Position numbers and translations under genes: made by a program. From assembly GCF_003143775.1 (NCBI RefSeq), contig NZ_QFRJ01000001.1:372001-436000 (forward strand): DNA of 64,000 nucleotides, written 5' to 3'. Positions 1 to 64,000 of this stretch are shown piece by piece (the first letter of the stretch is position 1; the number at the start of each line of letters is the position of its first letter). The notes below the pieces were generated by a model. It worked only from the letters and a program-made list of their open reading frames with translations, was not told where the DNA came from and ran no database searches. Origin of the DNA: Brumimicrobium oceani. GTDB lineage: Bacteria; Bacteroidota; Bacteroidia; Flavobacteriales_D; Crocinitomicaceae.

Positions 1-1134
1 TTCATGGACATTGTAACCAGATTTGATCAAATCATCGATTACTTCCTGTTTTGCGTTCCCCATTACGCAGGCTGCTTTTTGTCCTATCGCTGCAACAGCT
101 GCACCAGTTAAAGTCGCTGCATCTATTACTAATTCTGGATTTAACTCATTAGAATACGCTAAAGCATCCGCTAAAATCATTCTTCCTTCGGCATCGGTGT
201 TTAGTACTTCAACCGTTGTTCCGTCATACATTTTTATGACATCACCAGGAACATAAGCATTTCCACTTGGACGATTATCAGTTGCTGGAATGAGTGCAAT
301 AATGTGTAAATCTAATTCGTTCATCGCCGCTGCGTAAATCGTTCCTGCCATACAAGCAGCTCCTCCCATGTCACTTTTCATCAAGTCCATTGAACCCGCT
401 GTTGGTTTTAAACTCATTCCTCCAGTATCATAAACAACACCTTTTCCAACCAAAACGATTGGTTTTTTGTTCTTAGGATTTTTAGGTTTGTATTCAACAA
501 TCGTAAAAGTTGGTTCATCAACAGATCCTAAATTCACAGCCAACAATCCACCCATTTTTAACTCCTCAATTTTCTTTTTATCGAAAACCGTAACTTTTAA
601 ATTGTCAACATGTTCAAAAGATTGAATTTCTTTGGCCAATTGTGGAGCAGTTAAATAGGAGAGTGGCTCATTCACCATATCTCTTGACCAATAAACGGCT
701 TTTGTGGTATTGTTTAAACGAGAAATAGCTTTTTCGTCAAAGGTATTGAGTAAAGAAATATCTTTTAATTGATAACGTTTCTTCTCTGCATCTTTAAAAT
801 ATTTCAAAAACTGATAATTTGACAATGCCAGACCTTCCGCAAGAGCTAAAGTTTCAGCACCTTCACCAGAAATAAAAATTTCTTCAGCAGATTTCGCTAA
901 AGTCTTACGTATTTCATATCCCGCAACACGCATTTTCTCTAATTCATCATTCTTTTTCACGAAGAATATAAACTGCTCGCCAAGTTTAATATAATCTGTT
1001 TTATCATCAGAAGAAAGGAACTTTTCTGCTTGTTCAGCTACGATGTCAGGAAGATTTTCAATTGACTTAAATTCTGTATCTAAAACAATAGCGATATGTC
1101 CGTTTTTAGAGTATGATTTTGATTGTTTTATCAT
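1..1134 (-). CDS. pepA: leucyl aminopeptidase, M17 family (C-terminus cut by window edge)
   Basis: Cytosolic dinuclear-metal aminopeptidase that removes N-terminal residues from peptides during protein turnover. The window contains 378 codons read from an ATG at 1134 down to base 1, so the last part of the catalytic domain is missing. The M17 signature NTDAEGR is at residues 312-318 (metal ligands D314 and E316). Upstream of it are the expected VLVGKGVVYDTGG and KSDMGGA segments, which supply the Lys and Asp ligands. The N-terminal ~150 residues form the less conserved domain of the family. It is transcribed alone toward the left edge, and a TAnnTTTG octamer lies 27 bases upstream of the start. 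Family assignment is firm; physiological substrates cannot be inferred. Confidence 0.95.
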   Translation of the reverse strand, partial: MIKQSKSYSKNGHIAIVLDTEFKSIENLPDIVAEQAEKFLSSDDKTDYIKLGEQFIFFVKKNDELEKMRVAGYEIRKTLAKSAEEIFISGEGAETLALAEGLALSNYQFLKYFKDAEKKRYQLKDISLLNTFDEKAISRLNNTTKAVYWSRDMVNEPLSYLTAPQLAKEIQSFEHVDNLKVTVFDKKKIEELKMGGLLAVNLGSVDEPTFTIVEYKPKNPKNKKPIVLVGKGVVYDTGGMSLKPTAGSMDLMKSDMGGAACMAGTIYAAAMNELDLHIIALIPATDNRPSGNAYVPGDVIKMYDGTTVEVLNTDAEGRMILADALAYSNELNPELVIDAATLTGAAVAAIGQKAACVMGNAKQEVIDDLIKSGYNVHE

Positions 1135-1160
1135 CTTTTTTTTGTTTGAATTTTCAGTTT

Positions 1161-1168
1161 CAAAATTA
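1161..1168 (-). promoter_or_regulatory. Bacteroidetes -7 promoter octamer for pepA
   Basis: TAATTTTG on the minus strand matches the Bacteroidetes primary-sigma -7 consensus TAnnTTTG and ends 26 bases before the pepA ATG. No clear -33 TTG was identified, so this rests on one motif and its position. Confidence 0.45.
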
Positions 1169-1233
1169 AGAACTTTCGGGAATTAAATCAATTAAAAATA
1201 GGAAAGACCATGACTGAGGTTGATTACGTAGTT

Positions 1234-2206
1234 TCACTCAAGTAAATTCGATACATCTTTATTTTCCAGTAGGGATTTCATTTGCATTATGGCTACTTGA
1301 TTAAGTTGGATCAATCTATCTTTTTGAGATAATTTTTGTTCAATCAGAAGCGCGTTGATACTTTCCATGTTACTTAAAACCACCAGTTGTTCAATATTGG
1401 CCTCATCCCTCATATTCCCATCCTTATTTGGGTTTTCTTTTTTCCACTCTTTTGCAGTTTTACCAAATAATGTAACATTCAATAAATCGGCTTCACTCGC
1501 GTAGGCAAAATTAATTTGAGTTTTTGTAATTAAACTTGGGATAATATTATCACGAATTGCATCTGTATGAATTTTATAATTGATTTTAGATAGTGTTCTT
1601 TGGAAGTTCCATTTGAGATTAAGTTTGTTGTTTTCCTCTTCTTTTAATCGTTGAAATTCTTTGATGAGGAATAGTTTAAATACAGGGTTTATTGCAGAAC
1701 CAAATTCAAAGGCAATATCCTTATGTGCAAATGTCCCCCCGTATTTTCCTTTTTTGGTGTAAATACCGATTGCATTTGTTGACTCAACCCATTTAGAAGG
1801 ACTCAAAACAAAACTATGCAAGCCCGCTTCCGTTTTAAAGTGGTCGAATTCGACCACTTTAAAATCCGGGTTATATAATTGCTCCCATGTACCAAGGAAT
1901 TCTAAAGTATTCCTTGTTCTTATCCAGTTTTTTATAATGTCTGCTGCTCTGGCTTCTCCTTCTATAGTGTCTGGTCGGAAACAGACGAATTTTATAAAAT
2001 AAATTATTTTTGATGAGAGCTGGATTTATTTTTATGAGTTGATGCTTAAGCATCAGGTGATTAAAAATAAAGGGAGCTATCGCAAAAAGAAATATTTTAA
2101 ATTTTGATGTGTTTCCGTCTAGCCACTATTCAGCATTTGCCATATCGGTAATACAGATGTAATCTGATTCGGCGGAACTTGATATTTTTATAATCGTTCC
2201 ATTCAC
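1234..2206 (-). pseudogene. KilA-N domain protein gene interrupted by a small foldback element
   Basis: KilA-N proteins carry a DNA-binding domain shared with phages and large DNA viruses and often occur in mobile DNA. The gene is in two pieces. The N-terminal piece (2206 down to about 2129, GTG start) reads VNGTIIKISSSAESDYICIT then DMANAE. The second piece (about 1962 down to 1234) resumes with EGEARAADIIKNWIRT and continues through the typical YGGTFAHKDIAFEF and FKLFLIKEFQRLK segments to a stop at 1234. Between them is a ~165 bp inverted-repeat element; removing it with one GAA rejoins the two pieces in frame. As it stands the frame hits a stop (TAG) at the element edge. A shorter protein could start at a GTG at 1857, but it would lack half the KilA-N domain. 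No good ATG precedes the first piece, so the 5' end may also have decayed. Confidence 0.8.
1963..2128. mobile_element. MITE-like foldback element (~165 bp) with imperfect full-length inverted repeat
   Basis: The left end (from 1965, plus strand) reads TAGTGTCTGGTCGGAAACA and the right end (from 2128, minus strand) reads TAGTGGCTAGACGGAAACA, matching at 16 of 19 positions. Similarity between the arms continues inward (for example TTTATTTTTA in each) to a perfect 16-bp central palindrome at 2040-2055. The whole element is therefore a degenerate ~82 bp + 82 bp hairpin. It encodes no credible protein. Both flanks carry TTC (1960-1962 and 2129-2131), read as a possible 3-bp target duplication; the exact boundary is uncertain by 1-2 bases. 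It sits inside the KilA-N gene. It is probably a non-autonomous element mobilised by a transposase not seen in this window; the IS family was not identified. Confidence 0.75.
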
Positions 2207-2573
2207 ATTTATAGTTTTATTTTTCGTTATGATTTAAGTGGTTTTTGATTTTAATAAGTGGATATTCTAAATTAAGATACTTCATTAGTTTGCTTTAATC
2301 CAACTTTTTGAAACTTTATTCTAAATTTTCATTTACCTCCAAATACCTGCATGGAACCACATCAAAACAAAAAAAACCGCCTAGAATTGTACTTCTAAAC
2401 GGTCTTTTTTTAAAATTATAAGTCTCATTTTTGAATTATACAGCTCAAAATCAAGACGCCTTTTTATTCGAATCTAAGGACTTGACTTTTGTCAATACGT
2501 TGCCCTGAGCATGTCGATGAGACTGATTTCAAAACAAAAGTGCAAGGTCGATATTGAGCCTTACAACCAAAAA
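2207..2573. other. intergenic region between KilA-N remnant and M42 peptidase
   Basis: No gene of its own was found. It holds the missing or decayed 5' end of the KilA-N gene (2207-2240) and a terminator-like hairpin at 2370-2411. The remaining AT-rich sequence shows no recognisable structure. Confidence 0.6.
2370..2411 (-). terminator. rho-independent terminator downstream of the M42 peptidase gene
   Basis: On the minus strand a stem ACCGTTTAG / CTAGGCGGT (G-T pairs allowed) is followed by a run of eight T. A run of seven A precedes the stem, so it could also act on the plus strand. It lies ~160 bases beyond the M42 stop codon. Confidence 0.7.
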
Positions 2574-3653
2574 CTACGTGAAATATCTAAAATCTTGAGC
2601 GTCTTCGATTTTTTTAATTGAAGCTAATATCAAATTAATGGTGTTTTCCACGTCTTCTTCATGCGTCATTTCTACAGTTGTGTGCATATAACGAATCGGT
2701 AAAGAAATTAGCGCAGAAGGCACACCTTCATTACTGTAAGCAAAAGCATCCGTATCTGTTCCAGTTGCGCGGGAAGCTGCTTGACGTTGGAATGGGATTT
2801 TTTCACTGTCGGCAGCGTTAATGATTAATTTCAATAAATTGTTTTGTACTGCAGGACCATAGGTTAAAACTGGACCCAATCCACCTTTAAAATCTCCATG
2901 CTCTTTTTTGTCAATAAGCGGCGTTCCTGTATCGTGACAAACATCAGTAATTATGGCAACATCTGGCTTGATTTTCTGAGCAATCATTTGAGCACCTCTT
3001 AATCCAATTTCTTCTTGAACGGAGTTCACGATATACAAACCAAAAGGAAGTTCTGTCTTTGATTCTTTCAGCATTCTCGCTACTTGAGCAATCATAAATC
3101 CACCAATTCTGTTGTCTAAAGCCCTTCCAACATAGCGATTGTTGTTTAAAATCATGAATTCATCCTCGAAAGTCACTACGCAGCCCACGTGAACACCCAA
3201 TTTTTCAACTTCTTCTTTTGTGCTGCAACCGCAATCTAAAGTGATGTTTTTTAAACTTGGTTTTGGATCTTTTTCATGACGGGTGTGAATTGCCGGCCAA
3301 CCAAAAACAGCTTTTACAGTTCCTTTATCTGTGTGAATATTTACACGTTTTGAAGGTGCAATCATATGATCTGAACCACCATTTCTGCGCACATAAATAA
3401 ATCCGTCATCTGTGATATAATGCACAAACCAAGCAATTTCATCTGCATGTGCTTCAATGACCACTTTGTATTTAGCTTCAGGATTAATAATCCCCACAAC
3501 ACTTCCGTAGTTGTCCACCATATAATCGTCAATGTAAGGTTTTATATATTCCAACCACATTTTCTGACCAGGGGATTCAAAGCCTGTTGGGGAGGCATTG
3601 TTTAAGTATTTTTCTAAAAACTTTTTACTTTCTTCCGTTATTGCTTTACTCAT
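2574..3653 (-). CDS. M42 family metallo-aminopeptidase
   Basis: Dinuclear-metal aminopeptidase of the M42 (FrvX/glutamyl aminopeptidase/TET-like) family, 359 residues, cytoplasmic with no signal peptide. Expected ligands and catalytic residues are all visible: H69 and D71 in EAHADE, bridging D180 in RALDNRIGG, the general-base pair E214-E215 in QEEIGLRGA, D237 in ITDVCHD, and H324 in RYMHTTVEM. The region between about residues 75 and 170 is the inserted domain involved in oligomerisation in this family. The ATG at 3653 gives the usual N-terminus, with a -7 octamer 15 bases upstream. The gene is monocistronic with its own terminator. Substrate preference (acidic residues versus broad) cannot be read from the sequence. 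Confidence 0.93.
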   Translation of the reverse strand: MSKAITEESKKFLEKYLNNASPTGFESPGQKMWLEYIKPYIDDYMVDNYGSVVGIINPEAKYKVVIEAHADEIAWFVHYITDDGFIYVRRNGGSDHMIAPSKRVNIHTDKGTVKAVFGWPAIHTRHEKDPKPSLKNITLDCGCSTKEEVEKLGVHVGCVVTFEDEFMILNNNRYVGRALDNRIGGFMIAQVARMLKESKTELPFGLYIVNSVQEEIGLRGAQMIAQKIKPDVAIITDVCHDTGTPLIDKKEHGDFKGGLGPVLTYGPAVQNNLLKLIINAADSEKIPFQRQAASRATGTDTDAFAYSNEGVPSALISLPIRYMHTTVEMTHEEDVENTINLILASIKKIEDAQDFRYFT

Positions 3654-3668
3654 TTTTTTAAATTTTTC

Positions 3669-3676
3669 TAAAGATA
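3669..3676 (-). promoter_or_regulatory. -7 promoter octamer for the M42 peptidase gene
   Basis: TATCTTTA on the minus strand is one base from TAnnTTTG and ends 15 bases upstream of the ATG. It is a weak match on its own, but its placement is consistent. Confidence 0.4.
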
Positions 3677-3791
3677 AAAATTCAATTATAATTTATCAAT
3701 TGAGAATTGAAACATGTTCCTTAATCTTGACCCAAAAACTCAGAAATTGATCCATTCGTAATTGTATTCTACATTCGTAATTAGTTTTTGT

Positions 3792-3799
3792 TAAATTTG
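3792..3799 (+). promoter_or_regulatory. -7 promoter octamer for the rhodanese-popT-aroE operon
   Basis: TAAATTTG followed by C is an exact TAnnTTTG match, 22 bases before the ATG at 3822. It supports the ATG at 3822 as the true start rather than an in-frame TTG at 3813. Confidence 0.55.
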
Positions 3800-3821
3800 C
3801 CGAGAATTTATTTTGAAACCG

Positions 3822-4136
3822 ATGAAAGAAATTACAGTTCAAGAATTAGCTGCGGCTTTACAGAAAGAAAAAACATTTGTATTGTTGGATGTTCGTGAAA
3901 ACTACGAATTCAAAATTGGTCATATTGCATGTAAACATATTCCAATGGGAGAAATTCCTACTCGTGCTAAAGAATTGGATTGTGAAAAGGAAACGATTGT
4001 AATTTGTAGATCGGGTAAGCGTGCAGCTGCTGTGGCGAACTTTTTAAATACAAATCATGGTTTTAAAAACATCGGAATTGTGATTGGTGGAGTAGAGGCT
4101 TACGCAAATGAAATTGATCAATCAATAGAAGTATAA
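3822..4136 (+). CDS. single-domain rhodanese-like sulfurtransferase
   Basis: A 104-residue rhodanese domain read from ATG 3822. It shows the family's LLDVRENYEFKIGHI segment and the active-site loop CRSGKRAAAVA, where the Cys would form the persulfide. The GHIACKHIPMGEI region matches the family's usual GHI..A.NIP pattern. It has no signal peptide and is likely cytoplasmic. The stop codon overlaps the start of the next gene (TAATG), so it is translationally coupled to the DUF368/PopT gene and probably co-transcribed with aroE. Proteins of this size carry sulfane sulfur, but the donor and acceptor are unknown. Confidence 0.9.
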   Translation: MKEITVQELAAALQKEKTFVLLDVRENYEFKIGHIACKHIPMGEIPTRAKELDCEKETIVICRSGKRAAAVANFLNTNHGFKNIGIVIGGVEAYANEIDQSIEV

Positions 4137-5077
4137 TGGAAAAACAACCTAGATCAATATCCCAATTATCTGGGATTACCTTGCGCGGAATGGCCATGGG
4201 TGCTGCAGATGTTATTCCTGGAGTTTCTGGAGGGACAATCGCTTTTATTACTGGGATTTACGAAGAACTTATAGGAAGCATTAGTAACATTAATATTGCT
4301 GCTTTTAAAAAGCTTAAAAATGAAGGAGTATCTGCTTTTTGGAAGCATGTGAACGGTAACTTTTTTGTCGCTTTACTTTTAGGAATAGCCATCAGTGTCT
4401 TGTCCTTGGCAAGGGTCGTGACGTATTTGTTGGTTGAATATCCTGTTCTATTATGGGCATTTTTCTTCGGTTTAATCGTTGCTAGTGCACAGTTGATATT
4501 AAAAACCGTTACTAAATGGGATATTAAAACAGTTCTCGGACTTACCGTAGGAACGGCAATTGCAGCTTATATTTCTACCGTTCATGTCACTGCAAGCGGA
4601 GGTGAATCTTGGTACATTGTTTTAAGTGGAGCTATTGCGATTTGTGCTATGATTTTACCTGGAATTAGCGGGTCTTTTATTCTTGTTCTCTTAGGTTCTT
4701 ATGCTCTTGTAATTGAAGGATTAAAAAATTTAGATTTCACAATAATCGGATTGTTTTGTTTGGGATGTCTTATCGGGATTTTATCTTTTAGTAGATTGCT
4801 AAAGTATTTATTCGAGAACTTTAAAAACCTTGTCTTAGCTATTCTTTCTGGTTTTTTAATTGGTTCTCTTTTAAAGATTTGGCCTTGGAAAAACGCAATT
4901 GGTGATGCGCCTATTGTTGTGCATTCTGATGGAAAAGAAGACTGGATGATGGCGAATGTACTGCCAGGTAACTTTGTAGGAGAACCTCAAGTATTATATG
5001 TTGTTCTTTTGGCGCTTTTCGGATATTTATTGGTTTACATAATGGATAAGTTCGGAAATAAATCTAAAAAAGCGTAG
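4136..5077 (+). CDS. popT: DUF368 / PopT-type undecaprenyl phosphate translocase
   Basis: Polytopic membrane protein of 313 residues in the DUF368 family, for which a role in returning undecaprenyl phosphate across the inner membrane (PopT) has been established in other bacteria. The diagnostic N-terminal motif GMAMGAADVIPGVSGGTIAF is at about residues 18-37, and a second, related motif CAMILPGISGSFILVLLGSY follows in the second half, giving the internal duplication expected of the family. There are about eight hydrophobic segments. It overlaps the rhodanese stop codon and precedes aroE by two bases. Lipid-carrier recycling would feed peptidoglycan and surface-polysaccharide synthesis. Family call is strong; transport activity is inferred from the family. 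Confidence 0.88.
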   Translation: MEKQPRSISQLSGITLRGMAMGAADVIPGVSGGTIAFITGIYEELIGSISNINIAAFKKLKNEGVSAFWKHVNGNFFVALLLGIAISVLSLARVVTYLLVEYPVLLWAFFFGLIVASAQLILKTVTKWDIKTVLGLTVGTAIAAYISTVHVTASGGESWYIVLSGAIAICAMILPGISGSFILVLLGSYALVIEGLKNLDFTIIGLFCLGCLIGILSFSRLLKYLFENFKNLVLAILSGFLIGSLLKIWPWKNAIGDAPIVVHSDGKEDWMMANVLPGNFVGEPQVLYVVLLALFGYLLVYIMDKFGNKSKKA

Positions 5078-5079
5078 CT

Positions 5080-5832
5080 ATGAGTCAGCAAGGGATTAGA
5101 AAATTTGGATTGTTGGGTGAAACGCTCGGACATTCTTTCTCTAAAAGTCATTTTGAGGAAAAGTTTAAGGCGGAAGAAATAAACGCAAGTTTCGAAAATA
5201 TAGAGCTTCCTGATGCTGAAGCAGTAGAGAAGTGGTTGAAAGCTGCACCAACTGAATTTACTGGTGTTAGTGTAACTATTCCTTACAAAGAAACTGTAAT
5301 TCCATTTTTAGACGAATTGTCGCCAGAAGCCAAAGCTATAGGAGCTGTAAATTGCATTCATTTTAAAGATGGAAAATCAATTGGCCACAACACAGATGCC
5401 TTTGGTTTTGGTCAGTCCATTAAACCTTTCCTAAGAAATATTCACGAACGTGCTTTATTACTCGGAACAGGAGGAGCTTCAAAAGCGGTTGCTTATACAT
5501 TAGAAAACTTAGGAATAACAGTTGCACATTTATCAAGAACTCCAAAGGAAGATCAAATGATTTTTGGATATGATCAAGCCAATGATTTAATGGTGAAATC
5601 TTTTCCGATGATTGTGAATTGTACACCTTTAGGAACTTCGCCAAATGTTGAGGAAATGCCTGCCTTTCCAATAGAATTGGTCGGAGAAGACCACTTTGTC
5701 GTAGATTTAATCTATAATCCATCAGAAACTTTATTCTTGAAATTGGCAAGAGAAAGTGGAGCGGATACTTTAAATGGTCTTTCTATGCTCAAACAACAGG
5801 CAGTAAAGGCTTGGGGGATTTGGAATAGTTAG
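5080..5832 (+). CDS. aroE: shikimate dehydrogenase (NADP+)
   Basis: Reduces 3-dehydroshikimate to shikimate in aromatic amino acid biosynthesis. Its 250 residues are slightly short for the family. Visible motifs: GHSFSKSHF near residue 17 (substrate Ser pair), VSVTIPYKE with catalytic K70, GAVNCI near 88, catalytic D106 in GHNTDAFGF, the dinucleotide-binding LLGTGGASKAVAY near 127, and GLSMLKQQAVKAWGIW at the end. The gene begins two bases after the popT stop and is the last gene of the rhodanese-popT-aroE operon. No anomaly was seen. Confidence 0.96.
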   Translation: MSQQGIRKFGLLGETLGHSFSKSHFEEKFKAEEINASFENIELPDAEAVEKWLKAAPTEFTGVSVTIPYKETVIPFLDELSPEAKAIGAVNCIHFKDGKSIGHNTDAFGFGQSIKPFLRNIHERALLLGTGGASKAVAYTLENLGITVAHLSRTPKEDQMIFGYDQANDLMVKSFPMIVNCTPLGTSPNVEEMPAFPIELVGEDHFVVDLIYNPSETLFLKLARESGADTLNGLSMLKQQAVKAWGIWNS

Positions 5833-5920
5833 CTATCTTTGAATTTGGGGTTTATTCTGATGTAATTCATCAATGATTTACCTCATAATAAGGCCTTGTT
5901 TAATTATTAAACTTCAATCT

Positions 5921-6553
5921 GTGAATATTCTAAAATCATATATCCGCGAAGGCGAACATCAAACACAAGATTTCAAATTTCGTGTAGATGATGCCAAAAA
6001 AATAGCAAGAACTTTAGCTGCATTTGCCAATACAGATGGTGGAAGATTATTGATTGGTGTAAAAGACAATGGTAAAGTTGTTGGTGTAAATCCAGAAGAA
6101 GAATTTCATGTAATTCAAGGAGCAGCAGCAATGTATTGTAAGCCAGAATTAGAGGTGAAAACTCAAATCATGCAAGATGATCATAAGTTGGTTTTAGAAG
6201 TTAGTGTGGATGAAGTAGAGAACAAACCAATTAAAGCCTTAGATGAAAATGGAGTATGGAAAACTTACGTTAGAAGAGAAGACCATACTTTGTTGGCCAA
6301 TAAAATATTGATTGGTGTTTGGAAGAAAATGCGTACCAAAACTTCAACTCCGCAAATATTTGATGAAGATGAGCAACTCATTTTGAATACCATTGAAGAG
6401 GCAAAGGAAATTACTTTAAGTAAACTTTACAGAGCAACAAAACTACGTAAAGCTTTTGTAGATAAGCTCTTGATTCTTTTCATTACTTGGGGAGTGGTTG
6501 AAATGAATATCACCCCTGGAGGTACTTATTTTTCTGTTAGGGAGAGGGTTTAG
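5921..6553 (+). CDS. AlbA_2 (Schlafen-type) domain protein, putative DNA- or nucleotide-binding
   Basis: About 210 residues. The first ~115 form an AlbA_2 domain, with EGEHQTQDFKFRVDDAKKIA, then FANTDGGRLLIGVKDNGKVVGV and later VWKTYVRRED, the usual order in this family. The C-terminal part resembles a small winged-helix (LILNTIEEAKEITLSKLYRA). I chose a GTG at 5921, which gives the short N-terminus usual for these proteins; an ATG at 5873 would add 16 hydrophobic residues not typical of the family. AlbA_2 proteins are often described as transcriptional regulators or linked to mobile DNA and defence, but no partner gene is present here. Function unknown. Confidence 0.8.
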   Translation: MNILKSYIREGEHQTQDFKFRVDDAKKIARTLAAFANTDGGRLLIGVKDNGKVVGVNPEEEFHVIQGAAAMYCKPELEVKTQIMQDDHKLVLEVSVDEVENKPIKALDENGVWKTYVRREDHTLLANKILIGVWKKMRTKTSTPQIFDEDEQLILNTIEEAKEITLSKLYRATKLRKAFVDKLLILFITWGVVEMNITPGGTYFSVRERV

Positions 6554-6697
6554 AGTGGTTACAGTTTTTTACAGCTTTTTTTGAATAAAATCGGCAGAAA
6601 TCAGTCAAAGGACTTTTTTTGGTCTTAGAAGCTTATGAAAGCACTAAATACAAGTTCCAAGAATGTCAATTTTCTATAATATATACTTACTTTTTAT

Positions 6698-6705
6698 TAA
6701 CTTTG
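6698..6705 (+). promoter_or_regulatory. -7 promoter octamer for the phosphoramidate operon
   Basis: TAACTTTG is an exact TAnnTTTG match 75 bases before the ATG at 6781. A transcript starting here would have a leader of ~70 nt that contains the inverted repeat at 6723-6772. Confidence 0.5.
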
Positions 6706-6722
6706 AAAATAGAGAGTTAAAA

Positions 6723-6772
6723 TGTCCAATTAAAGGGCTTTTTTATCAATGCTAAATATAGAAAATTGGACA
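6723..6772 (+). repeat. inverted repeat in the leader of the glutamine kinase gene
   Basis: TGTCCAATT (6723-6731) and AATTGGACA (6764-6772) are perfect 9-bp inverted copies separated by 32 bases. They lie between the predicted promoter and the start codon at 6781. In RNA they could fold and affect ribosome access; in DNA they could be an operator half-site pair. Neither role is shown. Confidence 0.5.
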
Positions 6773-6780
6773 AATCAGTT

Positions 6781-9171
6781 ATGCTAGACAAGAAAACCAA
6801 AGAATATTTGCTTACGGGAACAAAGGCAGAAACGCTTGAGTTTTTAGAGAATATTGAATATAATGTGCCTTCTGTTTTTTACTTTACAGTGAAGGAATGG
6901 AAAGAGAATAAGTTGGACTTGATAGAGAAAGTCTTGGCTAAGTATGAGGGTAACTTGCTAGCAATTCGAAGCAGCACAAAAGCTGAAGATACCGCAGATT
7001 CTTCTATGGCGGGTGCATTTGAAAGTATTCTAAATGTTAAATTAAATGCTGAAAGTATTGACAAAGCGGTGGAGAAGGTAATCGCCTCTTTTGATGAAGA
7101 TCAAACCAATCAAATTTTGGTGCAACCCATGGTGACCAATGTGGCGATGAGTGGTGTGATTATGACACAAGTACTCGATGACGGTTCGCCCTACTACGTT
7201 GTTAATTATGATGATAAAACTGGATTAACTGACACTGTTACAAGCGGAGCAACGGTAAATAAAACAGTTTATATTTATTATGGAGTAGACAGAAATGACT
7301 TTGACTCTCCTTTTTTACTGTTGGTTTTAGATCTAATTGAAGCTTTAAAACTTACCTTTCCGAATATTCCATTAGATATTGAATTTGCGATCAATAAATC
7401 TATGGAAATGAGTCTTTTGCAGGTGCGAAAAATTACTACAGTTAACACCTGGAAAATGCATATTACGGACCAGGTTTCTGACCGAATGCTTTACCTTAAG
7501 GAATACGTGGGGCAATTAATGCAAAATCGTCCACATTTATACGGACAAAAAACATTACTTGGCTTTATGCCAGATTGGAATCCTGCCGAAATGATAGGAG
7601 TGGTTCCTCACCCTTTGGCAATGTCACTTTATCGGGAATTGATTACGAAACGTGTCTGGAGTGTTGCCCGTGAAAAAATGGGCTACCGTAAAATGCCAAA
7701 TGTTGAACTGATGATTTCCTTATTTGGTCGAGCTTATATTGATGTGAGAAACAGTATCAATTCTTTCTTACCAGAGGGTTTGCCGAGTGCTATTTCGGAG
7801 AAAATGGTAAATGCTTATATCGAGCGGTTGAATAAATTTCCCTTTTTACATGATAAAATTGAATTTGAAGTAGTTCATACCGCCTATGATTTTGATTTCG
7901 AGAAGAATTTTCAGGAGAGATATCCTGATGTGCTTTCGAGAGAAGAATTCTTGAATTATAAAGGTTTACTCAGAAATCTGACCATTAAAGCTATTGACGA
8001 TAAGTATGAAAGTAGCTTGAACGTTGCTATTCGTGATATTGAAATCCTAAAATCAATTCAAAAGGTTAAATACCTACAGGACGGAAATTCATTTTCTATC
8101 GCAGACCAAATTAATACACAAATTGATGAATGTAAAAACTATGGAACATTACCATTTTCAATTATAGCGAGACATGGTTTTATTGCCGAAGGGATTTTAC
8201 GTTCAGCAGTCAGTAATAAAGGGATTTCAGAAGAAAGAGTAAAGGAATTTAAAAGCAGTTTTAATACAGTTGCAGGAGAATTGAGTGAAGATTTTCAGCG
8301 GGTATTAAAAAATGAACTCAGTAAGGATGAATACCTTTCGAAATATGGACATTTGCGTCCAGGGAGTTATGATATTCTCTCTCCAAACTATGCCAATAGG
8401 GAGGATTTGTTTGAGGGAATTCCAAGAAAAAATCAACACAGCATAAAACCTTTTAAATTAAGTAAAGAGGAAACTTCAAAGATTAATATTCTACTTGGTG
8501 AACATGGTTTTGATAACATCAAGGCAGAGGATCTTTTTAAATATGCCAAGAAAGCTATAATCGGAAGGGAATATGCTAAGTTTATCTTTACAAAACATCT
8601 TTCTGAAATATTAGAAAATATGGCGGAATGGGGTAAAATAGAAGGATTTACCCGAGATCAATTGGCAATGCTATCTATTGAAGATGTTTTGAGCGTGTTG
8701 ATTGCGCCATTGACAGATGATACTAAGTCTTATTACGAGAGAAAAATAGATAAAGCCGAGAATAATTTCTCTGTGGCTTCGTCATTCAAATTGAGTTACC
8801 TTATTCGCTCTGTACGAGATGTTCATATCGTGCCTATGCAGCGAAGTGAAGCTAATTTTATCGGTAATAGAAGAATAGAAGCAGAGGTGGTTGAATTAAC
8901 GCCTTACACCAAAGAAATTCCGCTTTTAGAGAACAAAATCATCTGTATTGAAGGTGCCGACCCAGGATATGATTGGATTTTTACAAGAAATATTGGTGGA
9001 TTGATTACAAAATATGGTGGAGCGAATTCTCACATGGCCATTAGGAGTGCAGAATTGAATATTCCTGCTGCGATTGGTTGTGGTGAACAACCTTACAATA
9101 GAATTGTGGCTGCTCAAAAATGCTTGCTCGATTGTCAACGTAAGAATTTAGAACCAATAGAACTTTCATAA
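6781..9171 (+). CDS. PEP synthase-like ATP-grasp kinase, probable L-glutamine kinase (Cj1418-like)
   Basis: About 796 residues in the architecture of pyruvate phosphate dikinase/PEP synthase. An N-terminal ATP-grasp portion includes LAIRSSTKAEDTADSSMAGAFE, and a C-terminal swivelling phosphohistidine domain has GGANSHMAIRSAELNIPAA with the phospho-His at about residue 751. No C-terminal PEP/pyruvate barrel is present; the middle ~350 residues are distinct. This is the arrangement of the Campylobacter glutamine kinase, which phosphorylates the amide nitrogen of L-glutamine. The assignment leans on context: the next two genes are of the types that act on phosphoglutamine. ATG 6781 was preferred over an in-frame TTG at 6766, which lies inside an inverted repeat. 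The next gene starts at the base after this one ends. Alternative: a rifampin phosphotransferase-like or other PEP-utilising kinase. Confidence 0.75.
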   Translation: MLDKKTKEYLLTGTKAETLEFLENIEYNVPSVFYFTVKEWKENKLDLIEKVLAKYEGNLLAIRSSTKAEDTADSSMAGAFESILNVKLNAESIDKAVEKVIASFDEDQTNQILVQPMVTNVAMSGVIMTQVLDDGSPYYVVNYDDKTGLTDTVTSGATVNKTVYIYYGVDRNDFDSPFLLLVLDLIEALKLTFPNIPLDIEFAINKSMEMSLLQVRKITTVNTWKMHITDQVSDRMLYLKEYVGQLMQNRPHLYGQKTLLGFMPDWNPAEMIGVVPHPLAMSLYRELITKRVWSVAREKMGYRKMPNVELMISLFGRAYIDVRNSINSFLPEGLPSAISEKMVNAYIERLNKFPFLHDKIEFEVVHTAYDFDFEKNFQERYPDVLSREEFLNYKGLLRNLTIKAIDDKYESSLNVAIRDIEILKSIQKVKYLQDGNSFSIADQINTQIDECKNYGTLPFSIIARHGFIAEGILRSAVSNKGISEERVKEFKSSFNTVAGELSEDFQRVLKNELSKDEYLSKYGHLRPGSYDILSPNYANREDLFEGIPRKNQHSIKPFKLSKEETSKINILLGEHGFDNIKAEDLFKYAKKAIIGREYAKFIFTKHLSEILENMAEWGKIEGFTRDQLAMLSIEDVLSVLIAPLTDDTKSYYERKIDKAENNFSVASSFKLSYLIRSVRDVHIVPMQRSEANFIGNRRIEAEVVELTPYTKEIPLLENKIICIEGADPGYDWIFTRNIGGLITKYGGANSHMAIRSAELNIPAAIGCGEQPYNRIVAAQKCLLDCQRKNLEPIELS

Positions 9172-9783
9172 ATGATTCGATTTGGAATTACAATGCGAAT
9201 AACTGAAGCAAATGGCTACGAAGAACAACGTGAGTCAATTGCTAGTGATTGGTGTGAATATATGATGAAAGCCTTTCCAAAAGCACAGTTCGTTTTTATT
9301 CCAAATCTTGAATATTCAGTTAAACAATATATTCAAGAGCTTGATGTTAATGTTTTGATAATTAGCGGGGGCGATGATTTAGGTTTGTATCCTAGGAGAG
9401 ACAGGTCAGAAATTTTTGCTTTGGAGTACGCGTTAGAAAACCACATTCCAGTTATTGGAGTTTGTAGAGGGCTTCAACTTATTCATTCCTATTTTGGAGG
9501 CCAAATAATTGAAGGCAATGCTGAATTTGTAAAGGATCACCGAGCATCAAAACATGAAATTGATTTTAAAGGTGAATCAAAAATTGTGAACTCCTATCAT
9601 ACCAATGAGATCGTGGAAGAAAGTATTTCCGCTCAATTTGAGATTATTGCAAGGTGTAAAGCAGATAATTCAGTTGAAGCCATTCAAAATGAATCTATTT
9701 TAGCGATGATGTGGCATCCTGAACGTGATTTGGTATTCGTAGATTGGAATAAAGAACTAATAGAAAATTTTATAAATACATGA
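9172..9783 (+). CDS. class I glutamine amidotransferase-like hydrolase, probable gamma-glutamyl-CDP-amidate hydrolase (Cj1417-like)
   Basis: A 203-residue stand-alone class I amidotransferase domain. The nucleophile is C98 in GVCRGLQLIHSYFGG, and the His-Glu pair is H182 and E184 in MMWHPERD, so the triad is complete. ISGGDDLGLYPRRD near residue 65 resembles the gamma-glutamyl-GABA hydrolase (PuuD) subgroup. In Campylobacter the equivalent enzyme releases glutamate from CDP-L-glutamine to leave cytidine diphosphoramidate. That role is inferred here from the neighbours. The gene directly follows the kinase without a gap and overlaps the cytidylyltransferase start by four bases (ATGA), indicating co-translation. 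Alternative: a PuuD-like hydrolase, although the usual putrescine-degradation genes are absent. Confidence 0.78.
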   Translation: MIRFGITMRITEANGYEEQRESIASDWCEYMMKAFPKAQFVFIPNLEYSVKQYIQELDVNVLIISGGDDLGLYPRRDRSEIFALEYALENHIPVIGVCRGLQLIHSYFGGQIIEGNAEFVKDHRASKHEIDFKGESKIVNSYHTNEIVEESISAQFEIIARCKADNSVEAIQNESILAMMWHPERDLVFVDWNKELIENFINT

Positions 9784-10529
9784 AAACAAGAGCGTTAATT
9801 TTAGCAGCAGGAAGAGGGTCGAGAATGGGAGCAGAAACTGCTTCTAAACCAAAGTGTTTTACTTTGTTGCAAGGTAAAAGGCTTTTAGATTGGCAGTTAG
9901 AGGCTATACGAAATGCGGGAATTGAGAATATTTCAATTGTTACCGGTTATAAATCAGAACTTTTTGATGAAGGTCTACCTACTTTTCATAATCCGAGGTG
10001 GAACGAAACAAATATGGTAGGTTCATTATTTTATGCAGATGATTTCGAGGGAAACACTCTCATTTCCTATTCAGATATCGTTTATAAAAGTGAGCATATT
10101 GTAAAGTTAAACCAAGCGGAAGCCGACATTACCATAACCGCTGATAGCAAGTGGGAAAGCTTATGGAATCTTAGGTTTGAAGACCCTTTGGATGACGCAG
10201 AAACTTTTAAGAGTGATGAAAATAATCAACTCACTGAAATCGGTCAGAAAACGGATGATATTTCTAATATTGAAGCTCAATATATGGGATTGATTAAATT
10301 AACAGCAAAGGGTTGGAGAAAAATCAAAGAGGTGTATGAAAGCTTAGATCAAAAACAAAAAGATAAAATGGACATGACAAGTTTGCTCAATTTGTTAATT
10401 GACAGAGGAATCAGCGTTAATGTTGTCTTTATTGATGGTGGTTGGTGCGAATCTGACGCTTACTCTGATGTTTTGGCTTATGAAAAGGAGATTAAAACCA
10501 ACAGTAATTGGGAGCATTATTGGAGATAA
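9780..10529 (+). CDS. nucleotidyltransferase, probable CTP:phosphoglutamine cytidylyltransferase (Cj1416-like)
   Basis: 249 residues with the LicC-like nucleotidyltransferase fold. The N-terminus ALILAAGRGSRMG (residues 5-17) is the nucleotide-binding loop, SKPKC follows with the conserved Lys, and ISYSDIVY carries the metal-binding D99. Generic annotation would be phosphocholine cytidylyltransferase family. Because it overlaps the amidotransferase gene and follows a glutamine kinase-like gene, I infer that it activates phosphoglutamine with CTP, as in capsular phosphoramidate synthesis of Campylobacter. A choline phosphate cytidylyltransferase is the main alternative, since a LicD-family gene is close by, but no choline kinase or choline transporter is present. 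Confidence 0.78.
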   Translation: MKTRALILAAGRGSRMGAETASKPKCFTLLQGKRLLDWQLEAIRNAGIENISIVTGYKSELFDEGLPTFHNPRWNETNMVGSLFYADDFEGNTLISYSDIVYKSEHIVKLNQAEADITITADSKWESLWNLRFEDPLDDAETFKSDENNQLTEIGQKTDDISNIEAQYMGLIKLTAKGWRKIKEVYESLDQKQKDKMDMTSLLNLLIDRGISVNVVFIDGGWCESDAYSDVLAYEKEIKTNSNWEHYWR

Positions 10530-10540
10530 ATACTTAAAAC

Positions 10541-11041
10541 ATGAATATTCTAGCTATTTCTGGATCTGCTAGCAAACAAAGCAGTAATTATCATCTTTTA
10601 AAAGCGATTCAAACACTGTTTAAAGACGACTTCATTATGGAAGTCTATGATTCCCTTCAAGACTTTCCATTGTTTACTCCAAATCTCTTAAAAGAAGGTG
10701 TTCCAGAAAATATCCAGGAGTTTAAAGCGAAAGTAGTGAATGCTGATTTGGTGCTGATTTCAACTCCTGAATACACCCATAACATTCCGGCTGTATTGAA
10801 AAACATGATCGAGTGGTGTACTCATTCTGGTGAGTTTTCAAATAAAAAAGTAATTCCCATTACATTTACTCCTCACGAACCTCGGGGAGAGTTTGCTATG
10901 CAGTCTTTGTTATTTTCACTAAATGCTTTGGATGCAAATACGATTGTTCAAGTTCCGCTTTATAAAACAGAGGTCACAATTAAGGAAGAGTTAATCCTTT
11001 TGTCAGATGACACACAAACACTTTTAAAAGAGGTTTTTTAA
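10541..11041 (+). CDS. NAD(P)H-dependent FMN reductase, flavodoxin-like
   Basis: 166-residue flavodoxin-fold oxidoreductase. The phosphate-binding loop GSASKQSSN is at residues 8-16 and the flavin loop STPEYTHNIPAVLKNMIEW at about 73-91 is typical of NADPH-dependent FMN reductases (PF03358). It begins 11 bases after the cytidylyltransferase and is likely the last gene of that operon. It has no known counterpart in the Campylobacter phosphoramidate pathway, so it may be an accessory or a chance passenger. The reaction partner is unknown. Confidence 0.85.
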   Translation: MNILAISGSASKQSSNYHLLKAIQTLFKDDFIMEVYDSLQDFPLFTPNLLKEGVPENIQEFKAKVVNADLVLISTPEYTHNIPAVLKNMIEWCTHSGEFSNKKVIPITFTPHEPRGEFAMQSLLFSLNALDANTIVQVPLYKTEVTIKEELILLSDDTQTLLKEVF

Positions 11042-11102
11042 TTAAATTAATTCTTTAGTTTAGGTGTGTTTATTGTTTGTTTTTTAAGTTTTTACACTTC
11101 TT

Positions 11103-12005
11103 TTATAGATGAGCTTTATTCAGCTTTTTTATTTTTGATGCCAATGAAAAACTTCCTTTTACAGCCTTCATAGCATACAATGTCCACATTAGTTTTTTAC
11201 TCATTGATTTACTAAATACCGATTTACTCAGTTTTTTAGCAAATGGTTCTCTTTGATTCACTGGTGGAGGGTTGATGTAGTCTTTACCATATAAATTTGT
11301 CAAATAAACCTCTAAATCATTTGGTCCGAAAAAGGGGTAAGTTTCAAAATCAATTTCTTTCACTGGAAATAAATGATCATAATGCATGTGCTTTACTTCT
11401 TTTGTAGCAATCATGTCGTTATAAGTCGTAACGAAAACATGGTCTTTCTCGACTTTATTCAGGCTATCGACATATTCTATGTAGTCCTTCATGAATCTTT
11501 CACGCTTGAAAAGGAAACTACCTTCATAAAGATACTTCTGAATCATATCTCTATCTTTTACGAGCAACTCCTTTTTTTTATCAAACATAAATGCCAACAA
11601 ATTTAGATAGTCTCTATCTTTTTGTAATGCCTCAGGTGTGTTGGGGAGTGATTTGACCTTTATTAAATCAATTTTCACAGGATAAAGGTTATCTCTTACA
11701 ATTCGTGTATCTGCTAAATATTCAGAATAATGTGGGAAAGGTCGGTTTTCATTGTATAAAATGAAATGAGGATGATTAGGAACAAGCTCTTCTCTTAGCA
11801 CTTTAAGCATTCTGTGGTAATCATCAATTAAAAAGCACAAATCTAAATCGTCGTCCCACTCAATAAAACCTTTATTTCTAACTGCTCCTAAAACCGTCCC
11901 GGTGCTAATCCAATAGGGTATATTGTGTTTACGGCATAATTGGTCAACATCTTTCGCCATTTCAAGCAAAGCCATTTGTGTTTCTCTAAGGTATTTGAAC
12001 TCCAT
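11103..12005 (-). CDS. LicD-family phosphotransferase
   Basis: 300 residues. The LicD signature lies at the N-terminus: PYWISTGTVLGAVRNKGFIEW followed by the acidic cluster DDDLDL (D51-D53, D55), the metal-binding motif of this nucleotidyltransferase-fold family. LicD enzymes transfer phosphocholine or similar phospho-groups from a CDP-linked donor to glycans. It is the last gene of a flippase-SGNH-LicD operon (9-bp gap upstream) and converges on the predicted cytidine diphosphoramidate genes. It is therefore a reasonable candidate for transferring that group to a surface glycan, but this is inference. The C-terminal ~100 residues are Lys-rich and less conserved. Confidence 0.85.
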   Translation of the reverse strand: MEFKYLRETQMALLEMAKDVDQLCRKHNIPYWISTGTVLGAVRNKGFIEWDDDLDLCFLIDDYHRMLKVLREELVPNHPHFILYNENRPFPHYSEYLADTRIVRDNLYPVKIDLIKVKSLPNTPEALQKDRDYLNLLAFMFDKKKELLVKDRDMIQKYLYEGSFLFKRERFMKDYIEYVDSLNKVEKDHVFVTTYNDMIATKEVKHMHYDHLFPVKEIDFETYPFFGPNDLEVYLTNLYGKDYINPPPVNQREPFAKKLSKSVFSKSMSKKLMWTLYAMKAVKGSFSLASKIKKLNKAHL

Positions 12006-12014
12006 GAATATCTT

Positions 12015-12737
12015 TTATTTGAGTAGTTTTTGATTGTGTATTATGTCCAGCAACCTTTCCGAAACTTCTTTGTTTCCTGATTCCGAAAAATGAACGCCGT
12101 CAGGATAGTGTTCTTCGGACTTTAAGTCATCCAAATTGACGTAAATTGCCTCTTTTTCTTTGCAAATTGAGGCGATGATGGAATTGTATTTATTGTAATT
12201 CTTTTGGGTTCCGGGTATCATTTTTTCAACTCTGTCGTTGGCTTGATTAATTCCTAAGCAAATGATCTTTCCGTTGGTATTGTGTTGAATCGAGTAAAGC
12301 AATTTGGTGTACTCCTGTTTAAAAACTTTGGTTGATGTCCAAGCGCGCTTTCCTCTTAATTTTACCAGAAATCTCATGTTGGGTTTAATCGCATAAAGGT
12401 GGAATGCTTTCAGTGCTTTAACGAGCAAACTCCGCTTATTTGAGAACAGGAAGTCAGCAAACCATCTGGGGATTTCTCTTGTCGCCGCGTCAGAACTTCC
12501 AATATTTATGATGTATAAATCACCATAATTATTGATTATTTCAGGATAAACCTTGTGTAAATCATACATTGTAGCCCTCGTGAATGCAAGGTTTTTCACT
12601 TGAATGATTCCGTCTTGCTTTTCTTTATTGAGCTTTTCCTCAATAATTTGGCCGTAATTTTTACTCGTCAAACTGTTGTGCGGTCTATTGCGCAAAGCAA
12701 CGGAATTCCCCACAATTACAATCTTCTGAATCTTCAT
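12015..12737 (-). CDS. SGNH/GDSL hydrolase-fold protein
   Basis: 240 residues. Block I is IVIVGNSVALR with Ser at residue 12, a block III-like segment is IINIGSSDA, and the C-terminal block DGVHFSESG supplies Asp and His. These together indicate an SGNH esterase or acyl/acetyl-transferase. There is no signal peptide, so it would act in the cytoplasm or on a membrane-associated precursor. It sits between the flippase and LicD genes with gaps of 8 and 9 bases, so a role in decorating or editing the exported glycan is likely. Substrate unknown. Confidence 0.75.
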   Translation of the reverse strand: MKIQKIVIVGNSVALRNRPHNSLTSKNYGQIIEEKLNKEKQDGIIQVKNLAFTRATMYDLHKVYPEIINNYGDLYIINIGSSDAATREIPRWFADFLFSNKRSLLVKALKAFHLYAIKPNMRFLVKLRGKRAWTSTKVFKQEYTKLLYSIQHNTNGKIICLGINQANDRVEKMIPGTQKNYNKYNSIIASICKEKEAIYVNLDDLKSEEHYPDGVHFSESGNKEVSERLLDIIHNQKLLK

Positions 12738-12745
12738 TTTACGCC

Positions 12746-14230
12746 TTATTTTAGAATTTTAGCTTTGTATTTATCGATAAATCTATTAATTTCTATTGAT
12801 AAATGTAGCTTGTAAACAACAAAAATAAACAATATTATAAATCCTCCTGAAATCAAGACAGAAAGTAGGATTGATTTAAAAATTGATGGTAGAAATAGAG
12901 GCATAAAAATCGCAACCAATAAGAAAAGTGTGATGATGAGTAGAGGCCAAGTGAATGGATGCATTTTGTACTTAATAGCAACAAAAATTGTTTTTAGTAA
13001 GTTGAACAAAAGCATGGATATCGCGGTAGATAGAGCAGCTCCAACAATGTCGAAGGAATTAATGAAGTAGTAGTTCATAATCACGTTGGATATTGCCAAT
13101 ATGAAAATAAATAAGGTGTTTACTCGGAAATATTTGGAGTAAGAAATGATGGAAAAGTTTACACTCGTAACCATATCTATGATTTTTGTTAATGCCAGCA
13201 ACAGAAAAACTGTTTTGTACATTACCAAGTCTTCGCCGTTGGTCATTACCACAAAAAAGGTTTCAATATTCAACCAAATCAATGAGAAGAGCAAAATTCC
13301 AACAACGTATAAATTAGCGGATGAAGTTTTGTAGAGCTTCTGAATTTCATCCATTCTATTTTCGTCGAAGGCCTTTGATATCATGGGACCAGTAATTTGA
13401 AAAACGGCTTTTGTTGGTATTTCAATAACTACAGAAAGAAAAAGGAAAATACTGTAATAACCTACTTTCGTTGCCGAGAGAAGCAAACCAATCATCACCA
13501 CATCAATTTTATAAACCAAGATATTCCCAACATGATTCATGGCTCCGTAAAGCATGTATTGAATCATTTCAAAGTGTTTCTTCCGCTTAACTCGTCTTAA
13601 AACGCCTGTTTTAAAATCTAAACCGTTTAAAGATTTTAAATAAAACATTAGTCCCAAGGCAATGATAATGTGGTAAACAACAAGGATCCAGCCTGCAATA
13701 TTATAGTTGATTAGGGAAAAATAACTCAATAAGATTATTCCAGGAACTATAATTTTTAAACTGAAGTTGGAAATAATATCGGGATAAACAATTCTGCCAA
13801 AATTAAAGCTGTGTGCCCGTAACACTGCGATGAAAACCATCAAAACGCCTAATGGAAAAATGATAAATAAATTGTCGTTGATTTTCCCTACATCAAATCC
13901 TCCCAGTGCGAGCATTGCGGAAAAAGGCGCTTTAAACAGGTATAAAATAGCAGAAATAAATACGATGTTTATTGTGCTGTAAATGAAGAGTAAGGATATA
14001 AAACCTTTGGTTTTTGTGCTTTCAAAGTAAGGGAAGTACTTATTGACCAAAGCATGACTCCCTAGTGAAAAGAAAGCGCTCAGCAATATAGCAGTAGACA
14101 AACTAAACTGAATTTCTCCATAGAGTTCCCAGTCTAGCGGATAGATAAACATGGTACTCAGTCCACCGATGATGATGCCCAAGTAGTTTACTATAGAGTT
14201 TTTTAAACTTTGTCTTTGTACGATTCCCAC
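12746..14230 (-). CDS. polysaccharide flippase (Wzx/MOP superfamily)
   Basis: 494 residues with about twelve to fourteen hydrophobic segments, the length and spacing of an oligosaccharide-lipid flippase of the MOP superfamily. The N-terminus IVQRQSLKNSIVNYLGIIIG is typical of Bacteroidetes Wzx-like proteins. It starts at GTG 14230. It is the first gene of the flippase-SGNH-LicD operon and would move undecaprenyl-linked glycan to the periplasm. No Wzy polymerase or glycosyltransferase lies in this window, so this is a satellite of a larger polysaccharide pathway encoded elsewhere, or a decoration system. Confidence 0.87.
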   Translation of the reverse strand: MGIVQRQSLKNSIVNYLGIIIGGLSTMFIYPLDWELYGEIQFSLSTAILLSAFFSLGSHALVNKYFPYFESTKTKGFISLLFIYSTINIVFISAILYLFKAPFSAMLALGGFDVGKINDNLFIIFPLGVLMVFIAVLRAHSFNFGRIVYPDIISNFSLKIIVPGIILLSYFSLINYNIAGWILVVYHIIIALGLMFYLKSLNGLDFKTGVLRRVKRKKHFEMIQYMLYGAMNHVGNILVYKIDVVMIGLLLSATKVGYYSIFLFLSVVIEIPTKAVFQITGPMISKAFDENRMDEIQKLYKTSSANLYVVGILLFSLIWLNIETFFVVMTNGEDLVMYKTVFLLLALTKIIDMVTSVNFSIISYSKYFRVNTLFIFILAISNVIMNYYFINSFDIVGAALSTAISMLLFNLLKTIFVAIKYKMHPFTWPLLIITLFLLVAIFMPLFLPSIFKSILLSVLISGGFIILFIFVVYKLHLSIEINRFIDKYKAKILK

Positions 14231-14259
14231 TATTTTGTCAATATTTTAATCAACCGTCA

Positions 14260-14267
14260 CAAAAATA
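14260..14267 (-). promoter_or_regulatory. -7 promoter octamer for the flippase-SGNH-LicD operon
   Basis: TATTTTTG on the minus strand matches TAnnTTTG exactly and lies 29 bases upstream of the GTG start at 14230. This supports the GTG as the real start. Confidence 0.5.
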
Positions 14268-14304
14268 TGAATATTGCAGACTATTTGAAGTATTATTTAA
14301 TGAT

Positions 14305-14814
14305 TCAGCCTTCTAATTTATCATAATCATGTCTTTCCAAAAGCATATTCAATCTTGTCCAATCTTTACCATTTACATTCATTTGGTCCGTATGTTCATG
14401 AATTATTCTAAATCCCACTTTTTCATAGCATTTAATTGCTGCTTTATTCCAAGAAAAAACATTGAGGTCAGCGGCTTTAACCTTTGAATCTGAGAAAAGT
14501 AAATCAAGCATTTTTCTAACAATTTGCTCTCCAATTCCTTTTCCTCTTAATTCTTCGGATCCAATTAATATTCTTGATAATCTATTTTGTCCATTCATGA
14601 AATTTAATTCGCAATGACCTATGGTTTCATTTGTTGAATTTAAAACGACTTTCATTGGCTTTCTATCCGTCATCTGAATGTATTTCATCAAACTTTCATT
14701 CGTTACCGGATAAGGAATAAGCGGACCAGCAAATTGAAATAATTCCTCTTCGCTGTGAATCCAACTTTTAAAAGTTTCAAAATCACTTTCGGTAAATGGT
14801 TTTAATTCTATCAT
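14305..14814 (-). CDS. GNAT family N-acetyltransferase
   Basis: 169 residues with the GNAT fold of the RimJ/RimL type. It begins IELKPFTESDFETFKSWI, and the acetyl-CoA loop LRGKGIGEQIVRKML is at about residues 89-103, followed by LNVFSWNKAAIKCYEKVGF, a classical motif B. The substrate could be a small amine, an antibiotic or a protein N-terminus; nothing in the context decides. It is monocistronic between the flippase and pbpC. Confidence 0.88.
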   Translation of the reverse strand: MIELKPFTESDFETFKSWIHSEEELFQFAGPLIPYPVTNESLMKYIQMTDRKPMKVVLNSTNETIGHCELNFMNGQNRLSRILIGSEELRGKGIGEQIVRKMLDLLFSDSKVKAADLNVFSWNKAAIKCYEKVGFRIIHEHTDQMNVNGKDWTRLNMLLERHDYDKLEG

Positions 14815-14888
14815 TTTCTATTAATTATTAATTCGAACATCAGAAAAAATACACCTTTTAAATAAAAGCAATGATTCTCGACAATACT

Positions 14889-14907
14889 GGACGGTTTCAA
14901 ACCATCC
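14889..14907. repeat. short near-perfect palindrome
   Basis: GGACGGTTTCAAACCATCC has 9-base arms around a single C, with one mismatch. It lies between the GNAT and pbpC genes. It may be a REP-like or operator sequence; no second copy was noticed. Confidence 0.4.
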
Positions 14908-14972
14908 CTACATTATATCTTCGAATTATTGTTCATTTTTGAATCATTGAATTTTTGAATGCACAAGGTGCT

Positions 14973-17375
14973 CTAATCCCCTAAAATCGTAAACAAAATT
15001 TTCTTTTGATTCCCCATTTCGTCGAGTACCGTTAACAAATGCTGACCTTCTTCTGGAATATATTTTATACTGTGATTTCCCTTTGTTTCACCTAAAAACT
15101 GATTGTCCACATGCCAAAATAAAGTAGCTGAATTGTCGGGGTGAGAAGCTTCGAAGATAATTCCTTTTGAAACTCCATCTAAATCTACCGTTCCAATCAT
15201 TTTACTGTTGTGGTCTGGGTAAATTATCGAGAATGTTTTGTCTTCTGATAGATTTTCGCAATCGGGATGAAATGGCGGAATAGATTTGTAATTCGGATGT
15301 GAATTCTTGTAGAAATAAGCTTGCAATGGCGGTAAAACAAACTGAGAAACTGTTTTCACCCTTAAATCTTGCGTACAGCCTTGGTGGTAACGAAATTTCT
15401 CTTTTTCATCGGTTAAGAAAACTTCATGGAAATTACAAGAAGGTCCGCGCAACGCCATTTGGTGAACTTGAACCGTGTCTATCTTCGTACAATTTAGTGT
15501 ATTCCTGTGTCCACTTTCTTTGCAAATACTCATTTCCACCAATTCATCATAAGGTGGAATAAACCAGCTTCTTTTGGAAGATAAATGCGAGAAAACATCA
15601 AACATAATTGGTCCTGCAGCAGTTGTTCCGATAATTCCCGGTCGACCTTCTCCAGTGGCGTTCCCTACCCAAACCGCCACAACATAATCAGGTGTGCAGC
15701 CAATTGCCCAAGCATCTCTGTTTCCATAGCTCGTTCCAGTTTTCCATGCTATTTTTTTAGAAGAAGAATATTGTTCCCAAGAAGCCTCCATGTGCGGACG
15801 ATTTACACTCAACAAAGCTTGAAATGTTTCATAAACTGCACCCGCATCAATCTTCGAAGTCGTCCTTGTCTTCATCACTCCGCTCTCATTCTCACTCTGT
15901 CTGCCCAACTCCCTCTGAAGTTTTTTCTCAGAGAAAACCACCGCATCATCCCAAGTTGTAGAACTGTACTTATTCTCCGCATTGTAAAAATTCAATGTTT
16001 TTGCCATTCCAGCATAAGTATTTGCGACATCCCAAAGTGAAGATTCAGCACCTCCTAGAATTAGAGATAAACCATAATGTTGCGCACTTTTTGAAACATG
16101 GGTTTGACTAATTGATCGTAATTTATGTAAGAATTTATCAATTCCATATTGTTGCAATAAATAAACTGCAGGAACATTCAGCGATTTCGATAAAGCTTCG
16201 CCCGCCTTTACAGCTCCTTCATTCTTTTCATTATAATTTTGGGGCGAAAAATGGTCGAAACTCATAGGAACATCAGGAATCAATTGGTCGTTGTGAATCA
16301 TTCCTTCTTGTGTCATAGCGGCAAATAGAAATGGCTTCAAAATACTTCCTGAACTTCTAGGCGAACGCACAATATCTACATATTTCTGATGTTTGTTCTC
16401 AGTAGCTGAATTCCCAATATAGCTTAGAACTTCATTGGTTTTAAGGTCAATTACGATCAGTGCCGCATTATGAATGTAATTGTGGTTTAAATGTTTTTGG
16501 TGTCGTGCTAAAATCTCTGTTAATTGTTCTTGTTTTTTATCGTTAAGCGTTGTCGTAATTCGTTGACCCTTTTTACCCGAAGAAATAGCATTGTCCAAGA
16601 GGTGAGGAGCGAGCGAAGGTAAAGTTTTTGGTGCTCCAATTAATGGTTCTTCCATGGATAACTCTAAAGTAATGGCATCAATTTTTTCATGTTCAAAAAG
16701 CGTAGTGAGTACTTTATTCCGTTTCTCTAAAAGTATTGCTCTGTTTTTTCCTGGGTGAACTAATCCTGGAGCGTTAGGCAAAACAGCTAAAGTTGCGGCT
16801 TGTGACCAAGACAAATCATGTGGTGGCAAACCATAATATCGCCAAGAAGCCGCTTCTAAACCCACAACATTTCCTCCAAATGGCGCATGTGAAGCATAAA
16901 TGGTCAGCAATTGTTCTTTACTGTATTTTGTTTCCATGCGAAAAGCCCAAATGGCTTCGACAAATTTATTGTAGAACGTTCTATCAGAATTTCGGGCCAT
17001 TCGCGCAATTTGCATCGTAATTGTACTTCCACCGCTGACAATTCTTTTGGCTTTGATATTGCTCATCGTTGCTCTCCCGATTGCCCTAAAACTTACTCCT
17101 GTATGTGCATAAAAGTCATGGTCTTCAAAAGCGATAATGGCTTCATTGAATTTCACCGGTGTACTGTCCATTTCTGGAAAACGCCATTGACCATCTTCGG
17201 CAATTCTGGCATTCATTAATCTGCCGTCTTTACTTAAAAGAATAGTGGAAGTGGGACTGTCAAATAATGGAGTTGGTAAGCAGCCCAGAAAGTAAACTAC
17301 AAATGCGAAAATTGCAAAGTAAGTTAACTTTCTAGGCGCAAAGTAAAAACGATATTTACCAATTTTCAAACGCAC
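14973..17375 (-). CDS. pbpC: penicillin-binding protein 1C (glycosyltransferase/transpeptidase)
   Basis: Class A PBP of 800 residues. A membrane anchor is at about residues 17-38. The GT51 domain has FEDHDFYAHTGVSF with catalytic E84, and GGSTITMQIARM. The transpeptidase domain has SSGSILKPF (active Ser344, Lys347), SLN (398-400) and KTG in AWKTGTSYGNRDAW. The final ~85 residues match the PBP1C-specific C-terminal domain. It polymerises and crosslinks peptidoglycan in the periplasm. It lies two bases after the alpha-2-macroglobulin gene, the pairing known from many bacteria and taken to mean that PBP1C repairs wall breaches sensed by the macroglobulin. Confidence 0.95.
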   Translation of the reverse strand: MRLKIGKYRFYFAPRKLTYFAIFAFVVYFLGCLPTPLFDSPTSTILLSKDGRLMNARIAEDGQWRFPEMDSTPVKFNEAIIAFEDHDFYAHTGVSFRAIGRATMSNIKAKRIVSGGSTITMQIARMARNSDRTFYNKFVEAIWAFRMETKYSKEQLLTIYASHAPFGGNVVGLEAASWRYYGLPPHDLSWSQAATLAVLPNAPGLVHPGKNRAILLEKRNKVLTTLFEHEKIDAITLELSMEEPLIGAPKTLPSLAPHLLDNAISSGKKGQRITTTLNDKKQEQLTEILARHQKHLNHNYIHNAALIVIDLKTNEVLSYIGNSATENKHQKYVDIVRSPRSSGSILKPFLFAAMTQEGMIHNDQLIPDVPMSFDHFSPQNYNEKNEGAVKAGEALSKSLNVPAVYLLQQYGIDKFLHKLRSISQTHVSKSAQHYGLSLILGGAESSLWDVANTYAGMAKTLNFYNAENKYSSTTWDDAVVFSEKKLQRELGRQSENESGVMKTRTTSKIDAGAVYETFQALLSVNRPHMEASWEQYSSSKKIAWKTGTSYGNRDAWAIGCTPDYVVAVWVGNATGEGRPGIIGTTAAGPIMFDVFSHLSSKRSWFIPPYDELVEMSICKESGHRNTLNCTKIDTVQVHQMALRGPSCNFHEVFLTDEKEKFRYHQGCTQDLRVKTVSQFVLPPLQAYFYKNSHPNYKSIPPFHPDCENLSEDKTFSIIYPDHNSKMIGTVDLDGVSKGIIFEASHPDNSATLFWHVDNQFLGETKGNHSIKYIPEEGQHLLTVLDEMGNQKKILFTILGD

Positions 17376-17377
17376 AA

Positions 17378-20300
17378 TTATCTTCCTCCTGGCGAAACAA
17401 CTTTAACGCGTTTTCCTTTCTTCAAGGCAGAAATCGTAGCGTCATACATGGCTTCAATATGCACTGCTGGCATGTAATATTCTCCAACATAAGCCGCATG
17501 AAGATTGATTTTTATCGTCTTGCTTTTGTTCTTTCCTAAATCGAAATAAGTGTAAACCCTATCATCACGAATGTCTTGATAATTGAAGAGATTTCCTTCG
17601 TTTCCAGAGTAATTCATATCCATACGTTGATTGTGAATTTCCCAACCACTTGGGAAAATCTGAGACAAAGCCAATTCTTTGTAATTTCCGCGTATTCCAG
17701 GATTAGAAACGGTTACTTCGACAGAGAAATCTGTTCCTTGTTCAATATTCTCTACATCTATCACTTCATTCGCTGCATTACGATAAACGACATCCATGTA
17801 AATATTGTCCGATTTTGAAACTTCATTTCCTGCTAATGGAATTCCAGTTGCAATTAGGCGTGCAAAAAGATGAGCTTCTCCATTGTTTTTAATTTCAATT
17901 TCAGCCGATTTTTGTGTTCCATTTACTTTTAAATCAATCAATTCTATGGCTTTGGAACTCGTTACATTTACTGTTTTACCATTGTAAACATAAGCGGCCT
18001 TCATTCCGTTTTTTGGCTTATTGTTTTCTGTGAATAGCGCAATTGCCATTAAAGAGTAAGCGGTAGTTTGCGTGCTCATCCATCTGTCTCTACTTAATTC
18101 TTGAGAAAGTTCTTTCACTAAATTAGCAGCTTTAGATTTTTCTCCCATTAAAGTCAAAGTTTCAATAATCATCGCTTGATCTCTGTCGTTATTTCCAAAA
18201 GTATAAGCCAATTCTGTGTAAGGATTAACTTTTGTCGATTTATTCCTCACAATTTCCTTAGCTACTTCACTTTTTCCAGCAATTTGATAAGCTGCAGCCA
18301 ACCTCCAAGCCGCTTGAATAGATAAGTCACTCTGTGTTCTTAATTTATTCATCGCGCTTAAAACAGGTTCTCCAGCAAATGCTAAAGTATATAAACGATA
18401 AGCTTGTGGTAAATCAGAATTGCGGTAATTATTGTGGTTTCTCGGATTCCATTTCTTAGCTTGATCTTTCTGATAATTGATCCATTTTTCTTTTAATCCA
18501 TAAGGTAAAGCATAGCCTTTTTTCTCTGCTTCTAAAATGAAATGCCCAGCATAAGTTGTTCCCCAATCACTCGAAGCTCCGCTGCCTTGCCAAAAAGAGA
18601 ATCCTCCGTCATTCAGTTGATGTTTCTGAATTTTGTTGATGACCGCACGGACATTATTATCAATTCGAGACTTTGTTTTTGCATCAATTTCCATTAATGA
18701 AGCTAAATACAATTGTGGAAAAGCTCCAGAGGTTTTTTGTTCCAAACATCCATGCGGATAACGAATCAAATACCCCAAGCGTTTCTCTAAATTAATAGGA
18801 GGGATGCTCGATAATTCCAATTTCGCAGAATTACTATTGTCCATTCCAGGCAATTTAAGAGTACTTGTCCAAGAAGAATTTCCATCTATTGTTCCTTCAT
18901 TATAAACCGTTACTGGCAGATTAGGTTGACGCACTTCGAGGTCAATCACATGCGTAGATTTCTCATTTCCGCTAGTGGCAATAACTTCCACTTGCGCAGC
19001 ACCCGTAATTGTTCCTACTTCCAAATCAAAATAAGCCACTTGATCACCTACATTATCGAAAGTGATTTGCTTTTGTGGCGAACCCATAACTTTCACCAAG
19101 CTTTTGGTTTTGACTTGCAGCGTTACATTTTTCACTTTTTTGTCCATTGCGAAAATGTTAATCGGCAATGCCACTTTTTCCTTCGGGCCTAGAACACGAG
19201 GTAATGTAGCCAAAACCATCAAAGGTTTCTTCACAGGAGTAGTTTTTTCCGCACTTCCATAGGCGCCTTCATGACCTGCAATAACCATCGTTCGCACTGA
19301 ACCAATATAGTTGGGAACATTAATTTTGTGGGTAGCGGTTCTTCCTTTATGGAGTTTAAATGGCCCAATAAAACGCACCATAGGTTTAAATCGAATTGGA
19401 CTATCATCTCCCGGATTAATGTTTTGATCTCCACCAATGGTCAGAATATTCTCCACTTTAGCTCCATAAGCACCAATTACATGGTCGAATAAATCCCAAG
19501 TTTGAACTCCCAAAGCCTCTCTTGCATAGAAATGATTCCATGGATTTGGAGTTTTAAACCTGGTTAAATCCAACAATCCTTCATCTACAACGGCAATGGT
19601 GTAGGTCATTTCCCGTTTTGTTTTCTCAGAAACCTGAATGGTAAATGAAGTTTCAGGAACCAATTCATCAGGCATTTTGATTTGAGGTTCAAGAATGGTC
19701 TGAGGATCTTTCACCATAATTGGCACTACTCCATACATTCGAATAGGTGCATCGTTGGTTGTTTTGTCATGTTTTTGAAGAAATGTTATATGAACATAGC
19801 AATTGGGCGCTAGATCTTTGGTAATTGCTAAATCAAAGGAAGTTTCGCTGGCTATGGTCTCCATCCAAAAAGCATCGATAACTTTTTTACCGTTTTCAAT
19901 ACTAATTAAAGCCCTACCGTATGGAGCGGAAGGAAAGCTGATTTTCGCTTTTTCACCTGTAGCATACTCCTCCTTATCCGCAGAAAAAACTAACATATTG
20001 GCTCCATCGGGTGTTTCTCTTCCTGCTCTTGACATCCAGTGGGGCCAGTCAAAATAAGTCATTGTTCCTGTGGAATGTCCGCTGTTTTTATCTGTGACTT
20101 TAATAAAATAGCGTCCCCAATCGTATTTTTCAATTTTTGTAGATGTTTTTCCATCACCGCTGGCATTGGTGGTAATGGTTTGACTAGAAATAGGAATGAC
20201 ATTGTTTCTGTTAATGTAACTAGCCACATTGTTCGCGCCGCTTTGCCACCACCAACTCCACTCAATTCTGTAGACTTCAACCTCAAGCTTACGGTTTCCC

Positions 20301-22960
20301 TTTCTAAATCCATTTTTATCTATTGAGACTATTTGAAAGTTGTAAGTTGTGTCTGTTTGTAAAGCACCAAATTTGTTTATTTCTGGTGTTTGTATTCCAA
20401 CAAAATGATCGTAAGGTGCATAATTTACCGCAATTTGATCTGTGCTGAAATCTCCACCGCGTTCAAAAGCCCTTGTTTTGAAAATCGCTTTTAACATTCC
20501 GGGAGCTTGTTCTTGTACTTCTATTTTTTGACTGAAGGAAAGCTCACCATCACTGTTTAGTTTTTGTTCTAAGAATTTTTCCTCTGACGGATAAAAGGAT
20601 TTACTTGGGTCATCAAAATTATAATTTTTGAATGCCTTGAAACTTGTAGCTGTTGGAACGAACTTTAAGGAGATATCAGTTTTTAGTTCTTTAGCCGGAG
20701 CACCGTGCAACCATTTCACTGCCAAATTACCTTTCACATAAGGATTTGAAGCACTAATCATTTCATCATTGAGCTTCAAGTTAATTTTTAGTCTGTTGGG
20801 TTTAATCGTTTCAACCTTGATGGTTTTATAGAAAGTTGCTCCACCGACTTGTACTTTCGCATTCCAATTTCCTGTTGGAGCGCCGGGATCTGTGGGAGTG
20901 GTGAAATTATAAAATCCGCTCAATCCTTCTTTTTGAACTTCACGTTTAACGAGTTGGCCTCGAGCGTTGTGTAACTCAAAAATAACAGGGTGATCCTCAG
21001 GAATCATTTTGTCTTTATCTTCTAGGATAAAATTTAAGAAAAGTGTATCTCCTGGACGCCAAACACCACGTTCTCCATAAATAAAGCCTTTGATTCCTTC
21101 TTGAATTGTAGCTCCGTCAATGTCGAATGTGCTTAATGGCAATGCGTTTCCATTTCCTAAACGCAAATATCCTTTTTGCATATCGTGTTCAACTATAATG
21201 AAAAAAGGAGTTGCTTTAAGGGCCTTGGTTCTTGCCATACCATTCTTGTCTGTTATTAGCTCCGATATTAACTGCTGTTGATAATCAAAAACCTTTACAC
21301 TGGCTCCTTGAATGTGCAACGCGCTCACAATATTGGTCGCCGTAATTAACGTTTCACCGTTTGTCCCTGTTTTTGCAATAATTCCAATATCCGATGCAAA
21401 TATGTTTTTTACTACATTTCTATTGCGATAAAATGAGTGAGAACAAGGATTATCTTCTAATCGATAATCATAACCTTCAAAATAATTGTAATCGTAGTAG
21501 TCATGACTCCAATCATTGATGTAATCCCATTTTTCATTTTCTGCAAAATCTTTTTCATCCCAATCACTTTCGTCCCTTTGAATATCCTCATTTAAAGAAC
21601 CATCGCAAGGATAAACAGAATGGTGTTTTCTAAATCCAATTTCTACCCTGTAAATGGCGCCTTGCTCCACTTTAATGTATTCAGACAAATCTAAATTGAA
21701 ACGGTTCCATTTTCCGAGATCTAAAGGCTTTTCTTTTGTGAGATAAACAGTTTTTTTCCGAATAACACGGCCCACGCGTTTCAATTCGTCATTTCCGTTA
21801 TAATCGTTGCTTTGGAAAAATTGAGATATATTATTATCGAAAATTTTGATAATTCGAATGTCTACTGCTTTAATATTCACAGCTTCAAAAGGAAGCATCA
21901 TGTTGTTTGAGGATGGCAATATGCTCCCTTTTCCAACTAATCTCACCGCTGGTTTTATGGCTTTAAAATCAATGGAAATGTTCTTTGTTTCACCAAATTT
22001 ATATGCTTTAGCGTTTTGAATGGATTGATTAAGTATTAAGGTTTGCGTTCCTTCAAGTCTTTTGCCTGGATAAACCCTTAATTCGTTAGTGGAAATGGCG
22101 GTTTTAACATTGTCCAATCCTCTGATTTCTAACAGTCCATTTAAATTTTGATTGTTGAGTAGTGGGTCAGAAAAGCGTACTAAAACATATTGTTCCGGAT
22201 ATTGAACCACCGTTGTTCCCGTTACCTTAAAGTCTCCCATGGCAGGAATTTCATGCTTGATTTCGTATTCTGCTTTACCACCCTCGTTTAGTGTGTTCCA
22301 AACCACCTTAACTTCCCCAGCGGATTTTCTTCTTTGAATACTGTCCACCACCAAATTGTACAGTCTATTGTTTCCTTGTTTTACCCATTTCGCCTTTTTA
22401 GATTCTCCATTGACTGAAACCTTAATATTTTTATTGAGCAATTCTGAAGAAATAAGGTCAGCCGTAATCGCTGTTCCTAAAAACTGATACCATTCCATAC
22501 TTTCGTTCGAATAACTTTTTAGCCCATCGACTTCAAAATTTATGGCTTGTTTGATTATGCTGAAGGGAAATTTGAATGTTTTTAATTCAGTAGGAACATC
22601 TTGAATTCTTCCTAAATCAAATTCCACCCAGTAATTTTCTCCTGACTTGAAGTTTTCATCTGGGATAAATTGAATTGTATATTGGTCTTTCCAAACAGTT
22701 TTTCCATTGATCGCTGGAGAAATGCGAATGTAATCTTCTTTAATTTCTTGATTAGGCGATACTTCTTTCGGGTAGGGATGAGTCAATTTAATTTTGATCG
22801 GACCAGCTGCCGAAATTACACCAGAAGTAAAAGAACTGATGTGTTTTTGAAATTCAGGATTGATTTGAAAATCTTCTGGATGTTCGTCACTACAACTTGA
22901 GAGTATGAAGCTTAATGTGAGTAGAAGTAGAAAACTGCGTAGAATGAAGTGCGAAATCAT
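17378..22960 (-). CDS. bacterial alpha-2-macroglobulin, thioester type, lipoprotein
   Basis: 1860-residue periplasmic or surface protease inhibitor related to complement proteins. A lipoprotein signal ends at LSSC (Cys23), followed by SDE, an acidic stretch that in Flavobacteriia can signal surface export. The MG2-type segment GVWRPGDTLFLNF is at about residue 635. The thioester motif CLEQ is intact at C1405-Q1408 within PHGCLEQKTSG, followed by the alpha-helical thioester domain and a C-terminal receptor-binding-like domain. A Tyr/Asp-rich loop near residues 465-500 (DYYDYNYFEGYDY) is unusual. The gene is transcribed with pbpC, the standard colonisation/defence pair. A trapped protease would become covalently attached through the thioester. 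Confidence 0.95.
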   Translation of the reverse strand: MISHFILRSFLLLLTLSFILSSCSDEHPEDFQINPEFQKHISSFTSGVISAAGPIKIKLTHPYPKEVSPNQEIKEDYIRISPAINGKTVWKDQYTIQFIPDENFKSGENYWVEFDLGRIQDVPTELKTFKFPFSIIKQAINFEVDGLKSYSNESMEWYQFLGTAITADLISSELLNKNIKVSVNGESKKAKWVKQGNNRLYNLVVDSIQRRKSAGEVKVVWNTLNEGGKAEYEIKHEIPAMGDFKVTGTTVVQYPEQYVLVRFSDPLLNNQNLNGLLEIRGLDNVKTAISTNELRVYPGKRLEGTQTLILNQSIQNAKAYKFGETKNISIDFKAIKPAVRLVGKGSILPSSNNMMLPFEAVNIKAVDIRIIKIFDNNISQFFQSNDYNGNDELKRVGRVIRKKTVYLTKEKPLDLGKWNRFNLDLSEYIKVEQGAIYRVEIGFRKHHSVYPCDGSLNEDIQRDESDWDEKDFAENEKWDYINDWSHDYYDYNYFEGYDYRLEDNPCSHSFYRNRNVVKNIFASDIGIIAKTGTNGETLITATNIVSALHIQGASVKVFDYQQQLISELITDKNGMARTKALKATPFFIIVEHDMQKGYLRLGNGNALPLSTFDIDGATIQEGIKGFIYGERGVWRPGDTLFLNFILEDKDKMIPEDHPVIFELHNARGQLVKREVQKEGLSGFYNFTTPTDPGAPTGNWNAKVQVGGATFYKTIKVETIKPNRLKINLKLNDEMISASNPYVKGNLAVKWLHGAPAKELKTDISLKFVPTATSFKAFKNYNFDDPSKSFYPSEEKFLEQKLNSDGELSFSQKIEVQEQAPGMLKAIFKTRAFERGGDFSTDQIAVNYAPYDHFVGIQTPEINKFGALQTDTTYNFQIVSIDKNGFRKGNRKLEVEVYRIEWSWWWQSGANNVASYINRNNVIPISSQTITTNASGDGKTSTKIEKYDWGRYFIKVTDKNSGHSTGTMTYFDWPHWMSRAGRETPDGANMLVFSADKEEYATGEKAKISFPSAPYGRALISIENGKKVIDAFWMETIASETSFDLAITKDLAPNCYVHITFLQKHDKTTNDAPIRMYGVVPIMVKDPQTILEPQIKMPDELVPETSFTIQVSEKTKREMTYTIAVVDEGLLDLTRFKTPNPWNHFYAREALGVQTWDLFDHVIGAYGAKVENILTIGGDQNINPGDDSPIRFKPMVRFIGPFKLHKGRTATHKINVPNYIGSVRTMVIAGHEGAYGSAEKTTPVKKPLMVLATLPRVLGPKEKVALPINIFAMDKKVKNVTLQVKTKSLVKVMGSPQKQITFDNVGDQVAYFDLEVGTITGAAQVEVIATSGNEKSTHVIDLEVRQPNLPVTVYNEGTIDGNSSWTSTLKLPGMDNSNSAKLELSSIPPINLEKRLGYLIRYPHGCLEQKTSGAFPQLYLASLMEIDAKTKSRIDNNVRAVINKIQKHQLNDGGFSFWQGSGASSDWGTTYAGHFILEAEKKGYALPYGLKEKWINYQKDQAKKWNPRNHNNYRNSDLPQAYRLYTLAFAGEPVLSAMNKLRTQSDLSIQAAWRLAAAYQIAGKSEVAKEIVRNKSTKVNPYTELAYTFGNNDRDQAMIIETLTLMGEKSKAANLVKELSQELSRDRWMSTQTTAYSLMAIALFTENNKPKNGMKAAYVYNGKTVNVTSSKAIELIDLKVNGTQKSAEIEIKNNGEAHLFARLIATGIPLAGNEVSKSDNIYMDVVYRNAANEVIDVENIEQGTDFSVEVTVSNPGIRGNYKELALSQIFPSGWEIHNQRMDMNYSGNEGNLFNYQDIRDDRVYTYFDLGKNKSKTIKINLHAAYVGEYYMPAVHIEAMYDATISALKKGKRVKVVSPGGR

Positions 22961-23095
22961 ATTGAGAATTTAATTTGAAAATGTCCTAAACTGTATGAAA
23001 TTAAAGAGAAAATTGATGGTAGAGCTAGAATCGCAGGTGGAATTTATCAACAAAAATTTATGCTTTGTTGATAAGCGTGTGTTTGCTTAAAAGTT

Positions 23096-23156
23096 TGCGC
23101 CGTATTGGCACGCGGATAACGCTGATCTCCGACCGCTGATTAAAGCGGATTTTTTT
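23096..23156 (+). repeat. left arm of a ~60 bp inverted repeat enclosing the GxxExxY gene
   Basis: This arm contains TGGCACGCGGATAACGC and AAAGCGGATTTTTTT. The reverse complement of 23813-23876 contains TGGCACGCGGATGACGC and AAAGCGGATTTTTTT in the same order and spacing, with a divergent middle. It is more GC-rich than its surroundings. Confidence 0.75.
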
Positions 23157-23203
23157 GAATTTGTTTGTGTTTCCAAACTCTATATTTTAGTATCTATTCT
23201 ACT

Positions 23204-23602
23204 TTATTCTAAACTCGATTCTAACTTTTTTTTAATAGTAAAAATTTTTCTCTTAAACTCTGGTTTTACACCGAAATTCAATAATAGACTAACCTCAATT
23301 TCGGTGGGTTTTAAGTAATTTAAGAGTTGAAATTCAAATTCCTTTACAATTACTTCTGCCGCTTTTAATTCTAGTATTATTACTTCATCTATTATTAAAT
23401 CAGCGTAATACACTCCGACTTGAGTGTTCTTATAATAAACTTTAATTTGTTTTTGCGCTTCGACATAAATGCCTCTGTTTTTTAATTCAAGATATAGCGT
23501 ATTTTGATATACATTTTCAAGGAATCCGTGTCCAAGTTCATTGTAAACATCATATAAAGTTTTAATTATTTGATTGGTTAAGTTTTTATGCTTTAAGTAC
23601 AT
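23204..23602 (-). CDS. GxxExxY family protein (PDDEXK_3-like)
   Basis: 132 residues. The family motif is visible as GHGFLENVY (G..E..Y), followed by ADLIIDEVIILELKA, which has the D...E.K spacing of PD-(D/E)XK nucleases, and QLLNYLKPTEIEVSLLLNFG near the end. The family has a nuclease-like core, but its biological role is unsettled. The gene sits alone inside a ~60 bp inverted repeat (23096-23156 and 23813-23876), unlike its neighbours. This suggests it came in as part of a discrete repeat-bounded unit. The start at 23602 gives the usual family N-terminus. Confidence 0.88.
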   Translation of the reverse strand: MYLKHKNLTNQIIKTLYDVYNELGHGFLENVYQNTLYLELKNRGIYVEAQKQIKVYYKNTQVGVYYADLIIDEVIILELKAAEVIVKEFEFQLLNYLKPTEIEVSLLLNFGVKPEFKRKIFTIKKKLESSLE

Positions 23603-23812
23603 ATTTCGTTTGATTTAGATTTTGTGGTCTTACTACTATACACTAAATGTTGAGTTAACTCAAAATTTTGCAAATAAATTTTAATATATGTAGTGTTCCA
23701 AATCATTTTTATGATTTCTTCAAAGTCACGCTGGGATGATAAGCTAAAATAGCATGCGGTTGAGGCTAATTTGTCTCTGATTATTTGAGTTTCCAATTTA
23801 TCGCAGATAAAT

Positions 23813-23876
23813 AAAAAAAATCCGCTTTAAATCCGCGCTGCTTGCAGTTGCGTCATCCGCGTGCCATTACAGCGCC
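23813..23876 (-). repeat. right arm of the inverted repeat enclosing the GxxExxY gene
   Basis: Reads AAAAAAATCCGCTTT, then GCGTCATCCGCGTGCCA on the plus strand, the reverse complement of the left arm at 23096-23156 apart from a variable middle. Between the arms lie the GxxExxY gene and ~210 bases with no convincing gene. Confidence 0.75.
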
Positions 23877-23953
23877 TCATTGAGTTTAACCAAAGCATAT
23901 ATTCCCAAAACTTATCTATAAATTAGCAGCATTGGAAATTACAATAATGAATT

Positions 23954-24286
23954 ATGAAGATAGATTGGAAAGACTTCGAGAAAATTGAAATGCGTATAGG
24001 AACTATCCTCACTGCTGAAAATTTTGAAGAAGCAAGAAACCCAGCTTACAAAATGACTATTGATTTTGGGGAATTTGGAATACGTAAAACTTCTGCTCAA
24101 ATTACAAAGCTGTATAATCCCGAAGAACTCATTGGGAAACAAATTGTGGCGGTGATGAATTTTCCACCTAAACAAATCGCCAACATCATGAGCGAATGTC
24201 TGGTTTTAGGTGGAGTAGAAGGTGAGGGGAAGGTCATTTTATTACAACCGGAACAAGGCGTGAAGAATGGGACGAAAGTGGGATAA
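23954..24286 (+). CDS. csaA: CsaA-type tRNA-binding domain protein
   Basis: 110-residue OB-fold protein made only of the tRNA-binding domain also found at the C-terminus of MetRS and in Arc1p. It has DFEKIEMRIGTI, NPAYKMTIDFGEFGIRKTSA, QIVAVMNFPPKQIANIMSE and a final CLVLGG...VILLQPE segment, all typical of CsaA. It is reported as an export-related chaperone in Bacillus and binds tRNA-like ligands; its role in Bacteroidetes is unclear. It has a standalone position. Confidence 0.93.
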   Translation: MKIDWKDFEKIEMRIGTILTAENFEEARNPAYKMTIDFGEFGIRKTSAQITKLYNPEELIGKQIVAVMNFPPKQIANIMSECLVLGGVEGEGKVILLQPEQGVKNGTKVG

Positions 24287-24509
24287 AGCTTTCTGCCAGG
24301 AGATCAAAAAAGTAGCTGCCAGTTATTGTAATAGTATTTCTTTTTAATTTCAGCTTTAGTTTTAGAAAAGTTGTATATTTCCGAACTCTGGTTAGCAGGC
24401 GAATTTTTAATGATTTCAAATGATATGCTGGAGTAATATATAGAATTACAACTCAACTTATTTTAAGCGATTGGAGCAAAAAGTACAATGGTTTTAAATT
24501 AGTGAAAAA

Positions 24510-25064
24510 ATGAAGGAAAACAATATGCACTACAAATATTTAAGCTACAGTTCACCTAAAGAAAAAATAGACTATTCCTACTCCGAATTTAAAGGAGAGC
24601 TTTTTATGGATGCTTGGAAAAATTCTCGAGCGCTTTCTAAGGTTGAAAAAGAACAACAAAATATTACTTTTTCATACTCAGAGGAAGAAAATACTAAAGC
24701 TTTGCTTACGAATTGGTTGGTAGAATTTCAAAATTCAGAATTTAAGGACTTTCAAAAATTAAAGTTGCTTTTAAAGAGATTTGAGGTAACACGGAAGATA
24801 TACGAAACGTATGATGAGAACTTTAGACCTTTGAACAAAAACACAAAATTTACTGAGAATACATTATACTTACTTTTTTCTTTCGTTTTGGTGAATGCTT
24901 ATAAAGAAACAAAAAAGTTATATTACTTGAATAGTTTATTGAAAGTGAACGATATTCTTATCAGTAATGAAAAGGATTTGACAGAAAACGACATCAGCCT
25001 ATTAAATTTGTGCGTAGCAGAGGAATTAAGGTTTATTGATAACCTAAGAAATACATTGAAATGA
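24510..25064 (+). CDS. hypothetical protein coupled to a formyltransferase-like gene
   Basis: 184 residues, not recognised. It is soluble, Lys/Glu/Asn-rich, predicted mostly helical, and lacks a signal peptide or membrane segment. The C-terminal half (TLYLLFSFVLVNAYKETKKL onward) is Leu-rich. Its stop codon overlaps the ATG of the next gene by four bases (ATGA), so the two proteins are probably made together and may act together. ATG 24510 is the longest credible start; a Met at residue 6 is an alternative. Its real status is supported by the coupling rather than by similarity. Confidence 0.6.
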   Translation: MKENNMHYKYLSYSSPKEKIDYSYSEFKGELFMDAWKNSRALSKVEKEQQNITFSYSEEENTKALLTNWLVEFQNSEFKDFQKLKLLLKRFEVTRKIYETYDENFRPLNKNTKFTENTLYLLFSFVLVNAYKETKKLYYLNSLLKVNDILISNEKDLTENDISLLNLCVAEELRFIDNLRNTLK

Positions 25065-25780
25065 AAATATTACTACTGGCAGGAAATACTTTAAGAGCAA
25101 AAGCTTATGCACAATCTTTGGCTCATGCAAATTTTGAAGGACTTGAGGTGAAAGGATTACTCTTTGGAGATTTTAATAAATCTTCTGCAATTCCTCATTT
25201 AAATGTTGAAACTGAAAATTACTTTACAAATCACAACATTTTTATTCCAAACTATGAAAACTCACTCGAACAGACTTTTGAGGATAATCATTGGAGCTTT
25301 TCTAAAGTAGCAAACAGAGACGTAAACTCAGAGGAGGTATTGGCGGAAATTGACCGATTAGATTGTGACTTGGTTGTTTTTGCAGGTTATGGTGGACAAT
25401 TATTAAAGAGTCCACACTTTACTGCTGCTAGACAATATCTTCACATGCATCCAGGAAAATTACCTTTGGAGCGAGGAAGTACAACCATCTATTACAGTGT
25501 TTTGAATCAACGAAAATGTACTGTAACAGCATTCTTTATGACCCCAGAAATTGATAATGGCAAGAACATCCTATACAAGGAATACGAAGTTTTTGGCAAA
25601 AATGTGGATGTTGATAATTGGTTTGATAATGTTGTACGAGCGGACTGTTTTGTAAGCGCACTCGGCATGCTTTTATCTGGAAAAGCAACACCAGAAACTC
25701 CCGAAGGAATTTCTGATGAGTATTATGTAATTCATCCTGTTTTAAAGCATTGCGCCCTGCTTTCGTTAAGGGAGAGTTAG
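25061..25780 (+). CDS. formyltransferase-family protein with altered catalytic motif
   Basis: 239 residues resembling the N-terminal formyltransferase domain (methionyl-tRNA formyltransferase, GART and sugar N-formyltransferases). DLVVFAGYGGQLLKSP at about 103-118 precedes the motif HMHPGKLPLERGSTTIYYS at 128-146. The conserved Asp is D165 in MTPEIDNGKNI. In active family members the first motif reads NxH; here the Asn position is His128, so H130 and D165 are kept but the Asn is not. There is no C-terminal tRNA-binding domain. It is coupled to an unknown 184-residue protein. It could be a sugar or amine formyltransferase, or a hydrolase using the same fold; it is not the main fmt gene. Confidence 0.75.
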   Translation: MKILLLAGNTLRAKAYAQSLAHANFEGLEVKGLLFGDFNKSSAIPHLNVETENYFTNHNIFIPNYENSLEQTFEDNHWSFSKVANRDVNSEEVLAEIDRLDCDLVVFAGYGGQLLKSPHFTAARQYLHMHPGKLPLERGSTTIYYSVLNQRKCTVTAFFMTPEIDNGKNILYKEYEVFGKNVDVDNWFDNVVRADCFVSALGMLLSGKATPETPEGISDEYYVIHPVLKHCALLSLRES

Positions 25781-25816
25781 TATTCTTATATTCTATGAAC
25801 CTTGTTCTTTAGTTGA

Positions 25817-27406
25817 TTATTTCACTTTAAATTCACTCGTCTTATGGAAAGTAATTTCTGGATAATCTCTCTCCGCCATTTCTAATAAGAAAGAAGTTTC
25901 GGCCAAGAAAACATAGTTGTCGTCTTTGTCTTTAGCAATACTTCCCACTTTGGCACGCATGAACTTTTCAATTTCTGCAGGTTTGTCTGAGGTAATCCAA
26001 CAAGCTTTGTGATAATTCATAGGAGTGAAGGAGCATTTTGCACCATATTCATGCAGCAAACGATATAAAATAACCTCAAACTGAAGTTGCCCCACAGTAC
26101 CAATAACTTTTCTACTTCCAGGTTCTTGAATAAACATTTGAGCCACTCCTTCGTCCATCAATTGACGAATTCCTTTGTCTAGTTGTTTAGATTTCATTGG
26201 ATCATCATTCCTTAATTCTTGGAAGAACTCTGGCGAGAACGATGGAATACCCACAAAATTGAAATCTTTTCCTTCTGTAAGCGTATCACCAATTTTAAAA
26301 TTGCTAGAGTCATACAATCCAATTACATCTCCAGGAAATGCCTCGTCGACAATACTTTTGTCTTGAGCCATAAAAGAGGTAGGATTTGGAAATTTCATTT
26401 TCTTACCGTTTCTAATGTGCTTGTAAAATGTGTTTCTTTCAAATTTTCCTGAAACAATGCGTAAGAATGCAATTCTATCTCTATGGTTTGGATCCAAATT
26501 GGCGTGAATTTTAAATACGAATCCTGAGAATTTTGAGTGATCAGGTTCTATAAATCCAGCATCTGTATCTCTTCCGCGAGGGGAAGGAGAAATTTCAACA
26601 AAAGCTTCTAATAATTCACGAACACCGAAGTTGTTTACCGCACTTCCAAAGAAAACAGGTGCAATTTTTCCACTTAGATAGTCTTCTCTGTTGAAAGGCT
26701 CATAAACTCCATCCACAAGATCAACTTCTTCACGTAATTCTTTAGCAGCTTTCTCACCAATTATTTCATCCAGTTCAGGGTCGCTTAAATCATTGAACTT
26801 AACTAATTCCTCGCTAATTCCCGTTTTATTGGCATTGAATAAACTCAATTCGTTTTGATACATATTATAAACCCCTTTGAAATCGTCTCCCATTCCAATA
26901 GGCCATGCAAGCGGACGAACGCCAATGTCCAGTTTTTGTTCAATTTCATCTAAAACATCAAAGGCATCTTTCCCGTAACGGTCCATTTTGTTGATAAACA
27001 CAATAACCGGAGTGTTACGCATACGGCAAACCTCCATTAGTTTTTCTGTTTGACTCTCCACACCACTGGCATTGTCAATTACCAAAATTACACTATCCAC
27101 AGCGGTTAATGTACGGTAAGTGTCTTCAGCGAAGTCTTTGTGACCAGGAGTGTCCAGAATATTTATGTGTTTTTCTCTATAGTCGAAAGCCATAACAGAA
27201 GTTGCAACAGAAATCCCACGTTGCTTCTCAATTTCCATAAAATCGGAAGTCGCAGTTTTTTTAATTTTGTTGCTTTTTACCGCTCCAGCAGTTTGAATGG
27301 CACCACCAAAAAGCAATAGTTTTTCAGTCAGCGTAGTCTTTCCAGCATCAGGGTGAGCAATAATTCCAAACGTGCGTCTTTTTTCTATTTCTTTTTGATT
27401 CGTCAT
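25817..27406 (-). CDS. prfC: peptide chain release factor 3
   Basis: GTPase that recycles RF1 and RF2 from the ribosome after termination. 529 residues, matching the usual family length. G1 loop AHPDAGKTT at 17-25, G2-region RGISV, G3 DTPGHKDF and G4 NKMD are all present. The RF3-specific C-terminal domain ends FKVK. The frame could be extended to 27472, but a promoter octamer at 27458-27465 lies inside that extension and the family N-terminus begins [15 protein letters not shown], so the ATG at 27406 is preferred. It is divergent from the L,D-transpeptidase-like gene. Confidence 0.96.
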
Positions 27407-27457
27407 AAATATCGGGACATTAGTCGAATACATGATTTTTGTATTCAAATTCGTGCG

Positions 27458-27465
27458 CAAATGTA
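27458..27465 (-). promoter_or_regulatory. -7 promoter octamer for prfC
   Basis: TACATTTG on the minus strand, an exact TAnnTTTG match, 52 bases upstream of the ATG at 27406. It decides against the longer reading frame starting at 27472. Confidence 0.5.
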
Positions 27466-27477
27466 ATGACAATTTAT

Positions 27478-27485
27478 TATTTTTG
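27478..27485 (+). promoter_or_regulatory. -7 promoter octamer for the L,D-transpeptidase-like gene
   Basis: TATTTTTG ends seven bases before the ATG at 27493, so the transcript would have little or no leader. It overlaps the divergent prfC promoter region. Confidence 0.5.
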
Positions 27486-27492
27486 CTCCGCT

Positions 27493-28290
27493 ATGCTAAA
27501 TAAAAAACCCCTTCAAAGCATTACATTATTGTCTGTAATCGTAATGTTATTCGGCTTTACAATAGAAAATGAGACTTTAGAAACAAGTCAAATCATGCTA
27601 GTACATGAATTGTCTGAAGAAGACGAAAAACGAAATGAAAAAGCGAATATTGAAAGCTCTTGGGAGCAACATGTTTATTCCAACTATGAGTGTTTAGGTG
27701 ATTCAACCTTATCATATGAAGCATTTTACAATGGCTTGAAAGGCTATTATTCCTTATTGGAAAAAGGTGTTTTAAAACAAGAAGGCGTTTTAACGATTGT
27801 AGATTTTACGCAACATTCCTCACAAGAAAGGATGTACATAATTGATGTAGAATCATTTCAGTTGATTAAAAAATCACTTTGTTCGCACGGTAAAAACACT
27901 GGGATTGCAATGGCTACAAAATTTTCTAATACGAATGGCAGCTTGCAGAGTAGTTTAGGTTTCTTTTTAACAGCGGAAACTTACTCTGGAAAATTTGATT
28001 ACGCCATGCGTTTGGATGGTTTAGAAAATTCTAATTCTAGGGCCCGAGAACGTGGTATTGTAGTTCATGGAGCTAATTACGCAACTCCAGAATTTCTAGC
28101 GCGGAATGGGGGAGTGTTGGGTAGAAGTTATGGTTGTCCTGCTCTGCCAAAAGATGAAGCAACAGAACTCATTGATGTTATTAAAGAGGGTACTTGTTTC
28201 TTTATTTATGCGGATAATTTGAACTATTTGGAAAGCTCTGCGGTGATAAAAGCCCATCAATTTGAAAGTTTCTCTTCTGAGGTTTTATAA
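27493..28290 (+). CDS. murein L,D-transpeptidase catalytic domain family protein (YkuD_2-like)
   Basis: 265 residues from ATG 27493. A hydrophobic N-terminal segment (about 11-24, ITLLSVIVMLFGF) is a signal or anchor. The catalytic region has H192 in VVHGANYA and C215 in GRSYGCPALP, the His and Cys motifs of the YkuD_2 (PF13645) branch. SGKFDYAMRLDGLE precedes them, as usual for this branch. The family is linked to peptidoglycan crosslinking by the YkuD fold, though YkuD_2 members are little studied. An upstream in-frame start at 27439 would overlap the promoter and is disfavoured. Confidence 0.85.
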   Translation: MLNKKPLQSITLLSVIVMLFGFTIENETLETSQIMLVHELSEEDEKRNEKANIESSWEQHVYSNYECLGDSTLSYEAFYNGLKGYYSLLEKGVLKQEGVLTIVDFTQHSSQERMYIIDVESFQLIKKSLCSHGKNTGIAMATKFSNTNGSLQSSLGFFLTAETYSGKFDYAMRLDGLENSNSRARERGIVVHGANYATPEFLARNGGVLGRSYGCPALPKDEATELIDVIKEGTCFFIYADNLNYLESSAVIKAHQFESFSSEVL

Positions 28291-28831
28291 GGTATGGAAA
28301 TTTGAACTTACTGATAAGACCTGTATCTCTGAGGGTGTTCTTTTTTTTCTAGATTTTTTAAAGTTTATTAGGGTTACTGTTTATAGTCGCAGATTGAAAC
28401 AGCCAATTAACTTTACTTTCAAGTTCGTGCCTTTGTGTTGATAATCAGTGTGCTACGTCCTTATTGTGAACTGTAATAAATCAAAACAGACCCTTCGGAA
28501 AATAAAATTATTAGGGAAGGATCTCTTCTAATCTTCTTATTATCAAAGCTTCTCACAATAAAAGGTAAATAGATTTAAGCGAAGTTATTTATTGCGATTT
28601 AAATGGATAACCATAAAGTTTATTTAAGCATGTTTGAACCTTTGTTTGCAATAAGTTTAAGACAGAAAAACTAAGCTTGATAAGAACGCATAGCCATTTT
28701 CATTAAAATTATAAAATTATTTAAATTCAAAATTTGAGGTCTCGTGTGAGTGATACCCTTGTTTTGAGTCCGGTGAGACAGCTGTCAATTTGTTAAATTA
28801 TTGATTTGTTTCGAATTAAAATTTGCTTTCT
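28291..28831 (+). other. intergenic region upstream of the cold-shock gene
   Basis: No open frame or RNA gene was recognised. There is no convincing terminator directly after the transpeptidase gene. A weak paired GTCTC/GAGAC element is at about 28740-28780. The rest is AT-rich sequence leading into the cold-shock promoter. Confidence 0.5.
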
Positions 28832-28863
28832 CTTGCATAGTCGGAAGTGAAGAAGTATATTTG
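28832..28863 (+). promoter_or_regulatory. full -33/-7 promoter of the cold-shock gene
   Basis: TTG at 28833-28835 and TATATTTG at 28856-28863 are 20 bases apart, matching the Bacteroidetes TTTG-N19-21-TAnnTTTG arrangement. The start codon follows 25 bases later after an AT-rich leader. This is the clearest complete promoter in the window. Confidence 0.7.
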
Positions 28864-28888
28864 CACTTTATATTTTAATTATTTTATT

Positions 28889-29080
28889 ATGCCACAAGGA
28901 ACAGTTAAGTTTTTTAACACAGAGAAAGGATTCGGTTTTATCGTACCGGAAGATGGAAATGACGTATTCGTTCACGCGAACGGATTGATCGACGAGATTC
29001 GTGAAGACGATAAAGTTGAGTTCGACATCGAAGAGGGAAGAAAAGGATTAAACGCAGTTAACGTAAAAGTTATCGGTTAA
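28889..29080 (+). CDS. cold-shock protein (CspA family)
   Basis: 63-residue single CSD protein that binds single-stranded RNA/DNA and acts as an RNA chaperone. It starts MPQGTVKFFNTEKGFGFI, containing RNP1 (KGFGFI), and DVFVHANGL contains RNP2. The start at 28889 is chosen because the promoter octamer lies inside the longer in-frame extension from 28847. A strong terminator follows directly, so the gene is a monocistron, as usual for csp genes. Cold induction is likely for the family but not shown. Confidence 0.96.
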   Translation: MPQGTVKFFNTEKGFGFIVPEDGNDVFVHANGLIDEIREDDKVEFDIEEGRKGLNAVNVKVIG

Positions 29081-29103
29081 TTATAATTTGCTTTAAGTAC
29101 TCT

Positions 29104-29140
29104 AAAGGGCTATCATTTATTTGATAGCCCTTTATTTTTT
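29104..29140 (+). terminator. rho-independent terminator of the cold-shock gene
   Basis: A perfect 12-bp stem AAAGGGCTATCA / TGATAGCCCTTT with a 6-base loop, followed by ATTTTTT. It begins 23 bases after the stop codon. Confidence 0.92.
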
Positions 29141-29391
29141 GCCCATAAATTTTTTTTATCATTTGTTTGTTAGTCTTTACAATTACCTGCTAAAAAAGAA
29201 GGGTAAAGGATCTTGAATAGTTAGCCTAGTTTAGGAATAGCGCTTATCATTGATTCATTCAATTTTGATTATCTCAAATCACCGTTATTGTCGACTCGAA
29301 ACATAATTTTAAATGCTTGTCGGGAACTTTACCAGCAGTTCAATAAATTACAATAGAAAACGGTTTTCTCTTAAATTTGACAAGATCCTTC

Positions 29392-29421
29392 CATTGTTGA
29401 AAATCATAATTTTCAACAATG
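29392..29421. repeat. perfect hairpin, 13-bp arms
   Basis: CATTGTTGAAAAT (29392-29404), loop CATA, and ATTTTCAACAATG (29409-29421). It has no T-tract on either side that would mark it clearly as a terminator. It borders the larger nested inverted repeat. Confidence 0.75.
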
Positions 29422-29422
29422 A

Positions 29423-29540
29423 TCAGGATGACAGTTGTGGAAATTGGTGGGGCAAAGGAGAGGGAAAAAACAAAAGCGCTCTGGCGCTTTTGTTTTTTCC
29501 CTCTCCTTTGAAATATGCCCCTAGCCTAATGTCATCCTGA
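29423..29540. repeat. nested inverted repeat: two head-to-head copies of an intergenic repeat end
   Basis: The inner arms (29453-29479 and 29484-29510) are a perfect 27-bp inverted repeat with a 4-base loop, starting CAAAGGAGAGGG. The outer arms TCAGGATGACA (29423-29433) and TGTCATCCTGA (29530-29540) are also perfect. Between them GGGGC and GCCCC also pair. The left half therefore looks like an inverted copy of the start of the dispersed repeat on the right. Confidence 0.85.
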
Positions 29541-29659
29541 AGAAAATTTTTTTTCGATTTGTTGAAAATAGAAATTTGCGAAGGATTTTGTCGGTTTATC
29601 GCTTAATCACATCATTGATTAGATGTTTTTATTGGTAAAGTATCGGATAGGCATTTTAT
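29501..29659 (+). repeat. dispersed intergenic repeat, copy 1
   Basis: Shares long matching blocks with 42771-42934: CCTAGCCTAATGTCAT, GAAATAGAAATTTGCGAAGGA (with small differences) and TATTGGTAAAGTATCG, in the same order and spacing. Both copies lie between genes. No protein is encoded. Confidence 0.85.
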
Positions 29660-29794
29660 TTATCATTTTGTAAAAGAGCTGAGTTCATGGTTGTCATTTT
29701 TTTTTAAATTGTCCATAAATATGTATCGTTTGATACAGTTTGACCTTTTCTATTTTTTTATTTAAAATGATTCTAATTAAGAAAATAAAAGTTC

Positions 29795-29802
29795 TATCTT
29801 TG
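29795..29802 (+). promoter_or_regulatory. -7 octamer four bases before the response-regulator start
   Basis: TATCTTTG, an exact TAnnTTTG match, then CTTC and the ATG at 29807. With the usual spacing, transcription would begin at about the A of the ATG, implying a leaderless mRNA. Confidence 0.5.
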
Positions 29803-29806
29803 CTTC

Positions 29807-30481
29807 ATGAAAGTAATCATAGCAGATAGTAATGATATTGTTCGCGTAGGTTTACGCGCCATTCTTGCGTCCGACCATTCGGTTGATGTCGTAGGTGAAG
29901 CTATTTCGAGCGAGGAATTACTAGAAATGATGAAACTCAATGATGTTGATGTAATATTGTTGGATTATACAGCGCCGGGTTACACTATTGATGTAATTCC
30001 TAAGATTTTAAATATCAACAAAAGACTTAAAATTGTTGCCATTACTCCAGAGCAAAGCCCATCCGTAATTTTAGATGCTTTGAAATCAGGTGTGATGAGT
30101 TACATCAAGAAAGACTGCGATATTCCTGAGATTTTGGCATCGGTAAGAGAGACCGCTGATGGAAATAAATTTTTCTGTGGACAGATTTTAGATTCTATTC
30201 GTCGTTCTTCTATAGATGTTGAGCATTTAGAAAATGGAAACTTCTCTTGTGAGCCCGTTCTACTTTCTGAAAGAGAGTTAGAGATTATAAAATATATTGC
30301 GGAGGGAAATACAAATGCACAAATCGCAGATCTTTTGTGTTTGAGTCCCCACACTATTACAACACACAGAAAAAACATTATGGCAAAACTGGGTACAAAG
30401 AATACAGCCGGTATTGTGATGTATGCGGTGAAATCGAACTTGGTAAGCCCAAATAAATTCTTGTTCACAAGAGAAAATTAG
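29807..30481 (+). CDS. NarL/FixJ-family response regulator
   Basis: 224 residues. The N-terminal receiver has acidic D7 and D10, phospho-acceptor D53 (VILLDYTAP), a conserved Thr at the end of beta4 (VAITPEQ) and Lys in SYIKKD. The C-terminal LuxR helix-turn-helix has LSERELEIIKYIAEGNTNAQ then LSPHTITTHRKNIMAKLGTKN. It is cytoplasmic and presumably a phosphorylation-activated transcription factor. No histidine kinase is adjacent, so it is an orphan in this window. The promoter octamer ends four bases before the ATG, so the message may be leaderless. Confidence 0.94.
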   Translation: MKVIIADSNDIVRVGLRAILASDHSVDVVGEAISSEELLEMMKLNDVDVILLDYTAPGYTIDVIPKILNINKRLKIVAITPEQSPSVILDALKSGVMSYIKKDCDIPEILASVRETADGNKFFCGQILDSIRRSSIDVEHLENGNFSCEPVLLSERELEIIKYIAEGNTNAQIADLLCLSPHTITTHRKNIMAKLGTKNTAGIVMYAVKSNLVSPNKFLFTREN

Positions 30482-30695
30482 ATCATTCGAGCTGTATATT
30501 TGAGGTAAACCAATTCAAATCAATATGCTCGCTCTATCTTCAATTTACAATCTTCAATTACAACTGTAAATAAGGAAAAGACTACCCACAAATAGAAATT
30601 TATTTGAGCCTTTTCCTCGTTTCTTTGCTAATCATGATTTGTTGCCCTCCGAAGATCCTTTAAAAAAGACATTAAAATGTGCAGAAGGTGAGGTA

Positions 30696-32033
30696 TTATA
30701 GACTATTGTAGTCTACCCCATCAAAATTTCCTGAACTCATCATAAGAAGTACCATTGCTTCATTACTTTCATTTTCAATAAAATCGAGTACTTTTTGTGT
30801 TTCAGTTTCCACCACCACGTTCTTACCGAAGGCATCGAAAACATCATCTTTGCTTATTGGATCCAGTTTTTTGTGTTCAACAACCTTAGGACTAAAGTAA
30901 ACTAGGGCTTTATCTGCCATTTTCATTGCATCCTTGTATTGAGGTAAAAAATCTTTCTTCAAAGAAGAAAATGTATGAAGCTCCATACACGCAACTAATT
31001 TTCTATCAGGATATTGTTCTTTTACCGCTGAAGTAGTTGCTTTTAATTTGCTTGGAGAATGCGCAAAGTCTTTGTAAACAATTCTGTCAGCGGATTCACG
31101 AATTTTCTCTAATCTTTTTCCTGCACCGGTAAAATCTTTCATCGCATTTAAAAATTCCGTAGGGGAAATTCCAAGCGCTTCCACAACATTCATCGCACCG
31201 CATAAATTTTGCAAATTATGAGCTCCAAAAATCTTTAATGGGAATTTATTATTTTCATAAAAGTAGCTTGTTCCCTCAGTATTTACCTCATATCTCGGGG
31301 TAGAATAAGGTACGGTTTTTAATCGTCCAGCTTGTTTGCTAGCCACTGTTTTAGTGTCAAAATCTTCTTCATTGTAAACTAAAACACCTTCATCTTCAAT
31401 CACGTTGCAGAAAATGTTAAATTGCTCTACGTAATTGTCATAAGTTGGAAACACATTGATGTGATCCCAAGCTATTCCGCTAATCAGTGCCACATGAGGT
31501 TTGTATAAATGAAATTTTGGTCTTCTGTCCAATGGTGAACTTAAATATTCATCCCCTTCGAGAATGATCACATCGTTTTCTTCCGTTAGCTTCACCATGC
31601 AATCATAGCCTTCTAATTGTGCACCCACCATATAGTCTACAGGGAAGTCTAGTACCTGCAAGGCATGTAAGATCATTGATGTGATGGTGGTTTTACCATG
31701 CGAGCCACCGATCACAACACGTTTTTTATTTTTAGACTGTTCATAAATATATTCAGGGTAGGAAAATATTTCCAATCCAAGTTCTTTGGCCTTTGCCAAT
31801 TCTGGATTATCTTCTCTGGCGTGCATTCCCAAGATTACAGCATCTAAATCAGCGTGAATAAAATCAGTATTCCAGCCAATTTGCTCTGGAAGAATTCCCT
31901 CTTTTTTTAATCGCCCTTTAGAGGGTTCAAAAATTTCATCATCAGAACCTGTTACAAGGAATCCTTTTCTTGATAATGCAATAGCTAAATTGTGCATAGC
32001 ACTTCCTCCAATGGCAATAAAATGAACTTTCAT
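30696..32033 (-). CDS. mpl: UDP-N-acetylmuramate:L-alanyl-gamma-D-glutamyl-meso-diaminopimelate ligase
   Basis: 445 residues in the Mur ligase fold. The N-terminal domain begins VHFIAIGGSAMHNLAIALSRKG, the ATP loop is VIGGSHGKTTITSM at about residues 107-120, and the central SGIAWDHINVFPTYDNY segment is typical of Mpl rather than MurC. Mpl reattaches recycled murein tripeptide to UDP-MurNAc. Confusion with MurC is possible but unlikely, given the short N-terminus and the AWDH motif. It is transcribed alone, divergent from truA, and carries no signal peptide. Confidence 0.9.
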   Translation of the reverse strand: MKVHFIAIGGSAMHNLAIALSRKGFLVTGSDDEIFEPSKGRLKKEGILPEQIGWNTDFIHADLDAVILGMHAREDNPELAKAKELGLEIFSYPEYIYEQSKNKKRVVIGGSHGKTTITSMILHALQVLDFPVDYMVGAQLEGYDCMVKLTEENDVIILEGDEYLSSPLDRRPKFHLYKPHVALISGIAWDHINVFPTYDNYVEQFNIFCNVIEDEGVLVYNEEDFDTKTVASKQAGRLKTVPYSTPRYEVNTEGTSYFYENNKFPLKIFGAHNLQNLCGAMNVVEALGISPTEFLNAMKDFTGAGKRLEKIRESADRIVYKDFAHSPSKLKATTSAVKEQYPDRKLVACMELHTFSSLKKDFLPQYKDAMKMADKALVYFSPKVVEHKKLDPISKDDVFDAFGKNVVVETETQKVLDFIENESNEAMVLLMMSSGNFDGVDYNSL

Positions 32034-32156
32034 GAAATGATTGTTTGTGAATTATAAAAGTAAACATCTTTTAAAATGCACGGGTTCTGAAAATAATTTT
32101 CTATTAACTTTTTACTGTTGATACGTATTTCACTTTTGACCATTCTTATATTTTGC

Positions 32157-32164
32157 TAAATTTA
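32157..32164 (+). promoter_or_regulatory. -7 octamer four bases before the truA start
   Basis: TAAATTTA, one base from TAnnTTTG, then CGGC and the ATG at 32169. The sequence TTTACGGC also immediately precedes the recF start, with identical spacing. Confidence 0.4.
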
Positions 32165-32168
32165 CGGC

Positions 32169-32912
32169 ATGAAGAAACGCCTCTTTTTTCAATGCACCTA
32201 TGATGGTAGCAATTATTCTGGTTGGCAGAGACAACCTGTTGTAAAAACTATTCAAGGAGTTATTGAAGAGAAATTGTCTATGCTGTTTGGAAATCAATCT
32301 ATTGATATTGTGGGGTGTGGTAGGACAGACGCAGGAGTTCATGCCTTACAATCCTATTTTCATGCTGATTTAGCACCAGTTTTTTCGAATGATCAGTTGC
32401 AATACAAACTGAATAATATGCTTCCATTAGCTATTGCAATTAATGATATTGTGGAAGTGGATGCGGAGGCTCATGCGCGATTTGATGCAACTAAACGGAC
32501 ATATCATTACTTTTTGCATCAGAGGAAACTGCCTTTTCACCAAAATGCCAGCTGGTTTTATCCAAAAAAATTAAACATTTCTGAAATGAATGAAGCCGCT
32601 TCTTATCTCATAGGACGTCAAGATTTCACTTCATTCTCAAAACTGCATACTGACGTTAACAATAATTTTTGTGAGGTTTATCATGCAGAATGGAAGCTAG
32701 TAGGAGATCAATTAAGATTCGAGATTAGTGCTAATCGTTTCTTGCGTAACATGGTAAGGGCAATCGTGGGTACGCTATTGGAAGTTGGAAAAGGTAATAT
32801 TTCTCCAGAAAACATAAAAGATATCATAGCTAAAGAAGATAGAGGAGAAGCAGGTTGTTCTGTGCCCGCCAAAGGTTTGTTTTTGCAAAGTATAGAATAT
32901 CCTTATATTTGA
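32169..32912 (+). CDS. truA: tRNA pseudouridine(38-40) synthase
   Basis: 247 residues. The catalytic Asp54 is in CGRTDAGVHA, the TruA signature. LFFQCTYDGSNYSGWQRQP at the start and RFLRNMVRAIVGTLLEVGKG near the end are standard. It modifies U38-U40 of tRNA anticodon arms. The promoter-like octamer is only four bases before the ATG, suggesting a leaderless transcript. The barrel-protein gene follows after ~80 bases, possibly co-transcribed. Confidence 0.96.
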   Translation: MKKRLFFQCTYDGSNYSGWQRQPVVKTIQGVIEEKLSMLFGNQSIDIVGCGRTDAGVHALQSYFHADLAPVFSNDQLQYKLNNMLPLAIAINDIVEVDAEAHARFDATKRTYHYFLHQRKLPFHQNASWFYPKKLNISEMNEAASYLIGRQDFTSFSKLHTDVNNNFCEVYHAEWKLVGDQLRFEISANRFLRNMVRAIVGTLLEVGKGNISPENIKDIIAKEDRGEAGCSVPAKGLFLQSIEYPYI

Positions 32913-32992
32913 GCATATTATTTAGGAAAATTAACGCGAACAAAAAGTTCAGGTTTTCGATTTTACAATTGCTTATTCATAAAATTCATGGT

Positions 32993-33817
32993 ATGAAAAC
33001 ACTACTCACAGGAGGTTTTACTTTGCTATTTGCTTTTGCAATAAATGCACAGGGTTGGTTGTCACAAGGTGCTAGGAGTGGCGCAATGGCCAACAACGGT
33101 GTAACATTTATTGATGCATTTGCTTATCATCATAATCCTGGAGCTTTAGGTTTTATGGATGAAGGAAGTGCAGGAATTTCTTACGAAAGTAGATACGCGC
33201 TTAAAGAACTACAAACCCAAAGCTTCGCAGTTGCTGTTCCACTTAAAGTTGGAGTAATTTCTACTGGAGGTCAATTTTACGGTTACGATACCTACAGAAC
33301 AACAAGAGCAGGACTGGGATACAGTATGAAGTTATCTGAAAAAATATCTGCTGGAGTTCAATTTAATTATTTAGGTACAAGGCTAGACCCCGCCTACGGT
33401 GTAAAACATGGAGTGAGTGCAGAGTTTGGAGCCTTGGCAAAATTAAACGATAAAATTAATTTAGGTTTCTCGGTGGTGAACCTGGGACGAACTAGAATCG
33501 CGGACTATAAAGACGATCGCTATGGAACACTTATTAGGTTAGGGCTTTCATATCAATTGATTGAAGGCTTATTGATGGTCGCGGAAATAGAACAAGAAAT
33601 TAATTTTGATACGCGCTTAAGAGCGGGAATAGAATACCATCCAATCGATTTACTATATATACGTGCTGGGGTTCAAGGTTCTCCAATGGATTTTGCATTT
33701 GGTTTTGGTTTGAAGTATGAAAGAATGAAACTTGACTTTTCTTCTCAATACAACCAAGTTTTAGGCTGGACACCAGCAGCTTCTTTTATTGTAGACTTTT
33801 ATAAGCCTAAGAAATGA
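32993..33817 (+). CDS. PorV/PorQ-like outer membrane beta-barrel protein
   Basis: 274 residues from ATG 32993. A signal peptide MKTLLTGGFTLLFAFAINAQ is followed by ARSGAMANNGVTFIDAFAYHHNPGALGF, a pattern resembling the PorV/PorQ/UPF0164 barrels of Bacteroidetes, and alternating beta-strands to an aromatic C-terminus (SFIVDFYKPKK). Such proteins sit in the outer membrane; some (PorV) shuttle T9SS cargo, but this one is not assigned to that job. It overlaps the next gene by four bases. An in-frame start at 32855 lies inside truA and is rejected because it would precede the signal peptide. Confidence 0.8.
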   Translation: MKTLLTGGFTLLFAFAINAQGWLSQGARSGAMANNGVTFIDAFAYHHNPGALGFMDEGSAGISYESRYALKELQTQSFAVAVPLKVGVISTGGQFYGYDTYRTTRAGLGYSMKLSEKISAGVQFNYLGTRLDPAYGVKHGVSAEFGALAKLNDKINLGFSVVNLGRTRIADYKDDRYGTLIRLGLSYQLIEGLLMVAEIEQEINFDTRLRAGIEYHPIDLLYIRAGVQGSPMDFAFGFGLKYERMKLDFSSQYNQVLGWTPAASFIVDFYKPKK

Positions 33818-35892
33818 TGAAATATTTACTCTTTATATCATTCTTGGTGTTTGGAACAATTCTTTTCGGTCAAACGAAGAATGAAGTTATACAGCAAAGA
33901 ATTGAGTTTATAGCCCAGGATTTAGAAGCCGAAGAACTGTCTTTGGAAGATGTTTTTGATGTATTGAATAATTACTATGACAATCCTCTAAATCTAAACC
34001 TAGCATCCAAAGAAGACTTGCAAGGCTTGTTACTGTTGAGCGATTTTCAGATTAACGCTTTTTTGAAAGCAAGAGAAGAGAAAGGTGTTTTTAATACCAT
34101 TTTTGAAATTCAAGAAATTGAATATTGGGACATTCCAACATTGGAAAATATTTTGCCTTTTGTAATGGTTTCAAAAGTCGAGGAAAAGAAGAAAGGGAAT
34201 CTTCAGAAGTACTTGAAAGAAGGAAAGGTCGAAGCTTACTTTCGCTACCAACGCAATATTGAAGATAAGGTGGGATACGCTGATGTTTCAGATGAAGAGA
34301 AGGAGGAAAGTAGCAAGTATTATTGGGGAGATCCAAATAAACTGTATTCTCGACTTCGTTATACACACAAGACCGATTTAAGTATTGGTGTTACCATGGA
34401 AAAGGATCCCGGTGAACAATTGTTTGGAGATAAATCGCCAAATGGGTTTGATTTCTATAGTGCTCATGCTTATTACAGCGGAAATAATTTTATTAGAAAA
34501 GCTGTAATTGGGGATTTTCAGGCACAATTTGGCCAAGGTCTAGCGATGTGGACAGGCTACGGATTTAGTAAAACTGCAGATGCCACTTCAGCTAGAAAAA
34601 ATGCCAGGGGTTTAAAAGCTTTTAGCTCTACCGACGAAACAAGGTTTATGCGTGGAGCAGGACTAGAAATGGGAATTAAAAACTTTTCGTTAACCACTTT
34701 TGCTTCTTATAAGGGAGTTGATGGTTCTGTTGAAATGCTGGATACATTAGATTCTGAAGAAGCAAGAATGGCTTCATCCATAAACATGTCTGGTTATCAC
34801 AGAACAAGCTCCGAATTAGATAGAAAGAACAGTTTGATGGAGTTGATTTATGGCGCAAATTTTAAGTACGAAAGTAGAAATTTCCATGTGGGAATATCTG
34901 CTGTTCAACAATCCTATGATGCCTATTATCAGAGGGTTGACCGATTGGTGAATAAGTACCAATTCGCCGGAAAAGAACTGTTGAATCTTAGCGCAGATTA
35001 TTCTTACATATTTAGAAACTTAAGTATTTACGGAGAAATAGCACAAAGTAAAAGCTCTGATGCAGTGGCTGTTCTACAAGGCGCTACCATTGCTATGGGG
35101 AGAAGGGCTTCTATTACAGCTTTATATAGAAATTATCCAAAAGATTACCATACTTTTTATGCACAAGGATTTGGAGATGGAAGTAACACCAATAATGAAT
35201 CGGGGATATATTTGGGTGGGTCATTTAAGCTAAATAAACAATGGAGTCTAAACTCTTACGTTGATTTCTTTAAATCACCTTGGTTAAAATTTAGAGTGGA
35301 TAGCCCTAGTGAGGGGCATGAACTCTTAGCACAATTAAAATACCGTCCAAGTCCACGCTTTGAAACTTATTTGCGTGTTCGAGAAAAGAGCAAGATGATA
35401 AATGTTAGTGAATTCACAGGGAATATTCGACCAATAGAAAACTATGTACAACGTAAGTATCAAGTTGGTTTAACAGCAGATTTAGGTTCTGGTTGGAAAT
35501 GGCGTTCACGGATTGATTACGTAACAGACCAAAGGGAAAGCAGCGGAAAGCAAGACGGTTTTGCCTTGTCTCAAGATTTGCTTTATAGAAGCAAAAAGTT
35601 TCCTCTAGAGGTTTCTATGCGTTATGCAATTTTCAATACGGATAGTTACGAAACTCGAGTTTATGCTTACGAATACAACCTTGAAAATGTGTTCAGTATT
35701 CCTGCTTATTTCAATAAAGGAAGTCGGGCTTACTTAATGTTGAGATACACTTTCTTCAATGAAACATGTGATTTGTGGGTGCGCTATGCTGCTTTTGTCT
35801 ATAATCAAGAAGAAACTTTGAGCAGTGGTTCAGAAGAAATTACTGGAAATGTAAAAAGTGAAGTGGGAGTGCAGTTGAGGGTGAGATTTTAA
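33814..35892 (+). CDS. helix-hairpin-helix plus beta-barrel outer membrane protein
   Basis: 692 residues. A signal peptide ends near FGQ (about residue 21). Residues ~45-110 contain LNLASKEDLQGLLLLSDFQI and NTIFEIQEIEYWDIPTLENI, two HhH-like repeats similar to ComEA domains. From ~130 onward the protein is a long series of amphipathic beta-strands ending VGVQLRVRF, consistent with an outer membrane barrel. It is translationally coupled (ATGA) to the PorV-like gene, an arrangement seen in Bacteroidetes. Function unknown; a role in DNA uptake has been imagined for HhH proteins, but nothing here shows it. Confidence 0.8.
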   Translation: MMKYLLFISFLVFGTILFGQTKNEVIQQRIEFIAQDLEAEELSLEDVFDVLNNYYDNPLNLNLASKEDLQGLLLLSDFQINAFLKAREEKGVFNTIFEIQEIEYWDIPTLENILPFVMVSKVEEKKKGNLQKYLKEGKVEAYFRYQRNIEDKVGYADVSDEEKEESSKYYWGDPNKLYSRLRYTHKTDLSIGVTMEKDPGEQLFGDKSPNGFDFYSAHAYYSGNNFIRKAVIGDFQAQFGQGLAMWTGYGFSKTADATSARKNARGLKAFSSTDETRFMRGAGLEMGIKNFSLTTFASYKGVDGSVEMLDTLDSEEARMASSINMSGYHRTSSELDRKNSLMELIYGANFKYESRNFHVGISAVQQSYDAYYQRVDRLVNKYQFAGKELLNLSADYSYIFRNLSIYGEIAQSKSSDAVAVLQGATIAMGRRASITALYRNYPKDYHTFYAQGFGDGSNTNNESGIYLGGSFKLNKQWSLNSYVDFFKSPWLKFRVDSPSEGHELLAQLKYRPSPRFETYLRVREKSKMINVSEFTGNIRPIENYVQRKYQVGLTADLGSGWKWRSRIDYVTDQRESSGKQDGFALSQDLLYRSKKFPLEVSMRYAIFNTDSYETRVYAYEYNLENVFSIPAYFNKGSRAYLMLRYTFFNETCDLWVRYAAFVYNQEETLSSGSEEITGNVKSEVGVQLRVRF

Positions 35893-36063
35893 TTTGACTT
35901 ATTTGAGAACTTTGGCTATTTCAGCGATCAAAGCACCCGTTTTTACATCGATGGAGAGCATATAATCGAAAACATTTAAGACTATTTTATAAGCTTTTAC
36001 ACTGGTTATTCAGTAAGACTAATTTGTGGTGATCCTGTAAATTGAATAAGATAAAAAAGAAAA

Positions 36064-36103
36064 TCCTGCATTCTAATTACCTATAAGTAAATAGAATGCA
36101 GGA
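36064..36103 (-). terminator. rho-independent terminator of the large T9SS protein gene
   Basis: A perfect 12-bp stem TCCTGCATTCTA (36064-36075) and TAGAATGCAGGA (36092-36103) is followed on the minus strand by a T-rich tract. It lies 38 bases beyond the stop codon at 36142. Confidence 0.85.
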
Positions 36104-36141
36104 ATAAAGGGTGCTAAAGGATAGCTTTGAGGTCTACTTCC

Positions 36142-39100
36142 TTATTTTACTAAAATCTTCGCATTAAACATTTGCCCATATACATTACGAATATTCGCAA
36201 AATATATTCCAGGGGAGAGGTGCGATAAGTTTAATTTGGCGCTTTTAGCATTCACTTTTGTGTCTAAAACAATCTTTCCAGATGGAGAGCTGATTGCGAT
36301 GTTGTCAATTGGATCCGAAAACTGTTCTTCGTTGATTAAGTATATATTTACCCAATCTGATGTAGGGTTTGGATACAGAATGACTTCGGTATTTTTGTTG
36401 TCGTAATCTGGACTAATGATAATTTCTGTGTTGTTTGTAGAAATAAAATCATTGTAATCAAATTGAATCTCGGCGTCATTATTAATGATTTGGAAAGGAA
36501 GTAAATCCTGTTTTGGTTTGATTTGGAATTGAACATATCCATTACTTCCCTCAGGATTCGAAGTTGAATCTGGTAATTCGATGTTGTTGTTTATCCAGGT
36601 TACTTTTCCATTTACAACAGAAACCGAGAAGTGATGGGATGAACTCATTTTTCGGAATGTACTCCAATCCAAGTGCTCAGATAATTGATCTTCAATTTGA
36701 ACACGCTGTGCCGCGTAGTTACCTAAGTTTTGGAAACGGATTTTGTACACTAAAGTCTGGTTATGGTAAGCTTGTGAAGAAACCCCAACTCCGTCTATTA
36801 GAATTAATTTATCATTTGGATCAATGGAACCCACAACAATATCTGTTAAGTTACTGCTGTTGTTCAAAGCATTACATTCCTGACCATCATAACTTAGATT
36901 TACATTTACAGTAATCAAATCATCTAGAGAACTGTACACATCAACAGAGTCAAATAAAGGGAGTGTAAAATTAGACATCGCCTCTATATTACTAAAATAA
37001 AAAGTGTATACTCTATTGTTTTGGTTTTCAACTAAATTATCCCATTGTGATCCTTTAAGAATTACATTGTTGGATAAAGTTAAATCTAAAGTTAAAACTT
37101 CTGGCGCATCGTATGCTCCTTTGTTGTGAATTACCAAATTGAATTCATTAGTTAAACCTCGTCTGAATGCTGCAGCTCCAATTTCAACTTCAAATTCAAG
37201 AAATAGACAAATGGCCTTGTTTCCAAAATCATTTCCACAATATTCGGCTTGTGTACTTTTATCAATGTTAAGCGTGTATGCCGTAAGTGGTGCAGTGACT
37301 TGCCAATCATTTGATACCACCTGATCAATGGTGTAATTACCGTCATCGAAATACATTTCATAATATCCACTTTCATTGGTGAAGATTTGGAAATTATTTG
37401 GACTCACAAGAAGTTGTGCATTTGCAATTCCTTGTTCTTCTGGATCTTGAACACCATTTTCGTTAGCATCAAAATAAACAACACCACAAACTTTAGATCC
37501 ACAAGATTCTGTGATAAGCAAGGTTTGATTGATGTTTGGATTTACAATATTTGTAATTACTCCAGATGGCCACAATACAACTAGACTGTCAATTGAAGTT
37601 GCATCTAAGATTCCAAAAAGTATTTTCGAGGAGTTTTGACCTCCCATTGATGAACTTTGACTCGATACATTTTTCGTTTGCCAAACATCAACTCCATTAA
37701 TGTTTGCTTTAACTTTGATGGTCGCACCAATTCCAAATCTATTCGAATTACAACCGTTTAACCTAACGCTAATGTGGTTGGTACAAGAAGCTTTTGCATT
37801 ATTAAATAAATTATTGGTGTTACTTCCAACGTTAGCAACAATTAAATCATAATCTCCATCATTGTCATAGTCTGACCAAGCCATTCCATAAGAATCACTT
37901 TCTTCTTCGGTAATTGCGTTATCAATTTTGGTAAATGTTTTGTCGCCGTTATTTGCAAAGAGAAAATTCTTCTTTTGCTGGTCATTAGAAACTACTAAGT
38001 CTAAATCACCATCATTGTCATAATCTGCCCAAGCAGCTCCATTTGAGTTAGAAATATTTGTCACTAAAGCCAAATGTGTTAACTTAATGAAATCACCATT
38101 CCCTATGTTTTCGTAGAAGAAGTTGGGATCAGTACTTCTTGAATTAGACACAAATAAATCCAAATCACCATCATTGTCATAGTCACCCCAAGCGCCACCA
38201 ACAGAGTATCCTCCGTCATTCGCGATGATGTTATTGGTGTCAAGAACTAATATACCATTTTCATTATTAAATAGTTGATTGTTTTCTCCATTGGTATTGG
38301 CGATAAACAAGTCTGGGTCTCCATCATTGTCATAGTCGGCCCAAGAAAGCCCAACTGCTGAAGTTGCTGATAAACTTACTTGACTTGCTTCGTCTACCAC
38401 AAAACCTCCATTTCCATCACCTTTAAAGAGGTAATTGAAATTTGTAGGGTGATAATCTGAAACCACTAAATCTAAATTTCCATCTTTATTATAATCTGCC
38501 CAAGCTGAAAAATGAGAATATATTGGTTGATCAATCAATGGGCTATTTTGAACGGAGGTGAAGTTTCCATTTCCATCATTGTGGTAAAGTCGGTTAGATG
38601 AATTTTGATTGTTTGAGACAAAAAGATCTAAGTAGCCATCGTTATCATAGTCTCCCCAATTTCCAGAAATAGACGCTCCTAGGTCAGTCGCGATTGGTCC
38701 AGTGGTAACCTTGGAAAAGGTTCCGTCTCCGTTGTTATGATATAAAATACTTGGTTCATTAATAGCATTTACAGGAATAAATAGGTCATCAAATCCATCA
38801 TTATCATAATCTCCCCAAGATGCACCCCAAGTATTATCAAAATCTAAATGAATTCCAGAGGTGTTGTCTTTTTCAAATTTCGAACTCGGGTCTATTGCTA
38901 ATTTGATTGTAGGAAGTGAATCACCACAAGCGTCATTACCTTTAATATAAACAAATAAGAAATCTCCAGCTTGAAATGCTTGACCTGTTTTTATCATTGT
39001 TTTAAGTCGGTAACGATTGTTAGTAACATCCGTAATTCCAGGTATTCCATTCGCAGGAAAGGAAGCATCGTAGTCAGGGATATTAAAGGTATATGTGGAC

Positions 39101-42100
39101 GCCGTGAAACTTGGGTCATTTATACTATTGAAAGCATTTGTTGTATTATACTGGAAGAATGAAGATCCATCTACTACATTAATTTTAGCAGAGTCTGGAG
39201 TAATCAGTTCTATTGTCATATCGTAGATGTTTCCCATCAATACGCTGGTAATATCAAATGTTAATTCCATTTGAGGTACACAAGGATCCTCCATTATTTC
39301 ACTGGCAATCCTGGTTTGGAAAGCAGCATTGTATGGTTCGATGTATAAATTAAGTGACTCTGTAGGACAAGAAAACGAGGCAAGTGAGGAAGGGTAACCA
39401 GTACAATCAAACCCTGAAAAGGCAGTAATTTGCGCTTCATCACAGTTTTCAATTTGTCCGTTTATGGTGAAATTCATAGTCGTTTTCCCATTTACATCAC
39501 CCACTTGATAAAAACCATTTTGTGCCTGTAAAGCTTGTCCTGTGGCATCGTTTGTAATTGAAGTAATGGATAGATTACTTGGGGTTTGCAAATAAATCCA
39601 AGTATTTGTCGCCTTCCCGTTTGTGCTGTTCTTTAGCTTGTAATTCCAAGAAACACTTTTGTTAATTGTATTTTGGTAAGGGTTATTAGATGATAATGTA
39701 ATGTTAGCTGGGTTATATTTAATTTTATCAGGTATATTGGTTGTAATCATTCCAGATTCCTGACCATCAATTGCTTGGGTTTTTTGGTAATTGAAAGTCC
39801 AATCTATTTCTTCGAAAGTATTTTTAGGAGTATTACAATTGGCCATTAATTCTACTTCGATATATCCATGAAAACCATCATCACTATAATTCAATTGATT
39901 GCTATTGTAGTATTGGTCAATGTCAAAAGAGATAAAATTCCCTGCTATATTATCCGCAGGAACACCTGTTATCGATTGCGTTGAAATTGAATTTGTTTTT
40001 ACGGTACGATATTGAACAATTTTGGCCTCAACAAATGAATAATTTGTCGGTATTTCTAGCATTATATCTTTTAAGCTAGCCCAAGAACGGTATTCATAAG
40101 GGAATAAATTTCCTCCAGCATAATTAGAACCCGTATTCCCAATAGAAAGACCGAAATATTGTCTTGTACTGTTAGTGCATGTTTCTAAGTTGACGTTATT
40201 GTGCCAATTGTTTCTAAAGGAATAACCAATTAAGGTAATTCGTCCATTTCTAAAATTACACGATTCTTTCTCATTGCTTGTCGGTGATGCAACTTGACTT
40301 AGATAAAAATCATTGAGGAATGTTGTTTCCTGAATTAAGCCTGGAACAGAAGCGGAAACCGCGTAGTTGAAATCAATGAAGATTGAATCTCCTGCGGAAT
40401 ATAAATAATTGGATAAAATAGGATTTAAGCTACTTAACTGCGCTCCACCTAAGTCGTATTCAAAGGTGCGTTCGTTTGAACCATTATTTACGACTGTTGG
40501 TACATTGCCCAATACAATGTGGTAGGAGTTGTTGCTCGCATCGTAAATTTTAATTTCAGAGGAAATAAATGTAAGCGCACTTCCATAGTTTACTTTAGAG
40601 CTGAATTGAGCAAAAGAAAAGTTCTCGTTTGTTGCTCCAACTGCTGCATATACCGAACCTTTAATGGTATCGCCAACCATGGCTCTGTCTGCTCTAACTT
40701 GTGCAAGATTTAGATTTCCAGTATTGTCTGCAATTCCGTTTTGATCATTGTCTGGAGATCCGAAGTTAGTTCTTTCCAAAGAAAAATCAATAACGTTCAA
40801 GGTGTTACAGTTTCCTCCCGGACAATGCAAATAGGTGGAGATTTCTTGGCTGCACACCAATGGTACTTCACAAATGTTGGTACAACTCGTGTCTGCTACG
40901 TAAGAAATATCTAAAGTAATATCTTTCCAGCCCGATGTTCCACAAGTTCCCATTACATCCAGTACCAATTCACTCTGGATTAAGTTGAAAGGATTTGGAG
41001 TAAAAAATTGAGCAGTTACCACGTTTGAGCTAGCATCGTAAGTGATGTTATTATTTTGCCAAATATCGCCATTACTTTTAAAGTCTAAATTTTGATAAAC
41101 TAAATCAGGGGCTAAGGTAAATACAGCCTTATAATGCGCGCCAGGACCTTCTGGTAAATTGTTTTCGAAACTCGAGATTAAGAATTTAAATGCTTTTGTT
41201 TCACCAGCATTAATATCTAAAGGAGTTTCTGTAAATATATTGAGATTTTGTTTGTTTCTTTTTTGACCTAAAATCGACTTATCATAGGATTGAATGTTGC
41301 ATACGTCGGTATAGGTTATATCAGCTTTCCAACCTTTAATTGCATCGTTATCACATGTCTGAATACAACAGGAAATAGCATCCCAGTTCACGTAAACTTC
41401 CTCTCCAGGAGCAATTGCTGGAATAGTAAAAATCAAACGTCCTTTGGGTGCCGTGCCTAAGCAAGCATAAGTGGAGGAGTTTTGAGTAGGAATTGCTGTT
41501 AAATTATTAGGATAGACGGGAACTCCATTACTTCCTATCTTGTAACTTAAGGTTGTTTCGTCAAAGCGACTGTAAATTGACTCATCGTATGCAGTTCCCA
41601 ATGACTTATAAAGATCAATCTCTACCTGTGAAGCCACACCGCTTCCATTATTTTTAATAACGAGCTCTTGTGTAAAGGCGTTCCCGTTTCCAAAACATGA
41701 GCCGAAGCTTTCATTTGCTGTTACCTTAAGGTTTGGACTCTGAAAATCGATATTAACATTGGAGTAGGTTGTGGCAGAGGATGAAATGAATGGAGTCTCA
41801 CAACCCCAATGTACTTTCATAGCAGAACTAACGGTAATGTCGTTGCAGCTAATTCCTGTTAAGGTTTCCTCAATAACAATCGTTTCGTTTTGATCCAAAA
41901 AGTGATCTCCATTTCCAATTGAGCTGAAATCTGACCCTGAAATGAAAATGGTATCATTGCTCCATGTTCCAACATTTAATCCCGTGATTGATAAATCCGA
42001 ATGATTCATTAGGTCGGTGAGGATGAACTGATCTATTTTTCCATTTCCTCCATTAATTATAGTAATGTCTCTGGTTGTTGAACTCCCGCTTATAATTCCT

Positions 42101-42588
42101 TGACTCGTTGGCGAAACACTGAGGATGCTAAGTGCTGGATAAAGAATATTAAAGCTTTTACTCTCTGAAGTTTCAACCCCACCGCTGTGATTAATAGTCA
42201 AGGAATGGCGAAAAACACCTCCATTGTTTTGAAAATTAATGGCGCTATTATCTACAGAATAAGCCAGTTGAAATTGTAAACTGTCCCCTTCTGGGATGTT
42301 GTTCGACTTAAGTACCAGATTTAAACTAGAATTAAGGTCGAAACCATACAGTCCTTGATTAGATAATTCGTTCAAGGAACCAGAAGAGTAAGTAAATCCT
42401 TCTGGAAGAGATAGAATAAATTCAGGATTGTTTAGTACACTAGTTGAATTGTTAGTGATGGTTAGGGTAAGGGTATCTTCAGGACCGCATACTTCTAATT
42501 CTTCACTGTTCATAAATTTAATGTCCACAGTTTGAGCGATAGAAAGGCTGCTGACCACCAGGAGAAAATGAAATAAAATTGACTTCAT
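36142..42588 (-). CDS. 2148-residue secreted VCBS/ASPIC-repeat protein with T9SS sorting domain
   Basis: Very large secreted protein with a signal peptide at residues 1-19. The first ~1240 residues are beta-sandwich-like repeats (DUF11-type, rich in Asn/Ser/Thr). At about 1255-1580 there are seven VCBS/FG-GAP repeats built on DYDNDGxxDLxVxN, calcium-binding beta-propeller motifs. Next comes an ASPIC/UnbV-type domain (~1590-1690), then an SdrD B-like segment (GVVYFDANENGVQDPEEQGI), further DUF11-like repeats and a C-terminal type A sorting domain beginning ILYPNPTSDWVNIY and ending NAKILVK, the signal for type IX secretion. It is likely a cell-surface or released adhesin-like protein. It has its own terminator and no partner gene. 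Confidence 0.92.
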   Translation of the reverse strand: MKSILFHFLLVVSSLSIAQTVDIKFMNSEELEVCGPEDTLTLTITNNSTSVLNNPEFILSLPEGFTYSSGSLNELSNQGLYGFDLNSSLNLVLKSNNIPEGDSLQFQLAYSVDNSAINFQNNGGVFRHSLTINHSGGVETSESKSFNILYPALSILSVSPTSQGIISGSSTTRDITIINGGNGKIDQFILTDLMNHSDLSITGLNVGTWSNDTIFISGSDFSSIGNGDHFLDQNETIVIEETLTGISCNDITVSSAMKVHWGCETPFISSSATTYSNVNIDFQSPNLKVTANESFGSCFGNGNAFTQELVIKNNGSGVASQVEIDLYKSLGTAYDESIYSRFDETTLSYKIGSNGVPVYPNNLTAIPTQNSSTYACLGTAPKGRLIFTIPAIAPGEEVYVNWDAISCCIQTCDNDAIKGWKADITYTDVCNIQSYDKSILGQKRNKQNLNIFTETPLDINAGETKAFKFLISSFENNLPEGPGAHYKAVFTLAPDLVYQNLDFKSNGDIWQNNNITYDASSNVVTAQFFTPNPFNLIQSELVLDVMGTCGTSGWKDITLDISYVADTSCTNICEVPLVCSQEISTYLHCPGGNCNTLNVIDFSLERTNFGSPDNDQNGIADNTGNLNLAQVRADRAMVGDTIKGSVYAAVGATNENFSFAQFSSKVNYGSALTFISSEIKIYDASNNSYHIVLGNVPTVVNNGSNERTFEYDLGGAQLSSLNPILSNYLYSAGDSIFIDFNYAVSASVPGLIQETTFLNDFYLSQVASPTSNEKESCNFRNGRITLIGYSFRNNWHNNVNLETCTNSTRQYFGLSIGNTGSNYAGGNLFPYEYRSWASLKDIMLEIPTNYSFVEAKIVQYRTVKTNSISTQSITGVPADNIAGNFISFDIDQYYNSNQLNYSDDGFHGYIEVELMANCNTPKNTFEEIDWTFNYQKTQAIDGQESGMITTNIPDKIKYNPANITLSSNNPYQNTINKSVSWNYKLKNSTNGKATNTWIYLQTPSNLSITSITNDATGQALQAQNGFYQVGDVNGKTTMNFTINGQIENCDEAQITAFSGFDCTGYPSSLASFSCPTESLNLYIEPYNAAFQTRIASEIMEDPCVPQMELTFDITSVLMGNIYDMTIELITPDSAKINVVDGSSFFQYNTTNAFNSINDPSFTASTYTFNIPDYDASFPANGIPGITDVTNNRYRLKTMIKTGQAFQAGDFLFVYIKGNDACGDSLPTIKLAIDPSSKFEKDNTSGIHLDFDNTWGASWGDYDNDGFDDLFIPVNAINEPSILYHNNGDGTFSKVTTGPIATDLGASISGNWGDYDNDGYLDLFVSNNQNSSNRLYHNDGNGNFTSVQNSPLIDQPIYSHFSAWADYNKDGNLDLVVSDYHPTNFNYLFKGDGNGGFVVDEASQVSLSATSAVGLSWADYDNDGDPDLFIANTNGENNQLFNNENGILVLDTNNIIANDGGYSVGGAWGDYDNDGDLDLFVSNSRSTDPNFFYENIGNGDFIKLTHLALVTNISNSNGAAWADYDNDGDLDLVVSNDQQKKNFLFANNGDKTFTKIDNAITEEESDSYGMAWSDYDNDGDYDLIVANVGSNTNNLFNNAKASCTNHISVRLNGCNSNRFGIGATIKVKANINGVDVWQTKNVSSQSSSMGGQNSSKILFGILDATSIDSLVVLWPSGVITNIVNPNINQTLLITESCGSKVCGVVYFDANENGVQDPEEQGIANAQLLVSPNNFQIFTNESGYYEMYFDDGNYTIDQVVSNDWQVTAPLTAYTLNIDKSTQAEYCGNDFGNKAICLFLEFEVEIGAAAFRRGLTNEFNLVIHNKGAYDAPEVLTLDLTLSNNVILKGSQWDNLVENQNNRVYTFYFSNIEAMSNFTLPLFDSVDVYSSLDDLITVNVNLSYDGQECNALNNSSNLTDIVVGSIDPNDKLILIDGVGVSSQAYHNQTLVYKIRFQNLGNYAAQRVQIEDQLSEHLDWSTFRKMSSSHHFSVSVVNGKVTWINNNIELPDSTSNPEGSNGYVQFQIKPKQDLLPFQIINNDAEIQFDYNDFISTNNTEIIISPDYDNKNTEVILYPNPTSDWVNIYLINEEQFSDPIDNIAISSPSGKIVLDTKVNAKSAKLNLSHLSPGIYFANIRNVYGQMFNAKILVK

Positions 42589-43260
42589 ATAATTGTTTTT
42601 GATGCTAGGTCTAAAATATGTGCCAATTAATTAAGTGCTTGAAAAACAGTTTTATAAGATTTATTAAGAGTACAGAATCCTCCATATTTTGGAAGTTTAT
42701 TCCATTTTATGGAGAGCTAGTGAGTTTTGTAAATCTCTGTTGCAGAAATCTTTAGATAAAGTACTTTTCGCCTCTCACTTGAAATATGATCCTAGCCTAA
42801 TGTCATACTGAGGCGGATTTCTGTTTTCAACTGATTGGAAATAGAAATTTGCGAAGGACCTTGTTAGTTTAACCCCGAATCACATGATTGTTGGGTTAGA
42901 TGTGTTTATTGGTAAAGTATCGAATAGGTACTTTAGATAAAGTTGGAAAGCACTTGCATAAGGGGCTAATCGATTAATAAATTTATGTTTTTATATCAGG
43001 TGATTAGTGCAAGGTGAAGTAAGGAAAAATAGATAAGATAAAAGGTTGCTCTGTTTTCTAATATCTAACACGTAAATCAATCATCTTTTGCTTACGAGCA
43101 GATACTTTCTTGCGTTGTTTTTAACTTTAGTTCTAACACTCTTTTTGAAACCTCTAAAAATAAACCCATCTCGAATCAGTTTTACTTTTATCCTCTTCTA
43201 TTTTTTTTAAAAGCTTAGCGATTTTCCCACTTCTTCGGAGGTATACCCTAACCTAGCGGG
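42589..43260. other. intergenic region with a second copy of the dispersed repeat
   Basis: No gene found. It contains repeat copy 2 (42771-42934) and otherwise unrecognised AT-rich DNA. It separates the start of the large T9SS gene from the stop of the DUF2452 gene. Confidence 0.65.
42771..42934 (+). repeat. dispersed intergenic repeat, copy 2
   Basis: Matches copy 1 at 29501-29659 throughout its length, with scattered substitutions and small indels. Shared blocks include CTTGAAATATG (one base different in copy 1), CCTAGCCTAATGTCAT and GGTAAAGTATCG. This copy lacks the mirrored left half that forms the long hairpin of copy 1. Confidence 0.85.
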
Positions 43261-43737
43261 TCATAGTTCCAAATCGCTCTTATCCAATACATCCCAGGTA
43301 TGGTCTGCCAATAATTGAACAGTAGCAACGTATTCAAAAGTTTTTTTCGATCTTCCCCATTGGTCAGGTGCAATCAAAGAAAGTAAGTAGTTTTTATCGT
43401 CTTTTTGATACAAATAATAGATGTGATTAATTAAAGGCTCGAAACGCATTTCAGCATTATAAATCTTTTCGGAAATAACTTTTCTATCTTGCAAGCCTTT
43501 TGCCTGACTAGCCAATAAATTCATTTGGTCATAAAGCTGTTTAAGCTGCATGTCTGTTTGATGCTCCATTGCATTCAATGCCCTTCCTTTAACCTTGCCT
43601 TCATCTACTGGTTTTACCAATGCGCTTCCTTGTGTATGAGGGTAGGGCAGGTTGTGTGGATTTTCTGTAATGTGATCAGGATCAATGGGATTGATGAAAT
43701 CTTTATGCTTGTTCTCTTCCTCTTTATTTTTAGACAT
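43261..43737 (-). CDS. DUF2452 family protein
   Basis: 158-residue soluble protein of DUF2452, a family common in Bacteroidetes. The N-terminus has INPIDPDHITENPHNLPYPH, the most conserved block, then GSALVKPVDEGKVKGRALNA, and a C-terminal region with DQWGRS. No catalytic residues are known. It is transcribed divergently from fabI with ~215 bases between, and no operon partner is present. Function unknown. Confidence 0.88.
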   Translation of the reverse strand: MSKNKEEENKHKDFINPIDPDHITENPHNLPYPHTQGSALVKPVDEGKVKGRALNAMEHQTDMQLKQLYDQMNLLASQAKGLQDRKVISEKIYNAEMRFEPLINHIYYLYQKDDKNYLLSLIAPDQWGRSKKTFEYVATVQLLADHTWDVLDKSDLEL

Positions 43738-43929
43738 TTTTGTCGGACTTTAAATATGTTTTATTTTTTAAATGAAGCGTTAACCGCTCTATTTAAGCTC
43801 TTCTAAAAGCTACGGGAGTTTTTCCTATAAACCAATGAAAGGTATAACACGAAGATAAGAAATTGGTTCATGATTATTAAGTGTTTTTTCATTTGTTTCA
43901 TTTCAATCTGTGGTTTTCAGTAAGTTTTC

Positions 43930-43937
43930 TATTTTTG
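43930..43937 (+). promoter_or_regulatory. -7 promoter octamer for fabI
   Basis: TATTTTTG, an exact match to TAnnTTTG, 16 bases before the fabI ATG at 43954. No clear -33 element was recognised. Confidence 0.5.
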
Positions 43938-43953
43938 TCCCAAAATACTTTAT

Positions 43954-44766
43954 ATGGCAAACAATATACTAAAAGGAAAACGCGGAATTATTTTCGGAGC
44001 ATTAAATGAGAAATCAATTGCATGGAAAGTTGCTGAATTGGCTCATGCGGAAGGAGCAGAGTTTGTTTTAACAAATGCACCTATCGCAATGCGAATGGGA
44101 GAAATCAATAATTTAGCCGAAAAAACAAATAGTCAAGTAATTGCTGCTGATGCAACAAGTGATGAAGACCTTGAGAACTTAATTGAACAATCAATGGAAA
44201 TTCTTGGAGGGAAAATTGACTTTATTTTGCATTCTATTGGTATGTCACCAAATGTGAGAAAAGGAAAGCATTACACTGAACTGAATTATAAATTCTACAG
44301 CCAAAGTTTAGATATTTCTGCAACTTCTCTACACAAAGTATTGGCGATTTCTATGAAGAAAGACGCAATTAGTGAATGGGGTTCAGTTTTAGCTTTGACA
44401 TACATAGGAGCACAAAGAATTTTCCCAGATTACAACGATATGGCAGATGCTAAATCTTTATTGGAATCAATTTCACGTAGTTTTGGTTACCATTATGGAA
44501 TCAAAAACAAAGTGAGGGTAAATACAATTTCACAATCTCCAACGGCTACAACAGCAGGAGAGGGGATCAAAGGATTCAATGAATTCATTAATTTCAGTGA
44601 TCAAATGAGTCCACTAGGAAACGCAACGGCAGAAGCTTGTGCAGAGTATTGTATTTCTATGTTCTCAGATTACACAAGATATGTAACTATGCAAAACCTA
44701 TTTCACGATGGCGGATTTAGCTCTACCGGAGTTACCCAGCAAGTAGTTGATAAATTTGCTGAATAA
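43954..44766 (+). CDS. fabI: enoyl-[acyl-carrier-protein] reductase (NADH)
   Basis: 270 residues. FabI catalyses the last step of each fatty-acid elongation cycle. The short-chain dehydrogenase fold has the FabI-type N-terminal GKRGIIFGALNEKSIAWKVA, the substrate loop HSIGMSPN, and catalytic Y160 and K167 in the Y-x6-K arrangement (DYNDMADAK), with the preceding YIGAQRIFP typical of FabI. It is monocistronic, with a promoter octamer at 43930 and a strong bidirectional terminator shared with dnaA. It would be the target of triclosan-type inhibitors if sensitive, which is not predicted here. Confidence 0.97.
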   Translation: MANNILKGKRGIIFGALNEKSIAWKVAELAHAEGAEFVLTNAPIAMRMGEINNLAEKTNSQVIAADATSDEDLENLIEQSMEILGGKIDFILHSIGMSPNVRKGKHYTELNYKFYSQSLDISATSLHKVLAISMKKDAISEWGSVLALTYIGAQRIFPDYNDMADAKSLLESISRSFGYHYGIKNKVRVNTISQSPTATTAGEGIKGFNEFINFSDQMSPLGNATAEACAEYCISMFSDYTRYVTMQNLFHDGGFSSTGVTQQVVDKFAE

Positions 44767-44832
44767 TTGAACACAATATTTATGGAAAAAGGATGCTGAG
44801 AGGTGTCCTTTACAATAAAAAATCCTCAAAAC

Positions 44833-44867
44833 AAAAATGCCGAATGAAAATCTCATTCGGCATTTTT
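44833..44867. terminator. bidirectional terminator between fabI and dnaA
   Basis: AAAAATGCCGAATGA (44833-44847) and TCATTCGGCATTTTT (44853-44867) form a perfect 15-bp stem with a 5-base loop and T-runs on both strands. It serves both convergent genes. Confidence 0.92.
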
Positions 44868-44885
44868 ATATCTTAATGATGCATT

Positions 44886-46316
44886 TTACTGCATCGATAA
44901 TTTCTTTTCTAAGTCGTTTAAGTAAGCTTTAAACTGTTTGTCGGTTTCTGACAGGTTATTAACTGTTCTACAAGCATGCAAAACAGTAGCGTGGTCTTTT
45001 CCTCCACAATGTGCTCCAATATTTGCCAAAGAAGACTTTGTCATTTTCTTAGAGAAGAACATTGCAATTTGACGAGCTTGAACGATTTCTCTCTTTCTAG
45101 TTTTAGATTTTAAGATTTCGATTTCAATATCAAAATAGTCACAAACCACTTTCTGAATGTATTCGATAGAAACTTCACGGGTGATGTTCTTCACGAATTT
45201 GTCAATCATTTGTTTTGCTAAATCTAAAGTAATTGCTTTTTTGTTCAGCGACGCTTGTGCAATTAAAGAGTTTAATGCTCCTTCGATTTCACGAACGTTG
45301 GTATTGATACTATAGGCAAGGTATTCCACAACATCTTTTGAAAGCTCAATACCATTGCTGTACATTTTCTTTTCAAGAATAGCAATACGTGTTTCTAACT
45401 CTGGAGCTTGTAAATCAGCAGATAATCCCCACTTCATTCTGCTCAATAAGCGCTGCTCCATTCCTTGAATATCTACAGGTGCTTTGTCAGAAGTTAAAAT
45501 GATTTGCTTTCCATTTTGGTGCAAGTGATTAAAGATGTGGAAAAATACATCCTGCGTTTTTTCTTTACCCGAGAAGAATTGAACATCATCTATAATTAAG
45601 ACATCCATCATTTGATAGAAATGTACAAAATCGTTAGAAGTATTATTTTTAATTGAATCTATAAACTGGTGAACGAATTTCTCTGAACTTACATACAGCA
45701 CTGTTTTGTTTGGAAATTGCTCTTTAATACCAATTCCAATTGCATTGGCTAAATGTGTTTTTCCTAGACCAACTCCTCCGTAAATCAGTAGAGGATTAAA
45801 AGCGGTTCCACCTGGTTTGTTGGCTACGGCATATCCAGCAGATCTAGCCAAACGGTTACAATCTCCTTCTACAAAGTTATCAAATGTATAAGCAGCATTT
45901 AAGTTCGATTCAACTTCAATCTTTTTTAATCCAGGGATAACGAAAGGATTGCGAATTTGATCTTCTCCAACTTTTAGAGGAACAGATACAGGGGTGTTTC
46001 TTAAAGAACTATTCCCTGAGGTAGGTATTTTTACGGTGTAAGGGGTAGAGTTTGGCGTATTACGTTCCATAATAATACTGTACTCTAATCTTCCATTGGC
46101 ACCCAATTCTTTTTTGATTACTTTTTTAAGTAATCCAATATAATGTTCTTCTAACCATTCGTAGAAGAAATGAGAGGGAACTTGAATTGTTAAAACATCT
46201 CCATCTAACTTCACGGGAACAATTGGTGAAAACCAAGTTTTAAAAGCTTGTAATGGTACGATGTCTTTAATTACTTTCAGACAAGCTTCCCATTTTTGTT
46301 CATGCAGTTGACTCAT
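44886..46316 (-). CDS. dnaA: chromosomal replication initiator protein DnaA
   Basis: 476 residues with the full domain set: N-terminal DnaB-interacting domain I (about 1-85), a linker, the AAA+ domain with Walker A GGVGLGKTH (180-188) and Walker B LIIDDVQFF (about 239-247), and the C-terminal DNA-binding domain IV with GGKDHATVLHACRTVNN. It binds oriC DnaA boxes and melts the origin. The gene converges on fabI and is divergent from a thioesterase gene. The 308-bp upstream region was inspected for DnaA boxes; only one weak candidate was found. Confidence 0.98.
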   Translation of the reverse strand: MSQLHEQKWEACLKVIKDIVPLQAFKTWFSPIVPVKLDGDVLTIQVPSHFFYEWLEEHYIGLLKKVIKKELGANGRLEYSIIMERNTPNSTPYTVKIPTSGNSSLRNTPVSVPLKVGEDQIRNPFVIPGLKKIEVESNLNAAYTFDNFVEGDCNRLARSAGYAVANKPGGTAFNPLLIYGGVGLGKTHLANAIGIGIKEQFPNKTVLYVSSEKFVHQFIDSIKNNTSNDFVHFYQMMDVLIIDDVQFFSGKEKTQDVFFHIFNHLHQNGKQIILTSDKAPVDIQGMEQRLLSRMKWGLSADLQAPELETRIAILEKKMYSNGIELSKDVVEYLAYSINTNVREIEGALNSLIAQASLNKKAITLDLAKQMIDKFVKNITREVSIEYIQKVVCDYFDIEIEILKSKTRKREIVQARQIAMFFSKKMTKSSLANIGAHCGGKDHATVLHACRTVNNLSETDKQFKAYLNDLEKKLSMQ

Positions 46317-46624
46317 TTAATCAGTTTAACGCGTTTATAGCAAATAAATATAATAGTAAGCGAATTTTATCACTTTTTGTCTCGTTATCGGAGGGCAAAT
46401 ATTTGGATAAAAAAGTTTAAAAAAAAATCAAATGCCTATTGACTTTTACAAAACTTTTACACCTACAACAAATAAAAAAATATAAATTTTATAATCGTTT
46501 TCATCGCAAAATTTTACTATTTTAAACGACGATTATGTCAGAATTGTAGCATTTTTTTATGAGTTGATTTGTTCACAATATACATATCTTTTTTAGAATA
46601 TTAACTTTCTATTGTTAAAAAATA
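46317..46624. other. dnaA upstream region
   Basis: Very AT-rich, with A- and T-runs and no gene. One site, TTGTTCACA at 46569-46577, differs from the DnaA-box consensus TTATNCACA at a single position. No cluster of boxes was seen, so this cannot be called oriC. The region must contain the dnaA promoter on the minus strand and probably the thioesterase promoter. Confidence 0.5.
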
Positions 46625-47038
46625 ATGAGTAAAAATAAAGACGGTTTATACACCGCAAATACACAGCTTCGTGTAAGATATGGAGAGACAGACCAGATGG
46701 GCTATTGCTATTACGGAAATTATGCTCAATACTTCGAAGTAGGGAGGGTAGAAGCACTGAGAAGTCTTGGAACATCATATAAAGATATTGAAAATAAGGG
46801 GTTTATGCTTCCTGTATCTACCTATAGCGTGAAGTATAAAGCACCTGCGTTGTATGATGATTTACTGACAATCACCACAAAAATAATGGCTTTAGACGGG
46901 GTTAGACTTTACTTTGAATATGAAGTAAGAAATGACGAGAACAAACTTTTAGCTACCGCCGAAACAGTGCTTGTTTTTGTTGATAAAGTGACAATGAGGC
47001 CTGTTCTTCCTCCGCAAGATTTTATTGATTTATTGTAA
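46625..47038 (+). CDS. acyl-CoA thioesterase, 4HBT/YbgC-like
   Basis: 137-residue hotdog-fold thioesterase. LRVRYGETDQMGYCYYGNYAQYFEVGR is the YbgC/4HBT signature, with the catalytic Asp in ETDQMG; the position normally His in DxxGHVxxxxY is a Tyr here (YCYYGNY). It hydrolyses short acyl-CoA or acyl-ACP thioesters. First gene of a likely operon with the arginase-fold, patatin and SUI1 genes (gaps of 18, 38 and 4 bases). Placement beside dnaA is commonly seen in Bacteroidetes. Confidence 0.88.
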   Translation: MSKNKDGLYTANTQLRVRYGETDQMGYCYYGNYAQYFEVGRVEALRSLGTSYKDIENKGFMLPVSTYSVKYKAPALYDDLLTITTKIMALDGVRLYFEYEVRNDENKLLATAETVLVFVDKVTMRPVLPPQDFIDLL

Positions 47039-47056
47039 GCTGAAAAATAAAATAAA

Positions 47057-48019
47057 ATGAAAAGTGAATTCAATTCTTTTGAGCTGATAAAATTTGATGA
47101 ATTTGACATTCAAAATAGCTTCACGCCAAGAACAGGAGAAATTAAACTGGGACAAGTTATTAACAATTCCGAAAATCCTAAGTATGTAATTCTCGGTATA
47201 GAAGAGTGTCTTGGACCCTTAAAAAATAAAGGAAGATCGGGGGCTCAAAATGGTTTTAAATCGTTTTTAAACGTTTTTACAGGTATGCAGTCCAATGAAT
47301 CTTTATACGGTGAGCAAATTCAAATATTAGGAAAGGTAGTTCATAGGCATGAGCAGGAGGATGGCGAAAATCCATCAGTAGAAGAACTAGATAATTTCAT
47401 TTTTGAGGTGTTAAAAGCGAATTTATCACAAAATCAAATCCCTATTTTAATAGGAGGAGGACACAACAATGCCTTCCCGTTAATCAAGTTTTCCGCACAT
47501 CGATTTGACCAATCAATAAATGTTGTAAATCTTGATGCCCATGCAGATTATCGATTATTGGAGGGCCGACATTCAGGAAATCCTTTTTCCTATGCTTTTA
47601 AGCAAGGATTCTTGAATAAATACCAAGTTTTTGGACTACATCAGCGCTACAATAGTCAGCAAATCTTAGATGATTTACGCAGAGATAAGCATCAATTCAC
47701 TTTCAACGAGTCGTATCTATTGGAGGAAAGGAATTATTTAGCAGACTTTAAAAAAGCGCATACTCAAATGAATTCTAGCGATCATTTCCTAGGTGTAGAA
47801 CTGGATTTAGATGTAATAGAACGAATGCCAAGTTCTGCTTACTCTCCCGTTGGTATTTCCATTAAAACTGGGCGCCAGTACATTCGTACTTTTGCTACAT
47901 GTGATAAAGTTGCGTATTTGCATTTACCAGAGGGTGCACCACAAAATGATGAAGAAAACCGTATAGTAGGAAAAACTTTATCCTATTTTGTGAGTGATTT
48001 CATTATTCAACACGGATAA
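47057..48019 (+). CDS. arginase/formiminoglutamase-family hydrolase
   Basis: 320 residues in the ureohydrolase fold. Metal-binding motifs: GGGHNNAFP (His), NLDAHADYR (two Asp and His) and GVELDLDVIE (two Asp). These fit arginase, agmatinase or formimidoylglutamase; overall similarity favours formimidoylglutamase (HutG), the last step of histidine degradation, but no other hut gene is nearby, so the substrate is unproved. It is in the thioesterase-patatin-SUI1 operon. Confidence 0.85.
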   Translation: MKSEFNSFELIKFDEFDIQNSFTPRTGEIKLGQVINNSENPKYVILGIEECLGPLKNKGRSGAQNGFKSFLNVFTGMQSNESLYGEQIQILGKVVHRHEQEDGENPSVEELDNFIFEVLKANLSQNQIPILIGGGHNNAFPLIKFSAHRFDQSINVVNLDAHADYRLLEGRHSGNPFSYAFKQGFLNKYQVFGLHQRYNSQQILDDLRRDKHQFTFNESYLLEERNYLADFKKAHTQMNSSDHFLGVELDLDVIERMPSSAYSPVGISIKTGRQYIRTFATCDKVAYLHLPEGAPQNDEENRIVGKTLSYFVSDFIIQHG

Positions 48020-48057
48020 TCAAAATCTTTGTGCTATATTGTTGTATACCTTAAAAA

Positions 48058-50343
48058 ATGATTAGACCAATACTAAAATTTCTGGAAGGCCTTAGGGCAT
48101 TTTTTCCGATCAATTTGCTTTTTTCACAAGTAAAGTATAATCTGATTGTCTTATTTTACTGGATCTTTCTTTTTGGAATTATTAATAGTTCCATTGGTAT
48201 GGGAATTGGTTTGCCTTATTTATTCCTATCGCCTGAATATCTGGGGTTATCTAATTATTTAGCATTTTTAATCCTAGGAATAAGTATTGGAGGTTTCATT
48301 ATGGCCTTCCATATATACAGCTACATACAAATTGGACCCAAATATCCATTTATAGCCACTCTTTCCCGACCCTTTTATAAGTTCTCTTTAAACAATAGTC
48401 TTTTGCCCTTGGTGTTCATCGTCAATATGTGCATCAGAGTTTACAGTTTCCAAAAAGGACAGGAGTATGTTGGAGAATACCAGGTGTATGGGCAAATAGG
48501 CTCCTTATTGGGAGGAGTACTACTTTTTATTCTGTTTTCACTGCTCTATTTCTTTCCAACGAATAAGGATTTATTCTCAATTACCGGAAAACGTTCAGAA
48601 GAATTTCAAAAGAAAACAAGTAATGTCAAAGCAACCTTGCACAGAAAGCAAACCTGGTATGAGCCTTTTATGGACAAAAATGTGGACCGATATTATTACA
48701 TTGGTTCAAGGTTTAAGCTAAGACAATCAAGAAGTAGTTCGCATTACGATATCAATGTACTGAACAAAGTGTTTTCACAAAATCATATTAACGCCTCTGT
48801 TTTTGAGGTCTTACTAGTGTTGTCCTATATTACTATTGGTTTTTTTAGAGATTATGAATTCTTTCAAGTGCCAGCAAGTGTTAGTGTTATGATGATCTTA
48901 ACTATTGTAATTATGCTGGTTAGCGCTCTTTTTTCATGGTTTAAATCATGGACTTACCCGATTGTAGTGGCTTCCTTCTTTTTGGTTAATTATCTCAGTA
49001 CCACAACAGATTTTTTTCAATTTAAAAGTTATGCGTTCGGTTTGTCTTACGAGAAAGAAAGTTTGGTAGACTTTACCAAAGAATCCTTGATTGATTATAA
49101 ATATGAAGATAGTGTCATTGAACAGGATTATATAAACTACATTAAAACATTAGAAAACTGGAAAAACCAAACTGGAAAGAAAAAACCGAAATTAATTATT
49201 TTGAACACGAGCGGTGGTGGGTTGAGAAGTGCAATGTGGACTTTTAGGGTGTTACAAGAATTAGATAGTCTTACTGGAAAAAAATTCACCAAGAACATTC
49301 AAATGATAACAGGGGCATCTGGGGGAATGGTAGGGGCAGCATATTATCGAGATTTGATGATTATGGAAAGCAAGAATGAAATAAACTCAAGAACAAGCGG
49401 AAAGTATTTAATAAATGTTTCTAAGGATTTATTGAATAGACTGTCGTTTTCCATTTCTACCAATGATATGTTTTTCCGATTTCAAAATGTGGAAGTTAAT
49501 AACCATAAATATAGTAAAGACAGGGGCTATGCTTTTGAGCAAGAATTAATTGCTAATCTAGATGGTGCTTTCCAAAGAACCCTTGGGGAATATGAAGAAT
49601 TTGAGCGTTCTGGAGCATTTCCAACTATGATTTTTACGCCAACGATAGTTAACGATGGAAGAAGATTGTTGGTGAGTTCGCAGCACCATGGCTATCTACA
49701 AGCGACAGATCAGTTGGACGAAAGAGTGGGATTAAACCCTCAGATTGAAAATATTGAATACTTAAAATATTTTAGGAAAAACAATCCTGAGGATGTGAAT
49801 TTTACTTCGATTCTTAGGATGAGTGCAACATTTCCTTATATAATGCCTATGATTACAATGCCTACTCATCCTGGAATGCAGGTTATGGATGCAGGAATAA
49901 GAGATAATTATGGTTCTAAAACGACAGTGAGGTACCTAATTGCATTAAGGAAATGGATACAGGAAAACACAAGTGGAGTAATTGTTTTAAAAGTCAGAGA
50001 TACTAAGAAAACATTGGTAGGAGAGACTTTTGAGAATATTGGACTTTTTGAGCGTTTGCTGCTGCCCTTTGGAAATATGTATGGAAACTTTCCAAGGGTC
50101 CAAGACTTTAATCAAGATGAATTATTTTCCACCGCAATTCGATCAATGAAATATCCAATTGAAGTGGTTACTTTTAACTTGCGTGAAAATTATAATGATA
50201 AAATTTCGCTTTCGTGGCACTTAACGAAGAAGGAAAAAGAAAAGATTATAAATGCAATTCATTCTGAGGAAAACACGCAATCTCTTGAAAGATTATTGAA
50301 AATTCTTAAAATGGAAACAATCAAGAATAAAGAAACAAAATAA
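48058..50343 (+). CDS. patatin-like phospholipase with N-terminal membrane domain
   Basis: 761 residues. The first ~340 residues contain about six to eight hydrophobic segments, suggesting membrane attachment. The catalytic patatin domain follows: the oxyanion loop STGGGLRSA-type segment is NTSGGGLRSAMW (~387-398), the nucleophile is S421 in TGASGGMVG (GxSxG), and the catalytic Asp is D611 in MDAGIRDNYG. It is a predicted lipid acyl hydrolase acting near the inner membrane. The fusion of membrane segments to patatin recurs in Bacteroidetes. It precedes the SUI1 gene by four bases. Confidence 0.85.
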   Translation: MIRPILKFLEGLRAFFPINLLFSQVKYNLIVLFYWIFLFGIINSSIGMGIGLPYLFLSPEYLGLSNYLAFLILGISIGGFIMAFHIYSYIQIGPKYPFIATLSRPFYKFSLNNSLLPLVFIVNMCIRVYSFQKGQEYVGEYQVYGQIGSLLGGVLLFILFSLLYFFPTNKDLFSITGKRSEEFQKKTSNVKATLHRKQTWYEPFMDKNVDRYYYIGSRFKLRQSRSSSHYDINVLNKVFSQNHINASVFEVLLVLSYITIGFFRDYEFFQVPASVSVMMILTIVIMLVSALFSWFKSWTYPIVVASFFLVNYLSTTTDFFQFKSYAFGLSYEKESLVDFTKESLIDYKYEDSVIEQDYINYIKTLENWKNQTGKKKPKLIILNTSGGGLRSAMWTFRVLQELDSLTGKKFTKNIQMITGASGGMVGAAYYRDLMIMESKNEINSRTSGKYLINVSKDLLNRLSFSISTNDMFFRFQNVEVNNHKYSKDRGYAFEQELIANLDGAFQRTLGEYEEFERSGAFPTMIFTPTIVNDGRRLLVSSQHHGYLQATDQLDERVGLNPQIENIEYLKYFRKNNPEDVNFTSILRMSATFPYIMPMITMPTHPGMQVMDAGIRDNYGSKTTVRYLIALRKWIQENTSGVIVLKVRDTKKTLVGETFENIGLFERLLLPFGNMYGNFPRVQDFNQDELFSTAIRSMKYPIEVVTFNLRENYNDKISLSWHLTKKEKEKIINAIHSEENTQSLERLLKILKMETIKNKETK

Positions 50344-50347
50344 AACT

Positions 50348-50692
50348 ATGGGTAAAAAAAGTAAAAAACGCGAAAATGTAGTGTACAGCACAAATCCAAA
50401 TTTTGCTTACGACGACGATGAACAAATGGAAGAGGAAACCCTCGAAAACAATCAACAATTGCTCTATGTTTCGATAGACCGCAAACAAAGAAAAGGAAAG
50501 GATGTAACACTTGTTGAAGGATTTGTTGGCACAGAAGAGGACCTTAAAGACCTTGGGAAAAAATTAAAATCTTCTTGTGGTGTTGGAGGTACAGTAAAAG
50601 ACGGCGATATCATGATTCAAGGAAACCACAGAGATAAAGTAATAGAGCTTTTGGAAAAAGATGGGTATAAAACGAAGAGGAAAGGAGGGTAG
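50348..50692 (+). CDS. SUI1/eIF1-like translation factor (YciH family)
   Basis: 114 residues. The C-terminal ~75 residues form the SUI1 domain, with VSIDRKQRKGKDVTLVEGFVG, GKKLKSSCGVGGTVKDGDIM and IQGNHRDKVIELLEK, the bacterial YciH signature. The basic N-terminus KKSKKREN is followed by an acidic linker. YciH-like proteins bind the 30S subunit and influence start selection. Last gene of its operon. Confidence 0.93.
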   Translation: MGKKSKKRENVVYSTNPNFAYDDDEQMEEETLENNQQLLYVSIDRKQRKGKDVTLVEGFVGTEEDLKDLGKKLKSSCGVGGTVKDGDIMIQGNHRDKVIELLEKDGYKTKRKGG

Positions 50693-50924
50693 AGCCAATT
50701 GAAATTTAAAGAGAGAAGGAAATGCCAATAAATGGATAAATTGATTTTTAGGAGAGAATGCAAGCACAAAATTTTAGGTTTTAATGCATAAATCATTTTT
50801 TTATATTCAAAATCAAATGATTAGATGGATGTTTTTTTAGAATTATTTCATATATTTGATTAGCATTGTAAGTGTCAACTAAACATTGTATTTAAATCAT
50901 ATAAAACAAAACACCTAATAAATT

Positions 50925-51389
50925 ATGGAAAACATCGATAAAATTTTAAAGCTGACAAAGGAATATCAAGAAGCTAATATTCGAATGAATGAAAGATATG
51001 CAATTTGGGAAAATGATAAATCTACTTTCATAAAGGATACACTCGCCAAAATTAGCAGTGCAATAAGTGCTCAAAATGACTTTTTCAAAAACAATGTTTA
51101 CGTTGATTCAGATGATAACAACATAGCCATAAAATCCGGTGAAATAGCATTGCCTTTCGATGAGAATAATTTATCAGAAAATGGATTTCATATTGGCTTT
51201 AGCAGAATAAGCAATGGAAAGGTTTACGTCTATTTTCATCAGCATACATTATTAGGTTTAGGTGAAGACGAAAAATTGTTTCTATTTGATAATTTGGAAG
51301 ATATAACGGAAGCCAAGATCATTAAACTCGTTTATGAAGGAATTGAAAAAGGAATGCATAGTTCCTTTTTGTTTGCAGGAGATAAGTGA
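50925..51389 (+). CDS. hypothetical protein
   Basis: 154 residues, not recognised. The N-terminal ~60 residues are charged and likely helical (IDKILKLTKEYQEANIRMNE); the remainder alternates hydrophobic strands, suggesting a small alpha/beta domain. No signal peptide, membrane segment or catalytic motif is visible. It is preceded by ~230 bases with no gene and followed by a hairpin at 51431-51477. Composition is like that of its neighbours, so recent transfer is not indicated. Confidence 0.65.
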   Translation: MENIDKILKLTKEYQEANIRMNERYAIWENDKSTFIKDTLAKISSAISAQNDFFKNNVYVDSDDNNIAIKSGEIALPFDENNLSENGFHIGFSRISNGKVYVYFHQHTLLGLGEDEKLFLFDNLEDITEAKIIKLVYEGIEKGMHSSFLFAGDK

Positions 51390-51430
51390 TTTACTTCTTG
51401 TTTTCCTCAGTTTTAACCAAAATAAGCCCT

Positions 51431-51477
51431 CTTTCCTCTATTCACGGTTTTTATTAAAGAATAGTGAATAAGGAAAG
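51431..51477 (+). repeat. imperfect hairpin downstream of the 154-residue hypothetical gene
   Basis: CTTTCCTCTATTCAC (51431-51445) pairs with GTGAATAAGGAAAG (51464-51477), with a small internal mismatch. There is no long T-run after it; it is a possible weak terminator. Confidence 0.5.
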
Positions 51478-51783
51478 CAATTTTACAATTAGATTTAATA
51501 GTACTGTTAACGACATCTTCATTTACAAGGGAATACTTTTATACCAATGAGTGGTATGATCACCCAACGGAGTATCGTATTTCTTGTTTTGGATAAAGGT
51601 GAAGCACAAGAAGCACAGAAAAGAAGTTAGAGCTTAGCTTTAACTCGATAAATGTATTTAACTCATTGATTTTAAATATATGTTATCATCAGTTGAGGGC
51701 CTCGTCGGTTGAGTGTTAATTTTTCTGAGTATCTAAATTCGGAAATTCAGCTGTATTATTGTCATTCTATTTTTTCCACAAAA

Positions 51784-51815
51784 AAAGCGCAACAACCTTA
51801 AAGTCATTGCGCTTT
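51784..51815 (-). terminator. rho-independent terminator of the coiled-coil lipoprotein gene
   Basis: The stem AAAGCGCAA (51784-51792) / TTGCGCTTT (51807-51815) is followed on the minus strand by further T residues. It lies 22 bases past the stop codon at 51838. Confidence 0.85.
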
Positions 51816-51837
51816 CTAATGTCATTAACTAGTTCCT

Positions 51838-52689
51838 CTACTTTACCGTAACAACCAAATAATTAGAGATTTTCCAGAATTTATCAGCATCTAAAATAAT
51901 CAATTTATTTCCGTCCCATTTATATGAAGAAATTGGATGGTCCGTAATTAAATCTGGTTTCTCACCAACGATTCTAATTTCTTTGACCTTTGTTTTATCC
52001 ATTTTCTGGAAGTACTTTTCATTCAGATTCTCAGCAATGTTTGTTTTACGTCCAATTCCAATGAATCCTCCATCTCTAACCAAAACGCTGTTTGCTGTTA
52101 ATTCATCCAGTGTTCCGTAGGCGTAATAAACAGTGTTCAATTCTTTCAGTACGTCTAAGGTCATTTCCACCTGTTCTTGGTATTCATCAAATAATTCTGA
52201 ATATTCCATATCTAAATCGGCAAGCGTTCTTTGAAGAGAAGCAATTTGCTCATCTTTTGCACGAATTTGCATTACTAAACGGTCTCTCATGTTTTCCAAT
52301 TCAGAAATTTTCAAATCTTTCTCGCTTAGCTTTTGTTTTAGGTTTTTAAGACTTTGAGCATTTTGTTTCCTCAAAAAGTTGATGTTCTGAATTTCTTGTA
52401 GAATCCATTCTTGGTCATCTTTTGAAATTTCAGGATTATCACTTCTTACTCTAATTTCTTCCTCTTTAACGTTGATTTTAGCTAAGTTGCTTTGTACTTC
52501 GTTGAAAAATGAAATGGCTTCATTCAATGCTGCATCTTTTTGTGAACTTTCAAGCTCTAATTGTGCAACTTTATTGCGAAGTTCAACCATTTCTGCATCT
52601 TGTTCAGGGCTAACATTTGAATCAGCATCAGCATCGCTTTTACAAGAGGCAAACGACAATAAAAGTGTAAATAAGAATAAGTATTTCAT
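51838..52689 (-). CDS. coiled-coil lipoprotein
   Basis: 283 residues. A lipoprotein signal ends at FASC (Cys17), followed by KSDADADS. Residues ~30-190 form a long coiled coil with heptad-like Leu/Ile spacing (ELRNKVAQLELESSQKDAAL and later segments). The last ~90 residues form a small beta-rich domain ending YLVVTVK. It is anchored in the outer or inner membrane, facing the periplasm or cell surface. Function unknown. Its promoter is divergent from that of the M61 peptidase. Confidence 0.85.
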   Translation of the reverse strand: MKYLFLFTLLLSFASCKSDADADSNVSPEQDAEMVELRNKVAQLELESSQKDAALNEAISFFNEVQSNLAKINVKEEEIRVRSDNPEISKDDQEWILQEIQNINFLRKQNAQSLKNLKQKLSEKDLKISELENMRDRLVMQIRAKDEQIASLQRTLADLDMEYSELFDEYQEQVEMTLDVLKELNTVYYAYGTLDELTANSVLVRDGGFIGIGRKTNIAENLNEKYFQKMDKTKVKEIRIVGEKPDLITDHPISSYKWDGNKLIILDADKFWKISNYLVVTVK

Positions 52690-52714
52690 TAGTTTGTTTA
52701 TTTGATTTTACTCA

Positions 52715-52722
52715 CAAAATTA
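52715..52722 (-). promoter_or_regulatory. -7 promoter octamer for the lipoprotein gene
   Basis: TAATTTTG on the minus strand, 25 bases upstream of the start at 52689. Its upstream half overlaps the divergent M61 promoter region; the two octamers are 21 bases apart. Confidence 0.5.
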
Positions 52723-52743
52723 AGGAATTCTTTGGGTAAATCG

Positions 52744-52751
52744 TATATTTG
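52744..52751 (+). promoter_or_regulatory. -7 promoter octamer for the M61 peptidase gene
   Basis: TATATTTG, an exact TAnnTTTG match, 20 bases upstream of the ATG at 52772. It faces away from the lipoprotein promoter within an 82-base intergenic space. Confidence 0.55.
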
Positions 52752-52771
52752 AGAAAATTCAATGATATATT

Positions 52772-54550
52772 ATGAAAATTTACAATTTACTCGCATTATT
52801 ACTGCTCTTTAGTGGAATAGCATTAGGCCAGAAAGTGCATCATGAAGTTTCGATGCCTGCTCCAGAAACCCATTATTTTCATGTGGAAACCACCCTCACC
52901 GATTTTGATGAGGAGCAATTGGTAATCGTAATGCCCGTTTGGTCACCAGGTTCTTATTTAGTTAGAGAATTTCCAAAAAACGTGAATCTTGTTCGTGCAA
53001 AAGACGAAAATGGAAATGCCCTTGATGTTAAAAAAGTGAGCAAAAATAAGTGGGAAATCAATAAAGGAAAAGCTAAAAAAGTAACCGTTAATTATGAAGT
53101 TTATTCTTTCGAATTAACTGTGAGAACTTCATTCCTAGATAAAACGCATGGATATTTTAATGGAACAACCATTTTTACTTTTCCAGAAGGATATTTGGAT
53201 TTAGGAGGAACTTTAACAATTGTGCCTCATTCTTCTTTTAAAACAATTACTGCTCCGCTCATTGAAGTTGCTGATGGCGTTAGCACAGACAATAACGCAA
53301 AGACTTTCCAATTTGATAATTTTGATCACTTGGCGGATTCACCAGTTGAGATTGGAAATCAAGAAGTTTTTAGTTTCCAAGCGGCTGGAATTAAGCATAA
53401 CGTTGCGATGTATGGCCCTGGAAATTATGACGTAGAGAAGTTGAAAGTCGACATGGCGAAGATTGTTGAATCTACAACTAATGTATTCGGACAGAACCCA
53501 AATAAAGAATACTGGTTCATCATTCACAATACCGACAGTAGAGGTGGAGGATTAGAGCACATGAATTCTACTACTTTAAATGTAAACCGTTGGACTTACG
53601 CTCCAGAAGATTACAATAAGTTTCTCTCATTGGTTGCGCATGAATATTTCCACGTTTGGAATGTAAAACGTTTACGTCCTGCAAACTTGGTTGAGTATGA
53701 TTACAGTCAAGAAAATTATACAGATTTATTATGGGTAATGGAAGGTTTCACTTCTTATTACGATGAATTAATCTTGAGAAGAGCAGGTTTTTACACCGAA
53801 CAAGAATACATGAATGTTTTCCGAAATACCATAAATTATGTTGAAGGTACTCCAGGAAACAATGTTCAGCCAGTAGCCCACTCTTCCTATGATGCTTGGA
53901 TAAAATCTTACCGTCCAAATGAGAACAGTAGAAACACAAATATTTCTTACTATTCGAAAGGTGGATTGTTGGCTCATGCAATTGATGCTATGATTATCAA
54001 GAAATTTAAAGGAAAGAAATCCTTAGATGAGTTTATGCAAGTGTTATATTCTAAATTCTATGAAGAAGAGAATTCAGGAATGACACCAGCTCAATTTAAG
54101 GCCACTTTGGAAGATTTCTTAGGTGACAATTTAGATGATTTCTTTAAGAAATATGTATACGGAACAGAAACGATTCCTTACGCATCTTACTTTAAAGATT
54201 TAGGTTTGAAAATTGACCAAATTAGAGAAACCAGAACTTCATTGGGTATTTCAGTATCTTACAACGATGGTAAAGTTATGGTCAACAGGGTTCAGTCTAA
54301 TAGTGCTGCAGAAAGAGCCGGACTATCTCCCAACGATGAAATCATTGCCTTTAATGGATTTAGAGTAGATGAAAAATCATTGTTAGATTTTATGGGGAAA
54401 TTAGCTGTAGATGACGAATTCAACCTGATTATCGCACGTGGTGACCAGTTGATGAGCATAGATGCTAAAATGGGTACCATCGAAGCACCTTATTATGAGT
54501 TTTCTTATGAAACGAATAAGTTAGGAACCTATTGGTTGCGTAAAAAATAA
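52772..54550 (+). CDS. M61 family metallopeptidase with PDZ domain
   Basis: 592 residues. The signal peptide ends near ALGQ (~19). The N-terminal beta domain is typical of M61 (VVMPVWSPGSYLVREFPKN-type segment). The zinc site is H290-E291-xx-H294 in VAHEYFHVWNVKRLRP, with the downstream ligand E324 in WVMEGFTSYYDEL. A PDZ domain occupies ~490-575 (GISVSYNDGKVMVNRVQSNS, AAERAGLSPNDEIIAFNG). Glycyl or acidic-residue aminopeptidases are known in the family. It is exported to the periplasm. Co-transcribed with the following BNR-repeat gene (6-base gap). Confidence 0.94.
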   Translation: MKIYNLLALLLLFSGIALGQKVHHEVSMPAPETHYFHVETTLTDFDEEQLVIVMPVWSPGSYLVREFPKNVNLVRAKDENGNALDVKKVSKNKWEINKGKAKKVTVNYEVYSFELTVRTSFLDKTHGYFNGTTIFTFPEGYLDLGGTLTIVPHSSFKTITAPLIEVADGVSTDNNAKTFQFDNFDHLADSPVEIGNQEVFSFQAAGIKHNVAMYGPGNYDVEKLKVDMAKIVESTTNVFGQNPNKEYWFIIHNTDSRGGGLEHMNSTTLNVNRWTYAPEDYNKFLSLVAHEYFHVWNVKRLRPANLVEYDYSQENYTDLLWVMEGFTSYYDELILRRAGFYTEQEYMNVFRNTINYVEGTPGNNVQPVAHSSYDAWIKSYRPNENSRNTNISYYSKGGLLAHAIDAMIIKKFKGKKSLDEFMQVLYSKFYEEENSGMTPAQFKATLEDFLGDNLDDFFKKYVYGTETIPYASYFKDLGLKIDQIRETRTSLGISVSYNDGKVMVNRVQSNSAAERAGLSPNDEIIAFNGFRVDEKSLLDFMGKLAVDDEFNLIIARGDQLMSIDAKMGTIEAPYYEFSYETNKLGTYWLRKK

Positions 54551-54556
54551 AAGAAT

Positions 54557-55843
54557 ATGAAAATTAAAAATTGCTTGTCTCTACTAATTCTGGGGACAAG
54601 CTTTTTTGCTTTTGGACAAAACTTTCAAAGGGTTCAATTGCAAAAACCAGCAGAAGCAACATACAAATATGCTCAGGTAGAGCCCAGTATTGTTATTAAT
54701 CCAAGCAATACGAATGAAATAATCGCAGGAACCGTAATGAATGATTATTACTATTCAAAAGACAGCGGAAAAACTTGGTCGAGTTCTTCCTTAAGATCAA
54801 TCTTTGGGGTAAATGGAGATCCTGTTTTGCACATCAATAAGAAGGGTAGGTATTTCTACTTTCATTTATCAAATCCAAAGGATGGGCAATGGATAGACAG
54901 AATTGTTTGTGATTATAGCGACACGATTACTGGGGAATGGACAAGTTCTGCAACAAAACCAAATCCGCCAAAAGCGCAAGATAAACCTTGGGTTTCTGAA
55001 TGTCCAAAAACGGGGAATCTCTACCTCACTTGGACCGAATTTGATTTTTATGGTTCAGACAAGTGGACCGATTCAACACGAATACTTTTTTCAAAAAGTG
55101 TAAATAATGGTGAGTCTTGGTCGGAACCATTAGTTGTTTCAACACAATCTGGTGACTGTTTAGATGGAAATAACACCGTAGAAGGCGCTATGTCGGCAGT
55201 GAATAGTGATGGTGAAGTATTTGTGATTTGGACTGGTCCTTATGGAATTAGAATGAATCGTTCGAGTGATTTTGGTGAAACATGGCTCAATCACGAAATG
55301 CCAGTAATTGATCAAGTAGGGGGTTGGGTTTTTAAAATTAATGGACTGGGCAGAAGCAATGGACTTCCCGTCACTTATATTGATCAATCAAACGGTGAAT
55401 TTCACAACAGGATTTATGTCAACTGGGTAGATCAATTCAATGGAAGAGGAAATCCTGATAGTTGGATGATTTATTCTGATGATAATGGAGAAACTTGGTC
55501 TGAAAGAACAAAAGTGAATCAAGACGAAGGGGCAAACGACCAATTTTTCACTTGGATGAGAATAGATCAAAGTAATGGAAATTTATATTTCATTTATTAC
55601 GACAGAAGAAACACAGAGGGAAACGCCACAGAAGTTGTGATGGCCTGGTCGAAAGATGGGGGAAAAACAATCAAAGAAATGGTAGTTTCAAAGAATCCAT
55701 TTACCCCAGATGAAGATGTATTCTTCGGGGATTATTTGAATATTGACGCTGTAAATGATGTGGTGAGGCCGATTTGGCCAAGAATGGACGACAGAGAGAT
55801 TTCTTTGTGGACAATGCTGATTGATGGCAAGAAGTTGGACTAA
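54557..55843 (+). CDS. exo-alpha-sialidase/BNR-repeat beta-propeller protein
   Basis: 428 residues. The signal peptide ends at FGQ (~21). Five Asp-box (BNR) motifs are visible: SKDSGKTW, SVNNGESW, SSDFGETW, SDDNGETW and SKDGGKTI, spaced as in a sialidase-like propeller. The catalytic arginine triad and Tyr/Glu of true sialidases were not confirmed, so glycosidase activity is unproved. It is secreted or periplasmic and co-transcribed with the M61 peptidase. It may be a glycan-binding protein. Confidence 0.85.
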   Translation: MKIKNCLSLLILGTSFFAFGQNFQRVQLQKPAEATYKYAQVEPSIVINPSNTNEIIAGTVMNDYYYSKDSGKTWSSSSLRSIFGVNGDPVLHINKKGRYFYFHLSNPKDGQWIDRIVCDYSDTITGEWTSSATKPNPPKAQDKPWVSECPKTGNLYLTWTEFDFYGSDKWTDSTRILFSKSVNNGESWSEPLVVSTQSGDCLDGNNTVEGAMSAVNSDGEVFVIWTGPYGIRMNRSSDFGETWLNHEMPVIDQVGGWVFKINGLGRSNGLPVTYIDQSNGEFHNRIYVNWVDQFNGRGNPDSWMIYSDDNGETWSERTKVNQDEGANDQFFTWMRIDQSNGNLYFIYYDRRNTEGNATEVVMAWSKDGGKTIKEMVVSKNPFTPDEDVFFGDYLNIDAVNDVVRPIWPRMDDREISLWTMLIDGKKLD

Positions 55844-55858
55844 TTGAAAAACGTGAAC

Positions 55859-56992
55859 TTATTCATAATCTTTGAGAAAGTGTTCAATGTGGGTTTCTAA
55901 CCCGATGTAGATTACTACATCAGGCTTAAAAACTTCCATTATTTCTTCATTGATTTTGTATTGCCATGCATCAAAAATCATCACACTTTCTTTAAAGACT
56001 TCTTTGATAAAAGGACGAATTGCCGTACCAAATGAATCTCTAATAAAAAGAACACGTAGTCCGGTTTTAAGCTTTTTATGCACAAATCGATTTTCAAAAT
56101 CCCAAGGGTAGGCAAAACCATCAACACCTTTAAAACCGTATTTATCAGCATCTATAGAAAGGGAGTTTGGTATTGTCGCTGTTTCAATTCTCTCGCTTAA
56201 TTCGTCAATTCCCATCACGCGGTGGTGAAATCCTGACTGATATTTTTCATCAACTTCCCATTCAATTTCCGGAATATTTGGAATAATTTTATTTGGAAAT
56301 CTATTTCTTAATTTGTCAATTAAAAGTTGGGTAACATGGAAACCTGCATGCTCATTCCAATGATTGTCAAGCTTAAAATACAGTTTAGATTCTTTCTTTT
56401 TAGATTTTAAAAGATCACTTGGATCGATAATTAAATCTGGAAAATCTGTTTTTAGGTGATTTTTTAATGCGTTAACTCTATTGGTTTCTGACAAATTGAA
56501 ATTGTAAGGTAATTTTTCAGTGTATATTCTATGTTTTATTGGACAAATAATCCAATATACAGGGATTTCCAAAGCATCATAATATGCTTTTCTTTCCTTC
56601 CATTCATTAGCGAAAGAATCTAAAGTAGCAACAGAAAAGTCTAGCTTTCCACTCATTATATCCACTTCTTTTCCAGCTTTAAACATCCAACCCTCTTTCC
56701 CAATAATTGCTTTTTCAGGATAAGGAGAGATATTAAAAATCTTGAATTTTACCCTATGGAAGATATCTAGCATTGGAGCTCTAAGCATGAAGTTATCATT
56801 GATATAAGCATCAAACTCCGGTGGAAAATTATCTAGTTTTTTAATATTGAAATTTACTGAATCTTTAAATGCTCTATTTTCATCTTTTCTTTCAAAAAAC
56901 TCAACGCCCGACATCGTTCCTATTGCGGGAATGAAAATTATAAGTAGAAATATAACCGATAACTGATATTTTATGAATTTATTTTCCTTCAT
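55859..56992 (-). CDS. AlgJ/AlgX-like SGNH acetyltransferase
   Basis: 377 residues. An N-terminal membrane anchor is at ~9-25. Segments ~90-100 (KAIIGKEGWMFKAG) and LDNHWNEHAGFHV (~212-224, Asp and His of the catalytic set), then FIRDSFGTAIRP with the catalytic Ser (~318-329), match AlgJ/AlgX-type O-acetyltransferases. It acts in the periplasm, receiving acyl groups exported by the MBOAT protein encoded just upstream (3-base gap). Alginate genes are absent, so the acceptor is another polysaccharide. Confidence 0.87.
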   Translation of the reverse strand: MKENKFIKYQLSVIFLLIIFIPAIGTMSGVEFFERKDENRAFKDSVNFNIKKLDNFPPEFDAYINDNFMLRAPMLDIFHRVKFKIFNISPYPEKAIIGKEGWMFKAGKEVDIMSGKLDFSVATLDSFANEWKERKAYYDALEIPVYWIICPIKHRIYTEKLPYNFNLSETNRVNALKNHLKTDFPDLIIDPSDLLKSKKKESKLYFKLDNHWNEHAGFHVTQLLIDKLRNRFPNKIIPNIPEIEWEVDEKYQSGFHHRVMGIDELSERIETATIPNSLSIDADKYGFKGVDGFAYPWDFENRFVHKKLKTGLRVLFIRDSFGTAIRPFIKEVFKESVMIFDAWQYKINEEIMEVFKPDVVIYIGLETHIEHFLKDYE

Positions 56993-56995
56993 ATC

Positions 56996-58417
56996 TTAGA
57001 ATCTAAAATATATAAATGGACTGTAAGAACCAGAATTAATATAAATAATCGATATGATAAGGAGTAATACCACACCCAAATCCATGAAAGCTTGAACGGT
57101 TGTAGTTAGCAATAATTCTCTTTTCTCTAAGAATTCCTTAATTTTCATAAAAAATAAGGAACTTGATATTATGGCCAAAACTAAGACTAAAATTCTCTCG
57201 TTATTCAAATAAGTGAGGAAACTAATTTCACTTGATTGGTCAAAACTAAAGAGTTTAGTAATGTATAAAAGTGCATCCGAAAATAATTCAACGCGAAATA
57301 AAACCCAGCCAATCATAACCACCAGGATGGTATAAAACCATTGAATTCCTTTTGGAAGTTTATCTAAGATGTTTTTGAAACCGATGCGTTCCATTATGAG
57401 GAAAAAACCATGAAATAATCCCCAAATTACAAAGCTCCAAGTGGCACCGTGCCAAATTCCTGTGAGAAAAAAGACTGTTATTAGATTAAAATAGGTTTTG
57501 TATGGTCCTTTTCTGTTTCCTCCCATGGGTATATAAACATAGTCACGAAACCATGTGGATAAGGAAATGTGCCACCTTCTCCAGAATTCTTGAATACTTT
57601 TAGAAATGTAAGGGAAATTAAAGTTCTCTAAAATTCTAAATCCAAACATTCTCCCTAATCCAATGGCCATGTCGGAATATCCAGAAAAGTCAAAGTAAAT
57701 TTGAAGAGAGTAGGCGATAATACCTAACCACGCCACAGGAGTATTTAAGGAATCAAATGAATTATTGAATATGCTATCCGCTAATTCACCGCAAGTATTG
57801 GCGATAACTACTTTCTTAAAAAGTCCTAGTACAAAACGCTGAATTCCCGATCTAAAAAGTGGAAAGGTGGATACCCTGTGTTTTATTTGTCCTACAATGT
57901 CATTGTACCTCACAATTGGCCCAGCGATAAGTTGAGGAAATAAACTGATGTATAATGCGATGTTGGATAAGGAGGTTTTTTCGGTATTTTCATTTCTGTA
58001 AACATCCCAAATTAAAGACATTTGTTGAAAGGTAAAAAATGAAATTCCAAGTGGTAAGACAATATTTTGGAATGGAATAGTGGTGTAATCTGATTTAAAC
58101 GCAGACCCTATTATATTGAGATTGTCAATTAAAAAGTCTAAATATTTAAATAAGACAATGATTAATACATTGACTGTGAGTCCAATAATTAGCCATGTTT
58201 TTTTGAATGAATTGTTTTTTTCAATCTGTTTTACAAACAAGTAATTGATTAAAATAGAGCCAATTAATATAAAAGTATAAGAAACACCTCCCCAGGCATA
58301 AAAGATTAAACTAAAGAACAGAATGGTATAGTTTCGGAACTTTTTTGGCGTAAGATAATAAAGCGTTAATAGTATAGGCAAAAATGCAAAAAGGAAGACT
58401 ATACTATTGAATAACAT
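56996..58417 (-). CDS. MBOAT family O-acyltransferase, AlgI-like
   Basis: 473 residues with about ten to twelve membrane segments. The MBOAT signature is present: YSDMAIGLGRMFGFRI, then WRRWHISLSTWFRDYVYIPMGG and the catalytic His in GIWHGATWSFVIWG. It moves acetyl groups across the inner membrane for polysaccharide O-acetylation. It forms a two-gene unit with the AlgJ-like gene and follows the cysteine desulfurase gene by 11 bases, probably one operon, although the functional link to the desulfurase is unclear. Confidence 0.95.
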   Translation of the reverse strand: MLFNSIVFLFAFLPILLTLYYLTPKKFRNYTILFFSLIFYAWGGVSYTFILIGSILINYLFVKQIEKNNSFKKTWLIIGLTVNVLIIVLFKYLDFLIDNLNIIGSAFKSDYTTIPFQNIVLPLGISFFTFQQMSLIWDVYRNENTEKTSLSNIALYISLFPQLIAGPIVRYNDIVGQIKHRVSTFPLFRSGIQRFVLGLFKKVVIANTCGELADSIFNNSFDSLNTPVAWLGIIAYSLQIYFDFSGYSDMAIGLGRMFGFRILENFNFPYISKSIQEFWRRWHISLSTWFRDYVYIPMGGNRKGPYKTYFNLITVFFLTGIWHGATWSFVIWGLFHGFFLIMERIGFKNILDKLPKGIQWFYTILVVMIGWVLFRVELFSDALLYITKLFSFDQSSEISFLTYLNNERILVLVLAIISSSLFFMKIKEFLEKRELLLTTTVQAFMDLGVVLLLIISIIYINSGSYSPFIYFRF

Positions 58418-58428
58418 AGGAACTCTAT

Positions 58429-59574
58429 TTAGTCAACAAGTTCCTTTTCAAAAGCTTCTTTAAGTACTCCTACGGCGTAATCAACCTCTTCTTTTGTGGT
58501 GTATCTAGAGAAAGAAAACCTCACATTTGGACGCGTTGTATCGGCTTGAATTCCCTCCAAGACATGTGATCCTTTTGCACTTCCAGATGTGCAAGCAGAA
58601 CCTCCTGAACAAGCCACGCCTTTTAAATCAAGGGTAAACAACAACATGGCCGATTTTGAAGTTTTTGGTAAGCAAACATTCACAACAGTGTATAAACTGT
58701 TTTCTGGGGTAATGTCTCCATGAAAAGAAACATCTTCTATATTCTTTCGAAGCTCTTCTATCATGTGAGATTTTAATCCTTGAACATGATTTTGGTGTGC
58801 TTCTAAATCTTCATAGGCGATTTCCATTGCTTTCGCTAAACCAACAATTCCATAAAGATTTTCTGTTCCACCTCTTAATCCTCTTTCTTGTGATCCCCCA
58901 TGAATAAAGGGCAAGCCTTTAATGTTGTTATTGATGTATAAGAATCCAACACCTTTTGGACCATGAAATTTGTGAGCGGCTCCAGTAATAAAATCAATAT
59001 CTAACGCGCTTAAATCAAAGCTATAATGCGCCATAGTTTGCACAGTATCGGAATGGAAGTAGGCTTTATGTTTACGACACATTTCACTCACTTTTTGTAA
59101 AGGCAGTAAGTTTCCAATTTCATTGTTTCCATGCATTAATGAAACCAATGTTTTTTTGTCGCTTTTGGCTAAAAGTTCTTCCAAATCTTCCAAATCAACA
59201 TGTCCGTTTGGAAGTAGTTTCACCAAAGCAAATTCAAGGTCATTCTTTTTACAAACGTCTTCTGCAGTATGTATTACAGCGTGGTGCTCTATTTCAGAAG
59301 TAATAATGCGTTTTACACCTAGTTCGTTTATCGCAACACTGAAAGCCATATTATCTGCTTCAGTTCCGCCAGAAGTAAATATTATTTCAGAAGGTTTCGC
59401 TTTTATCAAACCAGCTACTTTTCTTCTTGAGGTCTCAATTGTTCCTTTGGCTTGACGGCCAAAAGAATGGGTAGAAGATGGGTTTCCAAATTCATTTTTT
59501 AAATATGGAACCATCGCTTCAAATACCTCTGGAGCAACGGGTGTGGTTGCAGCGTTGTCTAAATAAACTTTCAT
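58429..59574 (-). CDS. cysteine desulfurase, IscS/NifS-like
   Basis: 381 residues, a PLP-dependent aminotransferase-fold enzyme that takes sulfur from cysteine to feed Fe-S clusters and thiolated tRNA. PLP Lys202 is in GAAHKFHGPKGVG, and the active Cys328 is in SGGSACTSGSAKG, the group I (NifS/IscS) loop. N-terminal YLDNAATTPVAPEV and GNPSSTHSFG are standard. It is first in a probable operon with the AlgI/AlgJ-like pair. IscU and IscA are not adjacent, so whether it serves ISC or another system is unknown. Confidence 0.93.
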   Translation of the reverse strand: MKVYLDNAATTPVAPEVFEAMVPYLKNEFGNPSSTHSFGRQAKGTIETSRRKVAGLIKAKPSEIIFTSGGTEADNMAFSVAINELGVKRIITSEIEHHAVIHTAEDVCKKNDLEFALVKLLPNGHVDLEDLEELLAKSDKKTLVSLMHGNNEIGNLLPLQKVSEMCRKHKAYFHSDTVQTMAHYSFDLSALDIDFITGAAHKFHGPKGVGFLYINNNIKGLPFIHGGSQERGLRGGTENLYGIVGLAKAMEIAYEDLEAHQNHVQGLKSHMIEELRKNIEDVSFHGDITPENSLYTVVNVCLPKTSKSAMLLFTLDLKGVACSGGSACTSGSAKGSHVLEGIQADTTRPNVRFSFSRYTTKEEVDYAVGVLKEAFEKELVD

Positions 59575-59615
59575 AATAAAATACCTTCTTTAAGTCATAA
59601 AAACCGACATTTTAA

Positions 59616-59672
59616 TTAAAGTACAATTCCCTAAAATTTTAAAAAAAATTATTTAGGTTATTGTACTTTTAA
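59616..59672. terminator. AT-rich hairpin between glmM and the desulfurase gene
   Basis: TTAAAGTACAA (59616-59626) pairs with TTGTACTTTTAA (59661-59672), and inside it CCTAAA (59630-59635) pairs with TTTAGG (59652-59657). Possibly the terminator of the TPR-ribH-glmM operon; it is also close to the desulfurase start at 59574, so a leader role is possible. Confidence 0.5.
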
Positions 59673-59698
59673 AATTCTAATGTTCTTGTCTCAATAAA

Positions 59699-61084
59699 TT
59701 ATATAATACTTTCAATTTCTGCCATGATTTCTTTGGCTAATTGATCAGCTTTCGTTTCATTCTCGCTTTCAGCGTATATTCTAATAATTGGTTCAGTATT
59801 GCTTTTACGTAAATGAACCCATTCTTTTTCAAAATAAATTTTAACACCATCTGTTGAATCCACCTCTTGTTTACTGTATTTCTCAGCCATTCCGACAAGA
59901 ACCTCGTCTACATTGGTTTCTGGAGTTAACTGAATTTTGTTTTTCGAGATTGTATATTTTGGGTAACTATCTCTTAACTCAGAAGCAGTCATTTTCTTAT
60001 TTGCCAAATGTGTCAAAAACAAGGCAATTCCCACTAATGCATCTCGACCGTAGTGCAATTCTGGAAGAATAACACCTCCATTTCCTTCACCACCGATAAC
60101 CGCATTCACAGCTTTCATTTTTTCAACAACATTTACTTCTCCAACTGCAGAAGCAAAGTATTCGTGGCCATGTTTTTCGGTAACGTCGCGTAAGGCACGA
60201 GTTGATGATAGGTTAGAAACAGTTGAACCTCCTTTGTGAGCCAATACAAAATCAGCAACGGCAACCAATGTATATTCTTCTCCGAACATTGTTCCATCTT
60301 CACAAACCATTGCCAAACGGTCAACATCTGGATCCACAGTGATTCCTAAATCTGCTTTGTGATGAACAATAGCTTCAGAAAGATCTTTTAGGTGAGCTGG
60401 TAAAGGCTCAGGATTGTGTGCGAAAACTCCATTCGGTTCGCAGTGAATTCCAGTTACTTTTTTCACACCTAAGGCGTCTAAAAGCAAAGGAACAGCAATT
60501 CCTCCTGTAGAATTAACAGCATCCACTACCACTGAAAAATCAGCTTTTTTAATGGCTTCGATATCAACGTAAGGAAGGTTTAGAACGGCTTCAATATGCT
60601 TTTGAATATAATCGTTATTATTGCTTAGTTTTCCTAAAGAATCAACATCAGCAAACTCGAAAGCTTCATTTTCTGCTATTTCAAGAACTTTCTCTCCTTC
60701 GGCGCCAGAAATAAATTCTCCTGCTCCATTTAATAGCTTCAATGCATTCCACTGCTTAGGGTTGTGACTTGCGGTGATGATGATTCCACCATGCGCTTTC
60801 TCCATTGTTACTGCCATTTCAACAGTTGGGGTAGTGGAGAGACCTAAATCGATTACATTAATTCCTAAACTTCTCAATGAAGCAATCACTAAACTATTTA
60901 CTATTGGACCAGAAATTCTTGCGTCTCGGCCAATAACTACACTTAGTTTTTTAGCGTTGTTTTCTTGCTGCAGCCATGTTCCGTATGCAGATGAAAATTT
61001 AACAACATCAAGAGGGGATAGTCCTTCACCGACTTTTCCACCTATTGTTCCTCGAATTCCTGAAATTGATTTAATTAAGGTCAC
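59699..61084 (-). CDS. glmM: phosphoglucosamine mutase
   Basis: 461 residues. It converts glucosamine-6-P to glucosamine-1-P for UDP-GlcNAc synthesis. The phosphoserine loop IIITASHNPKQWN has Ser106, and the metal loop is VDPDVDRL. ISGIRGTIGGKVGEGLSP at the start and the C-terminal phosphate loop LRKSNTEPIIRIYAE are standard. Close relatives include phosphomannomutases, so specificity is inferred. Operon with ribH (12-base gap) and the TPR protein. Confidence 0.9.
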   Translation of the reverse strand: MTLIKSISGIRGTIGGKVGEGLSPLDVVKFSSAYGTWLQQENNAKKLSVVIGRDARISGPIVNSLVIASLRSLGINVIDLGLSTTPTVEMAVTMEKAHGGIIITASHNPKQWNALKLLNGAGEFISGAEGEKVLEIAENEAFEFADVDSLGKLSNNNDYIQKHIEAVLNLPYVDIEAIKKADFSVVVDAVNSTGGIAVPLLLDALGVKKVTGIHCEPNGVFAHNPEPLPAHLKDLSEAIVHHKADLGITVDPDVDRLAMVCEDGTMFGEEYTLVAVADFVLAHKGGSTVSNLSSTRALRDVTEKHGHEYFASAVGEVNVVEKMKAVNAVIGGEGNGGVILPELHYGRDALVGIALFLTHLANKKMTASELRDSYPKYTISKNKIQLTPETNVDEVLVGMAEKYSKQEVDSTDGVKIYFEKEWVHLRKSNTEPIIRIYAESENETKADQLAKEIMAEIESII

Positions 61085-61096
61085 GTGTTTAAAGTT

Positions 61097-61585
61097 TTAA
61101 ATTGATTTTTTTAAATGTACCATTTTTATGCAAGCTATTGCGGCTTCAATTCCTTTATTACCATGAATTCCGCCAGAACGATCAATCGCTTGTTGTAAAT
61201 TATTGTCTGTTAAAACGCAAAAGATTGCGGGCTTATTGTACTTTAACCCTACGTCTTTTACCCCCTGTGCAGTAGCGTCACAAACAAAATCGAAGTGTTT
61301 GGTTTCGCCTTGTATTACTGATCCAATAGCCACAACACCGTCAATGTCTTCTTTTTCTAAAAGCCATTGCGAAGCTAGTGGTAACTCGAATGAACCAGGA
61401 GCAAAATGCACATGAATATTTTCTTTTTTCACACCGTTTTCTAATAGCGCTTCTTCAGCACCCTTGAGTAAGTTAAGAGTGATGTTATCGTTCCATTCAG
61501 AAACAACAATGCCGATTTTGAAATCGGCACCATTTGGTATACTGTCTTTATCGTAATGCGATAAGTTTTTATTTACTGTAGCCAC
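61097..61585 (-). CDS. ribH: 6,7-dimethyl-8-ribityllumazine synthase
   Basis: 162 residues. It forms the riboflavin precursor lumazine and usually assembles as a 60-mer or decamer. FKIGIVVSEWNDNITLNLLKG, HFAPGSFELPLASQWL and GSVIQGETKHFDFVCDA (with the catalytic His of the GETxHF motif) are family signatures. It lies three bases downstream of the TPR gene and 12 upstream of glmM. Other rib genes are not in the window, and no FMN riboswitch was seen upstream. Confidence 0.97.
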   Translation of the reverse strand: MATVNKNLSHYDKDSIPNGADFKIGIVVSEWNDNITLNLLKGAEEALLENGVKKENIHVHFAPGSFELPLASQWLLEKEDIDGVVAIGSVIQGETKHFDFVCDATAQGVKDVGLKYNKPAIFCVLTDNNLQQAIDRSGGIHGNKGIEAAIACIKMVHLKKSI

Positions 61586-61588
61586 AAT

Positions 61589-62230
61589 TTATTCAATTAC
61601 TGAGTTTTCTGCTCTTGTGATAAATTTATCAATTCCTTTTTGACTAGCGAAAGATAAATAATCACTCTTAATCACTTTATAATATTCTGCTGCTTTGGAG
61701 AAATCTCCTGCTTCTTCAGCGTTTATTCCCGCTTTGAAGTAAAACATAGGTGTCGTTACATCGTTTGTTTCTCGCTCTGCTGCTTTTACATACATTTTAA
61801 CTGCATTCTTGTAGTCTCCTAATTCAGAATAACAATCTCCTTGTGTTCCAATCGCCAAAGTCATAAGGTAAGTATCATCAATATCTACACCTTTGAGCTC
61901 GTTTAATGCCGCCTCGTAATTCCCTTGCTCGAAATATAAATTTCCTAAGGCATATTGCGACACTTCACCTCCTTTGTAACCATCGTATTCAGATACTAAG
62001 AATTCAAACTCTTCAGTTGCTAGACGTGTAGAGTCATTTTCTAAATACATAATACCATTTGCAATTTCAGCTTCGGAAGCCTTTTCTTTTGGGCCAGAAA
62101 CAAAATTCTGATAAGCAAGTACGGCTAGTACTACAACTGCAATTCCACCTACAACGAACGTAGAGTATTTAAGGATCTTGTTTCCTTTAAATTGTTCGAT
62201 TATTTCTTCTTTTGTAATGTTTTCACTCAT
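61589..62230 (-). CDS. TPR-repeat membrane-anchored protein
   Basis: 213 residues. An N-terminal membrane segment is at ~24-42 (VVGGIAVVVLAVLAYQNFV), followed by TPR-like helical pairs (SQYALGNLYFEQGNYEAALN, YSELGDYKNAVKMYVKAAER, INAEEAGDFSKAAEYYKVIK). Probably inner-membrane anchored with the TPR domain in the periplasm, like YfgM-type proteins, though the topology is not certain. First gene of an operon with ribH and glmM. Confidence 0.87.
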   Translation of the reverse strand: MSENITKEEIIEQFKGNKILKYSTFVVGGIAVVVLAVLAYQNFVSGPKEKASEAEIANGIMYLENDSTRLATEEFEFLVSEYDGYKGGEVSQYALGNLYFEQGNYEAALNELKGVDIDDTYLMTLAIGTQGDCYSELGDYKNAVKMYVKAAERETNDVTTPMFYFKAGINAEEAGDFSKAAEYYKVIKSDYLSFASQKGIDKFITRAENSVIE

Positions 62231-62253
62231 AATTAGCTATTTTAAAGCAAGTG

Positions 62254-62261
62254 CAAAAATA
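62254..62261 (-). promoter_or_regulatory. -7 promoter octamer for the TPR-ribH-glmM operon
   Basis: TATTTTTG on the minus strand, an exact match to TAnnTTTG, followed by C, 23 bases upstream of the start at 62230. Confidence 0.55.
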
Positions 62262-62367
62262 AGTTTTTTTTTCATCCAAAACGAACAAATTATAAAAAGT
62301 ACATTGTTAGTAACTTATTTTAATTTTTAAAGTCCTTTAAAATTCTATTTATAATTCACAATTTCCC

Positions 62368-62375
62368 TATCTTTA
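62368..62375 (+). promoter_or_regulatory. -7 octamer four bases before the recF start
   Basis: TATCTTTA, one base from TAnnTTTG, followed by CGGC and then the GTG at 62380. Spacing is the same as for truA and the response regulator, implying a leaderless transcript. Confidence 0.45.
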
Positions 62376-62379
62376 CGGC

Positions 62380-63516
62380 GTGAGCAGTCATATATCCCTT
62401 TCGAAATTAAGCTTGATTAATTTTAAAAATTATAAACAAGCCGATGTATCGCTTTCGCCCGATATCAATTGCTTTATTGGTCCTAATGGAGCCGGGAAAA
62501 CGAATATTTTAGATGCAATTTACTACTTAAGTATGTGTAAGTCATACTTAAACCCTGTCGACAGCCAAAATATTCTATTTGGAGAGTCATTTTTCGTGAT
62601 TCAAAGTATTTGGAATAAAGATGAGGATCAAGAATCTGTTTATTGCGGTGTAAAGAAAGGCCAAAAGAAGGTTTTTAAGAAAAATAAGGTGACTTATGAA
62701 AAATTAGCCGACCATATTGGACTTTTCCCTGCGGTGATGATTTCTCCTTATGATAGAAACTTAATTCTAGAAGGAAGTGAAGTAAGAAGAAAGTGGATGG
62801 ATGGAATAATTGCCCAATTTGATAGAGATTTTCTTCAAGACTTAATGAAGTATGGAAAGGTCCTGAGTCAAAGAAATGCTTTGCTAAAAAATATGTCCAG
62901 TTATGGTTTTTTTGATCAAGAAAGCATTAGTGTCTGGGATGAACAATTAATCGCTTGTGGTAAAAATATTCATAAAGTCAGAAAAAGAGTAGTTGAAGAG
63001 TTTATTCCAATTTTTCAAAAATACTATCAATGGCTTTCTGATAATAAAGAAGAAGTGAGTCTGGAGTACCGTTCTCAGCTATTTGATCAATCTTTTGAGG
63101 AATTGTTGGAAGGAGCAAAGCGCAATGACCAAAGAAAGCAATATACGACGGTGGGAACACATAAGGACGATTTTGGTTTCACTATTAAAGGACATCCTAT
63201 TAAAAAATTTGGTTCTCAAGGTCAGCAAAAGTCGTATTTAATTGCCCTTAGGTTGGCGCAGTACGAGTGGTTATTGTCTCGCCTAAATAGAAAGCCTGTA
63301 CTGCTTTTAGATGATATTTTTGATAAACTAGACAACGGTCGGGTGGAAAGATTAATGCAAATGGTAAGTGATCAGGATTTTGGACAAGTTTTGATTACAG
63401 ATACCGATAAACAAAGAATTGCAACTATCTTTGAAAATAATCAAATAGAGTATAAAGCTTTTCATATTGAGGAGAATTCTATAGTTGAAACGGAGACGAA
63501 AATTGCAAGTGTATGA
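62380..63516 (+). CDS. recF: DNA replication and repair protein RecF
   Basis: 378 residues starting at GTG 62380. Walker A GPNGAGKTN is at 34-42, the signature region is FGSQGQQKSYLIALRLAQ, and Walker B LLLDDIFDKLD. It binds ssDNA/dsDNA junctions and helps RecR/RecO load RecA at gaps. Here it is 16 kb from dnaA, not in the dnaA-dnaN-recF cluster found in many bacteria. The next gene (DciA-like) overlaps its stop by four bases. Confidence 0.96.
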   Translation: MSSHISLSKLSLINFKNYKQADVSLSPDINCFIGPNGAGKTNILDAIYYLSMCKSYLNPVDSQNILFGESFFVIQSIWNKDEDQESVYCGVKKGQKKVFKKNKVTYEKLADHIGLFPAVMISPYDRNLILEGSEVRRKWMDGIIAQFDRDFLQDLMKYGKVLSQRNALLKNMSSYGFFDQESISVWDEQLIACGKNIHKVRKRVVEEFIPIFQKYYQWLSDNKEEVSLEYRSQLFDQSFEELLEGAKRNDQRKQYTTVGTHKDDFGFTIKGHPIKKFGSQGQQKSYLIALRLAQYEWLLSRLNRKPVLLLDDIFDKLDNGRVERLMQMVSDQDFGQVLITDTDKQRIATIFENNQIEYKAFHIEENSIVETETKIASV

Positions 63517-63815
63517 GCGATAGAGAGCGAAATCAGAAAGACCAAGGAATAGATAAAATCATTGATAGGATGATGAAGGCTTGGGGATTGGAAGGTAAAA
63601 TGAAGGAAATGGATATCATTAATGCTTGGCCAGAGATGATGGGAAAAGGGATAGCCAATAGAACCGAAAAGATTTACATTAGAAACAAAGTATTACACAT
63701 TAAATTAAATTCATCGGTAATGCGGGATGAACTCCATTACGGGAGGAGTGTAATTATTCAAAGAGTAAATGAGTTTGCTGGATCTGAAGTGGTTAATGAT
63801 ATTTGGTTCGAGTAA
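63513..63815 (+). CDS. DUF721/DciA-like protein
   Basis: 100 residues of the DUF721 family, whose members include DciA, a replicative-helicase loader. IDKIIDRMMKAWGLEGKMKEM, IINAWPEMMGKGIANRTEKIYI and VLHIKLNSSVMRDELHYG follow the family pattern. Coupled to recF by a 4-base overlap, a frequent arrangement in Bacteroidetes, linking repair and helicase loading genetically. Helicase-loading function is inferred from the family. Confidence 0.88.
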   Translation: MSDRERNQKDQGIDKIIDRMMKAWGLEGKMKEMDIINAWPEMMGKGIANRTEKIYIRNKVLHIKLNSSVMRDELHYGRSVIIQRVNEFAGSEVVNDIWFE

Positions 63816-63864
63816 TACTTGAGCCCAAAAAACACTTCTTAATCTTCTAATAAACAATCAATAA

Positions 63865-64000
63865 ATGCGTTCCAAAATCAATTTGAAGTCTGAGTTGATC
63901 AAATCTGCACTGGTACTTTCTTCTGGAACAGTATTGGCGCAAGGAATTAGCTATTTACTCACTCCATTTATAACCCGACTATATTCTCCTGAAGATTTTG
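63865..64000 (+). CDS. polysaccharide flippase (MOP superfamily), N-terminal fragment
   Basis: Only the first 45 codons are in the window. ELIKSALVLSSGTVLAQGIS and LLTPFITRLYSPEDF resemble the first helix of Wzx/MATE-type lipopolysaccharide flippases. It starts 49 bases after the DciA-like gene and may be co-transcribed or begin a polysaccharide cluster to the right. The rest of the protein is outside the window. Confidence 0.7.
   Translation, partial: MRSKINLKSELIKSALVLSSGTVLAQGISYLLTPFITRLYSPEDF

Follow-up and report, generated by a model that had tools for sequence, protein, structure and literature searches.

The window, by which we mean the whole 64,000-nucleotide stretch of the Brumimicrobium oceani genome analysed here, carries a probable biosynthetic gene set split into two parts, with a putative glycan export and transfer locus converging on the first part. 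The relevant features are as follows.

6766-9171, + strand: kinase of the glutamine-kinase type, with ATP-grasp and phospho-His mobile domains and a predicted catalytic His756
9172-9783, + strand: class I amidotransferase-fold protein (GATase), gamma-glutamyl-CDP-amidate hydrolase-like, with the triad Cys98/His182/Glu184
9780-10529, + strand: cytidylyltransferase-like NTP transferase, its start overlapping the end of the GATase gene
10541-11041, + strand: FMN reductase (Pfam FMN_red), beginning 12 bases after the cytidylyltransferase gene
11103-12005, - strand: LicD, candidate terminal transferase (PF04991, 110.7 bits; gathering cut-off 22.6)
12015-12737, - strand: SGNH/GDSL-like enzyme (PF00657, Lipase_GDSL, 25.3 bits)
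12746-14230, - strand: putative flippase, assigned by eye (no Pfam match)
24510-25064, + strand: SP, a predicted helical protein of 184 residues in an unnamed family, defined by conservation and a structure model
25061-25780, + strand: FT, a formyltransferase-like protein (PF00551) with His128 in place of the catalytic Asn, and with His130 and Asp165 kept

The first three genes, together referred to as the cassette, are all intact and lie where a sequence-only reading of this DNA had placed them. The kinase is 801 residues long from a TTG start, or 796 from an ATG at 6781, and its only Pfam domains are PPDK_N (PF01326) and PEP-utilizers (PF00391, the phospho-His domain), with no Pfam match to a PEP-barrel domain. 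ATP-grasp and phospho-His domains without a PEP barrel, together with a catalytic His, are the defining traits of L-glutamine kinase (EC 2.7.3.13). The protein scores 904.7 bits (cut-off 501) against NF004508, a model that carries only the database name "hypothetical protein", and residues 15-798 align to positions 9-788 of the 789 in the profile. Scores against PEP synthase models are at most 52 bits, and the score against RIF_Ptrans_rph (rifamycin phosphotransferase) is 26 bits. The kinase therefore does not group with PEP synthases or rifampin phosphotransferases, the groupings that had been named as evidence against its assignment; its domain content and its separate grouping are those of a predicted L-glutamine kinase, as the sequence-only reading had proposed. 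His756 is kept in 84 of 86 aligned rows, the other two having gaps.

The second protein falls in Peptidase_C26/GATase by Pfam. Among NCBIfam models it scores best with NF045546 (gamma-glutamyl-CDP-amidate hydrolase), reaching 102 bits against a cut-off of 250, and the next model reaches 48 bits. GATases from three other loci score 88-95 bits against NF045546, so that none of the four tested, the window's included, reaches the cut-off. We do not file the protein as a member of that family, and it may still work like a gamma-glutamyl-CDP-amidate hydrolase. Its Cys-His-Glu triad, recognised earlier in what was described as a PuuD-like amidotransferase, is complete in 78 of 78 rows (the window and 77 relatives). 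The cytidylyltransferase matches NTP_transf_3 (PF12804). Its relatives among solved structures include 6pd1 (annotated as a nucleotidyl transferase/aminotransferase) and LicC (1jyk), in keeping with its earlier description as LicC-like, and Gly12, Arg16, Lys26 and Asp100 are kept in all 77 rows.

A scan of named genomes returned at least 576 stretches related to the kinase, and the nearest 80 were taken for locus analysis. The 86 loci compared here are L027-L029, L031, L032, L033-L112 and the window (L030, the same genome as L034, is not counted); several of their contigs end early, so absences at those loci are weak. With nearness limits of 12 kb around the kinase (20 kb for the window) and thresholds of >60 bits for the GATase and >200 bits for the cytidylyltransferase, a GATase lies near the kinase in 79 of 86 loci and a cytidylyltransferase in 77 of 86, and the arrangement is thus not due to chance. 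The nearest kinase relative, at L033, is 68% identical. Within a set of 59 genomes, comprising the window's own and its relatives, the kinase exceeds the cut-off in the window's genome only, and it was found in 7 of 395 Bacteroidota genomes (the window's included) and in 12 of 349 Pseudomonadota genomes (including the one chosen as centre). Relatives also occur on 14 plasmid records and one phage record (E up to 1e-30). Named records with the kinase and a nearby GATase and cytidylyltransferase span Bacteroidota, Pseudomonadota, Thermodesulfobacteriota, Bacillota, Cyanobacteriota, Verrucomicrobiota and archaea. The cassette is widespread but patchy, and is not confined to one Bacteroidetes genome.

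The gene set in the window extends further than the sequence-only reading had it: the genes listed there are real, and SP and FT, at 24510-25780, fall outside the interval 6698..14267 to which the list was limited. The two genes, which overlap by 4 bases, lie about 15 kb downstream of the cassette with unrelated genes in between, and are flanked by a CsaA-like gene and prfC (both named by eye). The congener G004 has the same flanking genes with no SP or FT between them, and a gene for a 372-residue protein is there instead. At the Roseivirga thermotolerans locus (L030/L034), a 178-residue SP and FT directly follow the cytidylyltransferase; identity to the window's proteins is 43% for SP and 49% for FT.

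FT exceeds the gathering cut-off of PF00551 (32.4 bits against 26.1), and its structure model has a pLDDT of 93.5. The catalytic triad of formyltransferases is Asn-His-Asp in GART, Fmt and ArnA. In FT, His stands in place of the Asn in all 41 aligned rows, which represent 40 distinct genomes since both L030 and L034 are counted, and in an alignment to the Fmt structure 4iqf the same column holds Asn. The second His, the Asp and a Pro of the formyltransferase site are present in all 41 rows, and Arg-Gly or Lys-Gly follows the Pro in 40. These rows were drawn from 50 matches, from which nine under 200 bits were left out, some of them ordinary formyltransferases (for example at the far left of L033). 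We regard FT as a predicted fold member of PF00551 that departs from the Asn-His-Asp triad, and do not claim the enzyme activity. SP (model pLDDT 87.6) matches no Pfam family over the cut-off, no NCBIfam model and no PHROGs family, and a sequence-profile search against the PDB returned no significant relative (best E 0.31). Its invariant columns, across 36 rows, include Glu92, Lys145, Asp148 and Glu172.

The SP-FT pair belongs with the cassette and is tied to it in many lineages. Among the 395 Bacteroidota genomes, five have FT (E up to 1e-20) and four have SP (E up to 1e-5), and every one of these is among the seven kinase genomes. When the window's genome is set aside, all four FT genomes fall within the six kinase genomes of 394 (p ~1.5e-8, ignoring kinship). 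Two of the 349 Pseudomonadota genomes have FT, both among the 12 with the kinase, one of them being the centre, which was chosen for having FT. In the FT searches of both phyla, scoring covered at most 7-8 candidates per genome. At the level of loci, 40 of the 86 have FT close to the kinase, a share biased upwards by the choice of the window's nearest relatives as the 80 scan loci. SP is found in 39 of these 40, counting from 25 bits up and including two weak matches (28 bits in L029 and 37 in L028). SP is fused in one frame with FT in five loci and with an APS kinase in three. On a kinase tree of a quick type, with no bootstrap and with 20 unlabelled rows of the 86 not counted, the FT label needs eight changes, of which supported branches force seven; the link between FT and the kinase has therefore been gained or lost repeatedly. 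The outlying branch of L067 in this tree probably reflects a broken reading frame, and its position is to be ignored.

What varies between loci is a putative finishing module that can be exchanged: a methyltransferase of the family MT2, SP-FT or a 415-residue protein. FT and MT2 share no locus (FT is present in 0 of 19 MT2 loci), nor do FT and the 415-residue family (0 of 7), and all three are absent from 20 of the 86 loci. The gene for the 415-residue protein sits between those for an APS kinase and a second methyltransferase family, MT, in L032 and L089, and SP and FT are found in that place in L091, L095 and L097. MT accompanies FT in 9 of the 40 FT loci, and FT is therefore no stand-in for all methylation.

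The CDP-amidate kinase of Campylobacter is of the APS-kinase fold (PF01583). The window's genome, which is 99.97% complete, has no match to PF01583 at E up to 0.001; the same model matches in 11 of 14 control genomes. The second kinase, noted earlier as missing from the locus, was therefore not found elsewhere in the genome either. There is also no methyltransferase of the MT or MT2 family within 20 kb of the cassette. An APS kinase does occur in 32 of the 40 FT loci, two of the eight without it (L076 and L107) being on short contigs, and L033 has both an APS kinase and MT beside SP-FT. The lack of APS kinase and MT in the window is a local feature and no rule of the FT type, and a route without a 3'-phosphate is a minority one, because L033 and most FT loci have the APS kinase.

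From gene content, conservation, co-occurrence, fusions and the pattern of divergence, we propose that the two-part gene set serves to build and then use a nucleotide-activated phosphoramidate, a reading of the genes alone that we favour slightly. The kinase would phosphorylate the amide nitrogen of glutamine with ATP via His756, the cytidylyltransferase would join the phosphoglutamine to CMP, and the amidotransferase-fold hydrolase would strip the glutamate to give CDP-amidate. The order of the last two steps follows the Campylobacter pathway. For the kinase step, the model is the Campylobacter activity described in the cited part of PMC6429109. This early portion of the pathway, as far as CDP-amidate, is very probable. 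SP and FT would then modify CDP-amidate, most likely by formylating P-NH2, a step replacing the O-methylation of Campylobacter. Finally, LicD would take the group from a CDP donor that carries no 3'-phosphate and place it on a surface glycan that the flippase exports.

The flippase, SGNH and LicD genes are all on the - strand and convergent with the cassette, as had been noted, and the LicD is the single LicD match in the whole genome. Five of the ten genomes of the genus, counting the window's, have these genes together with the FMN reductase, and the four congeners concerned have flippase, SGNH and LicD, yet no kinase match was found in them. The LicD genes thus predate the cassette in the genus; relative to the congeners, only the kinase-GATase-cytidylyltransferase genes and SP-FT are extra. 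We accordingly rejected the idea that 6.7-14.3 kb is one acquired island, since flippase, SGNH, LicD and FMN reductase have joint counterparts in congeners. Some 138 kb separate the genes aroE and PBP1C in G004, and 47 kb in G003, so that no empty site is shown through them. The FMN reductase, which may be co-transcribed with the cytidylyltransferase in the window, adjoins the LicD locus in the four congeners that have LicD and no kinase, and is also present at the locus in G003, which has neither. Because congeners that lack the cassette have it at this locus too, it is probably an ancestral neighbour and not part of the pathway, and this fits the earlier remark that it has no known role there.

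The identity of the LicD proteins varies in step with their surroundings. The window's LicD is 59% identical to that of G004, while the flippase is 92% and PBP1C 90% identical. The LicDs of G004, G001 and G002 are 78-81% alike, and all three genomes share a neighbouring gene, between LicD and the FMN reductase, for a 395-residue protein with weak LicD and methyltransferase matches; this type of locus has no cytidylyltransferase in its row. In G005, the LicD is 52-56% identical to all others and the neighbours are of a third kind, namely four genes between SGNH and LicD (racemase-, methyltransferase-, HAD- and nucleotidyltransferase-like, by eye). In 5 of 5 congeners the type of LicD matches that of the genes next to it. 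LicD is the divergent gene of its locus, and the pattern fits a LicD specific for a donor that differs between genomes. The cassette itself is separated from LicD by the FMN reductase; positions differ among the window, G004/G001/G002 and G005, and the notion that it sits exactly where congeners carry their modules was dropped. This arrangement lowers the odds for LicD, because the cassette is beyond the FMN reductase and not in place of the congeners' other module.

The earlier proposal of LicD as the transferase therefore gains from the divergence pattern and loses from the occurrence of LicD, SGNH and flippase in four congeners without a kinase match, and we keep LicD as a candidate for transfer of the phosphoramidate group, with a chance just short of even. 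A serious competitor, itself somewhat below even, is that the LicD genes are unrelated to the cassette and that the phosphoramidate goes onto another glycan via another transferase. It would account for the kinase-free congeners and for the FMN reductase that separates cassette and LicD, but it does not predict the identity pattern of LicD relative to the flippase, and PF04464, the other transferase family searched, has no match in the genome. Only 3 of the 86 kinase loci have a LicD nearby, and one of these also has an APS kinase; the LicD count may be too low, as the profiles are narrow (one seed each). More generally, a CDP-X type of transferase is found in 28 of 40 FT loci versus 5 of 46 others, and none was recognised in 12 of the 40. 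A rule by which CDP-X transferases (PF04464, LicD or the CDP-alcohol type) replace the APS kinase was rejected: they occur in 22 of 65 loci with APS kinase versus 11 of 21 without (p 0.20), and L070 has PF04464 beside an APS kinase. A LicD marked at L070 at an early stage was due to profile drift and is absent with later profiles.

That FT works on the phosphoramidate donor is reasonably probable. Its acting there by N-formylation is a more tentative suggestion, made because of the fold of FT, its tie to donor genes and its mutual exclusion with MT2, and doubted mainly because the catalytic residue is changed, so that formyl transfer may be lost or altered. Rather unlikely, taken as a single claim, is the full scheme in which SP and the Asn-to-His FT N-formylate CDP-amidate, giving N-formyl phosphoramidate esters, with LicD transferring the group here from an unphosphorylated CDP donor. 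By our own arithmetic, an N-formyl phosphoramidate ester would add about +106.98 Da to a sugar, compared with +93.00 for O-methyl phosphoramidate (MeOPN).

The sequence-only reading had LicD adding a bare, unmethylated phosphoramidate. The group need not be bare, given that SP-FT, 15 kb downstream, is tied to the cassette. LicD could nevertheless transfer unmodified P-NH2 from CDP-amidate while FT serves elsewhere, for instance by adding a formyl group to an amino sugar in the acceptor glycan, an option we consider improbable. LicD is near the cassette and divergent with it, and FT belongs to the superfamily of sugar N-formyltransferases. Non-methylated forms are also chemically precedented, because the cited part of PMC9561416 describes C. 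jejuni capsule phosphoramidate with or without the methyl group and that of PMC8042644 reports a phosphoramide on Xanthomonas LOS. However, the restriction of FT (5 of 5) and SP (4 of 4) to kinase genomes among the 395 Bacteroidota, and the in-frame fusion of SP to APS kinase, a donor-side enzyme, in three loci, are easier to reconcile with a role on the donor than with one on the acceptor.

About equally improbable is a repurposed SP-FT that is no formyltransferase and whose task is to exchange or protect the P-N bond, or to attach a different one-carbon or acyl unit. The universal His for Asn would suit such a change of function, as would the invariant Glu, Lys, Asp and Glu of SP, which resemble an active site, but the rest of the formyltransferase site in FT (second His, Asp and Pro in 41 of 41 rows, and Arg-Gly or Lys-Gly in 40 of 41) is retained. 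Very improbable is a cassette that yields no phosphoramidate and activates glutamine phosphate itself or another phosphate, with LicD adding a phospho-glutamyl or phosphocholine-like group. In its favour, CDP-choline and similar donors are the usual substrates of LicD enzymes, and LicC and 6pd1 are sequence relatives of the cytidylyltransferase, but a hydrolase-type GATase, with its triad complete and gamma-glutamyl-CDP-amidate hydrolase as its best model, accompanies 79 of 86 kinases.

A 2022 review treats the glutamine kinase as C. jejuni-specific and states that there had been no earlier description of MeOPN in nature (PMC9561416). The cited part of PMC3907429 reports cj1416-1418 orthologues in 13 of 30 Campylobacter strains and MeOPN in 9 of 13 tested, from an ortholog screen that covered Campylobacter proteomes only. 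The Shewanella sfm flagellin genes were considered as a counterpart and rejected, as the five genes described in the cited part of PMC3765264 include no such kinase. In the portions of the open-licence literature covered, we recognised no paper describing SP-FT or the wide distribution of the cassette; we do not claim their absence from print, and to our knowledge the proposed SP-FT branch of phosphoramidate metabolism is undescribed. If the kinase relatives act like the Campylobacter enzymes, P-N bonded glycans are far commoner than thought, and their occurrence becomes testable by 31P NMR in organisms such as Roseivirga thermotolerans and Christiangramia gaetbulicola.

Several known systems resemble parts of this gene set. 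The Lic phosphocholine pathway shares a LicD family protein and a cytidylyltransferase related to LicC, whereas the window has a glutamine-type kinase and a hydrolase in its gene row and no choline kinase among the genes annotated there. FT resembles the PF00551 superfamily (Fmt, ArnA, sugar N-formyltransferases and GART) in exceeding the Pfam cut-off and in keeping the second His and the Asp, and differs in its His for Asn, its partner SP and its tie to glutamine-kinase cassettes. Loci of the MT2 type (such as L041 and L043) also encode kinase, GATase and cytidylyltransferase, and occur with APS kinase as well, but carry a methyltransferase and never FT. By gene type, the set also compares with the MeOPN pathway of Campylobacter jejuni (Cj1415-Cj1422, with Cj1421/1422 as the transferases). 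Both have a glutamine-kinase-type protein, a gamma-glutamyl-CDP-amidate hydrolase-like protein and a cytidylyltransferase, linked to surface glycan genes. The window differs in that no CDP-amidate kinase was found in its genome and no MT or MT2 methyltransferase within 20 kb of the cassette, in the presence of SP-FT, and in having a candidate LicD in place of the Cj1421/1422 transferases.

In some of the compared loci, the glutamine-kinase-type kinase appears to be joined to another part of the cassette. The kinases of L028, L029, L031 and L108 are 1036–1054 aa long; three match the cytidylyltransferase at their N termini, and that of L108 was flagged as the same type:

L028:9416-12526, minus strand, long kinase with N-terminal cytidylyltransferase match
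L029:8899-12027, minus strand, long kinase with N-terminal cytidylyltransferase match
L031:8865-12011, minus strand, long kinase with N-terminal cytidylyltransferase match

A separate cytidylyltransferase gene is also present in L028, L029 and L031. In Candidatus Adiutrix (L064), a single frame of 1072 aa combines kinase (2795-5164) and GATase. The Altiarchaeales locus encodes another long protein:

L107:3153-6065, plus strand, kinase of 970 aa

By eye, its N-terminal part appears to resemble glycerol-3-phosphate cytidylyltransferase. Past this kinase lie genes for the small helical protein (SP), the formyltransferase-like protein (FT) and a LicD family protein, and APS kinase is absent from the contig, which spans only 9.8 kb.

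A kinase relative is also encoded in a phage-collection record, a 9.5-kb phage-labelled sequence from human faeces that carries no annotation; it shares 33% identity over 99% of the query:

MT837632.1:592-2991, kinase relative

Two further protein families occur near the cassette, and a Pfam scan of one member of each gave no match:

L032:11756-12982, plus strand, member of the 403–431 aa family
L032:7003-8841, plus strand, member of the 591–669 aa family

The former, which by eye starts with a membrane segment at its N terminus, also occurs at L078, L080, L089, L090, L098 and L112, and in none of its seven loci is it accompanied by FT. The latter is also found at L031, L033, L089, L091 and L097.

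In the congener G005, a four-gene group precedes LicD and is possibly another LicD donor module:

L154:5764-8347, plus strand, racemase-, methyltransferase-, HAD- and nucleotidyltransferase-like genes

Flagellin-like genes lie close to the cassette in 8 of the 86 kinase loci (e.g. L028, L029, L066 and L070), and nonulosonate synthesis genes were recognized by eye at L031, L033, L035 and L098. In some lineages, these neighbors point to flagellar or sialic-acid-like glycans as the acceptors.
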